From: Paludibacteraceae bacterium
GTDB taxonomy: Bacteria; Bacteroidota; Bacteroidia; Bacteroidales; Paludibacteraceae
Direction of reading: 5' to 3'
NCBI GenBank assembly: GCA_017557345.1
Contig: JAFYZR010000092.1
Coordinates: 1-63,992 of the forward strand
DNA: 63,992 nucleotides
Shown: positions 1-63,992 of the stretch, piece by piece
Layout: the number at the start of each line of letters is the position of its first letter
Numbering within the stretch: position 1 is the first letter of the stretch
Notes under the pieces: model-generated
What the model was told of the DNA's origin: nothing
What the model saw: the letters and a program-made list of their open reading frames with translations, nothing else
Database searches by the model: none
Program-made: the position numbers and the translations under genes

Positions 1-208
1 AACATAAAAAATATTCTTTAATCAAATCGTAAAATAAATATTTGCTCATAAAGCGCTATATATCAGCAAGATATAAGTAGGCTAAATACAATTAACGCAT
101 CACTAGTATCAATTAATTATAATTAATTATACTTTAAAATACTTTGAGACAAGTAACATGCAAAAATAAAATTCGATCAATGTAACTTTTAACCTTTTTT
201 GTCTTATA

Positions 209-273
209 GCCTGTATTTATTTTGCGTGTTTTTTAAAAAAGATACAAGCTAAACCAGCAAAAAAAATACAGGC
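209..273. repeat. Long imperfect inverted repeat
   Basis: Arms at 209-225 (GCCTGTATTTATTTTGC) and 257-273 pair at 16 of 17 positions. A second, nested pairing (TAGCcTGTAT with ATACAaGCTA) could compete with it. It lies beyond the 3' end of the BspA-like gene, so it may end that transcript, or it may belong to something left of the window. The rest of 1-308 is very AT-rich and I see no gene in it. Confidence 0.5.
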
Positions 274-309
274 AAAAAAGAAAAGCGCCTACCGAAGCAG
301 ACACTTTTT

Positions 310-358
310 GGTGTATGGTGTACGGTGTACAGTGTACGGTGTAGGGTGTATGGTGTAC
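310..358. repeat. 7-bp tandem array, 7 units (GGTGTAC)
   Basis: Seven consecutive heptamers of the form GGTGTAC, with variants ending in T or G and one beginning with A. The array stops 3 bp short of the stop codon of the BspA-like gene at 362. An array with the same unit and the same copy number lies at 62957-63005 behind the other BspA-like gene. Confidence 0.95.
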
Positions 359-361
359 GGT

Positions 362-3300
362 TTATTTCACCTCTTGTCCGGTGACGGTATATACCTTATC
401 GCCACGGAGGATGAAGATTTGATTATCTTTGATAATCTTATGGGTTACGGGTAATTGGTCATTGGTGATTTGGTCAATGTCCGTTGCAACGCCAGTAGTT
501 GTGAACTCACCGGTATAAGAGGCAAGAACCGTTTCTTGGCTATCCTTTGCTGTGAGACTGAAAGCATAGTGTGTAGCACTATTTAAGCCCGTAACGGTAA
601 ACTGCAATCCATTTGCTACTTGTTTCGCTGCAAGCGGTTGGGATTGCCTATCGCGAGAAGGCGCGAAAGCGATACCAATCAATTGACCGTTGCCATTGAA
701 GATCAACGTGCAGAAAACGACGCCATCTTTTGTTATTTGAATGGTATAACTTGCTGCATTGTCGTCTGTCGGCCAAGTCATTGTCGCGGTATTGTCCGTT
801 GTTTCAACAGTCACTTCATCTGTAGAGGTTGTCGCTTCTTCTGCGCCAATTGGTTCTACATAGAAGAACTCGCTCCAACCAGTGGCCGCTTTGTACATAT
901 CTACAGACGAAGCCAAAACATGCAGAGTACATTCAAATTTCTCTACGCCATCAAATGTATTGCTATAGACCGTAGTCGGTGTCGGGCGATAGTTATAAAT
1001 AGCGGTAAGGTTCTCGCAGTTATAGAATGCCTGCTCGCCTATTTTCTTAACATCTTCGCTAATAATCAATGTTTTCAAATTAGAGCAGTTAGCAAAAGCA
1101 CTCGCACCAACTTCTGTGACTCCTTTTTCAAAGATGACTTGTTGCAGTGCCGTACGTGCTTCTACACCACATTGGATGTTTTGCGCGAAAATACCATTTC
1201 CGCTAATCGTCAAAGCCTTTGCTGTCGGGTCGTATCTCCAAGTAAGCGCCCAATCGTTTCCGCACGTGCCCGTTCTATCCACAGCAAATTCGGCAGTAAA
1301 GGTGGTGTCTTTGGTGATAACAAAACTACGCAAGTTTGTTTTGAGACCATCTGACCATTGCACGAAATGATAACCGTAATTCGGGATGGCGGTAATCGTC
1401 ACTTCGTCCAAATATTCGGCTTGTGAATTGCCGTCTATATAACCTTGGTCGGAGTTACATTGTTTGGTAATGCTATAGAGGTTCTTCTCAAAAACAGCAT
1501 AGTAAGTTTTATTTTCCGTGACGGTTATGGTTCGCGGATTGGAATAGTCTCCATCGTTCCAATAAGCGAAATGGTAACCGTAATTAGCGGTCGCGGAGAT
1601 TTGCATCTCATCTAAATATAGAGCAGATCCATCACCGGCTGCTGAACCCCATGCTGGGTTGGAAGAGGCTGTAGCAATGGAATAGGTGTTCTTGGCAAAC
1701 TCAGCAGTAAAGGTAGTGTCTTTGGTGATAGCAAAACTGCGCGGATTGTCAGTATTATCATCATTCCATCGTACAAAATGATAACCATAGTTTGGAATGG
1801 CTTCAATAGTTACCTCGTCCAAATATTCTGCTTGCGAGTTGCCGTCGATATAACCTTGTTCGGAGTTACATTGTTTGGTAATGCTATAGAGGTTCTTCTC
1901 AAAAACAGCATAGTAAGTTTTATTTTCCGTGACGGTCAAAGTTCGCGGATTGGAATAGTCTCCATCGTTCCAATAAGCGAAATGATAGCCGTAATTGGCT
2001 ATTGCTGAAATTTCCAACTCATCCAGATATAGAGCGGAACCATCACCTGCTGTTGAACCCCAATCTGGATTAGCAGACTCGGTTGCAATTGTATATTCAT
2101 TCTTTGCAAACTCTGCAGTAAAAGTTATGTCCTCTTCAGGAATCAATTCAATTTGGCGTGGATTCGTAGTTATTCCGTCATTCCACTGGACAAAATGATA
2201 ACCATAGTTAGCCATTGCTTCAATAATTGTGCTGTCGCTACAAAGTGTCAAATCTTGTGAATGACTTACAGTTCCTGCATCATTAATATTGATTGCAAGG
2301 TGTAAATGTGGGTTACCCTCGGTCTGTTTCATTAGCGATGCATACTGCCTCCATCCGTCAGCAGCTTTATATGCTTCTAATGTCCCGCTACCACATACAT
2401 AGATATTAGAAAGATTGGAGCACTCATAGAATGCAGAGGATTCCAATGATGGCGGAACTTCTGCAATTATACAGAGGTTAGTAAGACCGTAGCAATACTG
2501 GAAAGCACCTGCTCCAATGTTTGTGACACTGTTGGGAATAGTAATGCTTGTCAAACCGGTGCACCGACCGAAAGCATACTCTCCAATGCTTGTGACACTA
2601 TTTGGAATAGTTATACTCGTTAGATCGATGCAGAATCTGAAAGCATTAGTTCCAATCCACTTAGTCCATTCTTTTATGGTGTATGTAGATAATGTATCGT
2701 CCACCACCTCTACTAGATAAGTATCTGCATAACGGATATTATTTTCAACGGGCAAACTTGTACAGCCAGAAAAAGCATTCTCTCCAATGCTTGTGACACT
2801 GTTGGGGATAGTAATACTCGTCAAACCGGTGCAATCCTGGAAAGCACCTGCTCCAATGCTTGTGACACTGTTGGGGATAGTAATACTCGTCAAACCGGTG
2901 CAACCATAGAAAGCATCGCCTCCAATCCATCTTGTTCCTTCTTTTATGGTATATGTAGATAATATTTTGTCCACAGCCCCCACTAAATATGTATCTGCAT
3001 AGCGGATATTATTTTCAACGGGCAAACTTGTACAGCCAGAAAAAGCATTCTCTCCAATGCTTGTGACACTATTGCCAAGAATCACACTCGTTAGACCAGT
3101 GCAATCATAGAAAGCATAATCTCCAATGCTTGTGACACTTTCGGGAATTGTTACACTCGTCAGACTGTTGCAATACTGGAAAGCACCTGCTCCAATGCTT
3201 GTGACACTGTTGGGAATCTCAATACTTGTCAAATTGGTGCACATAGGGAAAGCAACAGTGCCTATCCATTTTGTTCCTTCTTTTATGGTATATGTAGATA

Positions 3301-4588
3301 ATGTTTTGTCCACAGCCCCCACTAAATATGTATCTGCATAGCGGATATTATTTTCAACGGGCAAACTTGTACAGCCAAAAAAAGCATACTCTCCAATGCT
3401 TGTGACACTATTGGGAATCTCAACACTTGTCAAACCGGTGCAACCATAGAAAGCTTCTCTTCCAATGCTTGTAACGCTGTTAGGAATGTCGATAGTTCCC
3501 GTTGCTGCCGTTGAACAATCTATAAGATTTGTTTTCGTAATATCACTATACACCAACCATCCTTCCGCATAGCCGTTTACACATCTTGCGCCCCAAGGAG
3601 TACCCATTGCTTCTCCAAAATAAACAATATTAGGAACGTTATAAAAAGCACCTGCTCCAATGCTTGTGACACTATTGGGAATCTCAACACTTGTCAAACC
3701 GGTGCAACCATAGAAAGCAGAACCTCCAATGCTAGTGACGCTATTAGGAATTTCAATACTCGTTAGGCTTGTGCAACCATAGAAAGCAGAACCTCCAATG
3801 CTTGTAACGCCACTACCAACAGTTACACTCATCAGCTTCCTACAACCTATGAAAGCCGAACCGCCAATACTTGTAACACTGTTGCCAATTGTCACAATTT
3901 TCAGATTGGGACAATATCCGAAAGCACTTTCCCCAATACTTGTAACACTATTCGGAATAGTAATGCTCGTCAGGGAGTTGCACGCATAGAAAGCGTCCTC
4001 TCCAATATTTGTGACACTATTAGGAATGATTGTATTTTTACATCCTAAAATAAGTTTACATGAAGATGTTTCTATGATAGCATTGCAATTATCTCTACTA
4101 TCATATTTTGTATTAGCATTGTCAACCACAATACTTGTTAGGTTGATACATTGATAGAATGCCCTATCTCCAATACTTGTGACACCGTTTGGGATAGTAA
4201 TTTGTGTCAAATAACGGCAATTCAAGAAAGCTCCTTCTCCAATGCTTGTGACACTGTTGGGAATTTCAATAGAGGTCAAACCGAAGCAATAAGCGAAAGC
4301 ATCACTTCCAATGCTTGTGACACTGTTACCAATAGTCACACTCGTCAGACCAGAGCAATTATAGAAAGCAGAACTTCCAATGCTGGTGACACTAAAAGTT
4401 TGAGCATTGTATTCAACGGAAGAAGGGATAATTACATCACCGGAATAGCTAGGATCTTTTGATGTTACTTCTGCCGTTAGTTCCGTCTCATTTAGATTGT
4501 ACGCAATACCATTTATTTCAACGGATGCATTGATAATATCCAAACTGGTTGTAAGCGCGAGGAAAAGAGTGAAGAGTTTTGTTTTCAT
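362..4588 (-). CDS. BspA-like leucine-rich repeat surface protein with T9SS-like C-terminus
   Basis: The 1408-aa protein has an N-terminal secretion signal (about 1-22), then many 23-residue BspA/LRR_5 repeats of the pattern SVTSIGxxAFxxCxxLTSIxIPN (about 60-740). Three copies of a SLPVENNIRYADTYLV module interrupt them. From about 770 to 1100 come five roughly 68-residue repeats with the ANYGYHF.WNDG signature, resembling InlB/Listeria-Bacteroides repeats. A short LRR block, a fibronectin-III-like region and the tail ILRGDKVYTVTGQEVK follow. The tail resembles that of the other BspA-like protein and probably serves T9SS export. Known relatives are adhesins; the ligand here is unknown. It starts 6 bp after the GIY-YIG gene stops, so the two are probably co-transcribed. 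Confidence 0.9.
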   Translation of the reverse strand: MKTKLFTLFLALTTSLDIINASVEINGIAYNLNETELTAEVTSKDPSYSGDVIIPSSVEYNAQTFSVTSIGSSAFYNCSGLTSVTIGNSVTSIGSDAFAYCFGLTSIEIPNSVTSIGEGAFLNCRYLTQITIPNGVTSIGDRAFYQCINLTSIVVDNANTKYDSRDNCNAIIETSSCKLILGCKNTIIPNSVTNIGEDAFYACNSLTSITIPNSVTSIGESAFGYCPNLKIVTIGNSVTSIGGSAFIGCRKLMSVTVGSGVTSIGGSAFYGCTSLTSIEIPNSVTSIGGSAFYGCTGLTSVEIPNSVTSIGAGAFYNVPNIVYFGEAMGTPWGARCVNGYAEGWLVYSDITKTNLIDCSTAATGTIDIPNSVTSIGREAFYGCTGLTSVEIPNSVTSIGEYAFFGCTSLPVENNIRYADTYLVGAVDKTLSTYTIKEGTKWIGTVAFPMCTNLTSIEIPNSVTSIGAGAFQYCNSLTSVTIPESVTSIGDYAFYDCTGLTSVILGNSVTSIGENAFSGCTSLPVENNIRYADTYLVGAVDKILSTYTIKEGTRWIGGDAFYGCTGLTSITIPNSVTSIGAGAFQDCTGLTSITIPNSVTSIGENAFSGCTSLPVENNIRYADTYLVEVVDDTLSTYTIKEWTKWIGTNAFRFCIDLTSITIPNSVTSIGEYAFGRCTGLTSITIPNSVTNIGAGAFQYCYGLTNLCIIAEVPPSLESSAFYECSNLSNIYVCGSGTLEAYKAADGWRQYASLMKQTEGNPHLHLAININDAGTVSHSQDLTLCSDSTIIEAMANYGYHFVQWNDGITTNPRQIELIPEEDITFTAEFAKNEYTIATESANPDWGSTAGDGSALYLDELEISAIANYGYHFAYWNDGDYSNPRTLTVTENKTYYAVFEKNLYSITKQCNSEQGYIDGNSQAEYLDEVTIEAIPNYGYHFVRWNDDNTDNPRSFAITKDTTFTAEFAKNTYSIATASSNPAWGSAAGDGSALYLDEMQISATANYGYHFAYWNDGDYSNPRTITVTENKTYYAVFEKNLYSITKQCNSDQGYIDGNSQAEYLDEVTITAIPNYGYHFVQWSDGLKTNLRSFVITKDTTFTAEFAVDRTGTCGNDWALTWRYDPTAKALTISGNGIFAQNIQCGVEARTALQQVIFEKGVTEVGASAFANCSNLKTLIISEDVKKIGEQAFYNCENLTAIYNYRPTPTTVYSNTFDGVEKFECTLHVLASSVDMYKAATGWSEFFYVEPIGAEEATTSTDEVTVETTDNTATMTWPTDDNAASYTIQITKDGVVFCTLIFNGNGQLIGIAFAPSRDRQSQPLAAKQVANGLQFTVTGLNSATHYAFSLTAKDSQETVLASYTGEFTTTGVATDIDQITNDQLPVTHKIIKDNQIFILRGDKVYTVTGQEVK
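1450..1936 (-). repeat. Intragenic 411-bp period duplication in the BspA-like gene
   Basis: Bases 1450-1525 and 1861-1936 are identical over 76 bp and sit 411 bp apart, which is 137 codons or two protein repeat units. The flanks are also highly similar. This is a recent duplication that could expand or contract by recombination without breaking the reading frame. Confidence 0.85.
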
Positions 4589-4594
4589 ATTTGA

Positions 4595-5356
4595 CTAGAT
4601 TTTTGACTGATACAATACAGGGTTACTTATTCCTTTTTTAGTATATCTTTTAGGAAGCAGTTTATGCATATAACGTTTGATAATCGTTTTATCTAATTTA
4701 TTATCAAGTTCAACAGCATCAAACTCATATCTGCCTGGTATGGAACTGCGTTTCCATTTAACATCTTTAAATATGCCCACTACCTCGCTATCGAGACTCA
4801 CTAAAACATATTTATATTGTTGCGCCTTTTTTGGATCAATAACCCATGCTTTTCGCGCGGTTTTATACACATCATCAGAATGACTTTTTAGTACTTTTTG
4901 ACGTATCTTAATAATTATATATTCATTTGCTTCTGCTTTTCTGTCGTTAAAAGCACGCATACCGAACTTTTCTTGCAGTGCTGATGCTTCTATCGCTCCT
5001 CGATCCCAATGATGACCTAACTGAATATTTGTCAAAGATGTATATGCATCTATAAGAGCTGCCTCTACCTCAAAAGCTGTTTTTTCATCCAACCCCCATC
5101 TGTGTATAACCATATTGACCTTTAAACCAGATTTATGGATATTACGAATCTGCCTGATTTTGGCAGACACTTCGTCTTCATCTTTTTCCAAATAAGAGTC
5201 ACCTTCATATGCTTTAAGAGCATCTTTTGCATGTGCAAAAACTCTATTATTCTTTCCTTTTCCCACATAAAAAGTACTTCCCGTTCTTGGATCTACAAGG
5301 CGGTACACATAATAATTCAATTTTTTACATGCAGACTTGCTAAATTTGTCCCCCAT
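4595..5356 (-). CDS. GIY-YIG nuclease domain protein (LEM-3-like)
   Basis: A 253-aa protein. Residues 15-40 hold the GIY-YIG core in the form YYVYRL followed by FYVGKGKNNR, and an acidic position in FEVEAALID near residue 104 fits the metal-binding Glu. This arrangement matches the LEM3-like GIY-YIG subfamily, whose members cut DNA. The C-terminal half (about 140-253) is lysine-rich and I do not recognise it. It lies 6 bp upstream of the BspA-like gene on the same strand. Its biological role is not shown by the sequence; defence or a mobile-element remnant are both possible. Confidence 0.75.
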   Translation of the reverse strand: MGDKFSKSACKKLNYYVYRLVDPRTGSTFYVGKGKNNRVFAHAKDALKAYEGDSYLEKDEDEVSAKIRQIRNIHKSGLKVNMVIHRWGLDEKTAFEVEAALIDAYTSLTNIQLGHHWDRGAIEASALQEKFGMRAFNDRKAEANEYIIIKIRQKVLKSHSDDVYKTARKAWVIDPKKAQQYKYVLVSLDSEVVGIFKDVKWKRSSIPGRYEFDAVELDNKLDKTIIKRYMHKLLPKRYTKKGISNPVLYQSKI

Positions 5357-5375
5357 AGTATTAACATTTTAGTTT

Positions 5376-5403
5376 GCCTCCATTTTGATATTAGGCAGGA
5401 GGC
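5376..5403 (-). other. Hairpin in the leader of the GIY-YIG gene
   Basis: GCCTCC and GGAGGC form a perfect 6-bp stem with a 16-nt loop, about 20 nt before the ATG at 5356. It could affect translation or mark a transcript end. No typical -7 box is evident nearby. Confidence 0.4.
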
Positions 5404-5550
5404 GTTTTCCATTGTGTTAGGTTTTTTTGATTTCTAGATTTCTGGACCGCTAGCGCTATTCTGGACATTCTGGATAATCTTGGGCGATGCCATATATACA
5501 CGAAAAGCGCAGACGATTCTTATCTCATTCAGAGGCTGTAGGATGCCCGT

Positions 5551-5609
5551 ATAGCAGATAAGTCACGCCCACGCTAAACATGGGCGTTTGGCTGACTTAT
5601 TTTGGCTAT
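5551..5609. repeat. Strong palindromic intergenic element
   Basis: Stacked stems pair ATAGC/GCTAT, AGATAAGTCA/TGACTTATTT (one G-U) and CGCCCA/TGGGCG around a 9-nt loop, with a short bulge (TTTGGC) on one side. The surrounding 5410-5755 has no convincing gene; open frames there are short and lack starts. From memory, similar palindromes recur between genes in uncultured Bacteroidales and produce spurious peptide annotations. That recollection was not checked. Confidence 0.7.
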
Positions 5610-5755
5610 ACTTTGAAACTTCCTACATTTCTGAATGCCAAATAAATAGCAAACGCTAAATTTCTCACCCTTTCGGGTTCGATTATTTCCAATATGTCAT
5701 CCCATTTAACGTCTAAGATCTGACGGCTCGCGATTATTATCCCACGGGCGGGAGG

Positions 5756-5908
5756 TTAGATTTCTACGGTATTAGGATCTATATACTGCACAACGCCATT
5801 CTCGCTAAAAATAAGTGGTTGGTTGTCTCTACGATGCTGTTCTACTACTTTGCGATAAGTTATTCGCAAACCTTCCTTTACTTTAGATTCAAATTCACGT
5901 TCGCTCAT
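5756..5908 (-). CDS. Small 50-aa partner of the zeta-like kinase (possible antitoxin)
   Basis: The 50-aa product begins MSEREFESKVKEGL and ends QYIDPNTVEI, then TAA. Its ATG overlaps the TGA of the upstream kinase gene in an ATGA arrangement (5905-5908), which strongly suggests translational coupling. The N-terminal half is charged and helical; the C-terminal half (PLIFSENGVVQYIDP) looks like a short beta hairpin. It does not look like the classical epsilon antitoxin. By position it is a candidate antidote or accessory subunit of the kinase, but function is inferred only from the coupling. Confidence 0.8.
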   Translation of the reverse strand: MSEREFESKVKEGLRITYRKVVEQHRRDNQPLIFSENGVVQYIDPNTVEI

Positions 5909-6483
5909 AGTATATGTGTTAATTGATTCCACATTTTTTTGTCATAAACTACCAATTCTTCCGTTTCGGCAGTCTGTTTTGCCACTAATTTTGCCTGACC
6001 TTCAGCATTATTCCAAATGGTCACACTATCACAAATAGGCAAGTAAAGATTTATCAAGTTATCAATGCCTCTTTTAAAACGGCGACGGATAACATCTTCC
6101 GGAATGTCGTGTCCTCCATTGCTTACTCGCTGTGCCACACGTTGGATGGCTTGTTCGGGTGTTTCCAGACAGAAAAACAGCAGATGCACTTTATATCCCA
6201 ATGCTTGTGCACGTTTTATAAGTTGAACATACGATCGGGTAGCAAGAGTAGTCTCCAAGCCAAAATCCGCCTTTTGTGCCAAGAGTTCTTCTACGCGTTC
6301 CAACATAATACGTGCAGCCTGGATATCTACTATATCCGGAGCAAAAGGTGATAAACCGCGAGCTATCTCATCCGCATTCACAAAATTAACACAACCCAAC
6401 ATCTCAGGCAGCAAAGTGTAAGATGCGGTGGTCTTACCTGCACCATTTGGACCTGCAATAATATATAAATTAGGTTTACTCAT
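5905..6483 (-). CDS. Zeta-toxin/COG4185-family P-loop kinase
   Basis: A 192-aa protein with Walker A GPNGAGKTT at residues 11-19, FVNADEIA, a DFGLETTLA stretch and the basic motif HDIPEDVIRRRFKRG. These are hallmarks of zeta-like/COG4185 ATPases; classical zeta toxins phosphorylate UDP-N-acetyl sugars, but the substrate of the COG4185 branch is not settled. The start at 6483 (MSKPNLY) is preferred over an upstream ATG at 6582, because that longer frame would run through the promoter at 6509-6540. It is followed by a coupled 50-aa gene, so this is a two-gene cassette. Confidence 0.85.
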   Translation of the reverse strand: MSKPNLYIIAGPNGAGKTTASYTLLPEMLGCVNFVNADEIARGLSPFAPDIVDIQAARIMLERVEELLAQKADFGLETTLATRSYVQLIKRAQALGYKVHLLFFCLETPEQAIQRVAQRVSNGGHDIPEDVIRRRFKRGIDNLINLYLPICDSVTIWNNAEGQAKLVAKQTAETEELVVYDKKMWNQLTHIL

Positions 6484-6508
6484 TCTGTGCCAATCACCTT
6501 TGCGGCTG

Positions 6509-6540
6509 CAAAGGTACGAAAAAAAAATGACATATGCAAA
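6509..6540 (-). promoter_or_regulatory. Bacteroidetes-type promoter for the kinase cassette
   Basis: On the minus strand TTTGCATATG (-33) is followed by TACCTTTGC (-7), about 25 nt ahead of the ATG at 6483. Confidence 0.85.
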
Positions 6541-6619
6541 TAAAAATGCGATTTTCTTATCCTGAGGAACGATAAATGGCATTTTTCGATTAGTGATTAG
6601 GGAATTAGTGATATTTTTC

Positions 6620-6650
6620 TTGCATATTCGAAAAAAAAGCAGTACTTTTG
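6620..6650 (+). promoter_or_regulatory. Bacteroidetes-type promoter for the thioesterase
   Basis: TTGCATATTCG at 6620 and TACTTTTG at 6643-6650 form the -33/-7 pair. The expected transcript start, about 6656, lies after an upstream ATG at 6648, so translation must begin at 6675. Just upstream, 6588-6612 carries a degenerate version of the 8-bp ATTAGnGA repeat seen at 7185-7240. Confidence 0.85.
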
Positions 6651-6674
6651 TCGTCGAAAATAAAAAGAACAGAA

Positions 6675-7178
6675 ATGAAACGAATCATCAATCCTTGGAC
6701 TCATACACCCGGATATAACTGTTTCGGCTGCAGTCCGGATAACCCGATAGGAACACGTATGCGCTTCTTTGAAGATGGAAATGAAATCATTTCCATTTGG
6801 CGTCCGACGCAAAACCATCAGTCATGGCTGAACACGCTTCATGGCGGTATTCAAGCCGTGCTGCTGGACGAAGTGTGCGGATGGGTTGTCTTTCATATTC
6901 TAAAGACCGCCGGTGTGACTGCCAAGATGGAAATGCGCTATCATAAGCCCGTTTCAACGCTTCAAGAATACATCAAACTGCGCGGTTTCCTAAAGGAAAT
7001 GCGGCGAAACGTGGCAATCGTGCAAGGCGAGTTATATTCCGCCGAAGGAGAGCTGCTTTGCGAGTGCACCTGCACTTATTTCACTTTCCCACAGGCCAAA
7101 GCACAAGAAACGATGGGGTATATACCATCGGAGGTGGAAGATCGGGATTATACCTGGGAAGAAGCGCTGAATCTGTAA
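6675..7178 (+). CDS. PaaI/4HBT-family hotdog-fold thioesterase
   Basis: A 167-aa protein. PGYNCFGCSPDNPIG near the N-terminus and LNTLHGGIQAVLLDEVCGW in the middle match the hotdog-fold acyl-CoA thioesterases with the HGG-x-D/E active region. The substrate cannot be read from sequence; housekeeping hydrolysis of acyl-CoA or aromatic-CoA is the usual family role. The start is placed at MKRIINPW because the promoter at 6620-6650 overlaps the longer alternative. It converges on the methyltransferase gene across the octamer repeat array. Confidence 0.85.
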   Translation: MKRIINPWTHTPGYNCFGCSPDNPIGTRMRFFEDGNEIISIWRPTQNHQSWLNTLHGGIQAVLLDEVCGWVVFHILKTAGVTAKMEMRYHKPVSTLQEYIKLRGFLKEMRRNVAIVQGELYSAEGELLCECTCTYFTFPQAKAQETMGYIPSEVEDRDYTWEEALNL

Positions 7179-7184
7179 CGATTA

Positions 7185-7240
7185 GCGAATTAGGGAGTTA
7201 GCGAATTAGCGAGTTAGGGAATTAGGGAATTAGGGAGTTA
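7185..7240. repeat. 8-bp tandem array, 7 units (GCGAATTA)
   Basis: Seven contiguous octamers start at 7185, 7193, 7201, 7209, 7217, 7225 and 7233, all fitting G[C/G]GA[A/G]TTA. The last unit supplies the stop codon of the methyltransferase on the minus strand. The same unit recurs at 62444-62482 and, degenerate, at 6588-6612. Confidence 0.95.
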
Positions 7241-7867
7241 GCGGATTTTACGAATAATCGTGAGACCGTCACGGATAGGGAGGATAACTTGCTCAAAGCG
7301 GTCATCCTCTTTTAATTTGTCATTAAATGCCCGCAAACCCAACGTCTGTTTATCTTTATCGTAAGCCGGATCAATAACATGCCCGTCCCAAAGCGTGTTA
7401 TCCGCCAATATGAATCCGCCAACCGGCACCAAAGGATAAACCAAATCCAGATATTCACAGTATTCCCGCTTATCCGCATCGATGAAAACCAAATCGAAAG
7501 TTGAGTTAAAAGTAGAAAGAATCTCTTTGCAATCACCTATAATCAGCTCAATCTTTTCGGCTAAAGGCGAGCGGGAAAGGTTGCGAAGGATGGTTTCCTG
7601 AAGCTCATCGTTGTGTTCGACGGTAATTAGTCGCCCGTTTTCGGTCAATCCTTCCGCCAGGCAAAGCGCGCTATAACCGGTAAAGGTGCCGAGTTCCAAA
7701 ATGCGATCTGGCCGAAGCATGTGGCTTATCATCGCGAGCGTGCGCCCTTGCACGTGCCCGCTTAACATGTGCGGGTTTAGAACATGAACGTGCGTATCGC
7801 GCGTGATAGACTGTAAGGCCTCATTTTCAGGCGTGCTGTGGTCGGAAATATACTCGTCAAGTGACAT
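7238..7867 (-). CDS. Class I SAM-dependent O-methyltransferase
   Basis: A 209-aa protein of the O-methyltransferase family 3 (catechol/caffeoyl-CoA type). Motif I ILELGTFTGYSALCLAEGL binds SAM; LITVEHND, LVFIDADKREYCEYLD and ILADNTLWDGHV carry the acidic and Asn residues that coordinate the divalent metal in this family. The start at 7867 (MSLDEYI) is favoured over 7909, because the minus-strand -7 box lies at 7887-7894. The natural substrate is unknown. Confidence 0.9.
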   Translation of the reverse strand: MSLDEYISDHSTPENEALQSITRDTHVHVLNPHMLSGHVQGRTLAMISHMLRPDRILELGTFTGYSALCLAEGLTENGRLITVEHNDELQETILRNLSRSPLAEKIELIIGDCKEILSTFNSTFDLVFIDADKREYCEYLDLVYPLVPVGGFILADNTLWDGHVIDPAYDKDKQTLGLRAFNDKLKEDDRFEQVILPIRDGLTIIRKIR

Positions 7868-7886
7868 AATGTTACAAAATTTGCCA

Positions 7887-7934
7887 CAAAAGTACAAAAA
7901 AACTTGCACATGTCAAAATAAAATAGTAATTTTG
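7887..7934. promoter_or_regulatory. Overlapping divergent promoter pair
   Basis: Minus: TTTGACATG (from 7917) with TACTTTTG (7894-7887) for the methyltransferase. Plus: TTGCACATG (from 7904) with TAATTTTG (7927-7934) for the AsnC regulator. The two -33 elements interleave across CACATGTC, so two polymerases could hardly bind at once. Confidence 0.8.
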
Positions 7935-7963
7935 CAGCAAAATTAAATCATTTTATTGAAATA

Positions 7964-8440
7964 ATGGAAAAAATTGACGAATTAGATCGTAAGATTCTAA
8001 AAATTATTACCCAAAGTGCCCGTATTCCGTTTAAGGATGTAGCGGAGCAATGTGGTGTGAGTAGAGCCGCTATTCATCAGCGTGTGCAAAAGATGTTTGA
8101 CAACGGAGTGATTACCGGTTCCAGTTATCATGTGCGTCCCAAATCATTGGGTTATCAACTTTGCGTGTATATCGGAATCAAGATGGAAAAGGCCTCGATG
8201 TATAATCAGGTAATAACCGCTCTTGAGAAGATTCCAGAGGTTGTGGAGGCGCAATATACATTGGGCGCGTTCGGTTTGCTCATCAAGGTTTATGCGCATG
8301 ACAACGAGCATTTATTGAGTTTACTCAATAATAAGATTCAGGTTATCCCTGGTGTGGCCGATACAACAACTTTGACAACGCTCGCACAACCGATTTATCG
8401 TCAGTTACCAATAGAGACAAAAAATGGAAAGAGTAATTAG
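7964..8440 (+). CDS. Lrp/AsnC-family transcriptional regulator
   Basis: A 158-aa protein at the usual family length. The N-terminal winged helix-turn-helix reads LDRKILKIITQSARIPFKDVAEQCGVSRAAIHQRVQKM (about 7-44) and a RAM/AsnC ligand-binding domain fills about 65-145 (GYQLCVYIGIKM, TLGAFGLLIKV). Members sense amino acids or other small molecules and act on nearby genes. Its last 17 bases overlap the start of trpS, and a divergent promoter faces the methyltransferase, so either neighbour could be a target. The ligand is unknown. Confidence 0.9.
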   Translation: MEKIDELDRKILKIITQSARIPFKDVAEQCGVSRAAIHQRVQKMFDNGVITGSSYHVRPKSLGYQLCVYIGIKMEKASMYNQVITALEKIPEVVEAQYTLGAFGLLIKVYAHDNEHLLSLLNNKIQVIPGVADTTTLTTLAQPIYRQLPIETKNGKSN

Positions 8441-9413
8441 TGGCATAAGACCAACAGGGAACCTGCATTTGGGCAATTATTTCGGGGCGGTTAAGAGTTT
8501 CGTGAAGATGCAAGATGAATATGATTGCATGTTCTTTATTGCCGATTGGCACTCGCTTACCACACATCCGACGCCGGAGAATATCCGCAATTCCGTCAAG
8601 ACGATTTTGAGTGAATATCTGGCATGTGGTATCGACCCGGAAAAGGCGCCGATTTATGTGCAGAGTGACGTTAAACAGGTTCTGGAATTGTATCTTTATC
8701 TGAATATGAATGCTTATCTGGGCGAGTTGGAGCGTGTTACTTCCTTTAAGGAAAAAGTGCGCAAACAGCCGGATAACGTCAACGCAGGTTTATTGACTTA
8801 TCCATGCCTGATGGCGGCAGATATTTTGATGCATAAAGCCGACAAAGTGCCTGTAGGAAAAGACCAGGAACAGAACATGGAAATGGCACGACTCTTTGCC
8901 CGTAGATTCAATAGAATCTATGGAGTGGAGTATTTCAAAGAGCCGGCATCCTTCCATTTCGCAGATAAAGCGGTTAAAGTGCCCGGTTTGGATGGTACGG
9001 GTAAAATGGGTAAATCGGAAGGCAACTGCCTCTATCTTTGCGACGATGAGAAAACCGTGACCAAGAAAATCATGCGTGCCGTTACCGATCAAGGTCCGAC
9101 ACAACTGAATCAAGAGAAACCGGAAGTAATCCAAAACCTCTTCACGCTTTGCGAGTTGCTGAGCGGTAAGGAAGCGGCAGAGTATTACAACGATCTCTAT
9201 AATCGTATGGAGATTCGTTACGGCGACATGAAGAAACAGATGGCTGCTGATGCTAATGCACTTTTAGCGCCGATTCGCGAGAAAATCATCGCTTATGCGA
9301 ATGATGACGCGCTCTTAGAGCGAATCATGCGTCAAGGCGCAGAAAAAGCGGCTGCACGAGCAGAAAAAACGATAGAAGAAGTACGAGAGATTATCGGATT
9401 CAGAAAGATCTGA
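8424..9413 (+). CDS. trpS: Tryptophanyl-tRNA synthetase
   Basis: A 329-aa class I aminoacyl-tRNA synthetase that charges tRNA-Trp in the cytoplasm. The HIGH-type motif is HLGN (15-18) after GIRPTG, and the KMSKS-type motif is KMGKSEGN (about 194-201). MNAYLGELERVTSFKEK and DQEQNMEMARLFARRFN are typical of bacterial TrpRS. The start overlaps the AsnC gene by 17 bases, and its TGA overlaps the ATG of the next small gene, giving a tightly packed operon from 7964 to 10905. Confidence 0.97.
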   Translation: MERVISGIRPTGNLHLGNYFGAVKSFVKMQDEYDCMFFIADWHSLTTHPTPENIRNSVKTILSEYLACGIDPEKAPIYVQSDVKQVLELYLYLNMNAYLGELERVTSFKEKVRKQPDNVNAGLLTYPCLMAADILMHKADKVPVGKDQEQNMEMARLFARRFNRIYGVEYFKEPASFHFADKAVKVPGLDGTGKMGKSEGNCLYLCDDEKTVTKKIMRAVTDQGPTQLNQEKPEVIQNLFTLCELLSGKEAAEYYNDLYNRMEIRYGDMKKQMAADANALLAPIREKIIAYANDDALLERIMRQGAEKAAARAEKTIEEVREIIGFRKI

Positions 9414-9565
9414 TGACAAAGGCCGTAAAATACATAGTATTTTTATCCGCTTTGTTTTTGGCGGCTTGTGGAACGGTTTCTACCGCTCCGCTTGACGATA
9501 CCTATTATTGGCCGGACGGACAGGAAACAACGGCACAGACCGATACTACGCCTAATGTGCAATGA
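9413..9565 (+). CDS. Small lipoprotein, 50 aa
   Basis: The ATG overlaps the trpS stop (TGATGA) and its TGA overlaps the next ATG (ATGA at 9562), so it is coupled on both sides. The product has a hydrophobic signal (KYIVFLSALFLAAC) with lipobox LAAC, then a short polar tail containing TYYWPDGQE. I do not recognise the family. Its position just before an outer-membrane barrel gene suggests an envelope role, perhaps with that barrel. Confidence 0.8.
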   Translation: MTKAVKYIVFLSALFLAACGTVSTAPLDDTYYWPDGQETTAQTDTTPNVQ

Positions 9566-10905
9566 GAATCGGCAAACTGCACATAGTAATTCTATCAGCC
9601 ATCCTTTTAGGATGGGTTGGAGTAGGTTTTGCTCAAGACTATGCCCGCGTGGGAGAGCGTTCCATCATTGGAACGGCACGTTATGTGGGCTTTGGTGGTG
9701 CCATGTCGGCCATTGGCGGAGATCCGTCTGCGGCACATGATAATCCTGCCGGTTTGGGATTATACCGACGAGCGGAAGTGATGCTTACTTTGGATGAAAT
9801 CTTAGATTTCACCAAGGTGCAAGAGAATAACTACACCTCCACTCGTGGACTTTTTTCCGTACCTCAGGCTTCCATCGTGCTGAGTTTTCCTACTTTTAAG
9901 GAGAAAGGCATTCTCTTTCAGAATGTGATGTTTTCGTATCATCGTCTCAGGACGTTTGACCGAAATATTTATGCTACTCGGCAAGCTGCATCGCCTTCTC
10001 TTGGGCGTTTGTTGCTTGATGCTGACGTAGAGTGGGATATACCTTTCTGTGCGGACCCATATAACGCTTCCAGCGCTTTGCAACTATACGAAAGCGGTCA
10101 GATAAACGAGTTTGCCATCGATTGGGCGATGAATATATCGAATCAATGGTTTGTGGGCGCAGGACTTCATTTCCAATCTTCGAATTTCTATTCAGAAGCG
10201 ATTTATGCCGAGACTTTTGAGCAGATCAACGAAGAAAGAAAGAACATGAGTAATCGTAATGAAGCTACGCTTTTGCATTCAGGAGCCGGAATAACAGCAT
10301 CTTTGGGCGTTATTTACCGTCCTACAGGCTGGCTGCGTCTGGGTTTTGGCATGCAAACGGCCTCTTTAGGCGCTTTGCGGACATATACAACCGGCACATT
10401 AACTGCCTTGACGGACTCTTTGCGATCCTCTTATGCGCCGGATCTCAACTATGCCAATTCCGACTTTCATATGCCTTGGCATACTTCCACTTCTGTGGCA
10501 TTCCAGATAGGTGCATACGGCATGATTGCTTTGCAATATGATTTCTTGCATCAGAAAAACGAACCGAACATGCATTCGTTACGCGCAGGATTTGAGGTAA
10601 TTCCTGTTCTCGGCTTGTATATCAATGCCGGCTATGCGTATGAGAGCACGTTTTATAAGGATTCTCGTGTCGTTCCAATGGATAATACTTTTGAACGGCA
10701 GGACACGCATTTCCAGCATCCCGTTGGCGCACATTATGCATCCTTTGCCATCGGTTATCGCGGAACAAACATGATGGTGCAAGCAGCTTATCAGTATTGC
10801 CGGCAAGGATTTCAATTATGGATGCACGAAAATGCAGATCCCTTTAACGTAAACGCAGATACACACAAAATAATCTTAACCCTTGGATGGCATAGAGCTT
10901 ATTGA
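9562..10905 (+). CDS. Outer-membrane beta-barrel protein (UPF0164/FadL-like)
   Basis: A 447-aa protein with a signal peptide (cleavage near VGFAQ/D) and the mature start YARVGERSIIGTARYVGFGGAMSAIGGDPSAAHDNPAGLGLYRRAEV. Small-residue-rich GGAMSAxGGD..A...NPAGL sequences mark the OmpP1/FadL and PorV-like superfamily. Alternating aromatic strands continue to a terminal LTLGWHRAY. Such barrels transport hydrophobic compounds or, for PorV, shuttle T9SS cargo; which applies here is unclear. It is the last gene of the operon begun by the AsnC regulator. Confidence 0.85.
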   Translation: MRIGKLHIVILSAILLGWVGVGFAQDYARVGERSIIGTARYVGFGGAMSAIGGDPSAAHDNPAGLGLYRRAEVMLTLDEILDFTKVQENNYTSTRGLFSVPQASIVLSFPTFKEKGILFQNVMFSYHRLRTFDRNIYATRQAASPSLGRLLLDADVEWDIPFCADPYNASSALQLYESGQINEFAIDWAMNISNQWFVGAGLHFQSSNFYSEAIYAETFEQINEERKNMSNRNEATLLHSGAGITASLGVIYRPTGWLRLGFGMQTASLGALRTYTTGTLTALTDSLRSSYAPDLNYANSDFHMPWHTSTSVAFQIGAYGMIALQYDFLHQKNEPNMHSLRAGFEVIPVLGLYINAGYAYESTFYKDSRVVPMDNTFERQDTHFQHPVGAHYASFAIGYRGTNMMVQAAYQYCRQGFQLWMHENADPFNVNADTHKIILTLGWHRAY

Positions 10906-10927
10906 TAGAAAATCAATATATTAAGCG

Positions 10928-11133
10928 GCGTCCTGCATAACAGATAGGAACCGGAAAACTCAACAAATAACAACGAACCGAGTGCAAATGCTTCACTAAT
11001 GGCGTGCCGATACTCTACGCCGTGACCCAGAAATGGTAGCGATGAGGTGGTCGGATTACAGAGGAAAAAGCAGGCCTCAAATCCTATTCTCAGGAAGTTT
11101 TCTCGAGCAGAAGTTATGTAGGGCGCTTTTTTT
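10928..11133 (+). ncRNA. Structured small RNA candidate, about 200 nt
   Basis: A 14-bp closing stem (10928-10941 with 11113-11126, G-U pairs included) runs straight into seven T residues, like an intrinsic terminator for a free RNA. Inside, GGAAAACT (10953-10960) pairs with AGTTTTCT (11096-11103). Three local hairpins follow: GGCGT/ACGCC (11001-11021), GACC/GGTC (11024-11052, with a CCA-GAAA-TGG loop) and GGATT..GAGG/CCTC..AATCC (11053-11084). The overall size and closed stem recall 6S RNA, but the branching is unlike it and it matches no RNA I can name. No clear promoter lies directly upstream, so it may be processed from the barrel mRNA. Confidence 0.6.
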
Positions 11134-11170
11134 GTGCCCGTTTATTGCATTTTTTCCTTTCTAACAGAAA

Positions 11171-11260
11171 GAAAAATAGAACATTTTTCACAGGTGTTGC
11201 ATAGGTAATAACCTCGACATAATACCGATAAGACACCGATGGGAAAAATTGAACATTTTC
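11171..11260 (+). repeat. Intergenic element copy 1 (19-bp conserved core)
   Basis: The flank GAAAAATAGAACATTTTTC (11171-11189) is an inverted repeat of 7-bp arms. It is followed by the core ACCTCGACATAATACCGAT (11211-11229) and a second flank AAAAATTGAACATTTT. The same layout occurs on the minus strand at 40141-40229 with an identical core. Both copies stand just upstream of a promoter. Confidence 0.85.
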
Positions 11261-11354
11261 TCCAAAAATTCCACTTGCAGAAGCCTGCAAACAACAACTA
11301 TTTGCCGAAACAAATCAATTTATACCAAATATAATTATTTTTTTTCGTCAAATA

Positions 11355-11386
11355 TTTGTATATTTGATTTTTTTTTAGTAATTTTG
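11355..11386 (+). promoter_or_regulatory. Bacteroidetes-type promoter for the TPR-ribH genes
   Basis: TTTG (11355-11358) and TAATTTTG (11379-11386) are separated by 20 bp. The ATG of the TPR gene follows 40 bp later. Confidence 0.8.
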
Positions 11387-11426
11387 CACCCGATTTGAAT
11401 GAACCTACATAAATTAACACAATATT

Positions 11427-12107
11427 ATGGCAAAAAAGAAACAAGATTTTGTAAAGCAAGACGAACAATTGCAAGAAGTAAATGAAGCGCTTTCAGGCGC
11501 AGGTAAATGGATTGAGGACAACGCGAACCTCATTAGTTGGATTGTTGCCGGTATAGCAGTCGTAGTAATGGCTGTTATCGCCATCAATCGTTACGTGATT
11601 CAACCGAAAGCGTTGGAGGCAAGTAATGAAAATGCCAAGGCTGTGGTTTATTTCATGGCAGGCGATTATGACAAAGCGCTATTTGGCGATGATGCAGAGT
11701 GCATCGGCTTTGAGGCAATCGCAGACGAGTATCACAACCAGCAAGGTAAATTGGCCGCTCTGTATGCAGGTATTTGCCACTTTGAGAAAGGCGAGTTTGA
11801 TGAGGCTGCTAAGTATCTAAAGAAATTTGATGCAGACGATCTGAACATCGATCCGGCTGCTAATCAGCTTCTTGGCGATGCTTACGTAGAGCTCGAGGAG
11901 TTCGGAAAAGCAGCAAAAGCATTTGAGGCAGCTGCTAAATCCGGAAATGAGATCATCGCTCCGATGAGTCTGAAGAAAGCCGGTATCGTTTATCTGCACG
12001 AGGGTGAGAATGCCAAGGCTCTTAAGGCTTTCAAAGCAATCAAGGAGAATTATCCTTCCAGTTCAGAGGCTCAAGATATTGACAAATACATCGCTGTTGC
12101 TGAGTAA
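11427..12107 (+). CDS. Membrane-anchored TPR protein (YfgM/BamD-like organisation)
   Basis: A 226-aa protein with a lysine-rich cytoplasmic start, one transmembrane segment (about 37-57, LISWIVAGIAVVVMAVIAINRY) and tetratricopeptide repeats from about 70 to 215 (AALYAGICHFEKGEFDEAAKYLKKF, GDAYVELEEFGKAAKAFEAAAK). The topology is that of an ancillary envelope TPR protein such as YfgM. The TAA overlaps the ATG of ribH. The exact partner is unknown. Confidence 0.8.
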   Translation: MAKKKQDFVKQDEQLQEVNEALSGAGKWIEDNANLISWIVAGIAVVVMAVIAINRYVIQPKALEASNENAKAVVYFMAGDYDKALFGDDAECIGFEAIADEYHNQQGKLAALYAGICHFEKGEFDEAAKYLKKFDADDLNIDPAANQLLGDAYVELEEFGKAAKAFEAAAKSGNEIIAPMSLKKAGIVYLHEGENAKALKAFKAIKENYPSSSEAQDIDKYIAVAE

Positions 12108-12583
12108 TGACAACCGATTTGTCAAAATATGATTCTACTCAACTCCCTAGCGCTGATGTTCTCGGACGTCAGCGCTACGCGATTGTTGTAGCGGACTGGA
12201 ATAGCGAGATAACCTACGCCATGGCGCAAGGTGCTTTCGATACGCTGGTAAAACATGGCGTGCAGGAAGATAATATCGATGTACTGCATGTGCCGGGAAC
12301 GGTTGAACTCACTTTTGGCGCGGCGCGTATCATGAAAGAGGAACGCGTTGATGCCGTGATTGTTATCGGTTGCGTCATCCAAGGCGAGACACCGCATTTT
12401 GACTACGTGTGTCAATCAGTCACGCAAGGTGTGGCTGCGCTTAACGCCCAAGGTAAAGTGCCAGTAATTTTCTCCGTTCTTACCGTTCTTAATCAGCAAC
12501 AGGCTTTGGATCGCTGTGGCGGTAAATTGGGCAATAAGGGCATAGAAGGCGCGTATACGGCAATTAAAATGGCTAATCTCTAA
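12107..12583 (+). CDS. ribH: 6,7-dimethyl-8-ribityllumazine synthase
   Basis: A 158-aa protein that condenses 5-amino-6-ribitylamino-uracil with 3,4-dihydroxy-2-butanone-4-phosphate in riboflavin synthesis. Visible family motifs are ADWNSEITYAMAQGAFDTL, VPGTVELTFGAARIMK and IVIGCVIQGETPHFDYVCQSV, followed by PVIFSVLTV. Length is normal. It is coupled to the TPR gene by a 1-base TAATG overlap; the later step enzyme ribF lies far away at 61590-62441. Confidence 0.96.
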   Translation: MTTDLSKYDSTQLPSADVLGRQRYAIVVADWNSEITYAMAQGAFDTLVKHGVQEDNIDVLHVPGTVELTFGAARIMKEERVDAVIVIGCVIQGETPHFDYVCQSVTQGVAALNAQGKVPVIFSVLTVLNQQQALDRCGGKLGNKGIEGAYTAIKMANL

Positions 12584-12597
12584 TCATTCATCCTTTC

Positions 12598-13839
12598 ATG
12601 AAAGTCTTTAAGTTCGGTGGTGCATCGGTTAAGGACGCCAATGGCGTTCGGAATCTTGAGAGTATTGTGCGTCAAACAGACGTGCAAGACGGTCTGATGA
12701 TTGTCATCTCTGCCATGGGAAAGACTACCAATGCCCTCGAACGAGTAGTGGAGTTTCTCGACACCGGCAAAGAAGAGCAAGCGCTCTCGCAATGGGTTGA
12801 TATTATTGACTTCCACGTGGCCATCATGAAAGAACTCGGGCTAAAACCCGGTGTGGATGTCCGCTTGCAAGGAGAAATACCTTTTGACCCGAATCTGCCT
12901 TTCGATGAGAACTACGACCAAATAGTTTCACTCGGAGAAATCATGTCCACGCAGATAATCGCTGTTTATCTGCTTAAACAAGGCCTTTCGGTCGAATGGT
13001 GGAACATGCCGAAACTGCTCCGTACCGATAACACTTGGCGCGAGGCGCGTGTAGACGACAAAACCAGCCAAGAGACTATCAAGGCAGGGTGGGAAAGACC
13101 TGATCGCCCACAGATTGTGGTTGCACAAGGATTTATCGGCGGTACTGCAGAAGGCAAACGCACAACGCTCGGCCGTGAAGGTTCAGATTATACCGCGGCG
13201 TTACTGGGTAACTATCTCGACGCGGAAAGCGTGACTATCTGGAAAGATGTTCCTGGTATCCTGAATGCCGATCCGCGCCTTGAACCCAATACGGTTCTTA
13301 TCCCTTCTTTGCGTTACCAAGATGCCGTTGAGTTAAGCTATTCCGGAGCGCAGATTATTCACCCGAAAACCATCAAACCGCTTGAGAATAAGCAGATTCC
13401 TCTGTTTGTGAAGCCATTCGGCGACCCAAAAGCTGCCGGATCGTGTATCTCGCAGGATGGAGTAGGACCGCTTAATGTGCCGGTATATATTTGGCGTAAG
13501 AACCAGATACTAATCACGATGCGGGCTAAAGATTTCGCATTTGTGCTGGAAGAGAGCCTGAGTGAAATCTTTGATATCATCCATCGCCATCGTCTTAAAG
13601 TGGCACTTATTCAATCTTCGGCAGTTACCATTTCCGTTTGTGTGGACAACACCCGGTTTGTTCCTGCTGCAATAGAGGCACTTCAAGTGCATTTTAATGT
13701 TAGTTATAATGACCATCTTTCGCTTCTCACTATCCGTGGCACAACGCCTGAGATACTTGAGCAGGCAAAAGCAGGTCGTACAATAATGCTAAGTCAAACC
13801 ACCCGTCGCACAGCTCGACTGGTGGTCAAAGAAATCTAA
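12598..13839 (+). CDS. Aspartate kinase
   Basis: A 413-aa monofunctional aspartokinase, catalysing the first step of the Lys/Thr/Met branch. The N-terminus carries KFGGASV; later motifs are TLGREGSDYTAALLG and VTIWKDVPGILNADPR, then VELSYSGAQIIHPKT. The C-terminal about 110 residues form the ACT-type regulatory region (LKVALIQSSAVTISVCVD), suggesting feedback control, although the effector amino acid cannot be told from sequence. It lies 14 bp after ribH and 1 bp before the YitT gene. Confidence 0.95.
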   Translation: MKVFKFGGASVKDANGVRNLESIVRQTDVQDGLMIVISAMGKTTNALERVVEFLDTGKEEQALSQWVDIIDFHVAIMKELGLKPGVDVRLQGEIPFDPNLPFDENYDQIVSLGEIMSTQIIAVYLLKQGLSVEWWNMPKLLRTDNTWREARVDDKTSQETIKAGWERPDRPQIVVAQGFIGGTAEGKRTTLGREGSDYTAALLGNYLDAESVTIWKDVPGILNADPRLEPNTVLIPSLRYQDAVELSYSGAQIIHPKTIKPLENKQIPLFVKPFGDPKAAGSCISQDGVGPLNVPVYIWRKNQILITMRAKDFAFVLEESLSEIFDIIHRHRLKVALIQSSAVTISVCVDNTRFVPAAIEALQVHFNVSYNDHLSLLTIRGTTPEILEQAKAGRTIMLSQTTRRTARLVVKEI

Positions 13840-13840
13840 T

Positions 13841-14947
13841 ATGGAACACCTCAAACAATATGTATCAATTGCCTACTGGCGGGATTTATTACTCGACTTT
13901 TGGCATGCATTAGGAACCTATAAGTTCTGGAAAGAGCTGGTTATGATGACAATTGGTATGAGCGTCGGAGCAATAGCTGTCTATTACTTCCTCATGCCGA
14001 GCCATCTGATAGTCGGTTCTATTTCCGGTCTTTCAATTGTGCTGAACACCATGTTCGGTGGCACAGCAGATACTTTCTCTTATTGGGTAATGGGCATTAA
14101 CGCATTCCTGCTTTTAATGGCATTTATCCTTATCGGTAATGAGTTTGGCGCAAAAACGGTTTATACGGCGATGATCTTGGGCCCTCTAACGCAAATGTGG
14201 GACAGGATTTATCCGTACTATAATTTTACGCACAAAGTCGTTGATGCTCCGGAAGTCTTAGCACAACTGCAGGCAGGGCAAACAGTCATAGATGTGAACG
14301 GAAACCCCTATATCCTTAATCGTTCGGGAGAAGTGATGGAGAGAGTACGGGATAGCGTAATGTCCGGTACGCTGGGAACGGGAGACGTATGGTTTGACCT
14401 CATCTGCTTTGTCCTGTTGCTCAGTATTTGTCAAGCCGTCTTGTTCCGCATAAACGCCTCTACGGGAGGGCTGGATATACTCGGTAAGATTGTCAATAAA
14501 TACATGCACTTCGATATCGGTTCGTCCGTAGCCATCGGAGGGGTCATCATATGCTGTACATCCTTCTTAATCAATGACTTCCGCATGGTTGTTATCGGTA
14601 TTATTGGAACATGGATCAACGGTTTGGCTATTGACTATTTCACAGCTTCTCTCAATAAACGCAAACGCGTGTGCGTTATTTCCGAAGAACCGGAACGTAT
14701 ACGCAAGTATATTGTGGAAGATCTGGTACGCGGTTGCTCGTTGTATAAGATCCAAGGCGGCTATAGCGGAGAAGAACACACGGAGATTCAAGTATTGCTG
14801 ACGAAAGATGAATTCTCCGGCCTCATGGCATTCATCCGTGATAACAAAATCAAGGCATTCATAACAGCAGGTAACTGCTCTGAAGTATATGGCCTTTGGT
14901 TTAGACACAAGAAAGTTCATGGTAAAATTGAAGTAGTAAACGAATAA
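13841..14947 (+). CDS. YitT-family membrane protein
   Basis: A 368-aa integral membrane protein with several hydrophobic helices in the first 290 residues (LVMMTIGMSVGAIAVYYFLM, SYWVMGINAFLLLMAFILIG, FRINASTGGLDILGKIVNKY) and a soluble C-terminal DUF2179 domain (about 290-365, VCVISEEPERIRKYIV). This is the common Bacteroidetes YitT architecture. A hydrophilic insert of about 75 residues (about 110-185) splits the membrane part, longer than in Bacillus YitT. Transport function is unproven for the family. Confidence 0.88.
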   Translation: MEHLKQYVSIAYWRDLLLDFWHALGTYKFWKELVMMTIGMSVGAIAVYYFLMPSHLIVGSISGLSIVLNTMFGGTADTFSYWVMGINAFLLLMAFILIGNEFGAKTVYTAMILGPLTQMWDRIYPYYNFTHKVVDAPEVLAQLQAGQTVIDVNGNPYILNRSGEVMERVRDSVMSGTLGTGDVWFDLICFVLLLSICQAVLFRINASTGGLDILGKIVNKYMHFDIGSSVAIGGVIICCTSFLINDFRMVVIGIIGTWINGLAIDYFTASLNKRKRVCVISEEPERIRKYIVEDLVRGCSLYKIQGGYSGEEHTEIQVLLTKDEFSGLMAFIRDNKIKAFITAGNCSEVYGLWFRHKKVHGKIEVVNE

Positions 14948-14962
14948 ATTTGAAATCATAAT

Positions 14963-15862
14963 ATGAAACCCACTTTGTTTATCTTGGCAGCCGGAATGGG
15001 AAGCCGTTATGGCGGACTGAAACAGATTGACGGTCTCGGACCGAATGGCGAAGCCATTCTTGATTATAGCGTGTACGACGCGTTGCGGGCAGGATTTGGC
15101 AAGATTGTCTTTGTTATTCGTAAAGATTTTGAGGAGGATTTCCGTCGTGTGGTACTCACCAAATATGAAGGGAAAGTACAATGCGAGTTATGCTTCCAAT
15201 CAGTAGATAAAGTGCCTGAAGGCTGTTCGTTCAATCCGGAACGCACCAAACCGTGGGGAACAAACCATGCGGTATTGATGGGAAAAGACTTGATAAAAGA
15301 GCCTTTTGCTGTGATTAATGCCGATGATTTCTATGGAAAAGAGTCCTACCAAGTATTGGCGGATTTTCTTCGCTCTGTAGAAGGACAGAAGAATAAATAT
15401 TGTATGGTGGGGTATCGTGTTGCTAACACGCTTAGTGAAAATGGTTCAGTTAGCCGTGGCGTTTGTTCTACAGATGCAAATGGACATCTTACGGATGTTG
15501 TTGAGCGCACAAAAATAGAAGATAAGAACGGCACCATTGTCTTTACGGAAAACGACAAAGACACACCATTAGACCCGATGACGCCTGTTTCAATGAATAT
15601 GTGGGGATTCACTCCTGAATATTTCCAATATAGCGAAAAGGCGTTCAAAGCATTCCTTGCAGAACATGGGCAAGAACTAAAATCGGAGTTTTATATCCCA
15701 ACACTTGTGAACGACCTTATATCGGCAGGGAAAGTGACATGCAAGGTACTTGATACTCCTTCTAAATGGTTTGGAGTAACATACGCAGAAGATCGTCCGC
15801 AAGTAGTAATGAAAATCAATCAACTCATTAAAGCCGGTGTTTATCCGGAGAAGTTGTTCTAA
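14963..15862 (+). CDS. Sugar-phosphate nucleotidyltransferase-like protein
   Basis: A 299-aa protein with the nucleotidyltransferase signature LAAGMGSRYGGLKQIDGLGPNGEAI at the N-terminus and the metal-binding pair in VINADDFYGKESY (about 118). Relatives attach NTP to hexose-1-phosphate, and the neighbours galE and manA support a role in sugar-nucleotide metabolism. The donor nucleotide and sugar are not identifiable. It is separated from galE by 2 bp. Confidence 0.88.
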   Translation: MKPTLFILAAGMGSRYGGLKQIDGLGPNGEAILDYSVYDALRAGFGKIVFVIRKDFEEDFRRVVLTKYEGKVQCELCFQSVDKVPEGCSFNPERTKPWGTNHAVLMGKDLIKEPFAVINADDFYGKESYQVLADFLRSVEGQKNKYCMVGYRVANTLSENGSVSRGVCSTDANGHLTDVVERTKIEDKNGTIVFTENDKDTPLDPMTPVSMNMWGFTPEYFQYSEKAFKAFLAEHGQELKSEFYIPTLVNDLISAGKVTCKVLDTPSKWFGVTYAEDRPQVVMKINQLIKAGVYPEKLF

Positions 15863-15864
15863 TT

Positions 15865-16896
15865 ATGGCACGCATTCTAGTTACCGGAGGAACCGGTTAT
15901 ATAGGCTCGCATACGGTAGTTGAACTAATGGAGCAGGGCTACGATGTTACTATTGTAGACAACCTCAGCAATTCGTCTGTTGATGTATTGGATGGTATTG
16001 CTGCCATCGTTAATCGCAAGCCAAAGTTTGCTAATATCGATTGCAGTAATTTCGTCGATTTGGATAATGTGTTTAGGCAATTTCCTGATATTGTGGGAGT
16101 TATCCATTTCGCGGCCAGCAAAGCAGTTAATGAGTCCGTAGAAAAACCACTTTTGTACTACCGCAATAATTTAGGTAGTTTATGCACTTTGTTAGAGGTA
16201 ATGAAATTACACAATGTGTCTAACTTGGTTTTCTCTTCATCTTGTACGGTTTATGGCCAACCGGATGAGGCACATTTACCTGTTGATGAAACGGCGCCTA
16301 TTCAAAAGGCTCTTTCTCCATATGGCAACACAAAACAGATAAATGAGGAAATCATCAATGACGAGGCACATGCTGACAAAAATCTAAAAGCTACTATCTT
16401 ACGTTATTTTAATCCTATTGGCGCACATCCTTCCGCTCTGATCGGGGAATTACCTAATGGCGTGCCTCAAAATCTATTACCGTACATTACACAAACAGCA
16501 GCAGGAATTCGTCCGATTCTAAAAGTGTTTGGAAACGATTATAACACACCTGATGGATCGTGTATCCGAGATTATATATATGTTGTGGATTTAGCTAAAG
16601 CGCATGTCAAAGCTATTGATCATATGCTTCATGCTAAAGATCGCGGCCAAGTAGAAGTATTCAATCTTGGAACAGGAACAGGTCTAAGCGTACTTACACT
16701 TATCAAAGAGTTCGAAGCTGCAACAGGCATTAAATTGCCATATACTATTGTTGGTCGGAGAGAGGGAGATATTGAACAAGTTTGGGCAGAGCCTCGCAAA
16801 GCCAACGAAGTGCTTGGATGGAAAGCGGATACACCTATTCAAGATGTATTGGCTTCTGCCTGGAAATGGGAAAAACACATACGAAACATCAAATAA
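15865..16896 (+). CDS. galE: UDP-glucose 4-epimerase
   Basis: A 343-aa extended short-chain dehydrogenase. NAD-binding is shown by VTGGTGYIGSHTVVELM; the catalytic set is SSSCTVYG plus YGNTKQINEE (Tyr-x3-Lys), and NPIGAHPSALIGE and RDYIYVVDLAKAH are GalE signatures. It interconverts UDP-glucose and UDP-galactose in the cytoplasm. It sits between the nucleotidyltransferase and manA with 2-bp gaps on both sides, forming one transcription unit. Confidence 0.96.
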   Translation: MARILVTGGTGYIGSHTVVELMEQGYDVTIVDNLSNSSVDVLDGIAAIVNRKPKFANIDCSNFVDLDNVFRQFPDIVGVIHFAASKAVNESVEKPLLYYRNNLGSLCTLLEVMKLHNVSNLVFSSSCTVYGQPDEAHLPVDETAPIQKALSPYGNTKQINEEIINDEAHADKNLKATILRYFNPIGAHPSALIGELPNGVPQNLLPYITQTAAGIRPILKVFGNDYNTPDGSCIRDYIYVVDLAKAHVKAIDHMLHAKDRGQVEVFNLGTGTGLSVLTLIKEFEAATGIKLPYTIVGRREGDIEQVWAEPRKANEVLGWKADTPIQDVLASAWKWEKHIRNIK

Positions 16897-16898
16897 AT

Positions 16899-17894
16899 AT
16901 GCTTTATCCTTTTAAATTCCGGCCACAACTCTTCCATAAACTATGGGGAGGACATACGATAGAGAAATGGTACAACAATGTGCCATCTGAATATGAGAAC
17001 GTAGGCGAAGCTTGGGTAATATCTGATATTGAAAAATATCCGACAGAAGTAGCTAACGGACCTCATACGGGCGATTCTCTTCAAGACTTGCTTGAAGTAT
17101 ATATGGATGAGTTGGTTGGCGAGAAAATATACGATACTTTTGGAAATCATTTTCCTGTATTGCTTAAGTTTATCGATGCTGTAGACGACTTGTCTATACA
17201 AGTACATCCGGGAGATGAGTATGCATTGGAGAATGAGAAATGTCTAGGAAAAACAGAAATGTGGTATGTGCTTCCTTCGGGCGACGAGGCTGCGATCTAT
17301 CTAGGATGGAATCAAGGTATGAATATCTCTCTCATCCATGCTGCTATACAGGATAACTCTCTCGCGCGATTCTTGCGTGAATACAAAGTAAAAGAAGGTG
17401 ATGTGGCACTTATTCCGGCAGGAACAGTACATGCTATGAAACGGAATACGATTGTGGCAGAAATACAAGAGAATTCAGACATCACTTATCGTCTATACGA
17501 CTACAACAGAGTAGGTAATGACGGTCGCACACGACCTCTTAAACTGGATAAGGCCTTACGAGTAATGGATTTTTCTGCCTCAGAGGAAAATGCCGTTCAA
17601 CATTCGAAACCTATATTAAACGGTGCAGTAAATATACAAAAAACACCATATTTTACAACAAATATCTTACACCTCACACAACCTGCACAACGCGACTATG
17701 CTCCGTTAGACTCTTTTGTGGCATATATGTGCGTTGAAGGATCATGTACTGTAACAGCACTCGATTGTGATGCAGAAGACAAAACAGCAACTATGCGTTT
17801 AGGCGAAGCAGTTCTTATTCCTGCTTCTCTTAATGACATCGTTATTGAGCCAAAATCCGAATGCAAGTTGTTGGAAGTTTATGTGGAATTGTAA
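16899..17894 (+). CDS. manA: Mannose-6-phosphate isomerase, class I
   Basis: A 331-aa cupin enzyme interconverting fructose-6-P and mannose-6-P. The metal-binding motif IQVHPGDEYALEN and GKTEMWYVL, plus GDVALIPAGTVHAM, match type I PMI. The ATG at 16899 (MLYPFKFRP) is chosen because a longer frame starting at 16782 would lie inside galE. It is followed after 21 bp by the V-ATPase operon. Confidence 0.94.
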   Translation: MLYPFKFRPQLFHKLWGGHTIEKWYNNVPSEYENVGEAWVISDIEKYPTEVANGPHTGDSLQDLLEVYMDELVGEKIYDTFGNHFPVLLKFIDAVDDLSIQVHPGDEYALENEKCLGKTEMWYVLPSGDEAAIYLGWNQGMNISLIHAAIQDNSLARFLREYKVKEGDVALIPAGTVHAMKRNTIVAEIQENSDITYRLYDYNRVGNDGRTRPLKLDKALRVMDFSASEENAVQHSKPILNGAVNIQKTPYFTTNILHLTQPAQRDYAPLDSFVAYMCVEGSCTVTALDCDAEDKTATMRLGEAVLIPASLNDIVIEPKSECKLLEVYVEL

Positions 17895-17915
17895 ATTATA
17901 AAAGCAAACGATATT

Positions 17916-18500
17916 ATGAATTTATCAGAATTAACTGACAAAATCTACGCAGAAGGCGTAGAAAAAGGAAATGCCGAAGCACAACAGATTGTTGAAAAAG
18001 CAAATGCAAAAGCAGCTGCTATCATTGCCGAGGCTGAGAAAAAAGCACTTGCGATTGTGAAAGGTGCTGAGACAACTGCTGCAGATTTGGACAAAAAGAC
18101 CCGCGCTGAGCTTAAACTCTATGCCGAGCAGAGCGTTAATGCCGTAAAAACGGAAATAACGAATCTGTTAGCCGACAAGATTGCTACGGACAGCGTGAAA
18201 GCAGCAACAGCAGATGCAAAATTCATGCAAGGACTGATTGCTAAACTTGCAGAGCAAATGGCAAAAGAAGGCGAAGTTCTTATTGAAACGAAAGAGGCAG
18301 AAGCATTAAAGAAATACTTTGCTGCTAATGCCAAAGGCTTGCTAGATAAAGGCATTGTGATTAAAGAAGTGAAGGGAATTAAGACCGATTTCACTATTCA
18401 ACCTGCTAATGGAGGTTACAAATTGGCCTTTGGAGATGCTGAGTTTATCGCATATTTCAAGGAAATGTTACGTCCTCAACTCGTAGATATGCTGTTCTAA
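17916..18500 (+). CDS. atpE: V-type ATP synthase subunit E
   Basis: A 194-aa protein of the peripheral stalk. The N-terminal about 100 residues form an Ala/Lys/Glu-rich coiled coil (EKANAKAAAIIAEAEKKALA), followed by a compact C-terminal domain, as in NtpE/AtpE. It is the first gene of the rotary ATPase operon, here E, DUF2764, A, a small lipoprotein, B, D, I, K. Genes for separate C, F and G subunits are absent, which is usual for Bacteroidetes V-type operons. Confidence 0.9.
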   Translation: MNLSELTDKIYAEGVEKGNAEAQQIVEKANAKAAAIIAEAEKKALAIVKGAETTAADLDKKTRAELKLYAEQSVNAVKTEITNLLADKIATDSVKAATADAKFMQGLIAKLAEQMAKEGEVLIETKEAEALKKYFAANAKGLLDKGIVIKEVKGIKTDFTIQPANGGYKLAFGDAEFIAYFKEMLRPQLVDMLF

Positions 18501-18501
18501 T

Positions 18502-19113
18502 ATGACGTATGAGTATTTATTGGCCGGACTCCCTGAATTAAAAGCAGGTTCTGATGTCCCGATTTCTCTCGAGAAACTCAACGAGTTGCTTGATGAGCAT
18601 CTAACGTCATCTGATAAAGAACTGCTGGATTTGTTGCGTGTGCCTCTTGATGAAGAGACACTGAAAGCCGGGCTGAATGAGAAGAATCCATTTGTTAAGG
18701 CATGGTTCAGCTTTAATCAAGATATGAACAATGTCCTCGTGGCGCAGATTTGCCGCAAACATGGTTTTGATCCCAAACAACAGATAGTAGGAGAGGGAGA
18801 AGTTGCTGAACAACTGCGCACTCATACCTCTCAAAAGGATTTTGGGCTCAATGAAGTAATGGACGATCCTCAAGAATTATTAGCTTTAGCACAGATAGAG
18901 GATCTCATGGTTCGCGAGAAAACAATGGATGCTATCCGTTTTGAGTGGCTGCAAAGTCGTACGGAGTTCGATTTTTTCTCTGCAGAGATGGTTTTTGCTT
19001 ATTATCTCGAAGCAGTAATGCTTCATAGATGGAGTCTGCTGACAGTGGAAGAAGGCGAGCGCGTCTTCCGCGAACTGGTAAAAGATATGAAAAAGGGAAT
19101 TAAATTAGATTGA
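18502..19113 (+). CDS. DUF2764 family protein of V-type ATPase operons
   Basis: A 203-aa soluble protein starting MTYEYLLAGLPELKAG, with FSFNQDMNNVLVAQICRKHGFDP and the C-terminal RSLLTVEEGE-like helix. DUF2764 genes sit between atpE and atpA in Bacteroidetes and spirochaete operons, and are thought to stand in for subunit C linking stalk and membrane parts. That role is inferred from gene order. One base separates it from atpE. Confidence 0.85.
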   Translation: MTYEYLLAGLPELKAGSDVPISLEKLNELLDEHLTSSDKELLDLLRVPLDEETLKAGLNEKNPFVKAWFSFNQDMNNVLVAQICRKHGFDPKQQIVGEGEVAEQLRTHTSQKDFGLNEVMDDPQELLALAQIEDLMVREKTMDAIRFEWLQSRTEFDFFSAEMVFAYYLEAVMLHRWSLLTVEEGERVFRELVKDMKKGIKLD

Positions 19114-19118
19114 TATAT

Positions 19119-20876
19119 ATGACACAAGGAAAAGTAAAGGGTATCATCGCCAATTTGGTAACAGTTGCAGTCGATGGACCTGTAGCTCAAAATGAAATTT
19201 GCTACATTTATGTAGGCGAGACCAAACTGATGGCGGAAGTAATTAAAGTCATCGGTGCCAATGTGTATGCACAAGTTTTTGAATCCACTCGTGGTCTGAA
19301 AGTGGGCAATAAGGTCGAATTCACCGGACATATGCTTGAAGTAACACTCGGTCCTGGTCTATTGAGCCGTAATTATGATGGCTTACAGAATGACCTTGAT
19401 AAATTGACAGGAGTGTTCTTGAAACGTGGTGAGTATAACTTCCCTTTGGATACGGAAAAGAAGTGGGCATTTAAGCCAATTGCTAAAGTCGGTGATAAAG
19501 TGGAAGCTGCTGCTTGGTTAGGCGAAGTTGATGAAAATCATCAACCGCACAAGATTATGGTGCCATTCGCTTTTGATGGAATTTATACGGTGAAATCGAT
19601 AAAATCCGCAGGAGATTATACAATTAATGAAGTAATGGCCATACTGACAGATGCAGAAGGTAATGATCATGAAGTAACCATGGTACAGAAATGGCCGGTA
19701 AAAAAAGCTATTCTGGCATATCGCGAGAAACCACGTCCCTTCAAATTACTCGAAACAGGCGTGCGTACGATTGATACAGCCAACCCATTATGCGAGGGAG
19801 GAACTGGTTTTATCCCAGGACCGTTCGGTACCGGTAAGACCGTGCTTCAACATGCCATTTCCAAGCAAGCCGAGGCAGACATTGTTATCATTGCTGCTTG
19901 TGGTGAGCGTGCAAACGAGGTGGTAGAGACTTTTACTGAATTCCCGGAATTGGAAGATCCGCATACGGGTCGTAAACTGATGGAGCGTACCATTATTATT
20001 GCTAACACATCGAACATGCCTGTAGCAAGCCGTGAAGCTTCTGTTTACACGTCTATGACTATCGCGGAATACTATCGTTCTATGGGTCTGCGTGTGCTAC
20101 TTATGGCTGACTCAACTTCCCGTTGGGCACAAGCATTACGTGAGATGTCTAACCGTTTGGAAGAATTACCGGGACAGGATGCCTTCCCGATGGATTTGTC
20201 CGCTATCATCGGTGCTTTCTATTCGCGCGCGGGATACGTATATTTAAATAATGGAGCAACCGGTTCTGTTACCTTCCTTGGTACTGTTTCTCCTGCCGGC
20301 GGTAACCTCAAAGAGCCGGTAACTGAGGGAACAAAGAAAGTGGCACGTTGTTTCTACGCATTGGAGCAAGCCCGTGCAGACCGCAAACGTTATCCGGCAG
20401 TGAACCCTATTGATTCGTATTCTAAATATGTAGATTATCCGGAGTTTGAGGCATATATTTCCGAACTCATCGATAAAGATTGGCTGCCAATGGTGAACGA
20501 TATGAAGACCTATTTACAACGTGGTAAAGAGATTCAGGAGCAAATCAACATCCTTGGTGATGATGGAGTTCCGGTTGATTATCACGAGGAGTTTTGGAAA
20601 TCCGAGGTTATTGACTTCGTTATCCTCCAACAGGATGCCTTTGATAAGATTGATGCCGTTTGTCCATTGGAGCGCCAGCAATATATGTTACGACTTGTAA
20701 TAGACATCTGCCGTCATGATTATAATTTCGATAATTTCCTCGATGTAATCGAGTATTTCAAGCGAGTAATCAACTTATGCAAACAGATGAACTATTGTGA
20801 GTTCCATTCTAAAGAGTTTGAGGATTACCGCAAGAAACTCGATGAATTATTGGCTGAAAAACAACTGGCAGCATGA
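19119..20876 (+). CDS. atpA: V-type ATP synthase catalytic subunit A
   Basis: A 585-aa catalytic subunit. Walker A GPFGTGKTVLQ is near residues 233-242, Walker B-type RVLLMADSTSRWAQALREMS follows, and the A-subunit-specific insert (about 110-190, KKWAFKPIAKVGDKVEAAAWLGEV) is present. The ATG at 19119 is used instead of an in-frame TTG at 19110. The stop overlaps the ATG of a small lipoprotein gene (ATGA), an unusual insertion between A and B. Confidence 0.97.
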   Translation: MTQGKVKGIIANLVTVAVDGPVAQNEICYIYVGETKLMAEVIKVIGANVYAQVFESTRGLKVGNKVEFTGHMLEVTLGPGLLSRNYDGLQNDLDKLTGVFLKRGEYNFPLDTEKKWAFKPIAKVGDKVEAAAWLGEVDENHQPHKIMVPFAFDGIYTVKSIKSAGDYTINEVMAILTDAEGNDHEVTMVQKWPVKKAILAYREKPRPFKLLETGVRTIDTANPLCEGGTGFIPGPFGTGKTVLQHAISKQAEADIVIIAACGERANEVVETFTEFPELEDPHTGRKLMERTIIIANTSNMPVASREASVYTSMTIAEYYRSMGLRVLLMADSTSRWAQALREMSNRLEELPGQDAFPMDLSAIIGAFYSRAGYVYLNNGATGSVTFLGTVSPAGGNLKEPVTEGTKKVARCFYALEQARADRKRYPAVNPIDSYSKYVDYPEFEAYISELIDKDWLPMVNDMKTYLQRGKEIQEQINILGDDGVPVDYHEEFWKSEVIDFVILQQDAFDKIDAVCPLERQQYMLRLVIDICRHDYNFDNFLDVIEYFKRVINLCKQMNYCEFHSKEFEDYRKKLDELLAEKQLAA

Positions 20877-21055
20877 AAAAGGTAAGAATGATTATAAATG
20901 TGGCTCTTGGTTCCATGATTGCAGCCATAGGGTTGAGTAGTTGCGATAATCAGGTTTGTTTATATGGACCTGATCCAAACACGAACATCGATACAACCGT
21001 TCATTGTATGTACGGTGTGGATCCGAACCCAATTATATTGGATGACGAAGAATAA
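20873..21055 (+). CDS. Small lipoprotein inserted in the V-ATPase operon
   Basis: A 60-aa product with a signal peptide and lipobox (LSSC at about residues 21-24), then a mature part of only about 37 residues. That part holds a duplicated motif, VCLYGPDPN and HCMYGVDPNP, and an acidic end (ILDDEE). Each copy begins with a Cys after the lipid-anchored one. The gene is coupled to atpA by ATGA and lies 29 bp before atpB. I do not recognise a named family; the C-x-YG-x-DPN repeats faintly recall Bacteroidales YG-motif lipoproteins near radical-SAM genes, but none is nearby. Confidence 0.8.
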   Translation: MKKVRMIINVALGSMIAAIGLSSCDNQVCLYGPDPNTNIDTTVHCMYGVDPNPIILDDEE

Positions 21056-21084
21056 AATAATAATGATTAAATCGAAATAGTTTT

Positions 21085-22413
21085 ATGGCTAAAGCATTTC
21101 AAAAAATATACACGCAGATTACTGCGATTACCAAAGCGACATGTTCCCTTAAAGCCGAAGGAGTGGGGAACGATGAGTTGGCTACTGTTAATGGCAAATT
21201 GGCGCAGGTAGTGAAAATTATTGGAGATGAAGTGACGCTTCAAGTATTCCAGGGAACTGAAGGTATTCCCACCAACGCAGAGGTAGTGTTCCTTGGCAAA
21301 TCTCCATCTTTAAAGGTAAGTGATCAGTTGGCAGGTCGTTTCTTCAATGCATATGGTGAACCTATTGATGGCGGACCAGATATTGAAGGCAAAGAAGTCG
21401 AAATTGGTGGTCCTTCGGTTAACCCCGTTCGTCGTAAACAGCCTTCAGAACTGATTGCAACGGGTATAGCAGGTATCGACCTGAACAACACGCTTGTCTC
21501 TGGTCAGAAGATTCCTTTCTTTGCAGATCCGGACCAACCATATAACCAGGTCATGGCCAATGTGGCTCTTCGTGCTCAAGCAGATAAGATTATTCTGGGC
21601 GGTATGGGCTTGACAAATGATGACTACCTGTATTTTAAGAACGTTTTCTCAAACGCAGGAGTGTTAGATCACATCGTTTCTTTCGTTAATACGACAGAAA
21701 ACCCGCCTGTAGAGCGACTTCTGATTCCTGACATGGCATTGACTGCTGCAGAGTATTATGCTGTAGAAAAGAACGAAAAAGTGCTTGTTCTCTTAACAGA
21801 TATGACCTTATATGCCGATGCATTGGCTATCGTATCAAACCGTATGGATCAGATTCCTTCAAAGGACTCTATGCCTGGTTCGCTTTACTCCGATTTGGCA
21901 AAGATATATGAGAAGGCAGTCCAGTTCCCTCCTGAGATAGGCGGTGGTTCCATCACTATCATTGCTGTTACAACGCTTTCTGGAGGCGATATTACACACG
22001 CTATTCCGGACAACACGGGTTATATCACAGAAGGTCAATTGTATTTGCGTCGTGACTCTGAAATCGGTAAGGTCATTGTCGATCCGTTCCGTTCCTTGTC
22101 CCGTCTGAAACAACTCGTTGCAGGAAAGAAAACACGCGAAGATCATCCGCAAGTAATGAACGCGGCTGTTCGTTTGTATGCCGATGCAGCAAATGCTAAG
22201 ACAAAGAAAGAAAATGGATTTGATTTGACAGACTACGATGAGCGTTGTTTGGCATTTGCTCGTGACTACTCACGAGAGATTTTGGCTATCGACGTCAATA
22301 TTAATACTGTCCAGATGCTTGATATTGCATGGTCTCTCTTTGCTAAATATTTCAAGCCAGAAGAGGTTAATATCAAACAAGGATTGGTAGATACTTATTG
22401 GCCTAAAGCATAA
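21085..22413 (+). CDS. atpB: V-type ATP synthase subunit B
   Basis: A 442-aa non-catalytic regulatory subunit. The P-loop is degenerate, as expected for B (SGQKIPFFADPDQPYN region), and MTLYADALAIVSNRMDQIPSKDSMPGSLYSDLAKIYEKA is the conserved nucleotide-interface stretch. PDNTGYITEGQLYLRR is the classic B-subunit signature. It pairs with A in the V1 head. The upstream gap holds no obvious promoter, so it is expressed with the operon. Confidence 0.96.
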   Translation: MAKAFQKIYTQITAITKATCSLKAEGVGNDELATVNGKLAQVVKIIGDEVTLQVFQGTEGIPTNAEVVFLGKSPSLKVSDQLAGRFFNAYGEPIDGGPDIEGKEVEIGGPSVNPVRRKQPSELIATGIAGIDLNNTLVSGQKIPFFADPDQPYNQVMANVALRAQADKIILGGMGLTNDDYLYFKNVFSNAGVLDHIVSFVNTTENPPVERLLIPDMALTAAEYYAVEKNEKVLVLLTDMTLYADALAIVSNRMDQIPSKDSMPGSLYSDLAKIYEKAVQFPPEIGGGSITIIAVTTLSGGDITHAIPDNTGYITEGQLYLRRDSEIGKVIVDPFRSLSRLKQLVAGKKTREDHPQVMNAAVRLYADAANAKTKKENGFDLTDYDERCLAFARDYSREILAIDVNINTVQMLDIAWSLFAKYFKPEEVNIKQGLVDTYWPKA

Positions 22414-22462
22414 ATGGCTGAGTAAATGATTATATTATAAATGAACAAAATGATAAAATAGC

Positions 22463-23086
22463 ATGGCTATTACTTATCAATTCAATAAAACATCGTTGCA
22501 AGGTCTGGAGAAAGATCTAAAGATGCGCCAACGAACGTTGCCTACTTTGCAAAGCAAAGAGACTGCGTTGCGTCTTGAAGTCAAGAAAGCCAAGAAAGAG
22601 TTGGATGATCTTGATAAAGAAGTGGAGCGTCGCATCAAGGATTATGATCAGATGATTGCACTTTGGGGCGAATTTGATACTTCGCTTATACATGTGGATG
22701 ACGTGCGCATGTCCATTAAAAAGATCGCAGGCGTGCGCGTGCCCGTGTTAGACGAGGTTGTATATTCCACCAAAGAGTTCTCGCTCTTCTCTAGCCCGAA
22801 ATGGTTTGCTGATGGTTTTGAGCAACTTAAAACTATTGCTGATGTGGGAATACGGCAAGAGTTTGTCCGTCGTAAAGTGGACTTGCTTGAGTACGCACGA
22901 AAGAAAACTACGCAAAAGGTGAACCTCTTCGAAAAGGTGCAAATACCTGGCTATCAGGATGCTATTCGTAAGATTAAACGATTCATGGAAGACGAGGAGA
23001 ACCTAAGTAAATCCAGTCAGAAGATTGTTAAAGGCAAGCGTGAAAAGGAAGCGCGTGAGGCGGAAGAAAGGAGGGCACAGGTATGA
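22463..23086 (+). CDS. atpD: V-type ATP synthase subunit D
   Basis: A 207-aa coiled-coil central-shaft subunit. The N-terminus YQFNKTSLQGLEKDLKMRQR and the C-terminal VNLFEKVQIPGYQDAIRKIK match the D family, with long helices on either side. The stop overlaps the start of subunit I (ATGA at 23083). Confidence 0.93.
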   Translation: MAITYQFNKTSLQGLEKDLKMRQRTLPTLQSKETALRLEVKKAKKELDDLDKEVERRIKDYDQMIALWGEFDTSLIHVDDVRMSIKKIAGVRVPVLDEVVYSTKEFSLFSSPKWFADGFEQLKTIADVGIRQEFVRRKVDLLEYARKKTTQKVNLFEKVQIPGYQDAIRKIKRFMEDEENLSKSSQKIVKGKREKEAREAEERRAQV

Positions 23087-24846
23087 TTACTAAAATGAAG
23101 AAATATACCTTCCTGGTATTCCATCGTGATTATGATGCCTTTTTATCGCAATTGCGAGACCTTGGCGTTGTTCATGTTACGCAAAAAGCTGCCGGTCTCA
23201 TCGAGAATGATGAGAAGTTGCAGGCTGCTTTGCAGAAGGAAGATGAAATACGTCGTCTTCTGAATCAAGGAGCTCCGGATCAACTTATTGCCGAACGTGC
23301 AGATATTGAGCAACACATAGCAGATGCACAAGCTGCTGCTCAACAAGTTGCAGTATGGGGAGATTTCGATGCAAAACGTATAGCGGCTCTACAAGAGGCT
23401 GGATATACTATCCATTTCTTTGCTTGCCCAACCAACTCCTACCAAGAAGAGTGGGGAATTAAGGTGGCAGACGAAGGAGGAAAAACGTATTTTGTACAAG
23501 TCACATCAGAAGACGAGCAACCGCAAAATCTCGCAGATACACAGGCGACTGAAATCCAGCGGCCTGAAAAGTCTGCTGCACAATGGAATCTGGAAGTTGA
23601 GCATTTAAAAGGTCTGCTTGCTGCAGCAAATGCACGCATTGAAGCATGGCTGTTGGCAAACAAAGATCGTCTCCAAAAGGAATTAACAGAGACTCGTCAA
23701 CAGATTGATTGGCAACGGGTTACGTTGTCTACAGACAAATTGGCTGAAGGTGCGCTCTGTCTCTTTGAAGGTTTCTGTCCTATAGACAAAGAAGCAGAAC
23801 TGAACGCTATGCTTGATAAAGCGCAAGTCTACTATGAAGAGACCAACCCGACAGCAGAAGATAACACGCCTATAGAGTTGAAGAATAACTTCTTTACGCG
23901 GCTATTTGAACCGATTACACGTCTCTATTCGTTGCCGAATTATGCTGAATTAGACCCGACACCATTCTTTGCGCCATTCTTTATGCTTTTCTTCGGACTT
24001 TGTCTTGGAGATGGCGGTTACGGATTATTGATTTTGTTAGCAGGTATCGCAGTCATAATCAAAGCACCTAAACTGCAAGAGTGGGGCTGGCTAGGCGTAT
24101 TTATGGGCTTAACTACAATGATTGTAGGTATCTTAACCGGCATGTTCTTCGGTATTAACCTCGAAGAAGTGGCTGTTTTGGCGCCTGTTAAGCAATATTT
24201 CATCACAGAAACCAACGCAACAGTGCACTTTATGGGAGGTTCATATCACCCAATGATGGTCTTTGCCATTATTATCGGTATTTTCCAGATCTTGTTTGGT
24301 ATGGGCTTTAAAGTGGTAAAGATCACGCTTCGTGACGGTTTCAAGTATGCAGCCTATGATTGCGCATGGCTTGTGGCTCTTGTGACACTCATTGTATGGT
24401 TCGCATTGGCTGGATCGCTGTCAACTATCGGATTATATAGCATTTATGCTATATTGGGCATTTGTGCGCTGTTTATCTTGTTCTACAGTAATCCTGACCG
24501 CAAAATATTGTTAGTCAACATCGGAGGAGGTTTATGGGGGACGTACAACATGGTCAGCGGCCTATTAGGAGACGTGCTCAGTTATATCCGTTTGTTTGCT
24601 CTTGGATTGGCAGGTGGTATTCTTGGAAATGTATTCAATGCTTTAGCATTGCAGGCCGGAGGAGCCTTGCCAGGATGGATAGGTTGGTTACCGACACTCT
24701 TGATTTTAGTGTTTGGCCACACGCTCAATTTTGCGTTGTGTCTTATCTCATCTGTGGTTCACCCGATGCGTCTTACCTTCGTTGAATTCTATAAAAATGC
24801 TGGTTTTGAAGGCGGAGGAAAAGAGTACAAGCCTTTTAAAAAATGA
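23083..24846 (+). CDS. atpI: V-type ATP synthase subunit I
   Basis: A 587-aa membrane stator. Residues 1-270 form the soluble coiled-coil arm; the rest has about seven or eight transmembrane helices, including FFAPFFMLFFGLCLGDGGYGLL, GLLGDVLSYIRLFALGLAGG and NFALCLISSVVHPMRL. The Arg in SYIRLFALGL is the conserved ion-channel arginine that faces the K-ring carboxylate. A second possible start at 23095 (MKKYTF) exists, but the ATGA overlap with atpD favours 23083. Confidence 0.95.
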   Translation: MITKMKKYTFLVFHRDYDAFLSQLRDLGVVHVTQKAAGLIENDEKLQAALQKEDEIRRLLNQGAPDQLIAERADIEQHIADAQAAAQQVAVWGDFDAKRIAALQEAGYTIHFFACPTNSYQEEWGIKVADEGGKTYFVQVTSEDEQPQNLADTQATEIQRPEKSAAQWNLEVEHLKGLLAAANARIEAWLLANKDRLQKELTETRQQIDWQRVTLSTDKLAEGALCLFEGFCPIDKEAELNAMLDKAQVYYEETNPTAEDNTPIELKNNFFTRLFEPITRLYSLPNYAELDPTPFFAPFFMLFFGLCLGDGGYGLLILLAGIAVIIKAPKLQEWGWLGVFMGLTTMIVGILTGMFFGINLEEVAVLAPVKQYFITETNATVHFMGGSYHPMMVFAIIIGIFQILFGMGFKVVKITLRDGFKYAAYDCAWLVALVTLIVWFALAGSLSTIGLYSIYAILGICALFILFYSNPDRKILLVNIGGGLWGTYNMVSGLLGDVLSYIRLFALGLAGGILGNVFNALALQAGGALPGWIGWLPTLLILVFGHTLNFALCLISSVVHPMRLTFVEFYKNAGFEGGGKEYKPFKK

Positions 24847-24872
24847 TTTATAAATAATAAAATAACAAATAA

Positions 24873-25349
<477 letters not shown>

Positions 25350-25351
25350 GC

Positions 25352-26224
25352 ATGGCTAAAGCATTTGTTTTTCCGGGGCAGGGTAGTCAGTTTCCCGGAA
25401 TGTGCAAAGATCTTTACGATGCACATAAAGAAGCACGTGAGATGTGTCAGGCAGCCAATAGGCTGCTTGGCTTCTCGCTGACTGATGTGATGTTTGATGG
25501 ATCTTCGGATGACCTCAAGCAGACTAAAGTTACTCAACCTGCGGTCTTTTTGCATTCGGTGGTTGCACAACGTCTTATGACGATCGAGAAACCGGACATG
25601 GTTGCTGGACATAGTCTCGGTGAATTCAGCGCTTTAGTTGCATGTGGTGCGTTGTGTTTTGAAGACGCTTTATTGTTAGTGTCTGCGCGTGCGCAAGCCA
25701 TGCAAGCCGCTTGTGAGCAAAATCCGGGAACGATGGCTGCTGTCTTAGGTCTTGATGATGAAAAAGTGGCGGAATTATGTCAGAAAATCTCCGATGGAAT
25801 CGTAGTTGCTGCTAATTTTAACTGTCCCGGACAAGTCGTTATTTCCGGTGAAATCGAGGCAATTGAGGCTGCTTGTGTGGTAATGAAAGAAACTGGTGCT
25901 CGCAGAGCATTACGGTTGCCGGTAGGTGGCGCTTTCCATTCTCCATTGATGCAACCGGCTGCGGAGGCTTTGGAAAAAGCTATTCTAAAGACCGATTTTC
26001 ATAAACCTTTCTGTCCGATTTATCAAAATGTAAGCGCAAAAGCGGAAACAAATCCGGAAATTATCCGCGAGAACCTGTTGAAACAACTGACAGCACCTGT
26101 GCGTTGGACACAATCGGTACAACAGATGATTGCCGATGGATCCGATGAATTCTATGAATTCGGTCCGGGAGATGTGCTTAAAGGTTTGATTCGCAAAATC
26201 AATCCCGAAGTACAGGTCGGTTAA
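25352..26224 (+). CDS. fabD: Malonyl CoA-acyl carrier protein transacylase
   Basis: A 290-aa protein loading malonyl groups onto ACP for fatty-acid synthesis. FPGQGSQFPGM at the start, GHSLGEFSALVACGAL with the catalytic Ser near residue 88, and VGGAFHSPLM with the catalytic His match FabD. It follows atpK by 2 bp and so may be co-transcribed with the V-ATPase, with no obvious functional link. Confidence 0.95.
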   Translation: MAKAFVFPGQGSQFPGMCKDLYDAHKEAREMCQAANRLLGFSLTDVMFDGSSDDLKQTKVTQPAVFLHSVVAQRLMTIEKPDMVAGHSLGEFSALVACGALCFEDALLLVSARAQAMQAACEQNPGTMAAVLGLDDEKVAELCQKISDGIVVAANFNCPGQVVISGEIEAIEAACVVMKETGARRALRLPVGGAFHSPLMQPAAEALEKAILKTDFHKPFCPIYQNVSAKAETNPEIIRENLLKQLTAPVRWTQSVQQMIADGSDEFYEFGPGDVLKGLIRKINPEVQVG

Positions 26225-26253
26225 ATAAAAAATGACTAAATAGTAATAATCTT

Positions 26254-26775
26254 ATGATCTCTAAACGTTTAGAAGACGCTATTAACGCGCAAATCAATGC
26301 CGAAATGTGGTCGGCATATCTGTATTTGAGTATGTCCGCTTATTGCCAGGATAAAGGATATAGCGGCATGGCTAACTGGTTTGCTATCCAATTCAAGGAA
26401 GAGCAGGATCACGCGCAGATTTTCTACAACTATTTGATCAGCCGTGGCGGTCGCGTGCTCCTTAAAACCATTGATGCTGTAGAGACAGAGTGGGCGTCTC
26501 CGCTTGCTGCTTTCGAAGCTACATACAAACATGAGCAACATGTGACGTCTCTTATTAACAATCTGATGCATATAGCAGTTGAGGAAAAGGATTTTGCTGC
26601 TCAAAGTCGTCTGCAATGGTTTATTGACGAGCAGGTTGAAGAGGAAGAAAATGCCGTTGAAATCATCAATAAACTGAAAATGTTAGATGGTAATGGCTAT
26701 GGACTTTATCTCCTAGACCAGGAACTCGCAGCTCGCGTTTACGTACAGCCTTCACCTCTTGCCGCTAAGGCATAA
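26254..26775 (+). CDS. Ferritin
   Basis: A 173-aa four-helix iron-storage protein. NAQINAEMWSAYLYLSMSAY, FKEEQDHAQIFYNYL and AVEEKDFAAQSRLQWFIDEQVEEEENA carry the ferroxidase Glu/His residues typical of bacterial non-haem ferritins (FtnA). There is no haem-binding Met of the bacterioferritin type in the usual place. It sits 29 bp after fabD. Confidence 0.94.
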   Translation: MISKRLEDAINAQINAEMWSAYLYLSMSAYCQDKGYSGMANWFAIQFKEEQDHAQIFYNYLISRGGRVLLKTIDAVETEWASPLAAFEATYKHEQHVTSLINNLMHIAVEEKDFAAQSRLQWFIDEQVEEEENAVEIINKLKMLDGNGYGLYLLDQELAARVYVQPSPLAAKA

Positions 26776-26798
26776 AATTATACCTGTGCTTTGCTCTT

Positions 26799-26954
26799 AT
26801 GTCATGTCTACAGGTCATATTAGCTATTATTTTTCCGCCATTAGCGGTGATTGATCGTGGATGCGGATCGATGACTATTGTGTTTTTGCTTACCCTTTGT
26901 GGATGGATTCCGGGGGTTATTGGTGCTTTGATTATACTTAATAAGAACAAGTAA
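26799..26954 (+). CDS. YqaE/Pmp3-family small membrane protein
   Basis: The 51-aa product has two hydrophobic helices with the family pattern VILAIIFPPLAVIDRGCG and FLLTLCGWIPGVIGALIIL. The PPLAV..G....F...LCGWIPG.IGA layout is that of UPF0057/Pmp3 stress-related membrane proteins. It lies 23 bp after ferritin and 12 bp before a DUF1232 gene. Confidence 0.88.
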   Translation: MSCLQVILAIIFPPLAVIDRGCGSMTIVFLLTLCGWIPGVIGALIILNKNK

Positions 26955-26966
26955 CATCTATTCTGC

Positions 26967-27158
26967 ATGCAAAAATCCTCCAAATATAAGCTCAACATCA
27001 TAATAGGAGCGGTAATAGCGCTAATTTATGTCCTGATTCCGATTGACCTTTCTCCTGATGCCGTTCCTGTTATTGGCTGGATAGACGACATTATTGCTGT
27101 CCTTTTGGCCATTGCAAACGGGCTGCTTTTTGCTTCCAAACTGCGAAAAGACAAATAA
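26967..27158 (+). CDS. DUF1232 (YkvA-like) membrane protein
   Basis: A 63-aa protein with the DUF1232 motif LIYVLIPIDLSPDAVPVIGWIDD and a following hydrophobic helix. The D-x-x-PD...GxxDD pattern is diagnostic for the family, whose function is unknown. It forms a small stress/membrane cluster with the Pmp3-like gene upstream. Confidence 0.87.
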   Translation: MQKSSKYKLNIIIGAVIALIYVLIPIDLSPDAVPVIGWIDDIIAVLLAIANGLLFASKLRKDK

Positions 27159-27184
27159 ACCACAATAGTTAATATTTTCTTGTT

Positions 27185-28471
27185 ATGAAATACACATGGT
27201 ATCTACTCGCAATATGCACTTTTCTGGTTGCTTGCGGAAAAAACACATCGGAACAAAAAGTAGCTAATGGAAGGAATTTCCAGGAGCAATGCAATCAAAC
27301 TATTGCGCAATGTGAGCAATTGGAGCAAGCGGTTGAGAATTTGTCTGAGGAAAGGTCCTATGAGCATATTTGCGAGGTGCAAAAATTGAGTGATGCATTA
27401 GTCTTCAATTATGATGCTTCCTCGTTGGATTCTGCACAATTGGCACAGGCACAAGAAGTGGATAAGTTAATCGCAGAGGTCAAAATTTCAATTAATCAGC
27501 AGATCGATCTTGCTGTTAAACAGGGTTATTGGTTTTTGGTAAACCAACCGGAGGTGCTGTTAACGGAAATGACGGAATATCCGGTGTTCTTGGAGCGAGG
27601 CGAGAAACTATTTGTGGATATAACCACCGAAAAACCGGCAGATATCCGCATCTACAATGTCAATAGCCATCAGTTATTGCGCTCGTATATTGGCAAAGCA
27701 CGGGTGAAAGATTCGTTGGATATCGCTTTCTCGTCTATTTATTTGGTAGAAGTGACACCGCGAGTTCGCCAATACGCGTCTGTGGAACTCACTTACCATC
27801 CGAATAATCTTGACCGTTTAGGTTCGCCAAAACAAGTTGTCTCAAAGCAAGTAGAAGGCCAAAAAGGCGATTTCCGTGTGCAGACGGTCAAAGGTATCAA
27901 AATGAAGAACCTGTTTGAAGAACCACGCAAGTTCACGCTTCGCGGACAGCTTAAAGCGGCTTTCTCTGGCTCGTATCGCGCTATTGTGGCCATACAAGTT
28001 CCGCAAGGAGCAACAGATATCCTTTATAGCCTGCGTATCTCTACAAATGAACCAGACCGATCTTCGGATGGCAAGTTCCATGATAATATGGAGACTTCGT
28101 ACAAACGCATTAAGATGCTCGGTTTGCCGGTTTATGAGTCGCATAGTGGCGCTGGTATCATATCTACTATTCTTGGAGAAAATCAGCCGTTGCGTGAAGA
28201 AGATGCTTATATTAACATGTATGTCTTCTTCAATTCCGCGCAGGCTAAGAAATTCCAGGATGGGGTAGACCCAGCTAAACTGCAATACAGTATCGATTAT
28301 TCCACGCTTGGCACGCAGTCTTGTAACGGACGTATTCCGGCTAAGGGGTATAAAACCATATATCTTGGCTTCCTGAACGAACGAATGCGTTACAACAATT
28401 ACGTTTGGCTCGAGGCTGTAAGTGCTGTGCCTAATACAGAGTATTTCAAAACCGAATATACAGTCAAATAA
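27185..28471 (+). CDS. Lipoprotein of unknown function, 428 aa
   Basis: The N-terminal signal ends in the lipobox LVAC (about 14-17). Residues about 25-120 are helical and Glu/Gln-rich (QCNQTIAQCEQLEQAVENLSEE), followed by a beta-rich region. A central unit (KGIKMKNLFEEPRKFTLRGQLKAAFSGSYRAIVAIQ) leads to a C-terminal domain ending EYFKTEYTVK. I do not recognise a family. It is probably the last gene of the run from ferritin. Confidence 0.7.
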   Translation: MKYTWYLLAICTFLVACGKNTSEQKVANGRNFQEQCNQTIAQCEQLEQAVENLSEERSYEHICEVQKLSDALVFNYDASSLDSAQLAQAQEVDKLIAEVKISINQQIDLAVKQGYWFLVNQPEVLLTEMTEYPVFLERGEKLFVDITTEKPADIRIYNVNSHQLLRSYIGKARVKDSLDIAFSSIYLVEVTPRVRQYASVELTYHPNNLDRLGSPKQVVSKQVEGQKGDFRVQTVKGIKMKNLFEEPRKFTLRGQLKAAFSGSYRAIVAIQVPQGATDILYSLRISTNEPDRSSDGKFHDNMETSYKRIKMLGLPVYESHSGAGIISTILGENQPLREEDAYINMYVFFNSAQAKKFQDGVDPAKLQYSIDYSTLGTQSCNGRIPAKGYKTIYLGFLNERMRYNNYVWLEAVSAVPNTEYFKTEYTVK

Positions 28472-28492
28472 ACGGTAACGCAATACCCAAAA

Positions 28493-28528
28493 ACCTCGAT
28501 TTCATCGGATATTTTAGATGGTTGAGGT
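28493..28528 (+). terminator. Hairpin after the lipoprotein gene
   Basis: ACCTC (28493-28497) pairs with GAGGT (28524-28528) and CATC with GATG inside, about 20 bp past the stop. There is no strong T-run, so it may only stabilise the 3' end. Confidence 0.4.
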
Positions 28529-28549
28529 GTTGTTGAAATAAGGTTTATT

Positions 28550-28593
28550 ACTAAAGAATAACTAAATAATAACTAAAGAATAACTAAAGATTT
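28550..28593. repeat. 11-bp tandem array, 4 units (ACTAAAGAATA)
   Basis: ACTAAA begins at 28550, 28561, 28572 and 28583, exactly 11 bp apart. The units are ACTAAAGAATA, ACTAAATAATA, ACTAAAGAATA and ACTAAAGATTT. The array ends about 30 bp before the next ATG (28625). Confidence 0.95.
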
Positions 28594-28624
28594 AGTAAAA
28601 AATAGCTAATAAATAGAATTTAAC

Positions 28625-29035
28625 ATGTCAAAAGCACAATTAAGTCCAGGTATTGAGATTTTAAAGGGAAAAGTAAGCAGAAAGTCCGGAATGACGATGC
28701 GCATGAAGACTTATCGAGATGACAATGGCAAAATCTTCAAGATGGGACCACAGGAGTATTACTGGAAAGAAAAACGGGATTACAAGTATCATCCACGGAC
28801 AGCAGCAGAGGAAGCCCAAGCAAGTATCTGGCGCGACGTATGCCGTGAAGCGAGCGTAATAGTAAAGAATCATGATCATCCACGTTATGCGGAATTACGA
28901 GCTCGCTGGAACGCTCAATTCCAAGGCGGCGCAGATGCATTTCTAAATGACGGCCGGACTGACAAAGTCATATATGGAATGTTTCCTGTGTTTGTTCGTA
29001 TGGTTTTGCTTAAGGAACGTAAAAATGCAGATTGA
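28625..29035 (+). CDS. Hypothetical protein, 136 aa
   Basis: A soluble, basic protein. The N-terminus ILKGKVSRKSGMTMRMKTYRDDNGKIF looks like a compact beta hairpin; the rest is helical and rich in Arg, Ala and Trp (EEAQASIWRDVCREAS, RYAELRARWNAQFQ). No signal peptide or membrane segment is seen. I do not recognise it with confidence. It stands alone between the 11-bp repeat array and the lon control region. Confidence 0.65.
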   Translation: MSKAQLSPGIEILKGKVSRKSGMTMRMKTYRDDNGKIFKMGPQEYYWKEKRDYKYHPRTAAEEAQASIWRDVCREASVIVKNHDHPRYAELRARWNAQFQGGADAFLNDGRTDKVIYGMFPVFVRMVLLKERKNAD

Positions 29036-29046
29036 ATGCCATCAGA

Positions 29047-29100
29047 CTGCCGAAATGGCAGAAGTATGTCATACAAAAATTATTGGCACACAATTTGTGA
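29047..29100 (+). promoter_or_regulatory. Candidate sigma-54-type promoter with upstream palindrome
   Basis: TGGCAC (29084-29089), five bases, then TTGT (29095-29098) matches the -24/-12 layout (consensus TGGCAC-N5-TTGC) with GC replaced by GT and correct 12-bp spacing. About 25 bp upstream, CTGCC-GAAAT-GGCAG (29047-29061) is a perfect inverted repeat. It is about 180 bp ahead of lon. Confidence 0.45.
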
Positions 29101-29205
29101 CTCCTTATATATATAAATATGTGTCGGTTTACAACCTAATCGTGATTATGTAAAATAGCATAATTAGAAAAAGACCCTATTATATAAAAATTATAAAGTT
29201 AACTA

Positions 29206-29249
29206 TATAGAAACGAGAGATATAACTTTATAGAAACGAGTGATATAAC
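29206..29249 (+). repeat. Two 21-bp direct repeats ahead of lon
   Basis: TATAGAAACGAGAGATATAAC (first copy, 29206-29226) recurs at 29229-29249 with one mismatch (20 of 21). The period is 23 bp. It sits 32 bp before the lon ATG, so it could be a pair of operator sites or part of a leader. Confidence 0.9.
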
Positions 29250-29280
29250 AATAAAGAAAAAAATACTAAGGAGAATATAG

Positions 29281-31641
29281 ATGGAAGATATATTAGAAGA
29301 TAAGTATTATCAAGTGCTCCCTATTCGAAATAACGTAGTTTTCCCCGGAGTGATGATGCCGATTGCTGTTTCCAAGGCCAGCAGCCTATCGTTGGTAAAA
29401 GAAGCGCAAGCAGGCGGATGGCCAATTCTTGTGCTCACTCAGTTGGATAATTCGGTTATTGAACCGGGACCTGAAGACCTGTATCATATAGGAACATTTG
29501 CGAAAGTTTTGCAAGTAATACCCGTTCCGCAAATGGGCAAAAACACTTGTATGACCATTCTAGAAGGCCTTCATCGTATTGAAGCGGATGATTTTGATGA
29601 GAATGAAGATGGCGAAATGATTGCTCATGCGCGTATTTTGAAGGAGAAAATGCCTTTGAAGAGCGATAAGCATTTCTACGCGACACTTGATGCCATCCGA
29701 GAAACAGTCTTGCGTATCCTGTCTAATCAAGAGGATACGCCTGTCGATCTGCAGATGTCGCTCCGCAACATGAGCACTTCCCCATCCTTGCTGAATTATA
29801 CCTGCTCCATCTATCATATGCCGACAGAGACAAAGCAGGAATTGCTATGTATCGATTCGTTGGCAGACAGAGTAACAGAAATGCTGCGGATTCTTGAGAA
29901 AGATGCTGAGGAACAATCGATTAAGGAGGATATTCGTCGTCGTACGCATGAAGCGATGGATAAGCAGCAACGGGAGTATTTCTTGCAGCAAGAGTTGGAA
30001 ACAATCAAGAAAGACCTGGGCGATACAGGCGCACAGACCATCAAAGAACTGCGTGAGCGCGCAGAGCAAAAGTTATGGCCGGAAGCTACTGCAGAGACCT
30101 TTAAAAAGGAATTGCAACGCCTCGAGCACATGCCTACTCACTCGCCCGACTACTCCACCCAACTCAATTATCTGGAAGTATTACTTGACTTACCTTGGGG
30201 CATTTATTCGGAGGATAATTACGACATGAAACACGCTCAGGACGTGCTTAATCGTGATCATTACGGTTTGGATAAAGTGAAGGAACGTGTTGTCGAATAT
30301 CTTGCTGTGCAGCGCCAACTCGGGCTTCGCAGTCAAAAAGAGAAAGAAAATCATCCTGTTAAGTCCCCTATCCTTTGCCTTTACGGTCCTCCGGGAGTCG
30401 GCAAAACAAGTCTCGGAAAGAGCATAGCAGACGCGCTTGGACGGAAATATGTCAGAGTGTCTTTAGGTGGCCTGCATGATGAGGCCGAGATTCGCGGTCA
30501 CAGGCGGACATATATTGGCGCTTTGCCCGGACGAATCATCGATAACATCAAGAAAAGCGGCACTTCTAATCCTGTATTTGTGCTGGATGAAGTGGATAAG
30601 ATAGGTGCCGATTATAAAGGCGATCCGACTTCTGCCTTGCTGGAAGTTCTTGATCCTGAACAAAATAGCACTTTCCATGATAACTATCTGGATGTAGACT
30701 ATGATTTGAGCCGTGTACTCTTTATTGCAACGGCCAATAGCCTGGATTCCATTCCTCGTCCGCTACTCGATCGTATGGAACTGATTGAGATGACAGGCTA
30801 TCTGCAGGAGGAAAAAGAAGAGATTGCTAAACGTCATCTAATTCCAAAGGAATTAGCAAACCATGGCCTGAAAGCATCGCAACTGAAGTTCAAGAAAGAG
30901 ATTTTGGCGCATATTATCGATGATTATACGCGTGAGTCAGGTGTTCGTTCGCTTGAAAGACAGATTGCGACCATTTGCCGCAAAGTGGATACAAAAATAG
31001 CACTTGGCGAGGAATATAATGTCTCTGTAACGCTTGATGATCTTCGTTCCTACCTTGGTCAGGCACGTTTTACACGCGATTCATGGGAAACAAACAAATA
31101 TGTAGGCGTTGTAACAGGTTTGGCATGGACACAAGTAGGCGGTGAGATTTTGTTTATTGAAACGAGCCTTTCTGCAGCAAAAACTCCTACTCTTACCCTT
31201 ACGGGTAACTTAGGCGATGTGATGAAAGAGTCCGCTACGCTGGCTCTAGGCTACGTTAAAGCACATGCCAAGGATTTTGGCATCAATCCAGAGCTCTTTG
31301 AAACCACATCCGTACATATTCACGTTCCTGAAGGAGCTATTCCGAAAGATGGTCCTTCTGCCGGAATCACGATGACTACGGCATTGGTAAGCGCGTTTAC
31401 AGGACGTTTGGTAAAACCGCGTATCGCTATGACAGGCGAGATGACTTTACGCGGAAAAGTGCTGCCTATAGGCGGAGTGAAAGAAAAACTGCTCGCGGCT
31501 AAACGAGCAGGTATCACGGATATTATCCTATGTGAAGATAATCGGAAAGATGTGCTGGAGATAGCAGATGTATACCTTAAAGGATTAAACATGCACTATG
31601 TGCATGATATTAGCGAAGTAATTAATCTTGCGTTGATTTAA
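29281..31641 (+). CDS. lon: Lon ATP-dependent protease
   Basis: A 786-aa AAA+ protease removing damaged proteins. The N-terminal LON substrate domain is about 10-200, Walker A GPPGVGKTSLG is near 368-378, Walker B is VFVLDEVDKIG, and the catalytic Ser is in PKDGPSAGITM (about 692) with Lys in GGVKEKLLAAKRAG. Unusually for this order, a good Shine-Dalgarno-like AAGGAG precedes the ATG by 7 nt. The 3' end overlaps the convergent regulator gene by 20 bp. Stress control is suggested by the elements at 29047-29249. Confidence 0.97.
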   Translation: MEDILEDKYYQVLPIRNNVVFPGVMMPIAVSKASSLSLVKEAQAGGWPILVLTQLDNSVIEPGPEDLYHIGTFAKVLQVIPVPQMGKNTCMTILEGLHRIEADDFDENEDGEMIAHARILKEKMPLKSDKHFYATLDAIRETVLRILSNQEDTPVDLQMSLRNMSTSPSLLNYTCSIYHMPTETKQELLCIDSLADRVTEMLRILEKDAEEQSIKEDIRRRTHEAMDKQQREYFLQQELETIKKDLGDTGAQTIKELRERAEQKLWPEATAETFKKELQRLEHMPTHSPDYSTQLNYLEVLLDLPWGIYSEDNYDMKHAQDVLNRDHYGLDKVKERVVEYLAVQRQLGLRSQKEKENHPVKSPILCLYGPPGVGKTSLGKSIADALGRKYVRVSLGGLHDEAEIRGHRRTYIGALPGRIIDNIKKSGTSNPVFVLDEVDKIGADYKGDPTSALLEVLDPEQNSTFHDNYLDVDYDLSRVLFIATANSLDSIPRPLLDRMELIEMTGYLQEEKEEIAKRHLIPKELANHGLKASQLKFKKEILAHIIDDYTRESGVRSLERQIATICRKVDTKIALGEEYNVSVTLDDLRSYLGQARFTRDSWETNKYVGVVTGLAWTQVGGEILFIETSLSAAKTPTLTLTGNLGDVMKESATLALGYVKAHAKDFGINPELFETTSVHIHVPEGAIPKDGPSAGITMTTALVSAFTGRLVKPRIAMTGEMTLRGKVLPIGGVKEKLLAAKRAGITDIILCEDNRKDVLEIADVYLKGLNMHYVHDISEVINLALI

Positions 31642-32011
31642 ACTCTTGGAAGGTATTATCTGAATAATACACCACAATCTTTGTTATTTGCTTAGGAGGA
31701 ACGGCTACCGGCTGTTCCTCTTTTGTACTTATACGAACAGATGTAATTCCCTCAGGAGGCAGACCATCAAATAAACCGGCTTCTTTACCCGGAGGAGTAC
31801 GCCACATCTCGCCTTCACCAAGGATAAGCCATTCAGGATTTAGACTGGTATATCGCTCCATAATACGCTTCATAACGTCTAGACTTGGATTGTTGCGTCC
31901 AGACATCATATTACTGATTGTTCCTGGGCGTACATGTATTTGTTCTGCAAACTGACGAGCTGAGAGATTCATAGATTTCATTATTCTCTCAATACGTTCT
32001 TTCTCATTCAT
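31622..32011 (-). CDS. XRE-family helix-turn-helix regulator
   Basis: A 129-aa protein. The N-terminal HTH_3 domain reads MNLSARQFAEQIHVRPGTISNMMSGRNNPSLDVMKRIMERY (about 13-53), followed by LNPEWLILGEGEMWR, common in Bacteroidetes XRE regulators. The remaining about 55 residues are a short tail of unknown fold. It converges on lon with a 20-bp overlap. The inverted repeat at 32161-32195 upstream of its promoter may be its operator. Confidence 0.88.
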   Translation of the reverse strand: MNEKERIERIMKSMNLSARQFAEQIHVRPGTISNMMSGRNNPSLDVMKRIMERYTSLNPEWLILGEGEMWRTPPGKEAGLFDGLPPEGITSVRISTKEEQPVAVPPKQITKIVVYYSDNTFQEFKSTQD

Positions 32012-32093
32012 ATTGTATTTGTTTAAAAATATTCAATTCTCAGCAAAGTAGATGAATTTCTTTTACTTAGATACACTCTAAAGAAATCGAGTG

Positions 32094-32125
32094 CAAAGTT
32101 ACAAAAAATAATCGAAATACACAAA
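32094..32125 (-). promoter_or_regulatory. Promoter of the XRE regulator
   Basis: Minus strand TTTG (32125-32122) and TAACTTTGC (from 32101) with 20-bp spacing. The ATG at 32011 is about 80 nt further on, leaving a long leader. Confidence 0.8.
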
Positions 32126-32160
32126 TATATGCAAACTTTTTTGTAAAATATTTTTGTTAT

Positions 32161-32195
32161 TTGTGAATATGCTGACCATATGACCGAATTCACAA
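32161..32195. promoter_or_regulatory. Inverted-repeat operator candidate
   Basis: TTGTGAAT (32161-32168) and ATTCACAA (32188-32195) form perfect 8-bp arms with 19 bp between them, upstream of the XRE promoter. The same half-site TTTGTGA recurs at 32604 and 32652, and TCACAAA at 32676, ahead of the promoter facing the other way. Confidence 0.5.
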
Positions 32196-32650
32196 TTGCA
32201 AACACGCCACGCCGTGGAACATTTTTTACGAGTCACATATCACATCTCTACAATAATACAACAATAGGCCAAAAGAAACTTTTTATTTTACTTAATATAA
32301 TGTATACAAAACGCAGAATATGAGCATGTTATACATTTATACATGCATAATTATATGCATTTGTGGCAATTTAGCGTGTTTGGCTTATACACCAATAAGT
32401 GACACTTTACGTAATTCTTATAACTACTGAAAATCAATGAGTTATAAAATAAAGAATGGTATATCTATAAGCTTGCCATGCTGTTGATGATTCTCTGGAA
32501 AAATAGAACATTTTGTAAAAAGTAGTCCACTCTACTCTCTTTGTTTGAGATGGACTATTCCAACCGGGTTATGTTATGTTGCTGCTGTTTGCAAACATCA
32601 GTTTTGTGAATTAACTATCGCTATTCTGTGTTCACATTTATTGTGTGTAA
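32196..32650. other. Intergenic region without a recognisable gene
   Basis: AT-rich, with no open frame showing plausible composition. It contains one copy of the flank motif GAAAAATAGAACATTTT (32498-32514), identical over 17 bp to that of the element at 11171. It also has a weak hairpin (AGTCCA/TGGACT, about 32524-32552) and the TTTGTGAAT half-site at 32604. Confidence 0.6.
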
Positions 32651-32651
32651 A

Positions 32652-32697
32652 TTTGTGATTTTTTTCTTGCATAATTCACAAATATGTATTACCTTTG
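32652..32697 (+). promoter_or_regulatory. Promoter with flanking TTTGTGA/TCACAAA inverted repeat
   Basis: CTTGC (32666-32670) and TACCTTTGC (from 32690) form the -33/-7 pair. TTTGTGA (32652-32658) and TCACAAA (32676-32682) bracket the -33 box, a natural position for a repressor. It drives the region holding a 48-aa ORF. Confidence 0.7.
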
Positions 32698-32762
32698 CAT
32701 CGAATTTGAAAAAGACAGAATAGGCAACTATTGTCCATTAAACCTAAACACCAAACTACTCT

Positions 32763-32909
32763 ATGAAATTTGAACTCAACACAATGAAACAGCAAACGCA
32801 GGATTTTCTCCTGCGTTTGTTCGTTGGGTCTTCTGAAGTAGGTTCTACTCCATCCTCCTCGTTTTACACATGTTCACGTTGCGGAACATTTGTGCGTTTA
32901 CACCATTAA
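32763..32909 (+). CDS. Possible 48-aa small protein with Cys pair
   Basis: The ORF begins MKFELNTMKQQTQDF and ends YTCSRCGTFVRLHH. It follows a clear promoter by about 60 nt and stops exactly where the convergent reductase gene stops. A CxxC pair near the C-terminus could bind a metal. Against it: the ORF contains a perfect 11-bp hairpin (CAAACGCAGGA ... TCCTGCGTTTG, 32792-32819), so the transcript might instead be a small RNA or an attenuated leader. Coding status is uncertain. Confidence 0.5.
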   Translation: MKFELNTMKQQTQDFLLRLFVGSSEVGSTPSSSFYTCSRCGTFVRLHH

Positions 32910-33524
32910 TCAGCGGATAAAGTGCATTGGTTGCGGTGTTTCGCGTTCAGGAAGCGTTTTTCCTGTAGTATTTTGCAGCACGAATGCCATATTATCAGCT
33001 AATGTGCGCATAGTTTGCATACCTTCGGTATCCAAAGCAGCCTGCCCTTCTTCACGTCCATAGACAATATTCCAATATTGGGACGTGACAACCGGCATAT
33101 TCATGATTTGGAATGGCATGAGAAGCGTTTGCAGAGCCGCAGTAGCGCCTCCACGCCGGCAAACAGCTACTGCTGCAGCGGGTTTATTACGATATAAATC
33201 ACCTGCGGAATAGAAACAACGTTGAACTAGCGCCAGAACAGAGCCATTTGGTTGCCCATAATAAACCGGAGAACCGACAATAAGCGCATCTGCGTTTGCC
33301 ATCTTCTCGTTCGCACGATTGCACATATCATCGTCAAAAGCACAACGCAAGTCCTTTTTTGTTTTACATGTGCCACAAACGATACATCCGCGTGTAGGTT
33401 TAGTGCCAATTTGGAGGATCTCGGAATCAATATTATGTTTAGCAAGTTGTTTGGCTATCTCGCTAAGTGCGATGAAGGTATTCCCACTCTTTCGCGGACT
33501 ACCGTTTATCAAAAGTACTTTCAT
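32910..33524 (-). CDS. Flavodoxin-like NAD(P)H-dependent FMN reductase/oxidoreductase
   Basis: A 204-aa protein of the iron-sulfur flavoprotein/FMN reductase group. LINGSPRKSGNTFIAL binds FMN phosphate; GCIVCGTC.....CAFDDDM carries four Cys in a compact arrangement; and ALIVGSPVYYGQPNG completes the flavin site. The start at 33524 (MKVLLING) is chosen by homology, since the longer frame from 33635 runs into the upstream DUF456 gene. Only 17 bp separate it from that gene. Confidence 0.88.
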   Translation of the reverse strand: MKVLLINGSPRKSGNTFIALSEIAKQLAKHNIDSEILQIGTKPTRGCIVCGTCKTKKDLRCAFDDDMCNRANEKMANADALIVGSPVYYGQPNGSVLALVQRCFYSAGDLYRNKPAAAVAVCRRGGATAALQTLLMPFQIMNMPVVTSQYWNIVYGREEGQAALDTEGMQTMRTLADNMAFVLQNTTGKTLPERETPQPMHFIR

Positions 33525-33541
33525 ATAATCGAAATTAAAAT

Positions 33542-34015
33542 TTACCAAATAGCCTGAATGAGAGCAATAGCCATTAGTCCGCAACAGATAAGTTTTAGGA
33601 TTGTTCCGAATAGGAGACCTACGAAACTGCCCCATCCTGCTTTGATAGCTTGTGCAAATGCTTTGCCACCGATCAGTTCACCAAGGATAGCGCCTACAAG
33701 TGGACCGAGGATGACACCTAACGCGCCAAAGAAAAGTCCGATGAAAACGCCAATTGTGCTACCCCATACACCGTATTTGGTACCGCCGAACTGTTTTGTT
33801 CCCCAAGCAGGCACAACATAATCAAGAACAGAGACAACAATGGTCACAATTCCCCAAATGAGCAACATTTGCCATGAGAAATTCACTCGTTGTGTCGCTT
33901 GAGCAATCCATAAACCAGCATATGCAACAGGAACGCCTGGGAGTCCGGGTATAATACAGCCCAAAATGCCGATTACCATGAATATCCCGGCAAGAATAAG
34001 TAATGCTATATCCAT
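33542..34015 (-). CDS. DUF456 membrane protein
   Basis: A 157-aa protein made of hydrophobic helices with Gly-rich turns (GIFMVIGILGCIIPGLPGVPVAYAGLW, FIGLFFGALGVILGPLVGAILGELIGG). This is the DUF456 pattern; function unknown. Its promoter is the minus arm of the divergent pair at 34036-34083. Confidence 0.9.
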   Translation of the reverse strand: MDIALLILAGIFMVIGILGCIIPGLPGVPVAYAGLWIAQATQRVNFSWQMLLIWGIVTIVVSVLDYVVPAWGTKQFGGTKYGVWGSTIGVFIGLFFGALGVILGPLVGAILGELIGGKAFAQAIKAGWGSFVGLLFGTILKLICCGLMAIALIQAIW

Positions 34016-34035
34016 AATCTATTCATTTAATGCTG

Positions 34036-34083
34036 CAAAATTAGTTAAATTTTTGCATATATCAAAATAATTTTGTAATTTTG
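34036..34083. promoter_or_regulatory. Overlapping divergent promoter pair (DUF456 | ispE)
   Basis: Plus: TTTGCATAT (34052-34060) with TAATTTTGC (from 34076). Minus: TTTGATATATG (from 34066) with TAATTTTGC (from 34043). Both -33 boxes are halves of TTTGCATATATCAAA. Confidence 0.85.
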
Positions 34084-34102
34084 CGAGCAAAATTGAAAGA
34101 TA

Positions 34103-34993
34103 ATGATACTTTATCCGAATTGCAAGATCAATTTAGGTCTACGAGTTGTACGCAAGCGGCAAGATGGCTACCATGATTTGGAAACCATATTTGTCCCTAT
34201 TTACGGTTTGCACGATGAGTTAGAAGTAAGACCACTAACGCAAACAGAACAGAAAACACAACATACAGACCAATTTACTTTTGAACAGGAAGGGTTAGTT
34301 GTAGATTGCAATCCAGAAGATAATTTAATTATCAAGTGCTATCGTAATATGGTGCAAAAGTACCCCGCTATCGGTAATGTTTCCATTCGCTTTAAGAAAA
34401 ATATTCCTTTCGGCGCCGGTTTAGGCGGAGGAAGTAGCGATGCAGCACATATGGCTATTGCTTTGAATGAACTATTTGAACTGGGTTTGAGTAAGCAGCA
34501 ATTAACAGAGGAAGTACGTACTTTAGGTGCCGATTGTCCATTCTTTATCTATAATACGCCTTGCTATGCCGAAGGCATAGGAGATAAACTCACACCTATT
34601 GATTTAGACCTCAAAGGTACGCGTATAATACTTGTCAAGCCGGACGAGGGTGTAAGCACTAAGGAGGCGTATAGCGGGCTGCAGATTAAAGATGGTGTTG
34701 AAAGAATAAGTAATAAAGATAAAAAGGTATCTGCTGATAGCATGCGTAACGGATCTTTCATTAACGATTTTGAAGCGAGTGTTTTTCCAAATCATCCTAT
34801 CATAGCAGAAATAAAAAAGCGTCTGCTGGACGCAGGCGCTTATTATGCGAGTATGAGTGGCAGTGGTTCAACGGTCTTCGGGCTTTTTAAGAAGGATTCG
34901 GAAAGTTGTACCAACGCCAAGTTGCGAACTCTTAAGGAAGAGTTTGCCTCCATGATACTGCTCGATGATACGTTTGGCGAGTGGAAGTCCTAA
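34103..34993 (+). CDS. ispE: 4-diphosphocytidyl-2-C-methyl-D-erythritol kinase
   Basis: A 296-aa GHMP kinase of the MEP isoprenoid pathway. The N-terminus PNCKINLGLRVVRKRQDGYHDLETIF, the glycine-rich ATP loop FGAGLGGGSSDAAHM (103-117), ADCPFFI and the motif-3 GSGSTVFGLF (about 253-262) are all present. The last 41 codons overlap, antisense, the last 41 codons of the histidine kinase gene, and both ends carry family motifs. Confidence 0.96.
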   Translation: MILYPNCKINLGLRVVRKRQDGYHDLETIFVPIYGLHDELEVRPLTQTEQKTQHTDQFTFEQEGLVVDCNPEDNLIIKCYRNMVQKYPAIGNVSIRFKKNIPFGAGLGGGSSDAAHMAIALNELFELGLSKQQLTEEVRTLGADCPFFIYNTPCYAEGIGDKLTPIDLDLKGTRIILVKPDEGVSTKEAYSGLQIKDGVERISNKDKKVSADSMRNGSFINDFEASVFPNHPIIAEIKKRLLDAGAYYASMSGSGSTVFGLFKKDSESCTNAKLRTLKEEFASMILLDDTFGEWKS

Positions 34994-35980
34994 TCCCCAA
35001 CCTCTGTCTTTGGAAGTAAAGCCCGGCTCGAATATTCGACGCTGGGTTTTGTTATCTATTCCTTTTCCAGTATCTGTGATATCAATCATCACGTCGTGTT
35101 CATTCTCATGAATTTGGAATATGATAGAACCTTTGCCATTTATCGCGTCTACGGCATTCTTCAGCAGGTTCTCAATAACCCATTGCAAGAGCGGGGCATT
35201 GAGCTGCACAATACGTACCACTCCATTAAGACAACTGTCATCAATGATGATTCGGCTGCTAGTTCGCGCACGCATATACTCCACAGCATTTTGTACTACA
35301 GGGATAAAATTCTCCGGTTGTAAGGTCGGTTCAGAGCCAATTTTCTGGAAACGATCCGCAATCATCTGTAATCGCTCTATATCCCGCTTCATCTGCGGTA
35401 CAAATTCATCGTTTGGATATGCTTCAGCAAGCAGTTGTTGCCAAGCATTAAGCGAAGAAATTGGAGTTCCCAATTGATGCGCTGTCTCTTTAGAAAGTCC
35501 TACCCACAGGCGATTTTCTTCACTTCTTTGTCCCGTTAGCATCGTAATGACAGCTATGGTAATGAAGATAAAGATAAGTGCAAACTGGGCGTACGGCACA
35601 TAACGCAATTGCGTTAAGAGATTACTATCGTCCCAATATATATATTGGGTTGTATTCTCATCTATTTGGAGTTCTATAGGACCATGTTTGCCTATCCCAC
35701 TCTTTCTCTCCGACACATTTCGGCTTGCCAATACGTTCCCTCCTGCATCACAGATATAGACAGGAATAGTTGTATTTCTCTCAATGACAGAAGTGACAAA
35801 ATCTATGTCATCATCCTCATCCGCAAGGATGAGCTGTTGAGTTGCTTCCGCCCAGATAGACATATTCTTCTGCTCCTCGGCTTGTAGTGAGCGCGCCAGA
35901 TTATTAGTAAACAAGACGGAAATAGCCACGATAAACATGGCTATTACCAATACTATAGTTGCAATTTGTCTGTTGCTCAT
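34868..35980 (-). CDS. Sensor histidine kinase in the mmd operon
   Basis: A 370-aa membrane kinase. TM1 is about 7-25, the periplasmic sensor about 30-125, TM2 about 131-149. The H box SKETAHQLGTPISSL has the phospho-acceptor His168, and N (WVIENLLKNAVDA), G1 (DTGKGI), F (FEPGFTSK) and G2 (GWGLGLPLAKRI) boxes are complete. It starts 3 bp after mmdB ends, so it is the last gene of the decarboxylase operon. No response regulator is adjacent. Its 3' end overlaps ispE by 126 bp on the opposite strand. Confidence 0.93.
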   Translation of the reverse strand: MSNRQIATIVLVIAMFIVAISVLFTNNLARSLQAEEQKNMSIWAEATQQLILADEDDDIDFVTSVIERNTTIPVYICDAGGNVLASRNVSERKSGIGKHGPIELQIDENTTQYIYWDDSNLLTQLRYVPYAQFALIFIFITIAVITMLTGQRSEENRLWVGLSKETAHQLGTPISSLNAWQQLLAEAYPNDEFVPQMKRDIERLQMIADRFQKIGSEPTLQPENFIPVVQNAVEYMRARTSSRIIIDDSCLNGVVRIVQLNAPLLQWVIENLLKNAVDAINGKGSIIFQIHENEHDVMIDITDTGKGIDNKTQRRIFEPGFTSKDRGWGLGLPLAKRIIEQYHGGKLFLKSSQLGVGTTFRILLKKPEDR

Positions 35981-35983
35981 AGT

Positions 35984-37159
35984 TTAACCAAGCATTGTCA
36001 GGAGCACACCGGCTGCGACAGCAGAACCTATCACTCCGGCTACGTTCGGTCCCATGGCATGCATAAGAAGGAAATTAGACGGATTTTCCTCCTGTCCTAC
36101 GGTCTGCGATACACGAGCGGCCATCGGCACAGCCGAAACGCCTGCAGAACCAATAAGCGGATTGATTTTCTCTTTGAGGAAAAGGTTCATAAACTTAGCC
36201 AACAATACACCGCCAGCGCTACCAAGGCCAAAGGCAACAATACCCATTGCCAGTATCATTAACGTTTGCCAGTTGAGGAAACTGCCTGCAGTAGCGGTAG
36301 CACCAACCGATAGACCAAGGAAGATGACCACAATGTTCATCAACTCGTTCTGCGCAGTCTTTGAGAGGCGATCCACTACTCCACACTCTTTCATCAAGTT
36401 ACCGAGCATTAGGCAGCCGATTAGCGGTGCAGCATCCGGAAGGATAAGCGCTACAATAGCCGTAATAATGATCGGGAAGACAATTTTCTCTGTCTTGCTA
36501 ACCGGTCTCAACTGACCCATCTTGATGGCACGTTCTTTTTTGGTTGTCAACAACCGCATGATAGGCGGCTGGATAACAGGAACAAGCGCCATATAACTAT
36601 ACGCAGCAATTGCAATTGGACCTAAGAGATGCGGGGCTAATTTAGATGTCAGGAAGATAGATGTCGGTCCATCAGCACCACCGATGATACCAATTGAACC
36701 AGCCTCTGCAGGCGTGAAGCCCATCGCGTTAGCGCAAAGGAAGGTAACAAAAATACCTATCTGTGCCGCTGCACCTAAAATGAGCGATTTCGGATTAGCA
36801 ATTAGAGGTCCGAAGTCGGTCATGGCTCCTACTCCAATGAAAATCAGGCAAGGATATACTCCTGCTTTAACGCCTATATAGAGCACATCAAGCAAACCAC
36901 CTTCTTTTAGGATTGCGCCATAGGAATGGAAAGCAGGGCTCTCCGGGTCGAGGAAAGCAGACCACAACTCGCTATGGAACATGCCGGAGCCCGGTAAGTT
37001 CGTTAGCAGCATACCAAACGCAATAGGCAGCAGCAAAAGCGGCTCATATTTTTTATGAATAGCAAGGTATAGCAGAAAGAAACTGATCAGTAGCATAACG
37101 GCTTGCTGCCAGCTCATCTGCATAAATCCCATGCCTTGGAAAAATTCCAATATATTCAT
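35984..37159 (-). CDS. mmdB: Na+-translocating methylmalonyl-CoA decarboxylase, beta subunit
   Basis: A 391-aa, about ten-helix membrane subunit carrying the Na+ channel. Signatures include [48 protein letters not shown] with the conserved Asp, and the C-terminal [23 protein letters not shown]. It couples CO2 release from carboxybiotin to Na+ export. It is fifth in the order mce, mmdA, mmdD, mmdC, mmdB, kinase. Confidence 0.95.
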
Positions 37160-37187
37160 ATTGCAATTTTAATTGGTGATTTATAAT

Positions 37188-37622
37188 TTAGCCAAGCACT
37201 ACCAAAAGGTCATCTTGCATGACGTTTTGTCCCGGAGTTACAGCAATCTGTTTAACTGTTCCATCCTGTTCCGCCATGATGGCGTTTTCCATCTTCATGG
37301 ATTCGAGTGTAAGCAATGTGTCTCCTTTCTTAACTGCCTGTCCTTCGATCACAAGCACTTTAATAACAGATCCAGGAAGTGGACTCTTTATTTGTGCTCC
37401 ACCGGCTACTGGAGTTGCTTTCGGTGCCTCTACTTTAGGAGCAGCTGGAGCTGCTGGTTTAGCAGGTTGAGCGGCAGGTTTGGCTGCAACGGGAGCGGCT
37501 TTCTTAGCGCCTGTCTCTACTTCATATAATTTGCCATTGACGGTAACGTTCGTTTTTCCGTCGAGTTCTTCAACTGCGCATTTATACTCAGCGCCATTGA
37601 TTTTGAATGAAAATTCCTTCAT
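37188..37622 (-). CDS. mmdC: Biotin carboxyl carrier subunit (gamma)
   Basis: A 144-aa protein with an Ala/Pro/Lys-rich flexible linker (about 40-75) before a biotinyl domain ending at the C-terminus. The biotin attachment site is Lys110 in LESMKMENA. It shuttles CO2 from the alpha subunit to the membrane beta subunit. A hydrophobic run is absent, so it is peripheral. Confidence 0.95.
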   Translation of the reverse strand: MKEFSFKINGAEYKCAVEELDGKTNVTVNGKLYEVETGAKKAAPVAAKPAAQPAKPAAPAAPKVEAPKATPVAGGAQIKSPLPGSVIKVLVIEGQAVKKGDTLLTLESMKMENAIMAEQDGTVKQIAVTPGQNVMQDDLLVVLG

Positions 37623-37683
37623 GTTTTAATGCTTATTTATGTCTAACAGATTTGTCTTAGCCCTTGCAGGCACGATTAATCTG

Positions 37684-38046
37684 TTAGAATCCTTTATTAT
37701 TTAGTCCTACTGATTTTTCATTCCATTCGGTGGTATGCTTATGCAATGATATCATCGCCGTTGGAATGTCATGTTTTTTGTTCTGCGCGAGATAAAGCGC
37801 ATATGCCACAGCGGCCAGATCGGCATTGTCTGCCTTAGGCGCTGTGTTCTTGGATGCCGGTTTTGGCGTTTCCACTATATGCGGTCCGCCTTCCGGAGAA
37901 GTCTTAGGTTTGCGAGGTGCTGTAGCTTTCTGCATAGTCCATCCGAAGAACATAAGGATGAAGACCAAGCAGAAAAGTAATCCCAGCACGATACCAAAAC
38001 CTAAGCCGGTAACAATCCAAGTATCTGCAGTTACTGCCAATAACAT
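37684..38046 (-). CDS. mmdD: OadG-like small membrane subunit (delta)
   Basis: A 120-aa protein with one N-terminal transmembrane helix (WIVTGLGFGIVLGLLFCLVFIL), a Pro/Lys-rich linker (about 40-75) and a conserved ending (LAAVAYALYLAQN...STEWNEK-like). This is the OadG/MmdD layout that stabilises the decarboxylase complex. It is 1 bp away from mmdA. Confidence 0.88.
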   Translation of the reverse strand: MLLAVTADTWIVTGLGFGIVLGLLFCLVFILMFFGWTMQKATAPRKPKTSPEGGPHIVETPKPASKNTAPKADNADLAAVAYALYLAQNKKHDIPTAMISLHKHTTEWNEKSVGLNNKGF

Positions 38047-38047
38047 A

Positions 38048-39604
38048 TTACAATGGGATATTAGAGTGTTTCTTAAGCGGGTTAGTCAGACGTTTTGTCT
38101 GCAACATCTCGAATGCCCGAATAATGCGCGAACGCGTGTATCTCGGTTCGATCACATCATCGATATATCCACGGTTTGCAGCCTGGTAAGGCGAAGCGAA
38201 CAAGTCTTTGTATTCCGCCTCTTTCTCTGCGATGAACGCTTTGCGTTCTTCCGGATCTTCGATGGCCTTAATAGCTTTTGCTTGTAAAACTCCAACAGCT
38301 CCGCTGGCACCCATTACCGCGATCTCTGCATTTGGCCAAGCATAGCACATATCGCCACGGAGTTGCTTGCAACTCATTACGATGTGCGAGCCGCCATAAG
38401 ACTTGCGAACGGTAATGGTTACTTTTGGAACGGTTGCTTCGCCATAGGCGAACATCAGTTTTGCTCCGTGGTCAATAATACCTGCATATTCTTGACCGGT
38501 ACCGCAAAGGAATCCGGGAACATCAACAAGTGTCAATATTTGAATATTGAAAGCATCGCAGAAACGCACGAATCGAGCGGCTTTACGGCTTGCATCACAG
38601 TCCAGCACACCTGCCAGCCATGAAGGTTGGTTGGCAATGATACCTGTAGAGCGGCCATTGAAACGTGCAAAACCACAGATAACGTTCTTTGCATAATCTT
38701 TATGCACCTCCATGAAATCACCGTTATCCACGATGGTATTGATGATTTCGTGCATATCGTACGGTTTGTTTGGATCAGCCGGAACGAGGTCGTTTAAGTT
38801 ATCGTCAACGCGGGTGATATCGTCTGTACACTCAACAAGCGGAGCCTCCTCCATGTTATTTTGCGGGATGAAGGAAACAAGACGACGAACTTCAGCGATA
38901 GCTTCTTCTTCGGTTGAAGCCACAAAATGCGTAACACCGGATTTAGAAGCATGAATATGTGCACCACCAAGTTGTTCAACAGTTACATCCTCGCCTGTTA
39001 CAGCCTTTACTACCTTTGGACCTGTGATGAACATATAACTATTCTGCTCAGTCATCAAGATAAAGTCTGTCAACGCAGGGCTATATACTGCTCCACCCGC
39101 GCAGGGACCAAAGATTACACTAATCTGCGGCACAACGCCGGAAGCAAGAATATTACGCTCGAAAATCTCTGCATAACCTGCAAGCGCACAAGCGCCTTCT
39201 TGAATACGCGCACCACCTGAGTCGTTCAGACCGATAATCGGTGCACCGAGTTTCATAGCCTGATCCATGACGTTGCAAATCTTGAGCGCCATGGTCTCAG
39301 AAAGTGAACCGCCAATAACGGTAGCATCTTGTGCAAAGACGAAAACCAAACGGCCGTCAATCGTACCGGAACCGACAGCAACGCCATCGCCAAGGAAGAC
39401 TTTCTTCTCCATGCCGAAATCATGGCAACGGTGTGTGAGGAACATGTTTACTTCCTCAAACGAACCTTCGTCAAGCAGCATGTTTATACGCTCACGAGCG
39501 GTATAACTACCCTTCGCGTGATGTTTCTCAACCGCTGCTTCACCGCCTCCGGCTTGTGCCTTCTCGCGGTTTTCTACTAATCTATCTAATTTAGCCTGGT
39601 CCAT
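38048..39604 (-). CDS. mmdA: Methylmalonyl-CoA decarboxylase alpha (carboxyltransferase) subunit
   Basis: A 518-aa crotonase-fold carboxyltransferase. GGARIQEGACALAGYAEIFERN and GPCAGGAVYSPALTDFI make the first oxyanion site; VPGFLCGTGQEYAGIIDHGAKLMFAY and KSYGGSHIVMSCKQLRGD the second. It resembles PccB/MmdA; the operon with mmdB-D points to the decarboxylase role, producing propionyl-CoA. It lies 1 bp after mce. Confidence 0.95.
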   Translation of the reverse strand: MDQAKLDRLVENREKAQAGGGEAAVEKHHAKGSYTARERINMLLDEGSFEEVNMFLTHRCHDFGMEKKVFLGDGVAVGSGTIDGRLVFVFAQDATVIGGSLSETMALKICNVMDQAMKLGAPIIGLNDSGGARIQEGACALAGYAEIFERNILASGVVPQISVIFGPCAGGAVYSPALTDFILMTEQNSYMFITGPKVVKAVTGEDVTVEQLGGAHIHASKSGVTHFVASTEEEAIAEVRRLVSFIPQNNMEEAPLVECTDDITRVDDNLNDLVPADPNKPYDMHEIINTIVDNGDFMEVHKDYAKNVICGFARFNGRSTGIIANQPSWLAGVLDCDASRKAARFVRFCDAFNIQILTLVDVPGFLCGTGQEYAGIIDHGAKLMFAYGEATVPKVTITVRKSYGGSHIVMSCKQLRGDMCYAWPNAEIAVMGASGAVGVLQAKAIKAIEDPEERKAFIAEKEAEYKDLFASPYQAANRGYIDDVIEPRYTRSRIIRAFEMLQTKRLTNPLKKHSNIPL

Positions 39605-39605
39605 A

Positions 39606-40019
39606 TTACTTCGGTTGTTGGCAAAGTTCGGTTAATACTCCTTTCGTTGATTTCGGGTGCAGGAAAGCGATCATCAGGTTCTCAGCACCTTTACGCGGAG
39701 CCTTGTCTATCAATTGGATGCCTGCAGCTTCGCATTCTGCAAGTGCATCAGCTACGTTCTCTACGTTAAAAGCCACGTGATGAACGCCACCGCGACCGCC
39801 GTTCTTCTCAATGAACTTAGCGATAGTGGATTCAGGACTTGTTGGCTCAAGAAGCTCGATTTTTACTTCTCCGACTTTAAAGAAAGCCGTTTTTACTTTC
39901 TGATCTGCAACTTCTTCAATGCTGTAGCACTTGCTACCTGAAAGGAACTCGAAGAAAGGCATAGCCTCTTCCAAACTAGGTACTGCGATACCTAAATGCT
40001 CAATGTGTGTGGGTTTCAT
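39606..40019 (-). CDS. mce: Methylmalonyl-CoA epimerase
   Basis: A 137-aa glyoxalase-fold enzyme, converting (S)- and (R)-methylmalonyl-CoA. THIEHLGIAVPSLEEAMPFF at the start, KVEIKIELLEPTSPES-like centre and GVHHVAFNVENV with the metal His are diagnostic. The start at 40019 (MKPTHIEH) is chosen because the promoter at 40086-40117 excludes the longer frame. It is the first gene of the propionate operon. Confidence 0.94.
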   Translation of the reverse strand: MKPTHIEHLGIAVPSLEEAMPFFEFLSGSKCYSIEEVADQKVKTAFFKVGEVKIELLEPTSPESTIAKFIEKNGGRGGVHHVAFNVENVADALAECEAAGIQLIDKAPRKGAENLMIAFLHPKSTKGVLTELCQQPK

Positions 40020-40085
40020 AATGAATTTTAGTATTGAATTGTATGTTATATGTTCTTCATTTTTTCGGTAAACCGAAATCGACTG

Positions 40086-40117
40086 CAAATTTACAACAAA
40101 AATCGCATATATGCAAA
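40086..40117 (-). promoter_or_regulatory. Promoter of the mce-mmd operon
   Basis: On the minus strand TTTGCATATATGCGA (from 40117) is followed by TAAATTTGC (from 40093). The leader to the ATG is about 60 nt. Confidence 0.85.
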
Positions 40118-40140
40118 TTTTTCTGTTATTTTTTGCAAAT

Positions 40141-40229
40141 AATGTTCAATTTTACCACTCTTCGAGGTTTCATCGGTATTATGTCGAGGTTTTTAGCTGA
40201 TTTTTTCTTCGAAAAATGTTCGATTTTTC
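40141..40229 (-). repeat. Intergenic element copy 2 (19-bp conserved core)
   Basis: Read on the minus strand: GAAAAATCGAACATTTTTC (40229-40211), the core ACCTCGACATAATACCGAT (40190-40172), then AAAATTGAACATT (40153-40141). Core and first flank match copy 1 at 11171-11260 with one difference in the flank. It lies directly upstream of the mce promoter. Confidence 0.85.
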
Positions 40230-40238
40230 GTTAATTTG

Positions 40239-40345
40239 GGATCCCCGATGTAACCTGCTAAGGTTGCAGTGGGGAAAGCGTAGAGCAAGGCGTAGTGCTT
40301 TACAAGTGCAGAGCACGCAGTCGCACGAGCCTTAGCTTAAGCGCG
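40239..40345 (+). ncRNA. Possible structured RNA
   Basis: CCCC-GAT-GTAACCT / AGGTTGC-A-TGGGG-type hairpin (about 40242-40274) and GTAGAGCA/TGCTTTAC (40280-40303), then GTGC/GCAC (about 40306-40326). Both larger stems contain positions that pair as G-U on the plus strand but would be A-C mismatches on the minus strand, favouring plus-strand transcription. No promoter is clear. The rest of 40346-40440 shows nothing beyond a GAAAAATTGAAC motif on the minus strand. Confidence 0.35.
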
Positions 40346-40440
40346 TTCAATTTTTCTTTCCACAGAAATACCAACCACACTTTGTTAGAAGATGGTTTCC
40401 CTATTTCGTTCAAGACATAAAAAAGCAGTAATATGCAAAT

Positions 40441-40935
40441 CTATTTGCAAGTTTTTATCCAAATGACGGCATCGGATTCGAGCGTCCAAGCGGAAAGAGG
40501 AGAAGATGGTGTATAGCCGGCCTGCCGGTATAAAGTACTGCAAGCGATGTTATTCGTTGCAATAATGGCATACAAGACACGCATATTCAAGTGTTTGAAG
40601 GCATATTCCTCCAGTTGTTCAAGAGCCGCTTTCCCTATTCCCTTGCCGCGATAATCCGACGCAATGTACATGCCCAATGCGGCTCGTCTGTTACGCGGAT
40701 CGAAATCAAAGAGGTCGATGCAACCAACCGTTGCGCCATCTTGTTCAATAATCAGCCGCAATTGGCCGTCTCTGAAAATATCTCCAGTGGTAGAAGCGAT
40801 ATAATCGCGCAAATCCTGCTGCGAGAGCGGATTATGGTTTGCACCATCCGCCCAAGAAGTGGCATCGTTCTCCCATTGATAAAGATACGGAAGATCTGAA
40901 GGTTCTATTTTACGAAGTTTAACCACGTTTTGCAT
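40441..40935 (-). CDS. GNAT-family N-acetyltransferase (RimJ/RimL-like)
   Basis: A 164-aa protein from MQNVVKLRKIEPSDLPYLYQWEND. The acetyl-CoA loop is seen in IASDYRGKGIGKAALEQLEEYAF, and ATNNIACSTLYRQAGY is the common GNAT C-terminal helix. The acceptor is unknown. An in-frame ATG at 40962 overlaps the preceding HAD gene by 20 bases and is also possible. Confidence 0.88.
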   Translation of the reverse strand: MQNVVKLRKIEPSDLPYLYQWENDATSWADGANHNPLSQQDLRDYIASTTGDIFRDGQLRLIIEQDGATVGCIDLFDFDPRNRRAALGMYIASDYRGKGIGKAALEQLEEYAFKHLNMRVLYAIIATNNIACSTLYRQAGYTPSSPLSAWTLESDAVIWIKTCK

Positions 40936-40942
40936 AGCTAGG

Positions 40943-41368
40943 TTAGTCAAACAATCTGGCAAAGAATCCTTTTTTCTTCTTATGATTTAGATTCTCCATA
41001 TTTCCTTGCGGCGCCGGTTCATAAGGATGACCTGTATGGACCATATTATAAATCACTCCCCAATCCGGCAAACCGCCTAAATTGCGGTCATCAATCCATA
41101 AATCTGCCACCAATTTACGTGGCGTGTGATGTTCAGGCTCTTCTTCCGGATAATTGGAATTCACAGCATAGAACTCAAGTCCTTTGGACTTGCAATAATC
41201 CAATGCCTCCTGCAAAAGAGCACCTTCACGCACCGTCCAAAGGATGATTTGATGATGATCTTCCTCTTGCAGTTTCTTGAGTGTCTGAATGGCAAAAGGA
41301 ATGGGTTTGCCAATACGCGGATACTCGTGGGTTACAATCGTTCCGTCAAAATCAACAGCTATAATCAT
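40943..41368 (-). CDS. Small HAD-like phosphohydrolase (BT0820-like)
   Basis: A 141-aa protein with the HAD motif I IAVDFDGTIV at the N-terminus, ILWTVREG (motif II-like) and ADLWIDDRNLGG (motif IV-like Asp pair). Length and arrangement match the compact BT0820-type phosphatases of Bacteroidetes. The substrate is unknown. It ends overlapping or adjoining the GNAT gene and begins 15 bp after a small membrane protein. Confidence 0.85.
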   Translation of the reverse strand: MIIAVDFDGTIVTHEYPRIGKPIPFAIQTLKKLQEEDHHQIILWTVREGALLQEALDYCKSKGLEFYAVNSNYPEEEPEHHTPRKLVADLWIDDRNLGGLPDWGVIYNMVHTGHPYEPAPQGNMENLNHKKKKGFFARLFD

Positions 41369-41383
41369 GGTGTATTTCTATGG

Positions 41384-41818
41384 TTAATATGATTCTTGAT
41401 TAGGATCTTGTGGCGTCATTTCCAATTCAACTTTGCGGAGCGTGGGCTTGCTAAAATACCATGCAATAGCAGCAATAGCTGCTACCCATAACATGGATTT
41501 ATATCCACCCATCCAATAAAAGGCAAAGATTCCCAACGGCATAGCGTTGCTGACCAGCAATATACGAGCGCCTGCACATTTCAAGTATTTCTTTGGTGTC
41601 TGCGGCTTGAACAATTTGACCAGATATAAACCGAAAGGAATAGTAATTAACGCATCAAAAATGATGATATACTGTACTATTTGTCCGGTTTGTGACATTC
41701 TGTCAAGTGGTTCATACAGGCCTTTCGAGAAGGCATAATACATGGCAGTTAGCACAATAAGCGAAATCGCCATTTGACTGTAATAAATCCAGTTAAGTTG
41801 TTTAATCGTTTTTTCCAT
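41384..41818 (-). CDS. Conserved four-helix membrane protein, 144 aa
   Basis: Four hydrophobic helices are visible: YYSQMAISLIVLTAMYYAF, IVQYIIIFDALITIPFGLYLV, ARILLVSNAMPLGIFAFYWM and MLWVAAIAAIAWYF. A short hydrophilic tail follows. I do not recognise a named family; it starts 1 bp after recR ends. Confidence 0.75.
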   Translation of the reverse strand: MEKTIKQLNWIYYSQMAISLIVLTAMYYAFSKGLYEPLDRMSQTGQIVQYIIIFDALITIPFGLYLVKLFKPQTPKKYLKCAGARILLVSNAMPLGIFAFYWMGGYKSMLWVAAIAAIAWYFSKPTLRKVELEMTPQDPNQESY

Positions 41819-41819
41819 A

Positions 41820-42437
41820 TTATCCTTTAAACTCTGTTCTATTTACAATTGAGCGCCCGAGTGTTATTTCATCCGTATACTCAAGTTGGTTGCCTACGGC
41901 AACACCACGGGCGATTTGGGAAATCTTGAGATTCGCAGATTCAAGATTCTGAATTCTTCTATATATATAGAAATTTGTAGTGTCACCTTCCATAGTGGTT
42001 GGCAAGGCGAGAATGATTTCAGCAATGTTTCCTTTGGAAACACGTTCCATTAGCGAATCAATCTCAATATCCTTTGGCCCGATGCCTTCCATCGGCGAGA
42101 TAATGCCGCCCAATACATGGTATACGCCGTTATATTGACCTGTATTCTCTATAGACATCACATCTTGCACATTCTCCACTACGCAAATAGTCGAATGGTC
42201 ACGACGCGTCGATGCGCAAATCGGACATAGCTCTGTATCGGAAATATTATGACATTCCTTGCAATACACCACTTCCTTTTTGAGTCGTGTAAATGCCCCC
42301 GCAAAGGCTTCTACGTCAGCATCTGATTGCCGCAAGAGATGCAAAACCAGCCTTAAGGCTGTTCTGCGTCCTACGCCTGGCAAGGAAGCCATCTGATTAA
42401 CAGCCTGCTCTAACAATATGGATGGATAATCGCTCAT
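41820..42437 (-). CDS. recR: Recombination protein RecR
   Basis: A 205-aa protein of RecFOR gap repair. The HhH start [19 protein letters not shown], a four-Cys zinc finger ([16 protein letters not shown]) and the Toprim domain ([34 protein letters not shown]) are complete. The ATG overlaps the stop of the RSH gene by 4 bases, so the two are coupled. Confidence 0.97.
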
Positions 42438-43864
42438 TTTTTAGCCCAGCGAGCCGGAATCATGCGGTAAGGATAACGCTCGCGTATATTATCAGCATTA
42501 GGACAATCACAACGATGTATTCGAATCCCCTTTGTTACGGACACAAACGCAAAAATCGGATCTCCGGGCTGCGGATTACAGCATCTGGAGAGGTTATAAT
42601 CCACATTTTTGACATTCATATCTACCTCAATAGCCAATCCCTGCAGTTCACTTTTAGGTACATACTCTGTATGTTCGCGCAAAACAGGCGTTTCTTCCGG
42701 TGTAAGCATCACTTCACGCAAACGCTGCAGATCTTCCTTGCCCGTAGCCACGGACTGATACATATCGGATACTTCCTTGTAGCCCAATCGCATGGCCATC
42801 TTGGTAATGTCACCCTCGGTGTATTCAATCTTCCAATTCTTGAACCGCCGTTCAATCATCTCTTTGCCTTCTGCGGCAGATTTGTATTCCAGTTCTTTGA
42901 GGGCTTGACGTATCTTCGATTTAGCCTTTGTAGAAGCCACAAAATTGAGCCAATCGGCATTTGGATGCTGGTTAGGCGATGTCATTACAGACACCTGGTC
43001 GCCGTTTTCCAATTTTTGCCGAATGGAGACATTTTGATTGCGAATTGTTCCACCGACACAATGTGCACCTACTTCGCTATGGATTGAGTACGCAAAATCC
43101 AATACTGTCGCTCCTTCCGGAAGACGTCTCAAATCACCTGTTGGCGTGAAGACATACACATCGCCCTTACGTTGCATCAGAGAACCTTTGACTCCTTTGT
43201 ACGACCAGTGAGCAGCCACACCTTGTTCCGCCACTTCGTCCATTCGTTTGGTACGAATCTGCACCTCAACCCATCTTTTCTGCGGTCCCAGAACAGTTGT
43301 ATGAAGCGACTCATAGCCATTCTCTTTAGGCACAGACAACCAGTCGCGCAGACGTTTAGGGTTAGGCGGAAAGACATCCGTTATTAGCGAATATACCTGC
43401 CAGCAATCTGATTTCTCTTTCTCCAAAGGAGAATCCAGAATAATACGTATGGCAAAAAGGTCGTATATTTTGTCTATATCACAATGCTGCGCTTGCATCT
43501 TATGGTAGATAGAATGAATCGATTTCGGCCGCCCCTTGATAGTAAACGTAAAGCCTTCTTCCGTCAATTTTTTCTCCAAAGGCGCAATGAATGAAGCAAT
43601 ATATGCTTCGCGTTCAGCCTTCTTTGCGCTCAATGCGTGCGCAATATACTTATAGGAATCGTAATCGAGGAACTTTAGCGCTAAGTCCTCCATCTCGGTC
43701 TTTATTTGATAAAGGCCAAGCCTATGCGCCATGGGAGCATGCAGAGTTTGCGTCTCTCGCGCCACGTGACGACGCTTTTCCGAATCGCCTTCTGCATCCA
43801 ACTGCCTAAGCAATTCCAATCGCTCATTCAGTATTGAAAAAAGGACTTTATTGCTGTCTTCCAT
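42434..43864 (-). CDS. RelA/SpoT-family protein lacking the HD hydrolase and ACT domains
   Basis: At 476 aa it is much shorter than a full RSH (about 730-750 aa). Residues 1-70 are only the tail of the HD domain ([29 protein letters not shown]); all HD catalytic residues are missing. The ppGpp synthetase domain (about 75-230: [55 protein letters not shown]) is complete. TGS ([30 protein letters not shown]) and a Cys/His zinc-finger-like region ([16 protein letters not shown]) follow, but no ACT. The promoter sits about 25 bp upstream of the ATG, so the short N-terminus is real. Confidence 0.88.
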
Positions 43865-43887
43865 TTGTTACTTTTCAAAAAACGGCA

Positions 43888-43935
43888 CAAAGATACAAAA
43901 AAATTTGCACATATCAAAATAATTTTGTAACTTTG
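43888..43935. promoter_or_regulatory. Overlapping divergent promoter pair (RSH | 254-aa protein)
   Basis: Plus: TTTGCACAT (from 43904) with TAACTTTGC (from 43928). Minus: TTTGATATG (from 43918) with TATCTTTG (from 43895). The -33 boxes share TTTGCACATATCAAA. Confidence 0.85.
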
Positions 43936-43972
43936 CAGCGATTTTTGTGCAAACAATAAAATTTAACCGATA

Positions 43973-44737
43973 ATGAAAGCAACAAGACCTATTTTAATTT
44001 GTGTTCTGATTGCAGCAGCTGTCATCATGGCAATCTTCTGCGTAAAGAGCGTAACAACCCCTATTAAGTTCGAGAACACGCGTGCAGAGCGCGAGGTAGT
44101 AGTGATTAAGCATCTGGTAGATTTGCGTACAGCAGAGGTGGAGTTCCATCACCAAAAAGGTCGTTTTACCGCCGATGCAGACTCATTGTTAATGTTCTTA
44201 AAGACAGCCCCCAAGAAAGAGGTGCTTAAAGAGGGAAGTTTAACGGATAAACAGTTAGAAGCCGGTTTGACAGAGCATAAGGCTGTTAAGATCCTGAACG
44301 AGGCAAAGAAGAAAGCGCTAAAGAATAAGAAACTCAACTTCGAGGATAATGATGCTTTATACGCATATATTTGGGAGAATGATGCAGACGTGAAGAAAAA
44401 TGGCTTACAGGGCTTCCGTCGTGATACGATTGAGTTGAACATGCTGGAGTCGCTTTACAAAGGCGAATATGACGAGAATAGCATCAATGCGATTGTAGAA
44501 ATCCCATTCAGTCAAGGCCTACGCTTTGAAATGGAGGTAAACAACGATTATAAGACCAGTCAAGGTATCCGTGTTCCTTTGTTTGAAGCTCGCGCTCCAT
44601 TTGAGAGTTACCTAAGCGATTTGGATAAACAAGAATTAGTAAACCTAATTGACCGTGAGAATAAATTAGAGCACTACCCCGGTTTGAAGGTAGGTGACGT
44701 TTACTCGCCAAACAACAACGCAGGAAACTGGGAATAA
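43973..44737 (+). CDS. Conserved membrane-anchored protein of unknown function, 254 aa
   Basis: An N-terminal transmembrane anchor (ILICVLIAAAVIMAIFCV) is followed by a Lys/Glu-rich helical region (about 30-120) and a beta-rich C-terminal part (FSQGLRFEMEVNNDYKTSQG). The end (LEHYPGLKVGDVYSPNNNAGNWE) is strongly polar. I do not recognise a family. Its TAA overlaps the ATG of rsmD. Confidence 0.75.
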   Translation: MKATRPILICVLIAAAVIMAIFCVKSVTTPIKFENTRAEREVVVIKHLVDLRTAEVEFHHQKGRFTADADSLLMFLKTAPKKEVLKEGSLTDKQLEAGLTEHKAVKILNEAKKKALKNKKLNFEDNDALYAYIWENDADVKKNGLQGFRRDTIELNMLESLYKGEYDENSINAIVEIPFSQGLRFEMEVNNDYKTSQGIRVPLFEARAPFESYLSDLDKQELVNLIDRENKLEHYPGLKVGDVYSPNNNAGNWE

Positions 44738-45267
44738 TGAGAATCATCTCAGGAATATTCAGGGGGCGGCGATTGTCGCCCCCTAAAAATATAACAGCAA
44801 GGCCGACAACAGACTTTGCCAAGGAGAGTCTATTTAATCTGCTCAATAACCGTATTGATTTTGATGGGATTGATGTTTTAGATCTCTTTGCGGGCACAGG
44901 AGGCATAGGCATAGAGTGCGTAAGTCGCGGTGCTCGTGAAGTGACGGCGGTAGAGATAGCTCATGTACAGCAAAATTGGATTATAACATGCTGTAGGCAG
45001 TTAGGTATTCGTAATTTAAGCCTTATTCGTGGAGATGTATTTAAGTTTCTTAATGCGTGCCACACTAAGTACGATTTGATTTTTGCTGATCCGCCTTATG
45101 CTTTGGAAGAACTCCCTGCCCTGCCAGACCTGATTTTAAAACAGGAGATACTCAAAGAAAACGGATGGCTGGTCATTGAGCATGGTAAAGATACCGATTT
45201 CACCAGTCACCCGAAGCATGTTGAAACGCGCACCTACGGCAGCGTTCATTTTAGCTTCTTCCAATAA
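44737..45267 (+). CDS. rsmD: 16S rRNA (guanine(966)-N(2))-methyltransferase
   Basis: A 176-aa class I methyltransferase. MRIISGIFRGRRL and RPTTDFAKESLFNLL are the RsmD start; VLDLFAGTGGIGIECVSRGA binds SAM; LIFADPPYALE is the catalytic DPPY motif. It modifies 16S rRNA during assembly. Translation is coupled to the gene upstream by a 1-base overlap. Confidence 0.94.
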   Translation: MRIISGIFRGRRLSPPKNITARPTTDFAKESLFNLLNNRIDFDGIDVLDLFAGTGGIGIECVSRGAREVTAVEIAHVQQNWIITCCRQLGIRNLSLIRGDVFKFLNACHTKYDLIFADPPYALEELPALPDLILKQEILKENGWLVIEHGKDTDFTSHPKHVETRTYGSVHFSFFQ

Positions 45268-45290
45268 TCCTTAATTAAGGATTATTTTTT
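45263..45290. terminator. Bidirectional palindromic terminator
   Basis: AATAATCCTTAA-TTAAGGATTATT is a perfect 24-bp palindrome followed by a T-run on the plus strand and preceded by an A/T run for the minus strand. It contains both converging stop codons (rsmD and the phosphoesterase). Confidence 0.85.
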
Positions 45291-46857
45291 TGCCGTTTTG
45301 GATATATAATTGTCCCTTCTCGGGGCATTGAACAGGACGACCTAAAAGATCGTATAATTGGTCGTTGACTATTGATTGTTCTTTGACCTCATCTATATCC
45401 GATGGTTTACGCGGTTTATTGATGGTTAATGTCAAATTCAAGTCATCTGTGCGGTCACAGTTCTTCTTATCGGCCCAATTTGTTACATCCTCTACTAACG
45501 ACTGAAGAGGTTCTTCCGCATAGGCTTTAACCATCGGTTTAATAATTGGACCTAACACTGACTTTAAACCTATTTTTTTTGACAACACTTCATCTATCAT
45601 ATTGTCCATGCCGTCATACATATCTTGCGCCAAAGTGGCGGCTCCCGGATGTTCAGGTTCATTACCGTCACTATGCAGCAAATAAAGAGCAACTATAGTA
45701 GGCCCCAAATGCTTTTGTACCAATGCCGTTTTCTCTTCGTCTGTGGAAGGCAAACAGTCAATTAACATATTCGCTACTGTTTCTCCAAATTCGGCTTGCG
45801 CCATTTCTTTCGCTTCGTCCATCTTACTCCACATCTTATTTGCCATTTGCGGGATAAGAATCTCTACGTGCTCTGCCATCCACTCGCGGCTGTAAGTGTA
45901 CATATCCGGAATAGTGTCGAGTTGCGTAATAGTAGCAGTCTCTATAGTAACGTTAGTGCGGTCATTGGAAAGCGTAAGCCAACGGAACGGGCAGGGATAC
46001 GTAATAGGAGAACCTGTCGTTACTTCTACAATACTATCATTTGTCAGTCCGGTCGTATCACGGTAGGTGGTGATACCATCAACATGGAAATGGCCTGTAA
46101 GAACTAACCGCACACCATGATGCATCAAACTATCTCTAATATCGTCTGCATTCTTCAATCGGCATGAGCTCTCCAAGCTACTTTGTCTATCGAAATGCTC
46201 CAACAACTGCCAATGGCACATAGCAATAATCATATTGCCTTTCTTTGATGCCGAATCGGCTTGTTGCAGAATCCATTCGAGCGTTTCCTATCTTAGTTTT
46301 CCCGTTCCTGCATTGTTGTCCGAGCCATCAATACCAATAACTGTCACACCTTCCAAAGGCTCGACTGCATAACTATGTGAGTACAAATCTACAGTTATTC
46401 CGGTAAACTGGTATACCATTGAATATTTTGTTTGCCAAGCAGTTGTCCCCAATACATCTACAGCCTCTTTCTCTGCTCCAAGATATGAATAAGCCGAGCC
46501 ACCAATATCGTGATTCCCAGGAATAACAAGCGTCTTAATTCCGGCCTCATTCAACGTTTTGAGCGAATTAGCCACGATGTCATGGCTTGCCATTTCTCCA
46601 TCTTTTGTCAAGTCACCAGGAATAAGCACTAGTTCTGGTTTCTGCACTAATGCCGTGTCTATGAGCGCATTCCAGACATCAAAACTAAGATCCAACATTT
46701 TCCGCTGACTCTCCATCATCTCTTGACAGGACTGACTATTCGGCTCGAATAATGTTCTTGCTAGTACGTGCGGATCGGCAATAACCATGATTCGCTGTTG
46801 CGCACAAAGCCACGTGGGTAAGAAGAACAAAAGAAGGAATATTTTTTTTATATCCAT
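45271..46857 (-). pseudogene. Secreted metallophosphoesterase interrupted by an in-frame TAG
   Basis: The combined frame encodes about 528 aa: a signal peptide (FLLLFFLPTWLCAQ), metal ligands DPH, GDLTKDG and GNHD in the first half, and CHWQ plus GHFHVDG in the second. A single TAG (46290-46288) after GTGKLR splits it, and the reading frame continues intact with ETLEWILQQAD. The expected codon would be CAG (Gln). The tail YDLLGRPVQCPEKGQLYIQN resembles a T9SS CTD. It may be a recent nonsense mutation, a sequencing error, or a readthrough codon. A start at 46233 could make the C-terminal part alone. Confidence 0.85.
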
Positions 46858-46874
46858 AGATTATTCAATTTTAT

Positions 46875-48095
46875 TTAGTTAAGGAGTTTTATCAATTTAA
46901 CTAATGCCTTCATGCAAGCTCGGTCTGTTATCTGTTCCCGCAGTTTGCCTAATTGAAAGCACTCAGCCGTTGTTCCGTCCGGTGTCGCCCATGCAATCCA
47001 AACTGTTCCAACAGGCTTCGTTTTTGAGCCTCCTGTCGGTCCGGCAATTCCACTCGTAGCAATAGCGAAATCCGTTCCAATTTGCTTGCGAATAGATTCT
47101 GCCATGATGCATACAACTTCTTCGCTTACAACTCCATGCGCTTTTATTATCTCTGCCGGAACTTCCAACAAATGTTCTTTAACGCTATTGTCGTAACTAA
47201 CAACCGAGCCATAATAGAATGCAGAACTGCCCGGATGCTTACTTAGTAAAGCCGCCAATTTACCTCCTGTACAACTCTCTGCCGTAGCGATAGTTTGATG
47301 GCGTTCTGTGAGCATTTTGCCAACAATCACTTCTAATGGTTCATCCGTTTCGGCTATTAGATATTCTTTTGTCAAATGCTTTAGTTCATTGAACCAATGA
47401 TTCATTTCATCCTCTGACAAATCGCCGTAACTCGATAAACGCAAACGAATAATACCATCTTTTGGTAAATAAGCCAAATGAAGAGTTGATGGCATAGAAG
47501 CTTCATACTCCTCTAATAGTATCGCTAAAGATGATTCGGGAATGCCTGTTACTTGAAGCGTTCGATGGATAATATTGGCCGTAGCACGTCCTATATATGG
47601 CAATATCTGTTCCTCCATGGCTACCTTCATCTCATAAGGGACACCTGGCATGGAAGCCAATATCTGCTTACCATGATGGAATACCATTAATGGCGCTGAG
47701 CCTACTCTATTTTCCAGAATCTCTGCCTTCTCTGGGACAAGCCATTGTGTAGCAGTCAAACGATTCAACACTTCCGGTCTATTAGCGTACAACTGCTCTA
47801 TGTGTGCGCGTACACGTACATCTTCTATAAGGTGTGTGCCAAAATACTCACACAGCACATGCTTGGTAATATCATCTTTCGTTGGTCCTAAGCCTCCGGT
47901 AGTAAGAATAATATCAGCCCGAGAGAAAGCCTCATCCAGCGCCGCAATAATATGTTCACGACTATCATGAACGGATGTTATTTGGTATAATTCTATACCA
48001 TATTCATTGAGTTTTTCGGCAATCCAAGCGGAATTAGTGTCCACTACTTGACCGATTAACAACTCATCTCCTATTGTAATTATTTCTGCGCGCAT
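46875..48095 (-). CDS. cinA: CinA-like nicotinamide-nucleotide amidohydrolase
   Basis: A 406-aa two-domain protein. The N-terminal MoCF-like domain carries EIITIGDELLIGQVVDTN and LTTGGLGPTKDD; the C-terminal PncC domain has ATAESCTGGKLAALLS and TSGIAGPTGGSKTKPVGTV. The family hydrolyses NMN and ADP-ribose-type compounds in pyridine-nucleotide salvage. It overlaps the preceding DUF3109 gene by 16 bp. Confidence 0.95.
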   Translation of the reverse strand: MRAEIITIGDELLIGQVVDTNSAWIAEKLNEYGIELYQITSVHDSREHIIAALDEAFSRADIILTTGGLGPTKDDITKHVLCEYFGTHLIEDVRVRAHIEQLYANRPEVLNRLTATQWLVPEKAEILENRVGSAPLMVFHHGKQILASMPGVPYEMKVAMEEQILPYIGRATANIIHRTLQVTGIPESSLAILLEEYEASMPSTLHLAYLPKDGIIRLRLSSYGDLSEDEMNHWFNELKHLTKEYLIAETDEPLEVIVGKMLTERHQTIATAESCTGGKLAALLSKHPGSSAFYYGSVVSYDNSVKEHLLEVPAEIIKAHGVVSEEVVCIMAESIRKQIGTDFAIATSGIAGPTGGSKTKPVGTVWIAWATPDGTTAECFQLGKLREQITDRACMKALVKLIKLLN

Positions 48096-48664
48096 TGTTT
48101 ATGCCATTCTGTAGCAGTTAGTTCTAATTCGTTATACCAATCTTCGCCAAAGCGACGTATTAGCGGTTCTTTAAGGAATTGATATAATGGTGTATGCGTT
48201 TTCTTGCCTTTGATCCGTGCGCAATGGCAAATATCCCATCGATGGTACTCCACTCCTGTCATATCGCCTACTCTTGTCAATCTTATTGGATACAGATGAC
48301 AGGAAATGGGCTTTTTGAAATCTATTTTGCCTGCATTATATGCTTTCTCTATTAGGCAATAACACCAGCCTTGATGATCAGTACGAGCAAATACACAATC
48401 CTTGTTGTTAACAATTGATGTTACGCGCTCGCCAGAAGGATCATTATAGGCAATTCCTTGCGCTTCTACTACTTCCTTTGCTTCCTTTGTCATATCAGGC
48501 AGCAGTATAGGTAAGATACTTTGTATCTTCTGCTCTTCTTCTTCCGTCAAAGGTGCTCCCGCATCGCCCTCAATACAACAACAGCCATGACAAGTGTCCA
48601 AATCACAGCAGAACTCTTTCTCAAGCACGTCCAAACTGACTAATGTATCTTGTATCAGGAACAT
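48080..48664 (-). CDS. DUF3109 family protein
   Basis: A 194-aa Cys-rich protein (CCDLDTCHGCCCIEGDAGAPL at about 18-38, later CVFA, CYCLIEKAY, CHLYPIR and CHCARIKG). The distribution of Cys suggests a metal or iron-sulfur site, as proposed for DUF3109/YkgJ-like proteins. Its function is not known. It lies 6 bp after mntP. Confidence 0.87.
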   Translation of the reverse strand: MFLIQDTLVSLDVLEKEFCCDLDTCHGCCCIEGDAGAPLTEEEEQKIQSILPILLPDMTKEAKEVVEAQGIAYNDPSGERVTSIVNNKDCVFARTDHQGWCYCLIEKAYNAGKIDFKKPISCHLYPIRLTRVGDMTGVEYHRWDICHCARIKGKKTHTPLYQFLKEPLIRRFGEDWYNELELTATEWHKQCAQK

Positions 48665-48670
48665 TTCTCG

Positions 48671-49243
48671 TTAAAAGCCTAAGAATCCTTCCACCCAAAT
48701 TTTGACACCTATAGCAATCAGTATAAGTCCACCGATAAGGCCAACATTGAGTTTGAAACGCGTTCCGAAAATTGAACCAATCACACAGCCTAACAGCGAG
48801 AAGAAAAAACTTACGAAAGCAATAAGGGATATTCCAAGCCATAAACTATCCGGCACAGGAATAAAAATAACACCTGTAGCCAACGCATCAATGGATGTAG
48901 CAACAGCCATCATTAAAAGGAATCCAATATTCCAATTCGCTTTGTGTCCTTCCTCATCTTTCTTGTGGAACGACTCAATTACCATTTTTCCGCCTATAAA
49001 GACAAGCAATACCAAGGCAATCCAAGGCGCGTATCGACGGAAGAAATCCGCAAAGAGGTTACCTGCATAATAGCCAATTAACGGCATTGCCCCTTGAAAT
49101 CCGCCGAAGAGGGTCGCCATCAAAAGAATCTTAGGGTGCTGCTTTTTGTCTCGTACGTTGGTATCCAATCCTTGAGCAATACTTACCGCAAAGCAATCCA
49201 TTGCCAATCCGATGGCAATTAATATGATGGAAAGTAAATCCAT
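48671..49243 (-). CDS. mntP: Manganese efflux pump MntP
   Basis: A 190-aa protein with six transmembrane helices. The conserved acidic motifs are GLAMDCFAVSIAQGL in TM1 and ATSIDALATGVIF in TM4. MntP exports excess Mn2+ from the cytoplasm. It is 0 bp from the peptide deformylase stop and probably in the same operon. Confidence 0.94.
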   Translation of the reverse strand: MDLLSIILIAIGLAMDCFAVSIAQGLDTNVRDKKQHPKILLMATLFGGFQGAMPLIGYYAGNLFADFFRRYAPWIALVLLVFIGGKMVIESFHKKDEEGHKANWNIGFLLMMAVATSIDALATGVIFIPVPDSLWLGISLIAFVSFFFSLLGCVIGSIFGTRFKLNVGLIGGLILIAIGVKIWVEGFLGF

Positions 49244-49792
49244 TTATTGTCTTTTGTATTTATATCGTGCACCGACTTTACCCTTAGCAATCGCTAATAG
49301 TTTATTGCGCATAAGGGTCTTTCGTATCGGAGAGATACGGTCTGTAAACACATGTCCCTCCAAGTGATCATACTCGTGGAGTATGATTCTTGCCTGAAAA
49401 TCCGTAAACGTATCTTCATGCTCCTTGAAGTCCTCGTCTAAATAGCGTAACTTAATCGTTCTCGGACGTATCACATTTTCACTAATGCCAGGCAGCGATA
49501 AGCAACCTTCGGAATAGGTACAATTTTCCTCACTTTCCTCCAACAATTCGGGATTGATAAATGTCTTCTTGAATCCCAGGCACTCCGGATAATCTTCTTC
49601 CAACTCTGACCCATCAACAACAAATAGTCGCCAAGGTTTGCCTACTTGCGGAGCAGCCAGACCGCAACCTTCAGCTTGCGTTAAGGTCTCATACATATCC
49701 GCAATGAATTGCTTCAACTCCGGTGTGTTTTCTATTTCTTCCGCTTGTTTTCGCAACACCGGTTGTCCGTATAAATAAATAGGTAATATCAT
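49244..49792 (-). CDS. def: Peptide deformylase
   Basis: A 182-aa metalloenzyme removing the N-formyl group of nascent proteins. All three motifs are present: GCGLAAPQVG, EGCLSLPGI and HEYDHLEGH. The start at 49792 (MILPIYLYG) avoids a long overlap with ruvX and leaves the typical ATGA-like 4-base overlap. Confidence 0.96.
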   Translation of the reverse strand: MILPIYLYGQPVLRKQAEEIENTPELKQFIADMYETLTQAEGCGLAAPQVGKPWRLFVVDGSELEEDYPECLGFKKTFINPELLEESEENCTYSEGCLSLPGISENVIRPRTIKLRYLDEDFKEHEDTFTDFQARIILHEYDHLEGHVFTDRISPIRKTLMRNKLLAIAKGKVGARYKYKRQ

Positions 49793-50202
49793 AGTTTGCT
49801 TTGCAAATAATCTTCCAAAATAATGCACGCAGCGATTTTATCCACTACGGCTTTGTTTTGCCGGTCTTTTTTCTTCATGCCTCCGGCAAGCATTGCTTGG
49901 TGCGCTAATACGGATGTAAAGCGCTCGTCATACATAGTTATCGGTTTATCCGGAAACTGCTTTTTGAAGTTCCCCATAAATGGTCGGATATAATTCATAC
50001 TCTCCGACTCAGAACCATTCATCTGCGTAGGATGACCAATCACCACTTCATCCACTTGTTCTTTCGCAAAGTAATCGGTCAACCAGTTCATCAAAGTATT
50101 CGTTTCAATCGTAAGCAGGGGATTAGCCGTTATGCGGAGAACATCCGTAACGGCTAATCCTGTACGTTTACGACCGTAGTCTATTGCGAGAATTCTACCC
50201 AT
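49789..50202 (-). CDS. ruvX: Holliday junction resolvase-like protein RuvX (YqgF)
   Basis: A 137-aa RNase H-fold protein. The N-terminal ILAIDYGRKRTGLAVTD, VIGHPTQMNGSES and MYDERFTSVLA with a final DKIAACIILEDYL give the expected acidic residues. The family acts in 16S rRNA 5' end maturation and possibly recombination. It is coupled to the TPR gene upstream by a 1-base overlap. Confidence 0.93.
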   Translation of the reverse strand: MGRILAIDYGRKRTGLAVTDVLRITANPLLTIETNTLMNWLTDYFAKEQVDEVVIGHPTQMNGSESESMNYIRPFMGNFKKQFPDKPITMYDERFTSVLAHQAMLAGGMKKKDRQNKAVVDKIAACIILEDYLQSKL

Positions 50203-51440
50203 TAAAGGTTATTCAATTTCTCAGTAATAGCTTCGTATTCTTTATCCATATGGAAGCGATAATACAATCCCTTAAGGACCTGCATGTATGTGCGGTCTTC
50301 CGGTGCCATTTCATGCGCTTTCTCAAAGAACGGGAGAGATTTCTTGAATACCTCATTCATCTCATCCAATGCTTTCTTATACGCTTTATTGTCAGAGATA
50401 AGAGCTGCATCCTCGTTCATCTTAACAGCCTGATTGTAATATACACGTCCCTTACCTGCCATTGCGTCAGCCAGCGTAGGATCACAACGGAGAGCTTCGT
50501 CAAAATCTTTCAGTGCATCCTCGTGATTGCCAAGGTTTTCGTCCAAATTACCCTTGATGTGATGATACTGCGCTACATTCGGCTCACGTTCGATGGCTTG
50601 AGCCAAATAATCTACTGCCGTCTGCTCCTGGCCAGAGAAGATATAGAAGTTGATTAAGTTCTGGAGGAACCAAGGCTCTTTCGGGAAACGAACGATTGCT
50701 GCCTCAAGCGTAGCAAGGAATTTAGCGGTATCCTTCAGCGTTACATACTCTTGATAGAGGAATTGATTAACGGAAACAGCTTCATAATCGCCATCTTTGA
50801 GTTCCTCGAGCAGAGCAACGGCCTCTTCGTGCATTTCACTTTGAACAGCGAAGATTGCAGCATAGTATTTATACTGTTGATACGTAGTATCACGCGGCAT
50901 TTCTTTCTGCATCTTCTCATTTTGCATCATATCCAAATCAGGGATAGAGATGTGCATCTTGAATGCCTGGAAAGCGCCTGCAAAATCACGTTGGTCATTC
51001 AGATAGATACCGTATTTAACCAGCTCTTGATTCTTGTAGTACTCCAGCATTTTCTTGCTGACGTTGGTTCTCGTTTTCTGGTCAACTACCTCACGGCCTT
51101 TCTTGTCCAGCGTTGGGATCATTGCCAACTCATCGGCTTTAAGCCAATAGTTGTAGCTCTCCTCAACTGCTACACCGGCTTTCTCTTGGTTAACGCCTTG
51201 TCCCATCATCTGATTGAGATTCTCTTGCGTTACTTCCTGATAGCCAATCATACCTGCCCAATAGTAGGTCTCAGCGGTTGGTTCAGCTGCGATAGCTTCC
51301 TTGATAGAAGCACGTGCTGCTGTGAAATCCGGAGTTTCGGACATCATGTAACTCTTAGCCTTTTTTGTGGCCGGGTTCTTTTGCGCGAAGCAGCCTGCAC
51401 TTATCAGCACAAGAACTGCCAAAAATAAACTCTTTTTCAT
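50202..51440 (-). CDS. Secreted or periplasmic TPR protein, 412 aa
   Basis: The signal peptide is KKSLFLAVLVLISAGCFAQ; the AGC site is not a strong lipobox, so either secretion or lipidation is possible. Several TPR-like units follow (AIEREPNVAQYHHIKGNLDENLGNHEDALKDFDEALR). The start at 51440 (MKKSLFL) is chosen over 51518, because the longer frame lies within gyrA. It sits 4 bp after gyrA. Confidence 0.85.
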   Translation of the reverse strand: MKKSLFLAVLVLISAGCFAQKNPATKKAKSYMMSETPDFTAARASIKEAIAAEPTAETYYWAGMIGYQEVTQENLNQMMGQGVNQEKAGVAVEESYNYWLKADELAMIPTLDKKGREVVDQKTRTNVSKKMLEYYKNQELVKYGIYLNDQRDFAGAFQAFKMHISIPDLDMMQNEKMQKEMPRDTTYQQYKYYAAIFAVQSEMHEEAVALLEELKDGDYEAVSVNQFLYQEYVTLKDTAKFLATLEAAIVRFPKEPWFLQNLINFYIFSGQEQTAVDYLAQAIEREPNVAQYHHIKGNLDENLGNHEDALKDFDEALRCDPTLADAMAGKGRVYYNQAVKMNEDAALISDNKAYKKALDEMNEVFKKSLPFFEKAHEMAPEDRTYMQVLKGLYYRFHMDKEYEAITEKLNNL

Positions 51441-51444
51441 TGTA

Positions 51445-54033
51445 TTATTCTTGATTTTCGTTGTTAGTTTCTTCCACTTCCGGATTTTCCTGATTGTCAA
51501 TGTTCTCCGGAACTTCATCGTTATCCTCTTTCGGAACGATGCAACCGCTTACAAGCGTGTCATTACGTTTCTGAAGTTCAATCAGTTTGACACCTTGAGC
51601 AGCACGTCCGGTTTGACGGATGGTCGAAATATCCATACGGATGGCTGTTCCGGATTTCGTCATTAGCATCAAGTCGTCAGCATCGGTTACAGCTTCAATT
51701 CCTACGAGGTGACCTGTTTTCTCCGTTATCTCGATGGTCTTAACACCCTTACCGCCACGATTTGTTACGCGATAAATCGGATTTCCTTCTTCGTCGTCCA
51801 CCGGCGTACGCTTACCAAATCCGTTCTCTGAGATAACGAGAATAGTCTTGTCTGTATTCTTCTCTACACAAACCGTGCCAATCACGCGATCTTGTCCGTC
51901 ATCCTCCAGTGTAATTGCCTTCACACCGGTTGCGCTACGGCCCATCGGACGAACGCCGCCTTCGTTGAAACGACATACTTTACCATTGTACGAAGCAACC
52001 AGCATCTCGCTTTGTCCGTCAGTCAATGTAACACCAATCAGTTCGTCGCCTTCACGCAAACCAAGAGCGATGATACCGTTAGCACGCGGACGAGAATAAG
52101 CCTCGAGTGTCGTTTTCTTCATCAAGCCATTTTTGGTAATGAAGATCAAGAAGTGGTTCTCAACGTATTCTTGGTCGTTCAAGCCCTTGACATTGATGCA
52201 AGTACGTACTTTATCGCCGCTTTGGAGATTGATCATATTCTGAATAGCGCGACCTTTGGACTGCTTGTTTCCTTCCGGAAGGTCATAGACCTTCTGCCAG
52301 TACAAACGACCCATTTCGGTAAAGAACATCATGGTCGAGTGCATCGAAGCTTGATATACACGCTCGATGAAATCCTGGTCACGTGCACTACCGGCTTTCG
52401 AACCAATACCGCCACGAGTCTGTTGACGGAAGTCTGCCAGCGGAGTACGTTTGATATAACCGAGGTGCGAGATGGTAATAACCCTATCGTCATCTGCGTA
52501 CATATCTTCTGGATTGAACTCAGTAGCCATCTTCACGATTTGCGTACGACGCTCGTCTCCGTATTTCTCTTTGATTTCAAGGAGTTCGGTGTTGATCAGG
52601 TCATAACGCATCTCATCGCTTGCCAGCAATTCATTGAGGTGAGCAATAAGTTTCTCGAGTTCCTCATATTTAGCCTTCAATTCATCGATACGCAAGCCAG
52701 TGAGCGCGCTCAGACGCATATCCACGATTGCCTTGGATTGCAATTCGTCGATATTGAAGCGTGCCTCCAAATTAGCCTGAGCATCGGCAGGAGTGCGGCT
52801 TGCACGGATAATACGTACTACTTCATCGATATTATCTACGGCGATGATCAATCCTTCCAAGATATGAGCACGATCTTCCGCTTCTTTGAGTTCGAAACGC
52901 GTACGACGAGTAACCACTTCCATGCGGTGCTCAATGAAATTACCGATGAGCTGCTTGAGATTCAAGAGCATTGGACGGCCTTTCACGAGCGCAATACTGT
53001 TCACAGCAAAGCTGGATTGCAGCGCGGTGAACTTATACAGCTTGTTCAGCACTACTTGTGCGTTTGCGTCACGCTTCACTTCCACAACGATGCGGATATC
53101 ACGTTTCGAATGGTCGCTGATATCTGCGATTCCTTCGATTTTCTTATCATTGACCAGTTCCGCGATATTCTTTACCAGATCAGCCTTAACAACACCGTAA
53201 GGCAGTTCGGTAATCACGATGCGCTCGCGTCCGTTGTCATCGGTCTCGATATCGGCATTCGAACGAATAATAACACGTCCGCGACCGGTTTCATAAGCAT
53301 CTTTAACGCCCTGATAACCGTAAATCGTACCGCCAGTCGGGAAATCCGGAGCTTTCACATGTTCCATCAAATCCTCTACGGTAATTTCCGGAATGAAAGC
53401 ATCATGCATGCGTGCCTTAATATTATCGATATACGCGCAACAACCGTCAATAACCTCAGAAAGGTTGTGTGTCGGCATATTCGTTGCCATACCAACGGCA
53501 ATACCGCTTGCACCATTTACCAACAAGTTAGGGAAACGGCAAGGCAGAACAACCGGCTCTTTGAGCGAGTCGTCGAAGTTATTCTGCATATCAACGGTAT
53601 CTTTGTCGATATCGCGGAGCATTTCCTCGGCCAATTTGCTCAGACGAGCCTCGGTATAACGCATAGCAGCTGCGCCATCGCCATCGACCGAACCGAAGTT
53701 ACCTTGACCATCAACCAAGCAATAACGCATTGCCCAAGGCTGAGCCATACGGACTAACGTACCGTAAATACTGCTATCACCATGCGGGTGATACTTACCC
53801 ATTACCTCACCGACAATACGCGCACTTTTCTTTGTCGGTTTGTCGCTCGTGTTACCGAGCTCGTTCATTCCAAAGAGTACACGGCGGTGAACCGGTTTGA
53901 AACCGTCGCGCACATCCGGCAGCGCACGGCTTACAATCACACTCATCGAGTAATCGATATACGAGGACTTCATTTCCTCGTCAATCTTCACAGGGATAAT
54001 GTGATCATTCTTAATAATCTCGTTTTCTTCCAT
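51445..54033 (-). CDS. gyrA: DNA gyrase subunit A
   Basis: An 862-aa type IIA topoisomerase subunit that introduces negative supercoils with GyrB. The active Tyr is Tyr126 in AAMRYTEARL; the C-terminal beta-pinwheel begins near 500 and includes a GyrA-box-like QQTRGGIGSKAG. The last about 30 residues are acidic (PENIDNQENPEVEETNNENQE). The promoter at 54094-54125 on the minus strand is strong. Long open frames on the opposite strand are shadows. Confidence 0.98.
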   Translation of the reverse strand: MEENEIIKNDHIIPVKIDEEMKSSYIDYSMSVIVSRALPDVRDGFKPVHRRVLFGMNELGNTSDKPTKKSARIVGEVMGKYHPHGDSSIYGTLVRMAQPWAMRYCLVDGQGNFGSVDGDGAAAMRYTEARLSKLAEEMLRDIDKDTVDMQNNFDDSLKEPVVLPCRFPNLLVNGASGIAVGMATNMPTHNLSEVIDGCCAYIDNIKARMHDAFIPEITVEDLMEHVKAPDFPTGGTIYGYQGVKDAYETGRGRVIIRSNADIETDDNGRERIVITELPYGVVKADLVKNIAELVNDKKIEGIADISDHSKRDIRIVVEVKRDANAQVVLNKLYKFTALQSSFAVNSIALVKGRPMLLNLKQLIGNFIEHRMEVVTRRTRFELKEAEDRAHILEGLIIAVDNIDEVVRIIRASRTPADAQANLEARFNIDELQSKAIVDMRLSALTGLRIDELKAKYEELEKLIAHLNELLASDEMRYDLINTELLEIKEKYGDERRTQIVKMATEFNPEDMYADDDRVITISHLGYIKRTPLADFRQQTRGGIGSKAGSARDQDFIERVYQASMHSTMMFFTEMGRLYWQKVYDLPEGNKQSKGRAIQNMINLQSGDKVRTCINVKGLNDQEYVENHFLIFITKNGLMKKTTLEAYSRPRANGIIALGLREGDELIGVTLTDGQSEMLVASYNGKVCRFNEGGVRPMGRSATGVKAITLEDDGQDRVIGTVCVEKNTDKTILVISENGFGKRTPVDDEEGNPIYRVTNRGGKGVKTIEITEKTGHLVGIEAVTDADDLMLMTKSGTAIRMDISTIRQTGRAAQGVKLIELQKRNDTLVSGCIVPKEDNDEVPENIDNQENPEVEETNNENQE

Positions 54034-54093
54034 TTGAATAAATATAATGTTTTGTTAATTGATAGCTTTTTTCGTTCCACATATTTTGCGCTG

Positions 54094-54125
54094 CAAAATT
54101 ACAACTTTTTTTTGACATATGCAAA
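54094..54125 (-). promoter_or_regulatory. Promoter of gyrA
   Basis: On the minus strand TTTGCATATG (54125-54116) and TAATTTTGC (from 54101), followed by a leader of about 60 nt. Confidence 0.85.
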
Positions 54126-54318
54126 TTTTTTGACTATTTTTTTGCATTTTTATGCATTTTGTATTCTTTTTCGACTATCTCCCGACAGAAAACAGAAAGT
54201 GTCTCAGAACGCAAATAAATGCCCTTTATCCTTATTTTTATCTTTCGCCCGCGCGCGACTATATACACGAGAATGCGCTTTTTATGCCTTTTACCATTTA
54301 CTTGACACCGAGAATAAC

Positions 54319-54370
54319 GCACTTATCGCGCACTAATAGCGCACTTATCACGCACTAATCACGCACTAAT
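54319..54370. repeat. 11-bp tandem array, 5 units (GCACTTATCNC)
   Basis: GCACT occurs at 54319, 54330, 54341, 54352 and 54363, exactly 11 bp apart. The units alternate GCACTTATC and GCACTAAT with short variable ends. It lies between the divergent gyrA and rho genes. Elsewhere 54126-54495 is AT-rich with no gene I can support. Confidence 0.95.
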
Positions 54371-54495
54371 TTTTGCATGTAATTTCGTTGGTATTATATA
54401 CATAGTATATAATACCGGAGAGTTGATATAAAAATGGCAAAAATTTAATATTCTGTTTCCTATATTTTGCAATTTTGCAAAAAAGAGCAGAAAAA

Positions 54496-54527
54496 TTTGC
54501 ATATTCGAAATATTTTTATTACCTTTG
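54496..54527 (+). promoter_or_regulatory. Promoter of rho
   Basis: TTTGCATATTCG (from 54496) and TACCTTTGC (from 54520) with 20-bp spacing. The leader to the ATG at 54593 is about 60 nt and starts like that of the promoter at 32690 (CGAATTTGAAAAAGA). Confidence 0.85.
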
Positions 54528-54592
54528 CGCCGAATTTGAAAAAGAACTGTCATCTTTTCAGATTTTTCCCAGAAAATATACCATTTAGTTTT

Positions 54593-56347
54593 ATGCAATA
54601 CGAATTACAAAAACTCGAGCGTATGTCGCTCGATGACGTCCGTAAGATTGCACGCAGTATGGGTTTGAATCCCCGTCGTAGTCAGTCTTTACGTGAAATC
54701 AGTTATGCCATTTTGGATGCTCAGGCCGATAACCGAGCAGCCGTTGTGCAGGCCAAAGAAGAAGCTCGTGCCGCTGCAGGCGAAAAGCCGGCTAAGCGTG
54801 CTCGCACACGCGGTGTGACAAGGTCTGTAGCAAAAGTGACCTCTTCTTCCGGAAACGGAGAAAACATCCGCGCAACAGTTGGTACTGAGAAAGAGCAAAT
54901 GGCTCAGATGCAGGCGGATATTGAGGCGAACCAACATCGTCCGAACCGTACCGTGCAGCAAGTAGGCGGAATACTTGGCGATGCTCCGGAGGAGAAAAAT
55001 GATGGAGTAAGCGCAGCCAAGCCGCTTAATGACGAACCAAAGGCTCCTAATGATGCACCGGTTGTTGAGAAGCCCAAGAAACGCGGCAGACCTAAGAAAG
55101 CAGCCGAGAATCAAGAGGTGAAAGAGGAAGCACCGAAAGCGAAAGCCGAAAAACCAGAGAAAAAAGCGGAGCAGCAAGAGGTTGTTCCTGCTGAAACAGA
55201 GCCGGAGTTCATTCTGCCTGATCTGGGAGAAAACGTGATTGCGATGGGAACGCTGGAATGCGCGCCTGACGGATACGGATTCCTTCGTTCTGCGGATTAT
55301 AACTACCTGCCCAGTCCCGATGATGTGTATGTCAGCAAAGATCAAGTGCGCCAATACGGTTTGAAGCCCGGCGATACCGTGGAATGTTCGATTCGCGTGA
55401 ATCCACAGCCGGATAAGTTCTTCCCGATGGATAAAGTAATCCGTATAAACGGATTAGAGCCGGAGTTGGCGAAACGCCGTGTGGCATTCGAGAACCTTAC
55501 ACCACTCTTCCCTGATCAGAAATTCAAACTCTGCACAGGTCATGGCGACTCGTTGAGCGTACGTATGATTGATCTCTTTGCGCCGATTGGCAAAGGTCAA
55601 CGCGGACTGATTGTGGCACAACCGAAAACCGGTAAAACGGTGTTACTCAAGGAGTTAGCTAATGCTATTTTAAAGAATAATCCTGAGGTTTACATGATTG
55701 TTCTGCTTATCGACGAACGTCCGGAAGAAGTAACCGATATGCAACGCAGCGTAGCTGCGGAAGTTATTGCTTCGACCTTTGACGAGCCGGCAGAGAACCA
55801 TGTGAAAGTGGCAAATATCGTTCACGAGAAAGCGAAACGACTGGTTGAGAGCGGTCATGACGTAGTCATCCTACTCGACTCTATCACTCGTCTGGCGCGT
55901 GCTTATAACACCGTTGCTCCTTCGAGCGGAAAAGTGCTGTCCGGAGGTGTGGAAGCGCAGGCTCTTCATAAGCCCAAACGTTTCTTCGGTGCCGCACGTA
56001 ACATCGAGTTTGGCGGTTCGCTGACGATTATCGCGACCGCGTTGACCGAGACCGGCAGCAAAATGGACGATTTGATCTTCGAGGAGTTCAAGGGAACGGG
56101 AAATATGGAGTTGCAACTTGACCGTAAGCTGGCTAACCGCCGTATTTTCCCGGCCGTAGATATTCCTGCTTCCAGCACGCGTCGCGATGACCTGCTGTTA
56201 CCGCCGGATGTGATCAGCCGCATGTGGCAAATCCGCAAGCAATTGAGCGACATGAGCGGTCAGGAAGCCATGGAGAAACTGCGCACATATATGGAGCGCA
56301 CAGAAGATAACGATGAGTTCCTGTTAGCGGTCAATGGTGCCCGCTAA
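54593..56347 (+). CDS. rho: Transcription termination factor Rho with disordered insert
   Basis: A 584-aa hexameric RNA helicase, longer than the 419 aa of E. coli. The N-terminal helical Rho_N is about 1-45; an insert of about 150 residues (about 50-205) is rich in Lys, Glu, Ala and Pro; the RNA-binding OB fold contains [12 protein letters not shown]; and Walker A is AQPKTGKT (about 342-349). Bacteroides Rho proteins are known to have such disordered inserts, reported to promote phase separation. The ATG at 54593 is favoured because the -7 box sits at 54520-54527, after an upstream start at 54467. Confidence 0.96.
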
Positions 56348-56369
56348 TAGTGTAAATCGTTGAACGGTT

Positions 56370-56792
56370 ATGAAGATTCTAATTCTAAATGGGCCGAATT
56401 TGAATCGTCTGGGTTTACGCAAGCCGGAAATATACGGTTCAAAGACAATGGCACAAATTTTGTTGGAAATCCAGCAAAGCTGGCCGGACGTGCACTTTGT
56501 GTATAAGCAATCGAACCATGAAGGCGATCTGATTGATTGGATTCAGGAGTTCGAAGGAGAAGGCATCGTTCTCAATGCCGGAGGCTATACACATACAAGC
56601 GTGGCGTTACGGGATGCCGTGGAAGATTGTGCTATTCCCGTGGTGGAAGTGCATATAAGCGACATTACCAAACGTGAGCCATTTAGACAAACGAGCCTTT
56701 TGACCGGCGTATGCGCAAAATCAATAATCGGTATAGGAACCGACTGCTACGCGCAAGCAGTAAAATGGATAATAGATGAAGCGAATTGTTAA
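56370..56792 (+). CDS. aroQ: 3-dehydroquinate dehydratase, type II
   Basis: A 140-aa dodecameric enzyme of the shikimate pathway. ILNGPNLNRLGLRKPEIYG, KQSNHEGDLIDWIQ, VLNAGGYTHTSVALRDA and VVEVHISDITKREPFRQTS contain the catalytic Tyr, Asn, His and Arg. It lies 22 bp after rho. Confidence 0.96.
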   Translation: MKILILNGPNLNRLGLRKPEIYGSKTMAQILLEIQQSWPDVHFVYKQSNHEGDLIDWIQEFEGEGIVLNAGGYTHTSVALRDAVEDCAIPVVEVHISDITKREPFRQTSLLTGVCAKSIIGIGTDCYAQAVKWIIDEANC

Positions 56793-59412
56793 TTTACTTG
56801 GACTATTGGCCATCAGCACTTGGCTTTTGGCTGCTAATAGTGTGACCGGAAAAGTGATTGACGCCAGCACAAAACAGCCAATAGACTTTGCCAATGTGAG
56901 CGTGCTGAACGCGCCTAAAGGACAAATGCCAAGTATGCCTCCCGGAGAAATGCCTGAAGGCGAAATGCCGGATTTTCCTAAAGGAAAGAAGCCACAGTTT
57001 GATCAGACACCTGTAACAGGAACGGTAACGGACGAAAAGGGTGAGTTTAGCATAGAGCTGGCAGACGGCAAGTATATACTTGTTGTATCTTTCATGGGTT
57101 ACAGCGACCAGCGCCGCGAAGTGACCGTTGCCGGTAAGCCGGTTAACGTAGGTCGTATTGCCCTCAAAGAAGATTCCCGCGTGCTGCAAGACGTAGAAGT
57201 GGTCGGGCAAAACAGCTCCATGCGCTTTGAGTTGGATAAGAAAGTATTCACCGTTGACCAGAATATTGCTTCTGCAGGTGCCAGTGTGAGTGAAGTGCTG
57301 GAAAATATTCCGTCCGTAGATGTTGACCAAGAAGGAAACATCTCGCTCCGCAACTCTGAAGACGTGGAAATATGGATTAACGGCAAGCCGGCAGGCCTGA
57401 ATAGCGAGAACCGCGGTCAGGTATTGCAGCAAATGCCCGCAGGCACGATTGAAAAGATAGAAATCATCACTAATCCAAGTGCCAAGTATTCCCCTGAAGG
57501 AACTTCCGGAATTATCAACCTGGTCATGAAGAAAGACCGTAAAGCCGGTTTCTACGGCTCTATCCAGGCAGGAATCGACTATTCGCTTGCTGCGCCGTGG
57601 ACCACTCCTCCCGGAGCCAATGTGGGCTTTAATATCAACTTCAATGCCGGTCCTGTAGACGGTTATTTCAATGTGGGCTACCGTTACCACACCAGCAACG
57701 GAGGTAGCACGACCGACCGCTATAATCTTAACGGTGCAGGCAGTAAGGAGTTGGACTCTACCCTTATTAGCAGCCATCTGGAGCAGGAAGGTCATCAAAG
57801 TCACAGGGGTGGCGGAATGTTTGCCCGTGGCGGTCTGAATTTCCACGTGGCTGAAGGCCATACGATTGGTGTGAGCGGGTTTGGCATGGTTAGCGAGCCG
57901 AAAGCATTCTACATGAAAAACTCGAACCATCGTACGTACCTTTTGACTACCCCGGCGGGCGATACTACGCGCTACTACACGCGTGACCAAGCAGGTACAG
58001 GCTACCATCCGGGTGGTAACGCTACGCTCGATTATACCTTCGAGATGGATGAACACTGGCTGATGATTAGCGGTACGTATAATAACTTCGGATTCAACAT
58101 GCTGACTGACTACACGCAAACGGAAGACGAAGACACGTTATACCAAGACCAGAGCACACTCAGCACAGATCAAGGTATCGAGATTAAGGCGGATTATGAA
58201 TGGAAACCGACGCCTCAGAGTCGTTTGGAAGCCGGTTATGACTATACGTGTAATTGGGGCAATAGTTTAGCTGACGCACATAATATTATCAACGGAGAAG
58301 CACAGGAACTTTATGCATATTATACCGATTATCGTAGCCAGAAACAAAACCACGCGCTCTACGTGACCTATGGCAACCGTTTCTGGAACAAACTGTCCGT
58401 TCAGGTCGGGTTGCGCGGTGAGTATTATATGCGGCATATTGAATCCACTTACAAGGACGAAACAGGGGCGGAACAAGATGCCTACGCCGCATATCCGAAT
58501 AAGAAAGACACCGCTTATTTCCAATTATTTCCAAGTGCCTATATTGGTTATGATTTCGGCAACGGACATGAATTGCAACTCAACTATACCCGCCGAGTTC
58601 GTCGTCCGTGGGGACACCAGATCAACCCGCGTATGGACTTCTCGGATAGCACGAACATCAGTTATGGTAACGTGGATTTGTTGCCGTCGTATTCGAATAA
58701 CCTGGAACTCAATTATCTGAAGACTTGGGAACGCCATACGCTCTCTGCCGGTGTATTCTGGAAATACCAGGAAGGAGCCGTTCAGAATATCAAATATATG
58801 GACGGCGATGTGATGAAGAACACCTACCTCAATGTAGCCACGCGCCAGGAGTTAGGTGTTGAGTTGGTTGCCAAGAACCGTCTGTTCGGGGAGATTCTCC
58901 AACTGACCACCAGTGCCAATTTCTATTGGAATAACATTGCAGCGATTAACGAGACGATTGTGCACCAAGGCACTGCGATTCCCGTTAATTTGCCGTCGCA
59001 GAATATCTTCGCAGGCTCTGTGCGCTTAAATGCACAGTTCTTGTTCACCAAGAATTTCAGCGGACAAATCAGTGCCCGTTACCGTTCGCCACGCGTTGTA
59101 GCACAGGGAACGACCAGTCACTCCTACTCGATTGACCTCGGTCTGCGCCATACTTTCCTCAACAAGCAATTGGCTCTTGCGCTCAATGTACGAGACCTGT
59201 TGGATAGTCGTGCAAGACGGAACATCACCTGGGGTGAAGGATTCTGGCAGTTCAGCGAGAACCGTTGGCACAGCCGTTCGATTAGCCTGACACTGACCTA
59301 TAACTTCGGTAACATGCAGCCGCGCCGTAGGAATCGTCCGGACGGTGATTACAGCGGTGGAGGCGATGACTTCGACGATAGTGGAAACAGCAATACGGAT
59401 AGCTCATTCTAA
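56776..59412 (+). CDS. TonB-receptor-like outer-membrane barrel with Met-rich insert
   Basis: An 878-aa protein. The signal peptide (LGLLAISTWLLAA) is followed by a CarboxypepD_reg-like domain (VTGKVIDASTKQPIDFANVSV), plug-like motifs (SEVLENIPSVDVDQEGNISLRN, AKYSPEGTSGIINLVMKKD) and a long beta barrel of the OMP_b-brl_3 type. A Pro/Met/Glu-rich segment (PSMPPGEMPEGEMPDFP, about 55-75) interrupts the first domain. The acidic Gly/Asp/Ser-rich tail (DFDDSGNSNTDSSF) is unusual. It overlaps aroQ by 17 bp. The substrate is unknown. Confidence 0.9.
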   Translation: MKRIVNLLGLLAISTWLLAANSVTGKVIDASTKQPIDFANVSVLNAPKGQMPSMPPGEMPEGEMPDFPKGKKPQFDQTPVTGTVTDEKGEFSIELADGKYILVVSFMGYSDQRREVTVAGKPVNVGRIALKEDSRVLQDVEVVGQNSSMRFELDKKVFTVDQNIASAGASVSEVLENIPSVDVDQEGNISLRNSEDVEIWINGKPAGLNSENRGQVLQQMPAGTIEKIEIITNPSAKYSPEGTSGIINLVMKKDRKAGFYGSIQAGIDYSLAAPWTTPPGANVGFNINFNAGPVDGYFNVGYRYHTSNGGSTTDRYNLNGAGSKELDSTLISSHLEQEGHQSHRGGGMFARGGLNFHVAEGHTIGVSGFGMVSEPKAFYMKNSNHRTYLLTTPAGDTTRYYTRDQAGTGYHPGGNATLDYTFEMDEHWLMISGTYNNFGFNMLTDYTQTEDEDTLYQDQSTLSTDQGIEIKADYEWKPTPQSRLEAGYDYTCNWGNSLADAHNIINGEAQELYAYYTDYRSQKQNHALYVTYGNRFWNKLSVQVGLRGEYYMRHIESTYKDETGAEQDAYAAYPNKKDTAYFQLFPSAYIGYDFGNGHELQLNYTRRVRRPWGHQINPRMDFSDSTNISYGNVDLLPSYSNNLELNYLKTWERHTLSAGVFWKYQEGAVQNIKYMDGDVMKNTYLNVATRQELGVELVAKNRLFGEILQLTTSANFYWNNIAAINETIVHQGTAIPVNLPSQNIFAGSVRLNAQFLFTKNFSGQISARYRSPRVVAQGTTSHSYSIDLGLRHTFLNKQLALALNVRDLLDSRARRNITWGEGFWQFSENRWHSRSISLTLTYNFGNMQPRRRNRPDGDYSGGGDDFDDSGNSNTDSSF

Positions 59413-59429
59413 AAGTTTAAAGTGGAAAG

Positions 59430-60185
59430 TTGAAAGTTAAAAGATACATATTAGTCTTTATTCTTTTCGCAGCGGTCCTTGCTCCTATGCACGCTCAGCA
59501 GGCGATGAACAGGCCCTACGTGGATGACAAGCTCTTCCATTTCGGCTTTCAGTTAGGCTTGAATTTCGCGAGTTACGGCATTACGGATAGCGAGATGCCC
59601 GACACGATAAACGGCACGAATTACATCTACCATGCGCGTGTAGGCAGTATTTTGCCGGGCTTTAATGTGGGATTTATCAGTGATTTGCGGCTCTCGCGGC
59701 ATTTGAATCTGCGTTTCTGTCCGGGTATGCAATTCACCAGCCGGACCATCAGTTACACGCGTCAGACGCCTGAGGATGAAGAAGACCGCAACTGGAAGAG
59801 TCCAACCGGCAGAACAAACAGCATTGATGTACTGGCTATTCCGGTTTACCTGCCGTTGTATCTCAAATGGAGCGCTGAGCGCGAGGGCAACTACCGTCCT
59901 TATGTCATTGCCGGAGGCGGTGCCAGTTTCAATGTGAGCCGGGATAGAGAAAAGCCGGTGCTTATGAATCTGGTGGACTATTTCGCAGAAATAGGCTTTG
60001 GCTGTGACCTCTATTTCCAGTGGTTTAAGTTCTGCCCGGAGATCTCCTACCGTATTGGCTTTGCCAATCAGATCTGCCCGTACGCAGAGCGACACGATAA
60101 CTCCTCGCCGTACGAGGCGTTCTACACCAATGCCATTTCGCGGATGACCAATCACTGCGTGTGTCTAACCTTCAATTTCGAGTAA
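59430..60185 (+). CDS. porT: PorT-family protein of the type IX secretion system
   Basis: A 251-aa outer-membrane barrel with a signal peptide (ILVFILFAAVLAPMHAQ). KLFHFGFQLGLNFASYGI after the signal, then VGSILPGFNVGFISDLRLSRHLNLRFCPGMQF and the closing CVCLTFNFE match PorT. PorT takes part in T9SS, which exports proteins with a C-terminal sorting domain such as the two BspA-like proteins here. Its stop overlaps the next ATG (TAATG). Confidence 0.85.
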   Translation: MKVKRYILVFILFAAVLAPMHAQQAMNRPYVDDKLFHFGFQLGLNFASYGITDSEMPDTINGTNYIYHARVGSILPGFNVGFISDLRLSRHLNLRFCPGMQFTSRTISYTRQTPEDEEDRNWKSPTGRTNSIDVLAIPVYLPLYLKWSAEREGNYRPYVIAGGGASFNVSRDREKPVLMNLVDYFAEIGFGCDLYFQWFKFCPEISYRIGFANQICPYAERHDNSSPYEAFYTNAISRMTNHCVCLTFNFE

Positions 60186-61627
60186 TGCGTAAGTGGCTCC
60201 TCATACTTCTTTGCACTTGTGCGCTGGTGAGTTGCCGCGAGTATCGCGTTAGCGACGACCCTACGCTGCGCCTGGCGTTCAGCTGTGACACCTTGCGTTT
60301 CGACACCATAATCTCGGAGCAAGGCAGTTCAACGCTGATGCTCACTGTCTATAATCCCAATCGCTCTGCCCTTCTCATCGACCGTGTATGGCTGGACAAG
60401 GGGGATATTTTCCGCGTGAATATCGATGGAGAGCCGGACTTGGACCGTCTGACGAATCTGCAGATTAACGGAGGGGACAGTCTGTTTGTCTTCGTGCGTT
60501 GCAGCCAGACGGGCAAAACAGGCAGTAACACGGCTGTTCTCATCGAAGACCGGCTGCATTTCCATTTGGCCACTAATGCCACGCAGGAAGTGTTGCTGGA
60601 AGCCTACGGCCAAGATGTCACACGCATTGGCAAGGCGGGTTGCGGACGTACACAGTTGAGTGAGTGCCACCTGACAGCCGAGCAGCCTTATTTGATTTTC
60701 GATACCTTAATCGTCGGCGGCCAGCTGACCATTGAGGCAGGCACAACGATTTATATGCATAGCGGGGCGTGTATCTTTGCCCTCGGAGATGTATCCGCCA
60801 AGGGCACGCTCAACAACCCCATTCTCATCCGCGGGGACCGCTTAGACAGGCTCTTCGACTCCGTGCCTTATCTGTATGCCGGGGGCAGTTGGAATGGCAT
60901 TTATCTACAAACGGAGCAGCCCAGGAACTATGATTTTGAATATGTGGACATTCTATCCGGAAACATCGGCTTGTACGCTTATAGCACTTGCTCCGGAGCC
61001 CTGCCTACGCTACGGATGGACGGCTGCCGGATACATAACCACACGCTCTACGGGCTGGTGCTGCAACATGTGGATGCACTTGTAACAAACACAGAAATAA
61101 GCAATTGCGCTTCGTATTGCGTCTATTGTGACGGCGGCAAACATGATTTCATTCATTCGACGATTGCCTCCTATTTCGGCTACACGACGATCCGCATTCA
61201 GACGGTGGCGAAAGAGAATGCCGCGGCGGTGTACATCAATAATCTCAGCAAATCCGCGCCGCATACCATTACTTCGTTCTACAACAGTATAATCACGGGT
61301 TTTCTGGCCAATCAACTGGTCGTTGCCACGCCGTTTGATCAATATTATCCCGGAACGTTCACCGGCAATTATCTGAAGACGGACACGCTGGCTTTCCCGC
61401 ATGCACAGCACAACACCTATCGCGCATCGGCTGACACGACGAAAGTGTTTAGGAATGATTTCTACAAGTATAAGGAGTACGTGTATTATGATTTCCGGTT
61501 AGATAGTCTCAGTCCGGCCATCGGCATTGGAGACAGTCTGGCGGCAGTTCCCTATCCTACGGATAGAGAGGGTGTGTCACGCGTAGGACTTAAGCCGGAC
61601 GCAGGTTGTTATCAAAGTCTTCCTTAA
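60185..61627 (+). CDS. Lipoprotein with right-handed beta-helix-like region
   Basis: A 480-aa protein. The signal and lipobox LVSC precede a beta-sandwich-like region (about 30-180). Then comes a series of parallel beta-helix-type rungs (GGQLTIEAGTTIYMHSGACIFALGDVSAKGTLNNPI; LRMDGCRIHNHTLYGLVL; ISNCASYCVYCDGGKHDFIH). The end (PTDREGVSRVGLKPDAGCYQ) resembles polymorphic surface proteins. It is coupled to porT and converges on ribF with a 38-bp overlap. Its function is unknown. Confidence 0.78.
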   Translation: MRKWLLILLCTCALVSCREYRVSDDPTLRLAFSCDTLRFDTIISEQGSSTLMLTVYNPNRSALLIDRVWLDKGDIFRVNIDGEPDLDRLTNLQINGGDSLFVFVRCSQTGKTGSNTAVLIEDRLHFHLATNATQEVLLEAYGQDVTRIGKAGCGRTQLSECHLTAEQPYLIFDTLIVGGQLTIEAGTTIYMHSGACIFALGDVSAKGTLNNPILIRGDRLDRLFDSVPYLYAGGSWNGIYLQTEQPRNYDFEYVDILSGNIGLYAYSTCSGALPTLRMDGCRIHNHTLYGLVLQHVDALVTNTEISNCASYCVYCDGGKHDFIHSTIASYFGYTTIRIQTVAKENAAAVYINNLSKSAPHTITSFYNSIITGFLANQLVVATPFDQYYPGTFTGNYLKTDTLAFPHAQHNTYRASADTTKVFRNDFYKYKEYVYYDFRLDSLSPAIGIGDSLAAVPYPTDREGVSRVGLKPDAGCYQSLP

Positions 61628-62441
61628 GCTGTTTCTGGAGTTCTTCCGGACTGTCTATTTTCTTCTCTTCACGAATAAACCGAAGGAATCGCACTTCCAG
61701 CTGTTCCCCGTATAGGTCGCCATGGAAAGAAGGGATGTGCACTTCTATCGTGGCGTGCGTGTCTATGTTAAGAAGCGCAGGCGTCCAGTCGATGCCATAA
61801 GCACGCACGGAAACCGCATACACACCCGCCTTAGGGACGATCTTATGGGGATTTGTCGGTGCAATGTTTGCCGTTGGGAAACCAATCGTTCGCCCCAGTC
61901 CTTTTCCGTGCACCACTTCTCCGCGTAGCGCGTACGGACGGCCTAATAAATCATTCGCCAGGGCTATATTCCCGTTCTCCAGGGCACCGCGGATCTCCGT
62001 GGAGGACACGTGCCACTCGCCTTCCACGAACTCTCCCAGAGTCAACACCTCTATGCCGACCTGCTTGCCTGTCCGGATGTATTCCTGCGGGTGTCTAAGG
62101 CGGTCAGAACCGAAACGGTGGTCGTAACCCATCAGCAGCACAGAAACGTCATATTCGTCCCGCAAACGTTTCATGAACTGCGCAGCCGTCAAGGGTTGAA
62201 TGGCAGAGAACGGCAGCACAACCACTTCTCCGAAAACGCTCAGCAAAGCCCTGCGTTCCTCGACGGTGGTCAGCAACTGCGGGATATAATCGCTCTGTAA
62301 GGTCACACGCGGATGTTCCTCAAAGGTCACGATAAGCGGCGTTAAGCCACGCTCAGCACCTATCTTGTCCAGATGATTGAACAAGAAACGATGGCCCTTA
62401 TGCACTCCGTCAAAAAATCCTATCGTCGCTATATGCCCCAC
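61590..62441 (-). CDS. ribF: Bifunctional riboflavin kinase/FAD synthetase
   Basis: A 283-aa enzyme making FMN and FAD. The N-terminal adenylyltransferase has IGFFDGVHKGHRFLF and GYDHRFGSDRLRHPQEY; the C-terminal kinase has LRGEVVHGKGLGRTIGFPTANI. Length is slightly short at the N-terminus compared with most RibF but the active-site residues are complete. The start at 62441 lies next to the octamer repeat array. The last 38 bp overlap the convergent lipoprotein gene. Confidence 0.95.
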   Translation of the reverse strand: MGHIATIGFFDGVHKGHRFLFNHLDKIGAERGLTPLIVTFEEHPRVTLQSDYIPQLLTTVEERRALLSVFGEVVVLPFSAIQPLTAAQFMKRLRDEYDVSVLLMGYDHRFGSDRLRHPQEYIRTGKQVGIEVLTLGEFVEGEWHVSSTEIRGALENGNIALANDLLGRPYALRGEVVHGKGLGRTIGFPTANIAPTNPHKIVPKAGVYAVSVRAYGIDWTPALLNIDTHATIEVHIPSFHGDLYGEQLEVRFLRFIREEKKIDSPEELQKQLKEDFDNNLRPA

Positions 62442-62443
62442 AA

Positions 62444-62482
62444 TTCGCTAATCACTAATTCGCTAATTCGCTAATTCGTTAA
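62444..62482. repeat. 8-bp tandem array related to that at 7185
   Basis: On the minus strand the units read TAACGAAT, TAGCGAAT, TAGCGAAT, TAGTGAT, TAGCGAAT. It fills the gap between ribF and the next gene and supplies that gene's TAA stop. Confidence 0.9.
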
Positions 62483-62832
62483 TCCTCCGAGTAATAGCCT
62501 TTGGCTATTCCGTACTGCAACTCTGCGTCTTGGATGAGTTGGATCTGCACGGCCGAGATATTCCTACCCTCGGCATGAATAGCCTTCAGCACATAATTGA
62601 GTTGCTCCGTTTCATCCACATCGCCATCCAGATATTCCATCTCACCGGTCTTCGGGTCTTCGCGAAGCAAGCCTTGCTCCTCCAGATAATCATCCATCAG
62701 ATCCAGTACCAGCAAGATATCATCGGGCGTCAGTCCACCGCGGTCTGCGGCTGGAATGGCCTTGAAGACAAACTCCACCAACTCCCGTTCTTCCGGCTCC
62801 AATAGAGCCATCTCAATGCTATTATTTTCCAT
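62479..62832 (-). CDS. Conserved acidic protein, 117 aa
   Basis: Starts MENNSIEMALLEPEERELVEFVFKAI; a GLTPDDILLVLDLMDDYLEEQG helix pair and the ending IQDAELQYGIAKGYYSED follow. It is highly acidic and all helical, with no membrane segment. I do not recognise a family. The ATG at 62832 is preferred to an upstream TTG at 62841. The promoter is at 62855-62886. Confidence 0.8.
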   Translation of the reverse strand: MENNSIEMALLEPEERELVEFVFKAIPAADRGGLTPDDILLVLDLMDDYLEEQGLLREDPKTGEMEYLDGDVDETEQLNYVLKAIHAEGRNISAVQIQLIQDAELQYGIAKGYYSED

Positions 62833-62854
62833 AAGTTTCAAGCTTTTGCGAGTG

Positions 62855-62886
62855 CAAAGGTACTACAAAAATTGCATATATGCAAA
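62855..62886 (-). promoter_or_regulatory. Promoter of the 117-aa protein
   Basis: On the minus strand TTTGCATATATGCAA (62886-62872) and TACCTTTGC (from 62862). The -33 region is itself a near-perfect palindrome. Confidence 0.85.
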
Positions 62887-62924
62887 TTTTTTTACGATTT
62901 TCGATATTCGATATTCGATTTTCG

Positions 62925-62946
62925 AAAAAAGAAGCCCCGTAGGGCT
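62925..62946 (-). terminator. Terminator of the second BspA-like gene
   Basis: On the minus strand AGCCC-TACG-GGGCT forms a stem followed by TTCTTTTTTCG. It lies about 60 bp past the stop, beyond the 7-bp array. Confidence 0.75.
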
Positions 62947-62956
62947 CCTTTTTCTT

Positions 62957-63005
62957 GGTGTACGGTGTATGGTGTACGGTGTATGGTGTACGGTGTACAG
63001 TGTAC
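62957..63005. repeat. 7-bp tandem array, 7 units (GGTGTAC)
   Basis: Seven heptamers GGTGTAC/GGTGTAT with one AGTGTAC, starting at 62957 and ending 5 bp before the stop codon of the BspA-like gene. Unit, copy number and position match the array at 310-358. Confidence 0.95.
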
Positions 63006-63009
63006 GAAG

Positions 63010-63879
63010 TTATTTTACTTCCACGCCGAGGGCGTTAAAGGTCTTGCCGTCACGGATGATGAAGAGTTGACCATCACGCAGGATCTTCTGAACACTGGCA
63101 TCTGAAGTCTGAATACTCTCCATGTCGGTAGCACTAATTTCCTGGATGTTGGTAAAAGAGTTCCATCCATAAGCTGCCTCATAAGCTGCCTTTGTGCCCT
63201 GCGGTACATAGACAGGGATTGATTTTGGTACATTACCAAAACAATTGTCTCCACACGTCGGCGGCGTGGCGGCTTTGCAAGTGATAGAGGTCAAACCGGT
63301 GCAACCAAGAAAGGCGTTATCTCTAATGTAGGTAACTCTGGCAGGGATACTAATGGTAGTCAGACTGCTGCAACCATTGAATACGTTGACTTTGATGGTC
63401 GTGAGGCTGGTGGGAAGCGTTACAGAGGTTAAAGCGCTACAATCTTTGAAAGCACCATTACCGATTTCATTAACACTATTGGGAATCTCGATACTGGTTA
63501 ATTTGCTGCATAAATTAAAGGCGAACTGCCCTATTTTTTCCAACCAGCTGGAGCTGGCATAAAGCTGAGCTTCGTATAATTCGCTGCAATTATAGAAAGC
63601 GTAACTTCCAATGTTATCTATTTCTTCGTCTACATAGACCTTCTCAATTAAACCACGGAGGTGCTTCCAAGGGCATTCTGAACTCGTAAAATCCTTCATC
63701 TCTCCAGAACCATGTAAGGAAAGCCAGCTTGGGGAGATTGAGGAGCTCGATTCAAAAAACGTCCACTCGATATTCTCTCCACCTCCCTCTTCTTTACCGC
63801 AATAGCCGTTGTCGTCTTGGGCCATTAATGTTCCCGCGCTTACTACCAGCGCAATCATAAAAGTAAAAATTTTCTTCAT
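63010..63879 (-). CDS. Small BspA-like leucine-rich repeat protein with T9SS-like C-terminus
   Basis: A 289-aa protein. The signal peptide (IFTFMIALVVSAGTLMAQ) is followed by about six LRR_5 repeats (IGSYAFYNCSELYEAQL, IGNGAFKDCSALTSVTLP, IRDNAFLGCTGLTSITC). A link region (VPKSIPVYVPQGTKAAYEA) and the tail ILRDGQLFIIRDGKTFNALGVEVK follow; the tail parallels that of the 1408-aa protein, suggesting T9SS export. It is simpler than the other paralogue, without the B-type repeats. The 113 bp beyond its start (63880-63992) show no other gene. Confidence 0.9.
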   Translation of the reverse strand: MKKIFTFMIALVVSAGTLMAQDDNGYCGKEEGGGENIEWTFFESSSSISPSWLSLHGSGEMKDFTSSECPWKHLRGLIEKVYVDEEIDNIGSYAFYNCSELYEAQLYASSSWLEKIGQFAFNLCSKLTSIEIPNSVNEIGNGAFKDCSALTSVTLPTSLTTIKVNVFNGCSSLTTISIPARVTYIRDNAFLGCTGLTSITCKAATPPTCGDNCFGNVPKSIPVYVPQGTKAAYEAAYGWNSFTNIQEISATDMESIQTSDASVQKILRDGQLFIIRDGKTFNALGVEVK

Positions 63880-63992
63880 AATAATTGTGTTTAATTGGTT
63901 AATATTAAGTTAATTAGTCATATTTACAAAACAAAGAGCGATGCCCACGATTAGTGAACACCGCCTGTTATGGTAGTTCTATCCAATTGCCC

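Follow-up and report, generated by a model that had tools for sequence, protein, structure and literature searches.

Introduction

The REP/BIME mosaics of enterobacteria, which occur with RAYT transposases, are made of short palindromic modules that lie between genes in mosaic combinations, and the STRR repeats of cyanobacteria are heptamer arrays that are not known to have a conserved flank frame. Bacterial repeats of this intergenic sort tend to be regarded as leftovers of selfish DNA.

Among known systems, the nearest in kind to the repeat analysed here is BrickBuilt of Porphyromonas gingivalis and P. gulae. In BrickBuilt, 23-nt units in 1 to 22.8 copies are accompanied by a leader and a tail, the ends are IS5-like and inverted, and the units are of one repeat sequence (PMC4596501). 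A search of the open-access PMC literature returned no report of 11-bp intergenic arrays in the bacteria studied here.

We analysed a stretch of 63,992 nucleotides from a Paludibacteraceae bacterium (GenBank assembly GCA_017557345.1, contig JAFYZR010000092.1), hereafter the window. A preliminary description of this DNA had pointed to an intergenic element of roughly 90 bp present in two copies, and had suggested either a binding site for a shared regulator or a small mobile repeat. The 11-bp tandem array at the core of the element, the direct flanks at both of its ends and the genus-wide architecture are features absent from that description.

Results

Two flanked 11-bp arrays in the window

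The repeat formed by 11171-11260 and 40141-40229 is genuine and far beyond chance. The two copies, placed on opposite strands by the mapped flank coordinates as had been reported (Table 1), share a core of 20 identical bases (11210-11229 and 40172-40191; 19 had been counted before), and 100 shuffles gave no such core match even with three mismatches permitted. The 15-bp flank, also rightly recognised as shared, has five matches in the window with at most one mismatch against 0.12 expected, and the flank reported to stand alone elsewhere was recovered by an exact search. Copies 1 and 2 align with 75% identity over 105 columns (E 1.5e-12). Flank A (GAAAAATNGAACATTTT) is an imperfect palindrome that stands in direct orientation at both ends of the element, around 11-bp units. 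By eye, its AAAAAT can pair with ATTTTT around five bases, a pairing not preserved in the relative G015 (also by eye). Both copies repeat most strongly at lag 11, with a value of 0.52 in copy 1 and of 0.45 in copy 2, where the margin over other lags is small.

Table 1 Features of the repeat and its surroundings in the window
Feature	Position	Strand	Remarks
Left flank A of copy 1	11171..11189	+	GAAAAATAGAACATTTTTC, imperfect palindrome
11-bp array of copy 1, five units	11188..11242	+	TCACAGGTGTT GCATAGGTAAT AACCTCGACAT AATACCGATAA GACACCGATGG
Right flank A of copy 1	11243..11259	+	Orientation equal to left flank
Left flank A of copy 2	40211..40229	-	15-bp flank match at 40215-40229
Core region and array of copy 2	40156..40210	-	Holds the 20-bp core 40172-40191
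Right flank A of copy 2	40141..40155	-	One mismatch
Second dispersed repeat R2	40230..40346	-	Adjoins copy 2, A-flank sequence on both sides
Solo flank A, no array	32498..32514	+	Exact flank match
Independent period-11 intergenic array, no A flank	28550..28609	.	ACTAAAGAATA, 5.5 copies
Independent period-22 (2x11) intergenic array, no A flank	54313..54367	.	AATAACGCACTTATCACGCACT, 2.5 copies

Intergenic tandem arrays of other periods also occur in the window, at 310-361 (period 7), 7181-7241 (24, or 3x8), 29200-29259 (23), 62442-62483 (8) and 62956-63006 (14).

Between each copy and its downstream gene lies a TAnnTTTG motif, which we take to be promoter-like, in keeping with the earlier placement of both copies upstream of a promoter. 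The gene calls made there, TPR-ribH and mce-mmd, hold as well: copy 1 precedes genes for a TPR protein and lumazine synthase (the latter sharing 93% identity with its counterpart in a Paludibacteraceae MAG from sheep), and copy 2 precedes genes for a glyoxalase-fold protein, compatible with methylmalonyl-CoA epimerase, and a carboxyltransferase.

A structured RNA candidate had been placed beside each copy. Beside copy 1, positions 10934-11131 (+) resemble RF01693 (Bacteroidales-1, 6S-like) below threshold, at 35.5 bits against a cut-off of 60 (E 3e-4); beside copy 2 no Rfam family was found (best E 0.45), and a second dispersed repeat (R2) lies there. By eye, the sequence beside copy 1 also precedes TPR-ribH in some ten relatives (L197, L198, L206, L208, L213, L215, L220, L221, L222, L226), and a scan of nine of these loci, all except L222, gave none at the gathering score. 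It is perhaps a diverged clade of Bacteroidales-1 RNA. That the repeat is itself a transcribed structured RNA whose fold is the conserved function is extremely unlikely. Copy 1 does fold better than its shuffles (z -2.5 and -2.1), as does, strongly, an element of G068 (z -3.5 and -4.3), but copy 2 gives z 0.4 and -0.8, the mean over 15 elements, one per species, is -0.48 and -0.76, and no Rfam family reaches its gathering score within the window.

Dispersal of the flank-A form

The genome scan for core and flank that the preliminary description had proposed gave 60 exact 19-base cores and 66 exact flanks in the own genome of the window (2.84 Mb, 155 contigs), with no match to the reversed-pattern control of either. 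A 131-bp query gave at least 40 matches in this genome (40 of 103 candidates were scored, window copy 2 not among them); for the whole element, the 19 best other genomic matches among those listed are 84-94% identical. Among the fetched loci of the own genome there are 50 different A pairs (53 flank pairs minus three with the flank-B form described below), and the element is about 90-130 bp long. Flank spacings fall into classes about 11 bp apart, at 72-74 (34 pairs), 81-85 (8), 95-96 (7) and 58 (1). The best lag is 11 in 47 of the 50 pairs and another in three.

With genes called crudely, as the longest ORFs and without a gene finder, 45 of 46 A elements fall between genes. Matches inside coding sequence and the lack of a common context had been named beforehand as what would refute the earlier suggestion; the former are rare, and a shared context of gene function is indeed lacking. 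Counted with the strict flank in part of the loci (46 elements), A elements show a weak orientation bias relative to the gene downstream, with 29 sense and 13 antisense (p 0.02), and none relative to the gene upstream (20 sense, 25 antisense); 14 lie in divergent, 4 in convergent and 24 in tandem arrangements. TAnnTTTG is found in 21 of the 29 gaps with an element sense to the downstream gene, the motif being loose and the count lacking a control gap set.

These figures bear on the idea of an operator, or promoter-proximal site, for a shared regulator whose regulon would be the neighbouring genes. Both window copies stand in the sense direction upstream of the promoter-like motif, and the downstream bias and the frequency of TAnnTTTG in those gaps agree with such a role. 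Against it count the looseness of the motif and its missing control set, the mixture of divergent, convergent and tandem gaps, and neighbouring genes that are miscellaneous and look unrelated. We consider an operator distinctly unlikely, and the half of the earlier suggestion that named a regulator is not sustained.

The other half, a small mobile repeat, fared better: the repeat is dispersed, although movement was not seen. No clear target-site duplication was found for the 50 A pairs at the best of 35 offsets each, where 3-mers were duplicated in 5 of 50 (1.7 in shuffled sequence), 4-mers in 3 of 50 (0.9) and a 5-mer in 1 of 50. Like a MITE, the A element is short, non-coding, dispersed and present in many copies; terminal inverted repeats were not found, as one flank sequence stands at either end in direct orientation. 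All ORFs beside the arrays were compared with one another, and 90 of the resulting 180 protein pairs, when inspected, showed no recurring mobile gene.

Three of the 101 genus genomes contain exact flank A; of its 68 sites, 66 are in the own genome and one each in G066 and G110, from which we conclude that the A form expanded within its own lineage. A search with the 106-bp whole element in 61 genomes (the own and 60 relatives) matched three: the own genome, G015, with one diverged homologue whose layout equals that of the A element, and G038, with the flank only. Upstream of TPR-ribH, no A pair was found in 34 loci of relatives, 33 of which include the promoter; when two mismatches to flank A were allowed, four single matches appeared there, none paired, and RUG11067 (L212) carries a B-type element at this place. 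At L214 and L217, an insert of about 130-150 bases framed by CCTCTGGGCTGG...GCCAGCAGCGA lies directly before the ATG of the TPR gene. The exact 19-base core had no match in GTDB-220 genome contigs, from which the own or a very near genome was possibly left out, and none in viral contigs; a longer flank-A pattern matched 15 stretches of viral contigs once each. We tentatively regard the A form in the window as a private expansion carrying the species' own array, a reading to which, jointly with the overall explanation discussed below, we give somewhat less than an even chance.

A second flank form across the genus

In 7 of 41 aligned array copies the frame is made by other flanks. Flank B (AATCTTAAAAATCGTACATTTT) is likewise in direct orientation, and AAAAATNGNACATTTT is common to flanks A and B. 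The B pattern is present in 70 of 101 genus genomes; its reversed control matched once, in G123. Elements were picked by pairs of B flanks alone, 60-200 bp apart, in loci fetched partly because they looked paired, and 20 of the 105 B sites in the fetched loci are unpaired. This gave 43 B-core-B elements from 15 species, in which the best lag in the range 5-20 was 11 in all 43 elements and all 15 species. Flanks are 104-108 (34 elements), 94-96 (7), 117 (1) or 131 (1) apart. With one element per species and the own genome excluded (n=14), identity at lag 11 is 0.53, with z 18.5 against dinucleotide shuffles; lag 22 has z 11.9, lag 23 has z 0.3, and no other lag exceeds z 2.4. For all 33 non-own B elements, lag 11 reaches z 29.4 and lags that are not its multiples reach up to 4.3.

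The units themselves are unlike, being ATACCCTTGCG in G086, AACCACGGTTT in G034, TCGGACTCTTA in G122 and TAATCATTACT in G068. G074 and G124 have tandem frames with two different cores, in the layout B-core1-B-core2-B. The genes on either side of a B element are tandem in 34 cases, convergent in 7 and divergent once, an arrangement that also speaks against an operator.

B elements often stand directly against stop codons. At L029, L031, L439, L458, L462 and L465, flank B supplies the last codons and the stop of the upstream gene, so that the proteins end in KS. An element that encodes last codons and a stop may alter protein C-termini.

The proximity to stop codons would suit a transcription terminator such as a Rho loading site, with one pyrimidine-C contact per 11-nt unit. 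Rho sites have their C residues spaced at close to this unit length, and when the left-hand gene is on the flank strand, the cores read in its sense have C > G in 14 of 21 cases. This C-richness, however, tracks the flank and not the gene, as a right-hand gene on the opposite strand sees C > G in only 6 of 23 cases. The lack of a preferred orientation of A elements to the upstream gene, noted above, and the presence of arrays in 5' leaders also count against termination, which we judge very unlikely as the role of the repeat.

A second repeat and the transposase candidates

Repeat R2, present in the window and at L005, L021, L022, L027, L032 and L099, occurs in seven distinct contexts among the fetched loci. 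It is about 115 bp long and GC-rich, has inverted segments, is often framed by pieces of flank A and exists with two versions of its 3' half.

Imperfectly palindromic flanks in direct orientation recall an element of REP/BIME-like or IS200/IS605-like type, on whose palindromes a Y1 transposase would act to move it. The IS200/IS605-like family is not known to duplicate its target, and no clear duplication was found here. The only Y1_Tnp match in the own genome is L048 (G000:C93), where the fetched contig end has 56% G+C against 44% in the window; the contig may be a contaminant, one behind the 6.84% contamination figure. Y1_Tnp passes the cut-off in 24 of 101 genus genomes and in none of the B-rich genomes G070, G074 and G087, although G074 is 100% complete and has 16 B sites. 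Conservation, moreover, ends about at the palindrome. Movement by a Y1 transposase is accordingly a highly improbable account of the repeat.

Different arrays at the same gene junction

Among the B elements, 18 between-species pairs lie at a shared gene junction, with one or both neighbours homologous. The junctions are serC-serA, rpmA-serS, the end of a uridine kinase gene and four others, with gene names assigned from the sequences by the author of the analysis and not by a family search. The median similarity of the cores is 15.5 for these same-junction pairs, 66 for 101 within-genome pairs and 15.0 for the 781 other pairs. Same-junction and within-genome similarity differ (p 3e-5), and still do without G000 and G074, which contribute 79 of the 101 within-genome pairs (29.5 within genomes, 22 pairs, p 0.007); these p values are rough, as the pairs are not independent. 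The difference between same-junction pairs and the 781 other pairs is not significant (p 0.07), and some same-junction arrays of different species keep a partial likeness (scores up to 33). Likeness of the flanks at shared junctions is inflated by the choice of elements by flank. An operator is made less plausible again by arrays that differ between species at the same gene. Homogenisation within genomes is incomplete: one element of G000 (L470) has an array unlike its fellows, G074 has two kinds of core, and the within-genome median in G082 is 16.5.

At most shared junctions the B frames stand at the same offset from the gene, with exceptions in G086 at serC-serA and in G114. In G122, G098, G004 and G034 the frame takes up the serC-serA gap from the stop codon almost to the start codon; its left offset is equal in these genomes, and the arrays are unlike. 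The frame of G086 lies 66 bases past the stop codon. A survey of 30 serC-serA loci, with the serA start in 29 and the serC end in 26 of those, found four B frames (G122, G098, G004, G086), the frame of G034 being known apart from this survey. In 22 other species with a recognised serC end, 5 to 145 bases of other sequence, some of it coding-like, precede the matched serA start. The five carriers are spread over the serA tree, which is weakly resolved (5 changes against a shuffled mean of 4.8, with at least two forced by well-supported branches), so that shared ancestry is unproved and repeated insertion at one spot is possible. The frames here are either old and often lost, or mark a spot hit repeatedly. 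Offsets that are equal within most junctions and different between junctions favour old, often-lost frames, without settling the matter.

Period 11 in gene gaps generally

Twenty stretches of 20 kb from the genus, placed irrespective of repeats (11 of the 20 genomes match a phased CGA-unit pattern), hold 50 tandem arrays with a score of at least 50. The period is 11, 22 or 33 in 20 of 31 intergenic arrays and in 0 of 19 within ORFs; in this tally rows were counted by hand on crude ORFs, arrays in one gap were counted apart, and 10 of the 20 stretches contribute. A single stretch, L369 (G009), accounts for 5 of the 14 period-11 rows. In other families of the order (0.32 Mb in 20 stretches, four of them below 1.3 kb), 1 of 12 intergenic arrays at the same score has a period that is a multiple of 11. 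A pattern of three phased CGA-bearing units is matched by 34 of 101 genus genomes, its reversal by none.

Arrays without flanks occur in 5' leaders, for example between the TAnnTTTG promoter-like motif and the start of pta (Pfam PTA_PTB). Leaders of asnS carry 11-bp arrays of unlike units in G084, G062, G009, G001 and G068, as do leaders of pta in G065 and G021; some other leaders of these genes have none. These are single examples from which no frequency is taken, since 26 of the 60 leader rows were minus-strand loci that showed the wrong end. Unit lengths of 7, 8, 10 and 16 are also found in gaps, and 11 is thus not the sole tolerated length. By eye, the pta leader of L310 (G031) has period 8, and arrays of period 10 were seen in an other-family genome, G060 (L390, L391). 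A motif, GTCTAGGATT, was seen by eye beside arrays in G000 and G065 despite differing units (L180, L138, L139, L143, L156).

Discussion

The frame recurs, its spacings fall into classes about 11 bp apart, the arrays are mostly alike within a genome and unlike between species, and the period stays at 11. Judged from these comparisons, the pattern appears to be one of concerted evolution of arrays inside a fixed frame. Our tentative explanation, which we rate a little below even, is that the locus represents one member of a modular repeat, non-coding and dispersed, that belongs to a Paludibacteraceae genus of the rumen and in which the flanks frame an exchangeable 11-bp array. An array cassette would be copied between the frames of one genome, by ectopic conversion or by a trans-acting recombinase that uses the flanks, and the arrays would be homogenised in this way. 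The unit may be kept at 11 bp because one unit is about one helical turn, such that a putative protein stacking along the array would meet every unit on the same face. Within-genome likeness, however, is also expected from a recent spread of whole elements.

The simplest rival holds that the repeat is a functionless, MITE-like mosaic, in which a non-autonomous element trapped a minisatellite and multiplied, with slippage and replacement by newer copies and no binding role. The high identity of the best-matching other copies and the private expansion of the A form agree with this, and BrickBuilt is described as a MITE that trapped a direct repeat (PMC4596501). The constant unit length is what it leaves unexplained: slippage alone does not account for one unit length in unlike units across 15 species. 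The element also has neither inverted ends nor a clear target duplication, and the B frames stand at equal gene offsets at most shared junctions (G086 at serC-serA and G114 apart). We regard a functionless mosaic as somewhat unlikely.

Returning to the framed, exchangeable array, we note that across the 15 sampled species the frame, the length class and the period persist and only the letters are replaced, genome by genome, which is hard to explain without action in trans. A bolder version, speculative and in our estimate unlikely, is that a dedicated system acting in trans exists in each species to read, and perhaps to write, the 11-bp arrays of fixed intergenic frames; upon a shift in its specificity the arrays of the genome would be replaced, and the frames and the one-turn period would stay. 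Such a system could rest on a phased DNA-binding scaffold whose reader evolves rapidly, or it could consist in copying from one genomic template.

With these repeats, the concerted evolution of non-coding DNA can be put to the test in a concrete instance, from a rumen lineage that is uncultured. They also carry a warning, in that a gap with an array, for instance at serC-serA, at rpmA-serS or in the leader of asnS or pta, may mimic a regulatory site in any single genome.

Each known system shares a part of this architecture. With integron cassettes and their attC sites, the repeat has in common imperfect-palindromic direct sites and exchangeable contents that are sometimes in tandem; it differs in that the contents are without genes and dispersed rather than gathered at a single platform. 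The contents are mostly alike between the loci of one genome and are therefore not unique, unlike CRISPR spacers. STRR arrays resemble it in having short tandem units of fixed length in gene gaps across a clade, and differ from it by the flank frame found here. REP/BIME elements resemble it in their short intergenic modules in mosaic order (here flank, array, flank, R2), the modules here being perhaps palindromic too, and are set apart by the lack here of a consistent Y1 transposase, by the central 11-bp tandem array and by its turnover. BrickBuilt comes closest (PMC4596501), as a minisatellite inside a small, dispersed, intergenic element with distinct ends, present in tens of copies in Bacteroidales; a minisatellite inside an intergenic dispersed element is what we find too, and we count sites common to several strains as a further likeness. 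In place of its 23-nt unit, the repeat here has 11-bp units in about five copies, with lag 11 in 43 of 43 B elements; in place of its inverted ends it has direct flanks, by eye unlike the ends tabulated in that source; and where BrickBuilt has one repeat sequence, the units here are replaced between species and the period is kept.
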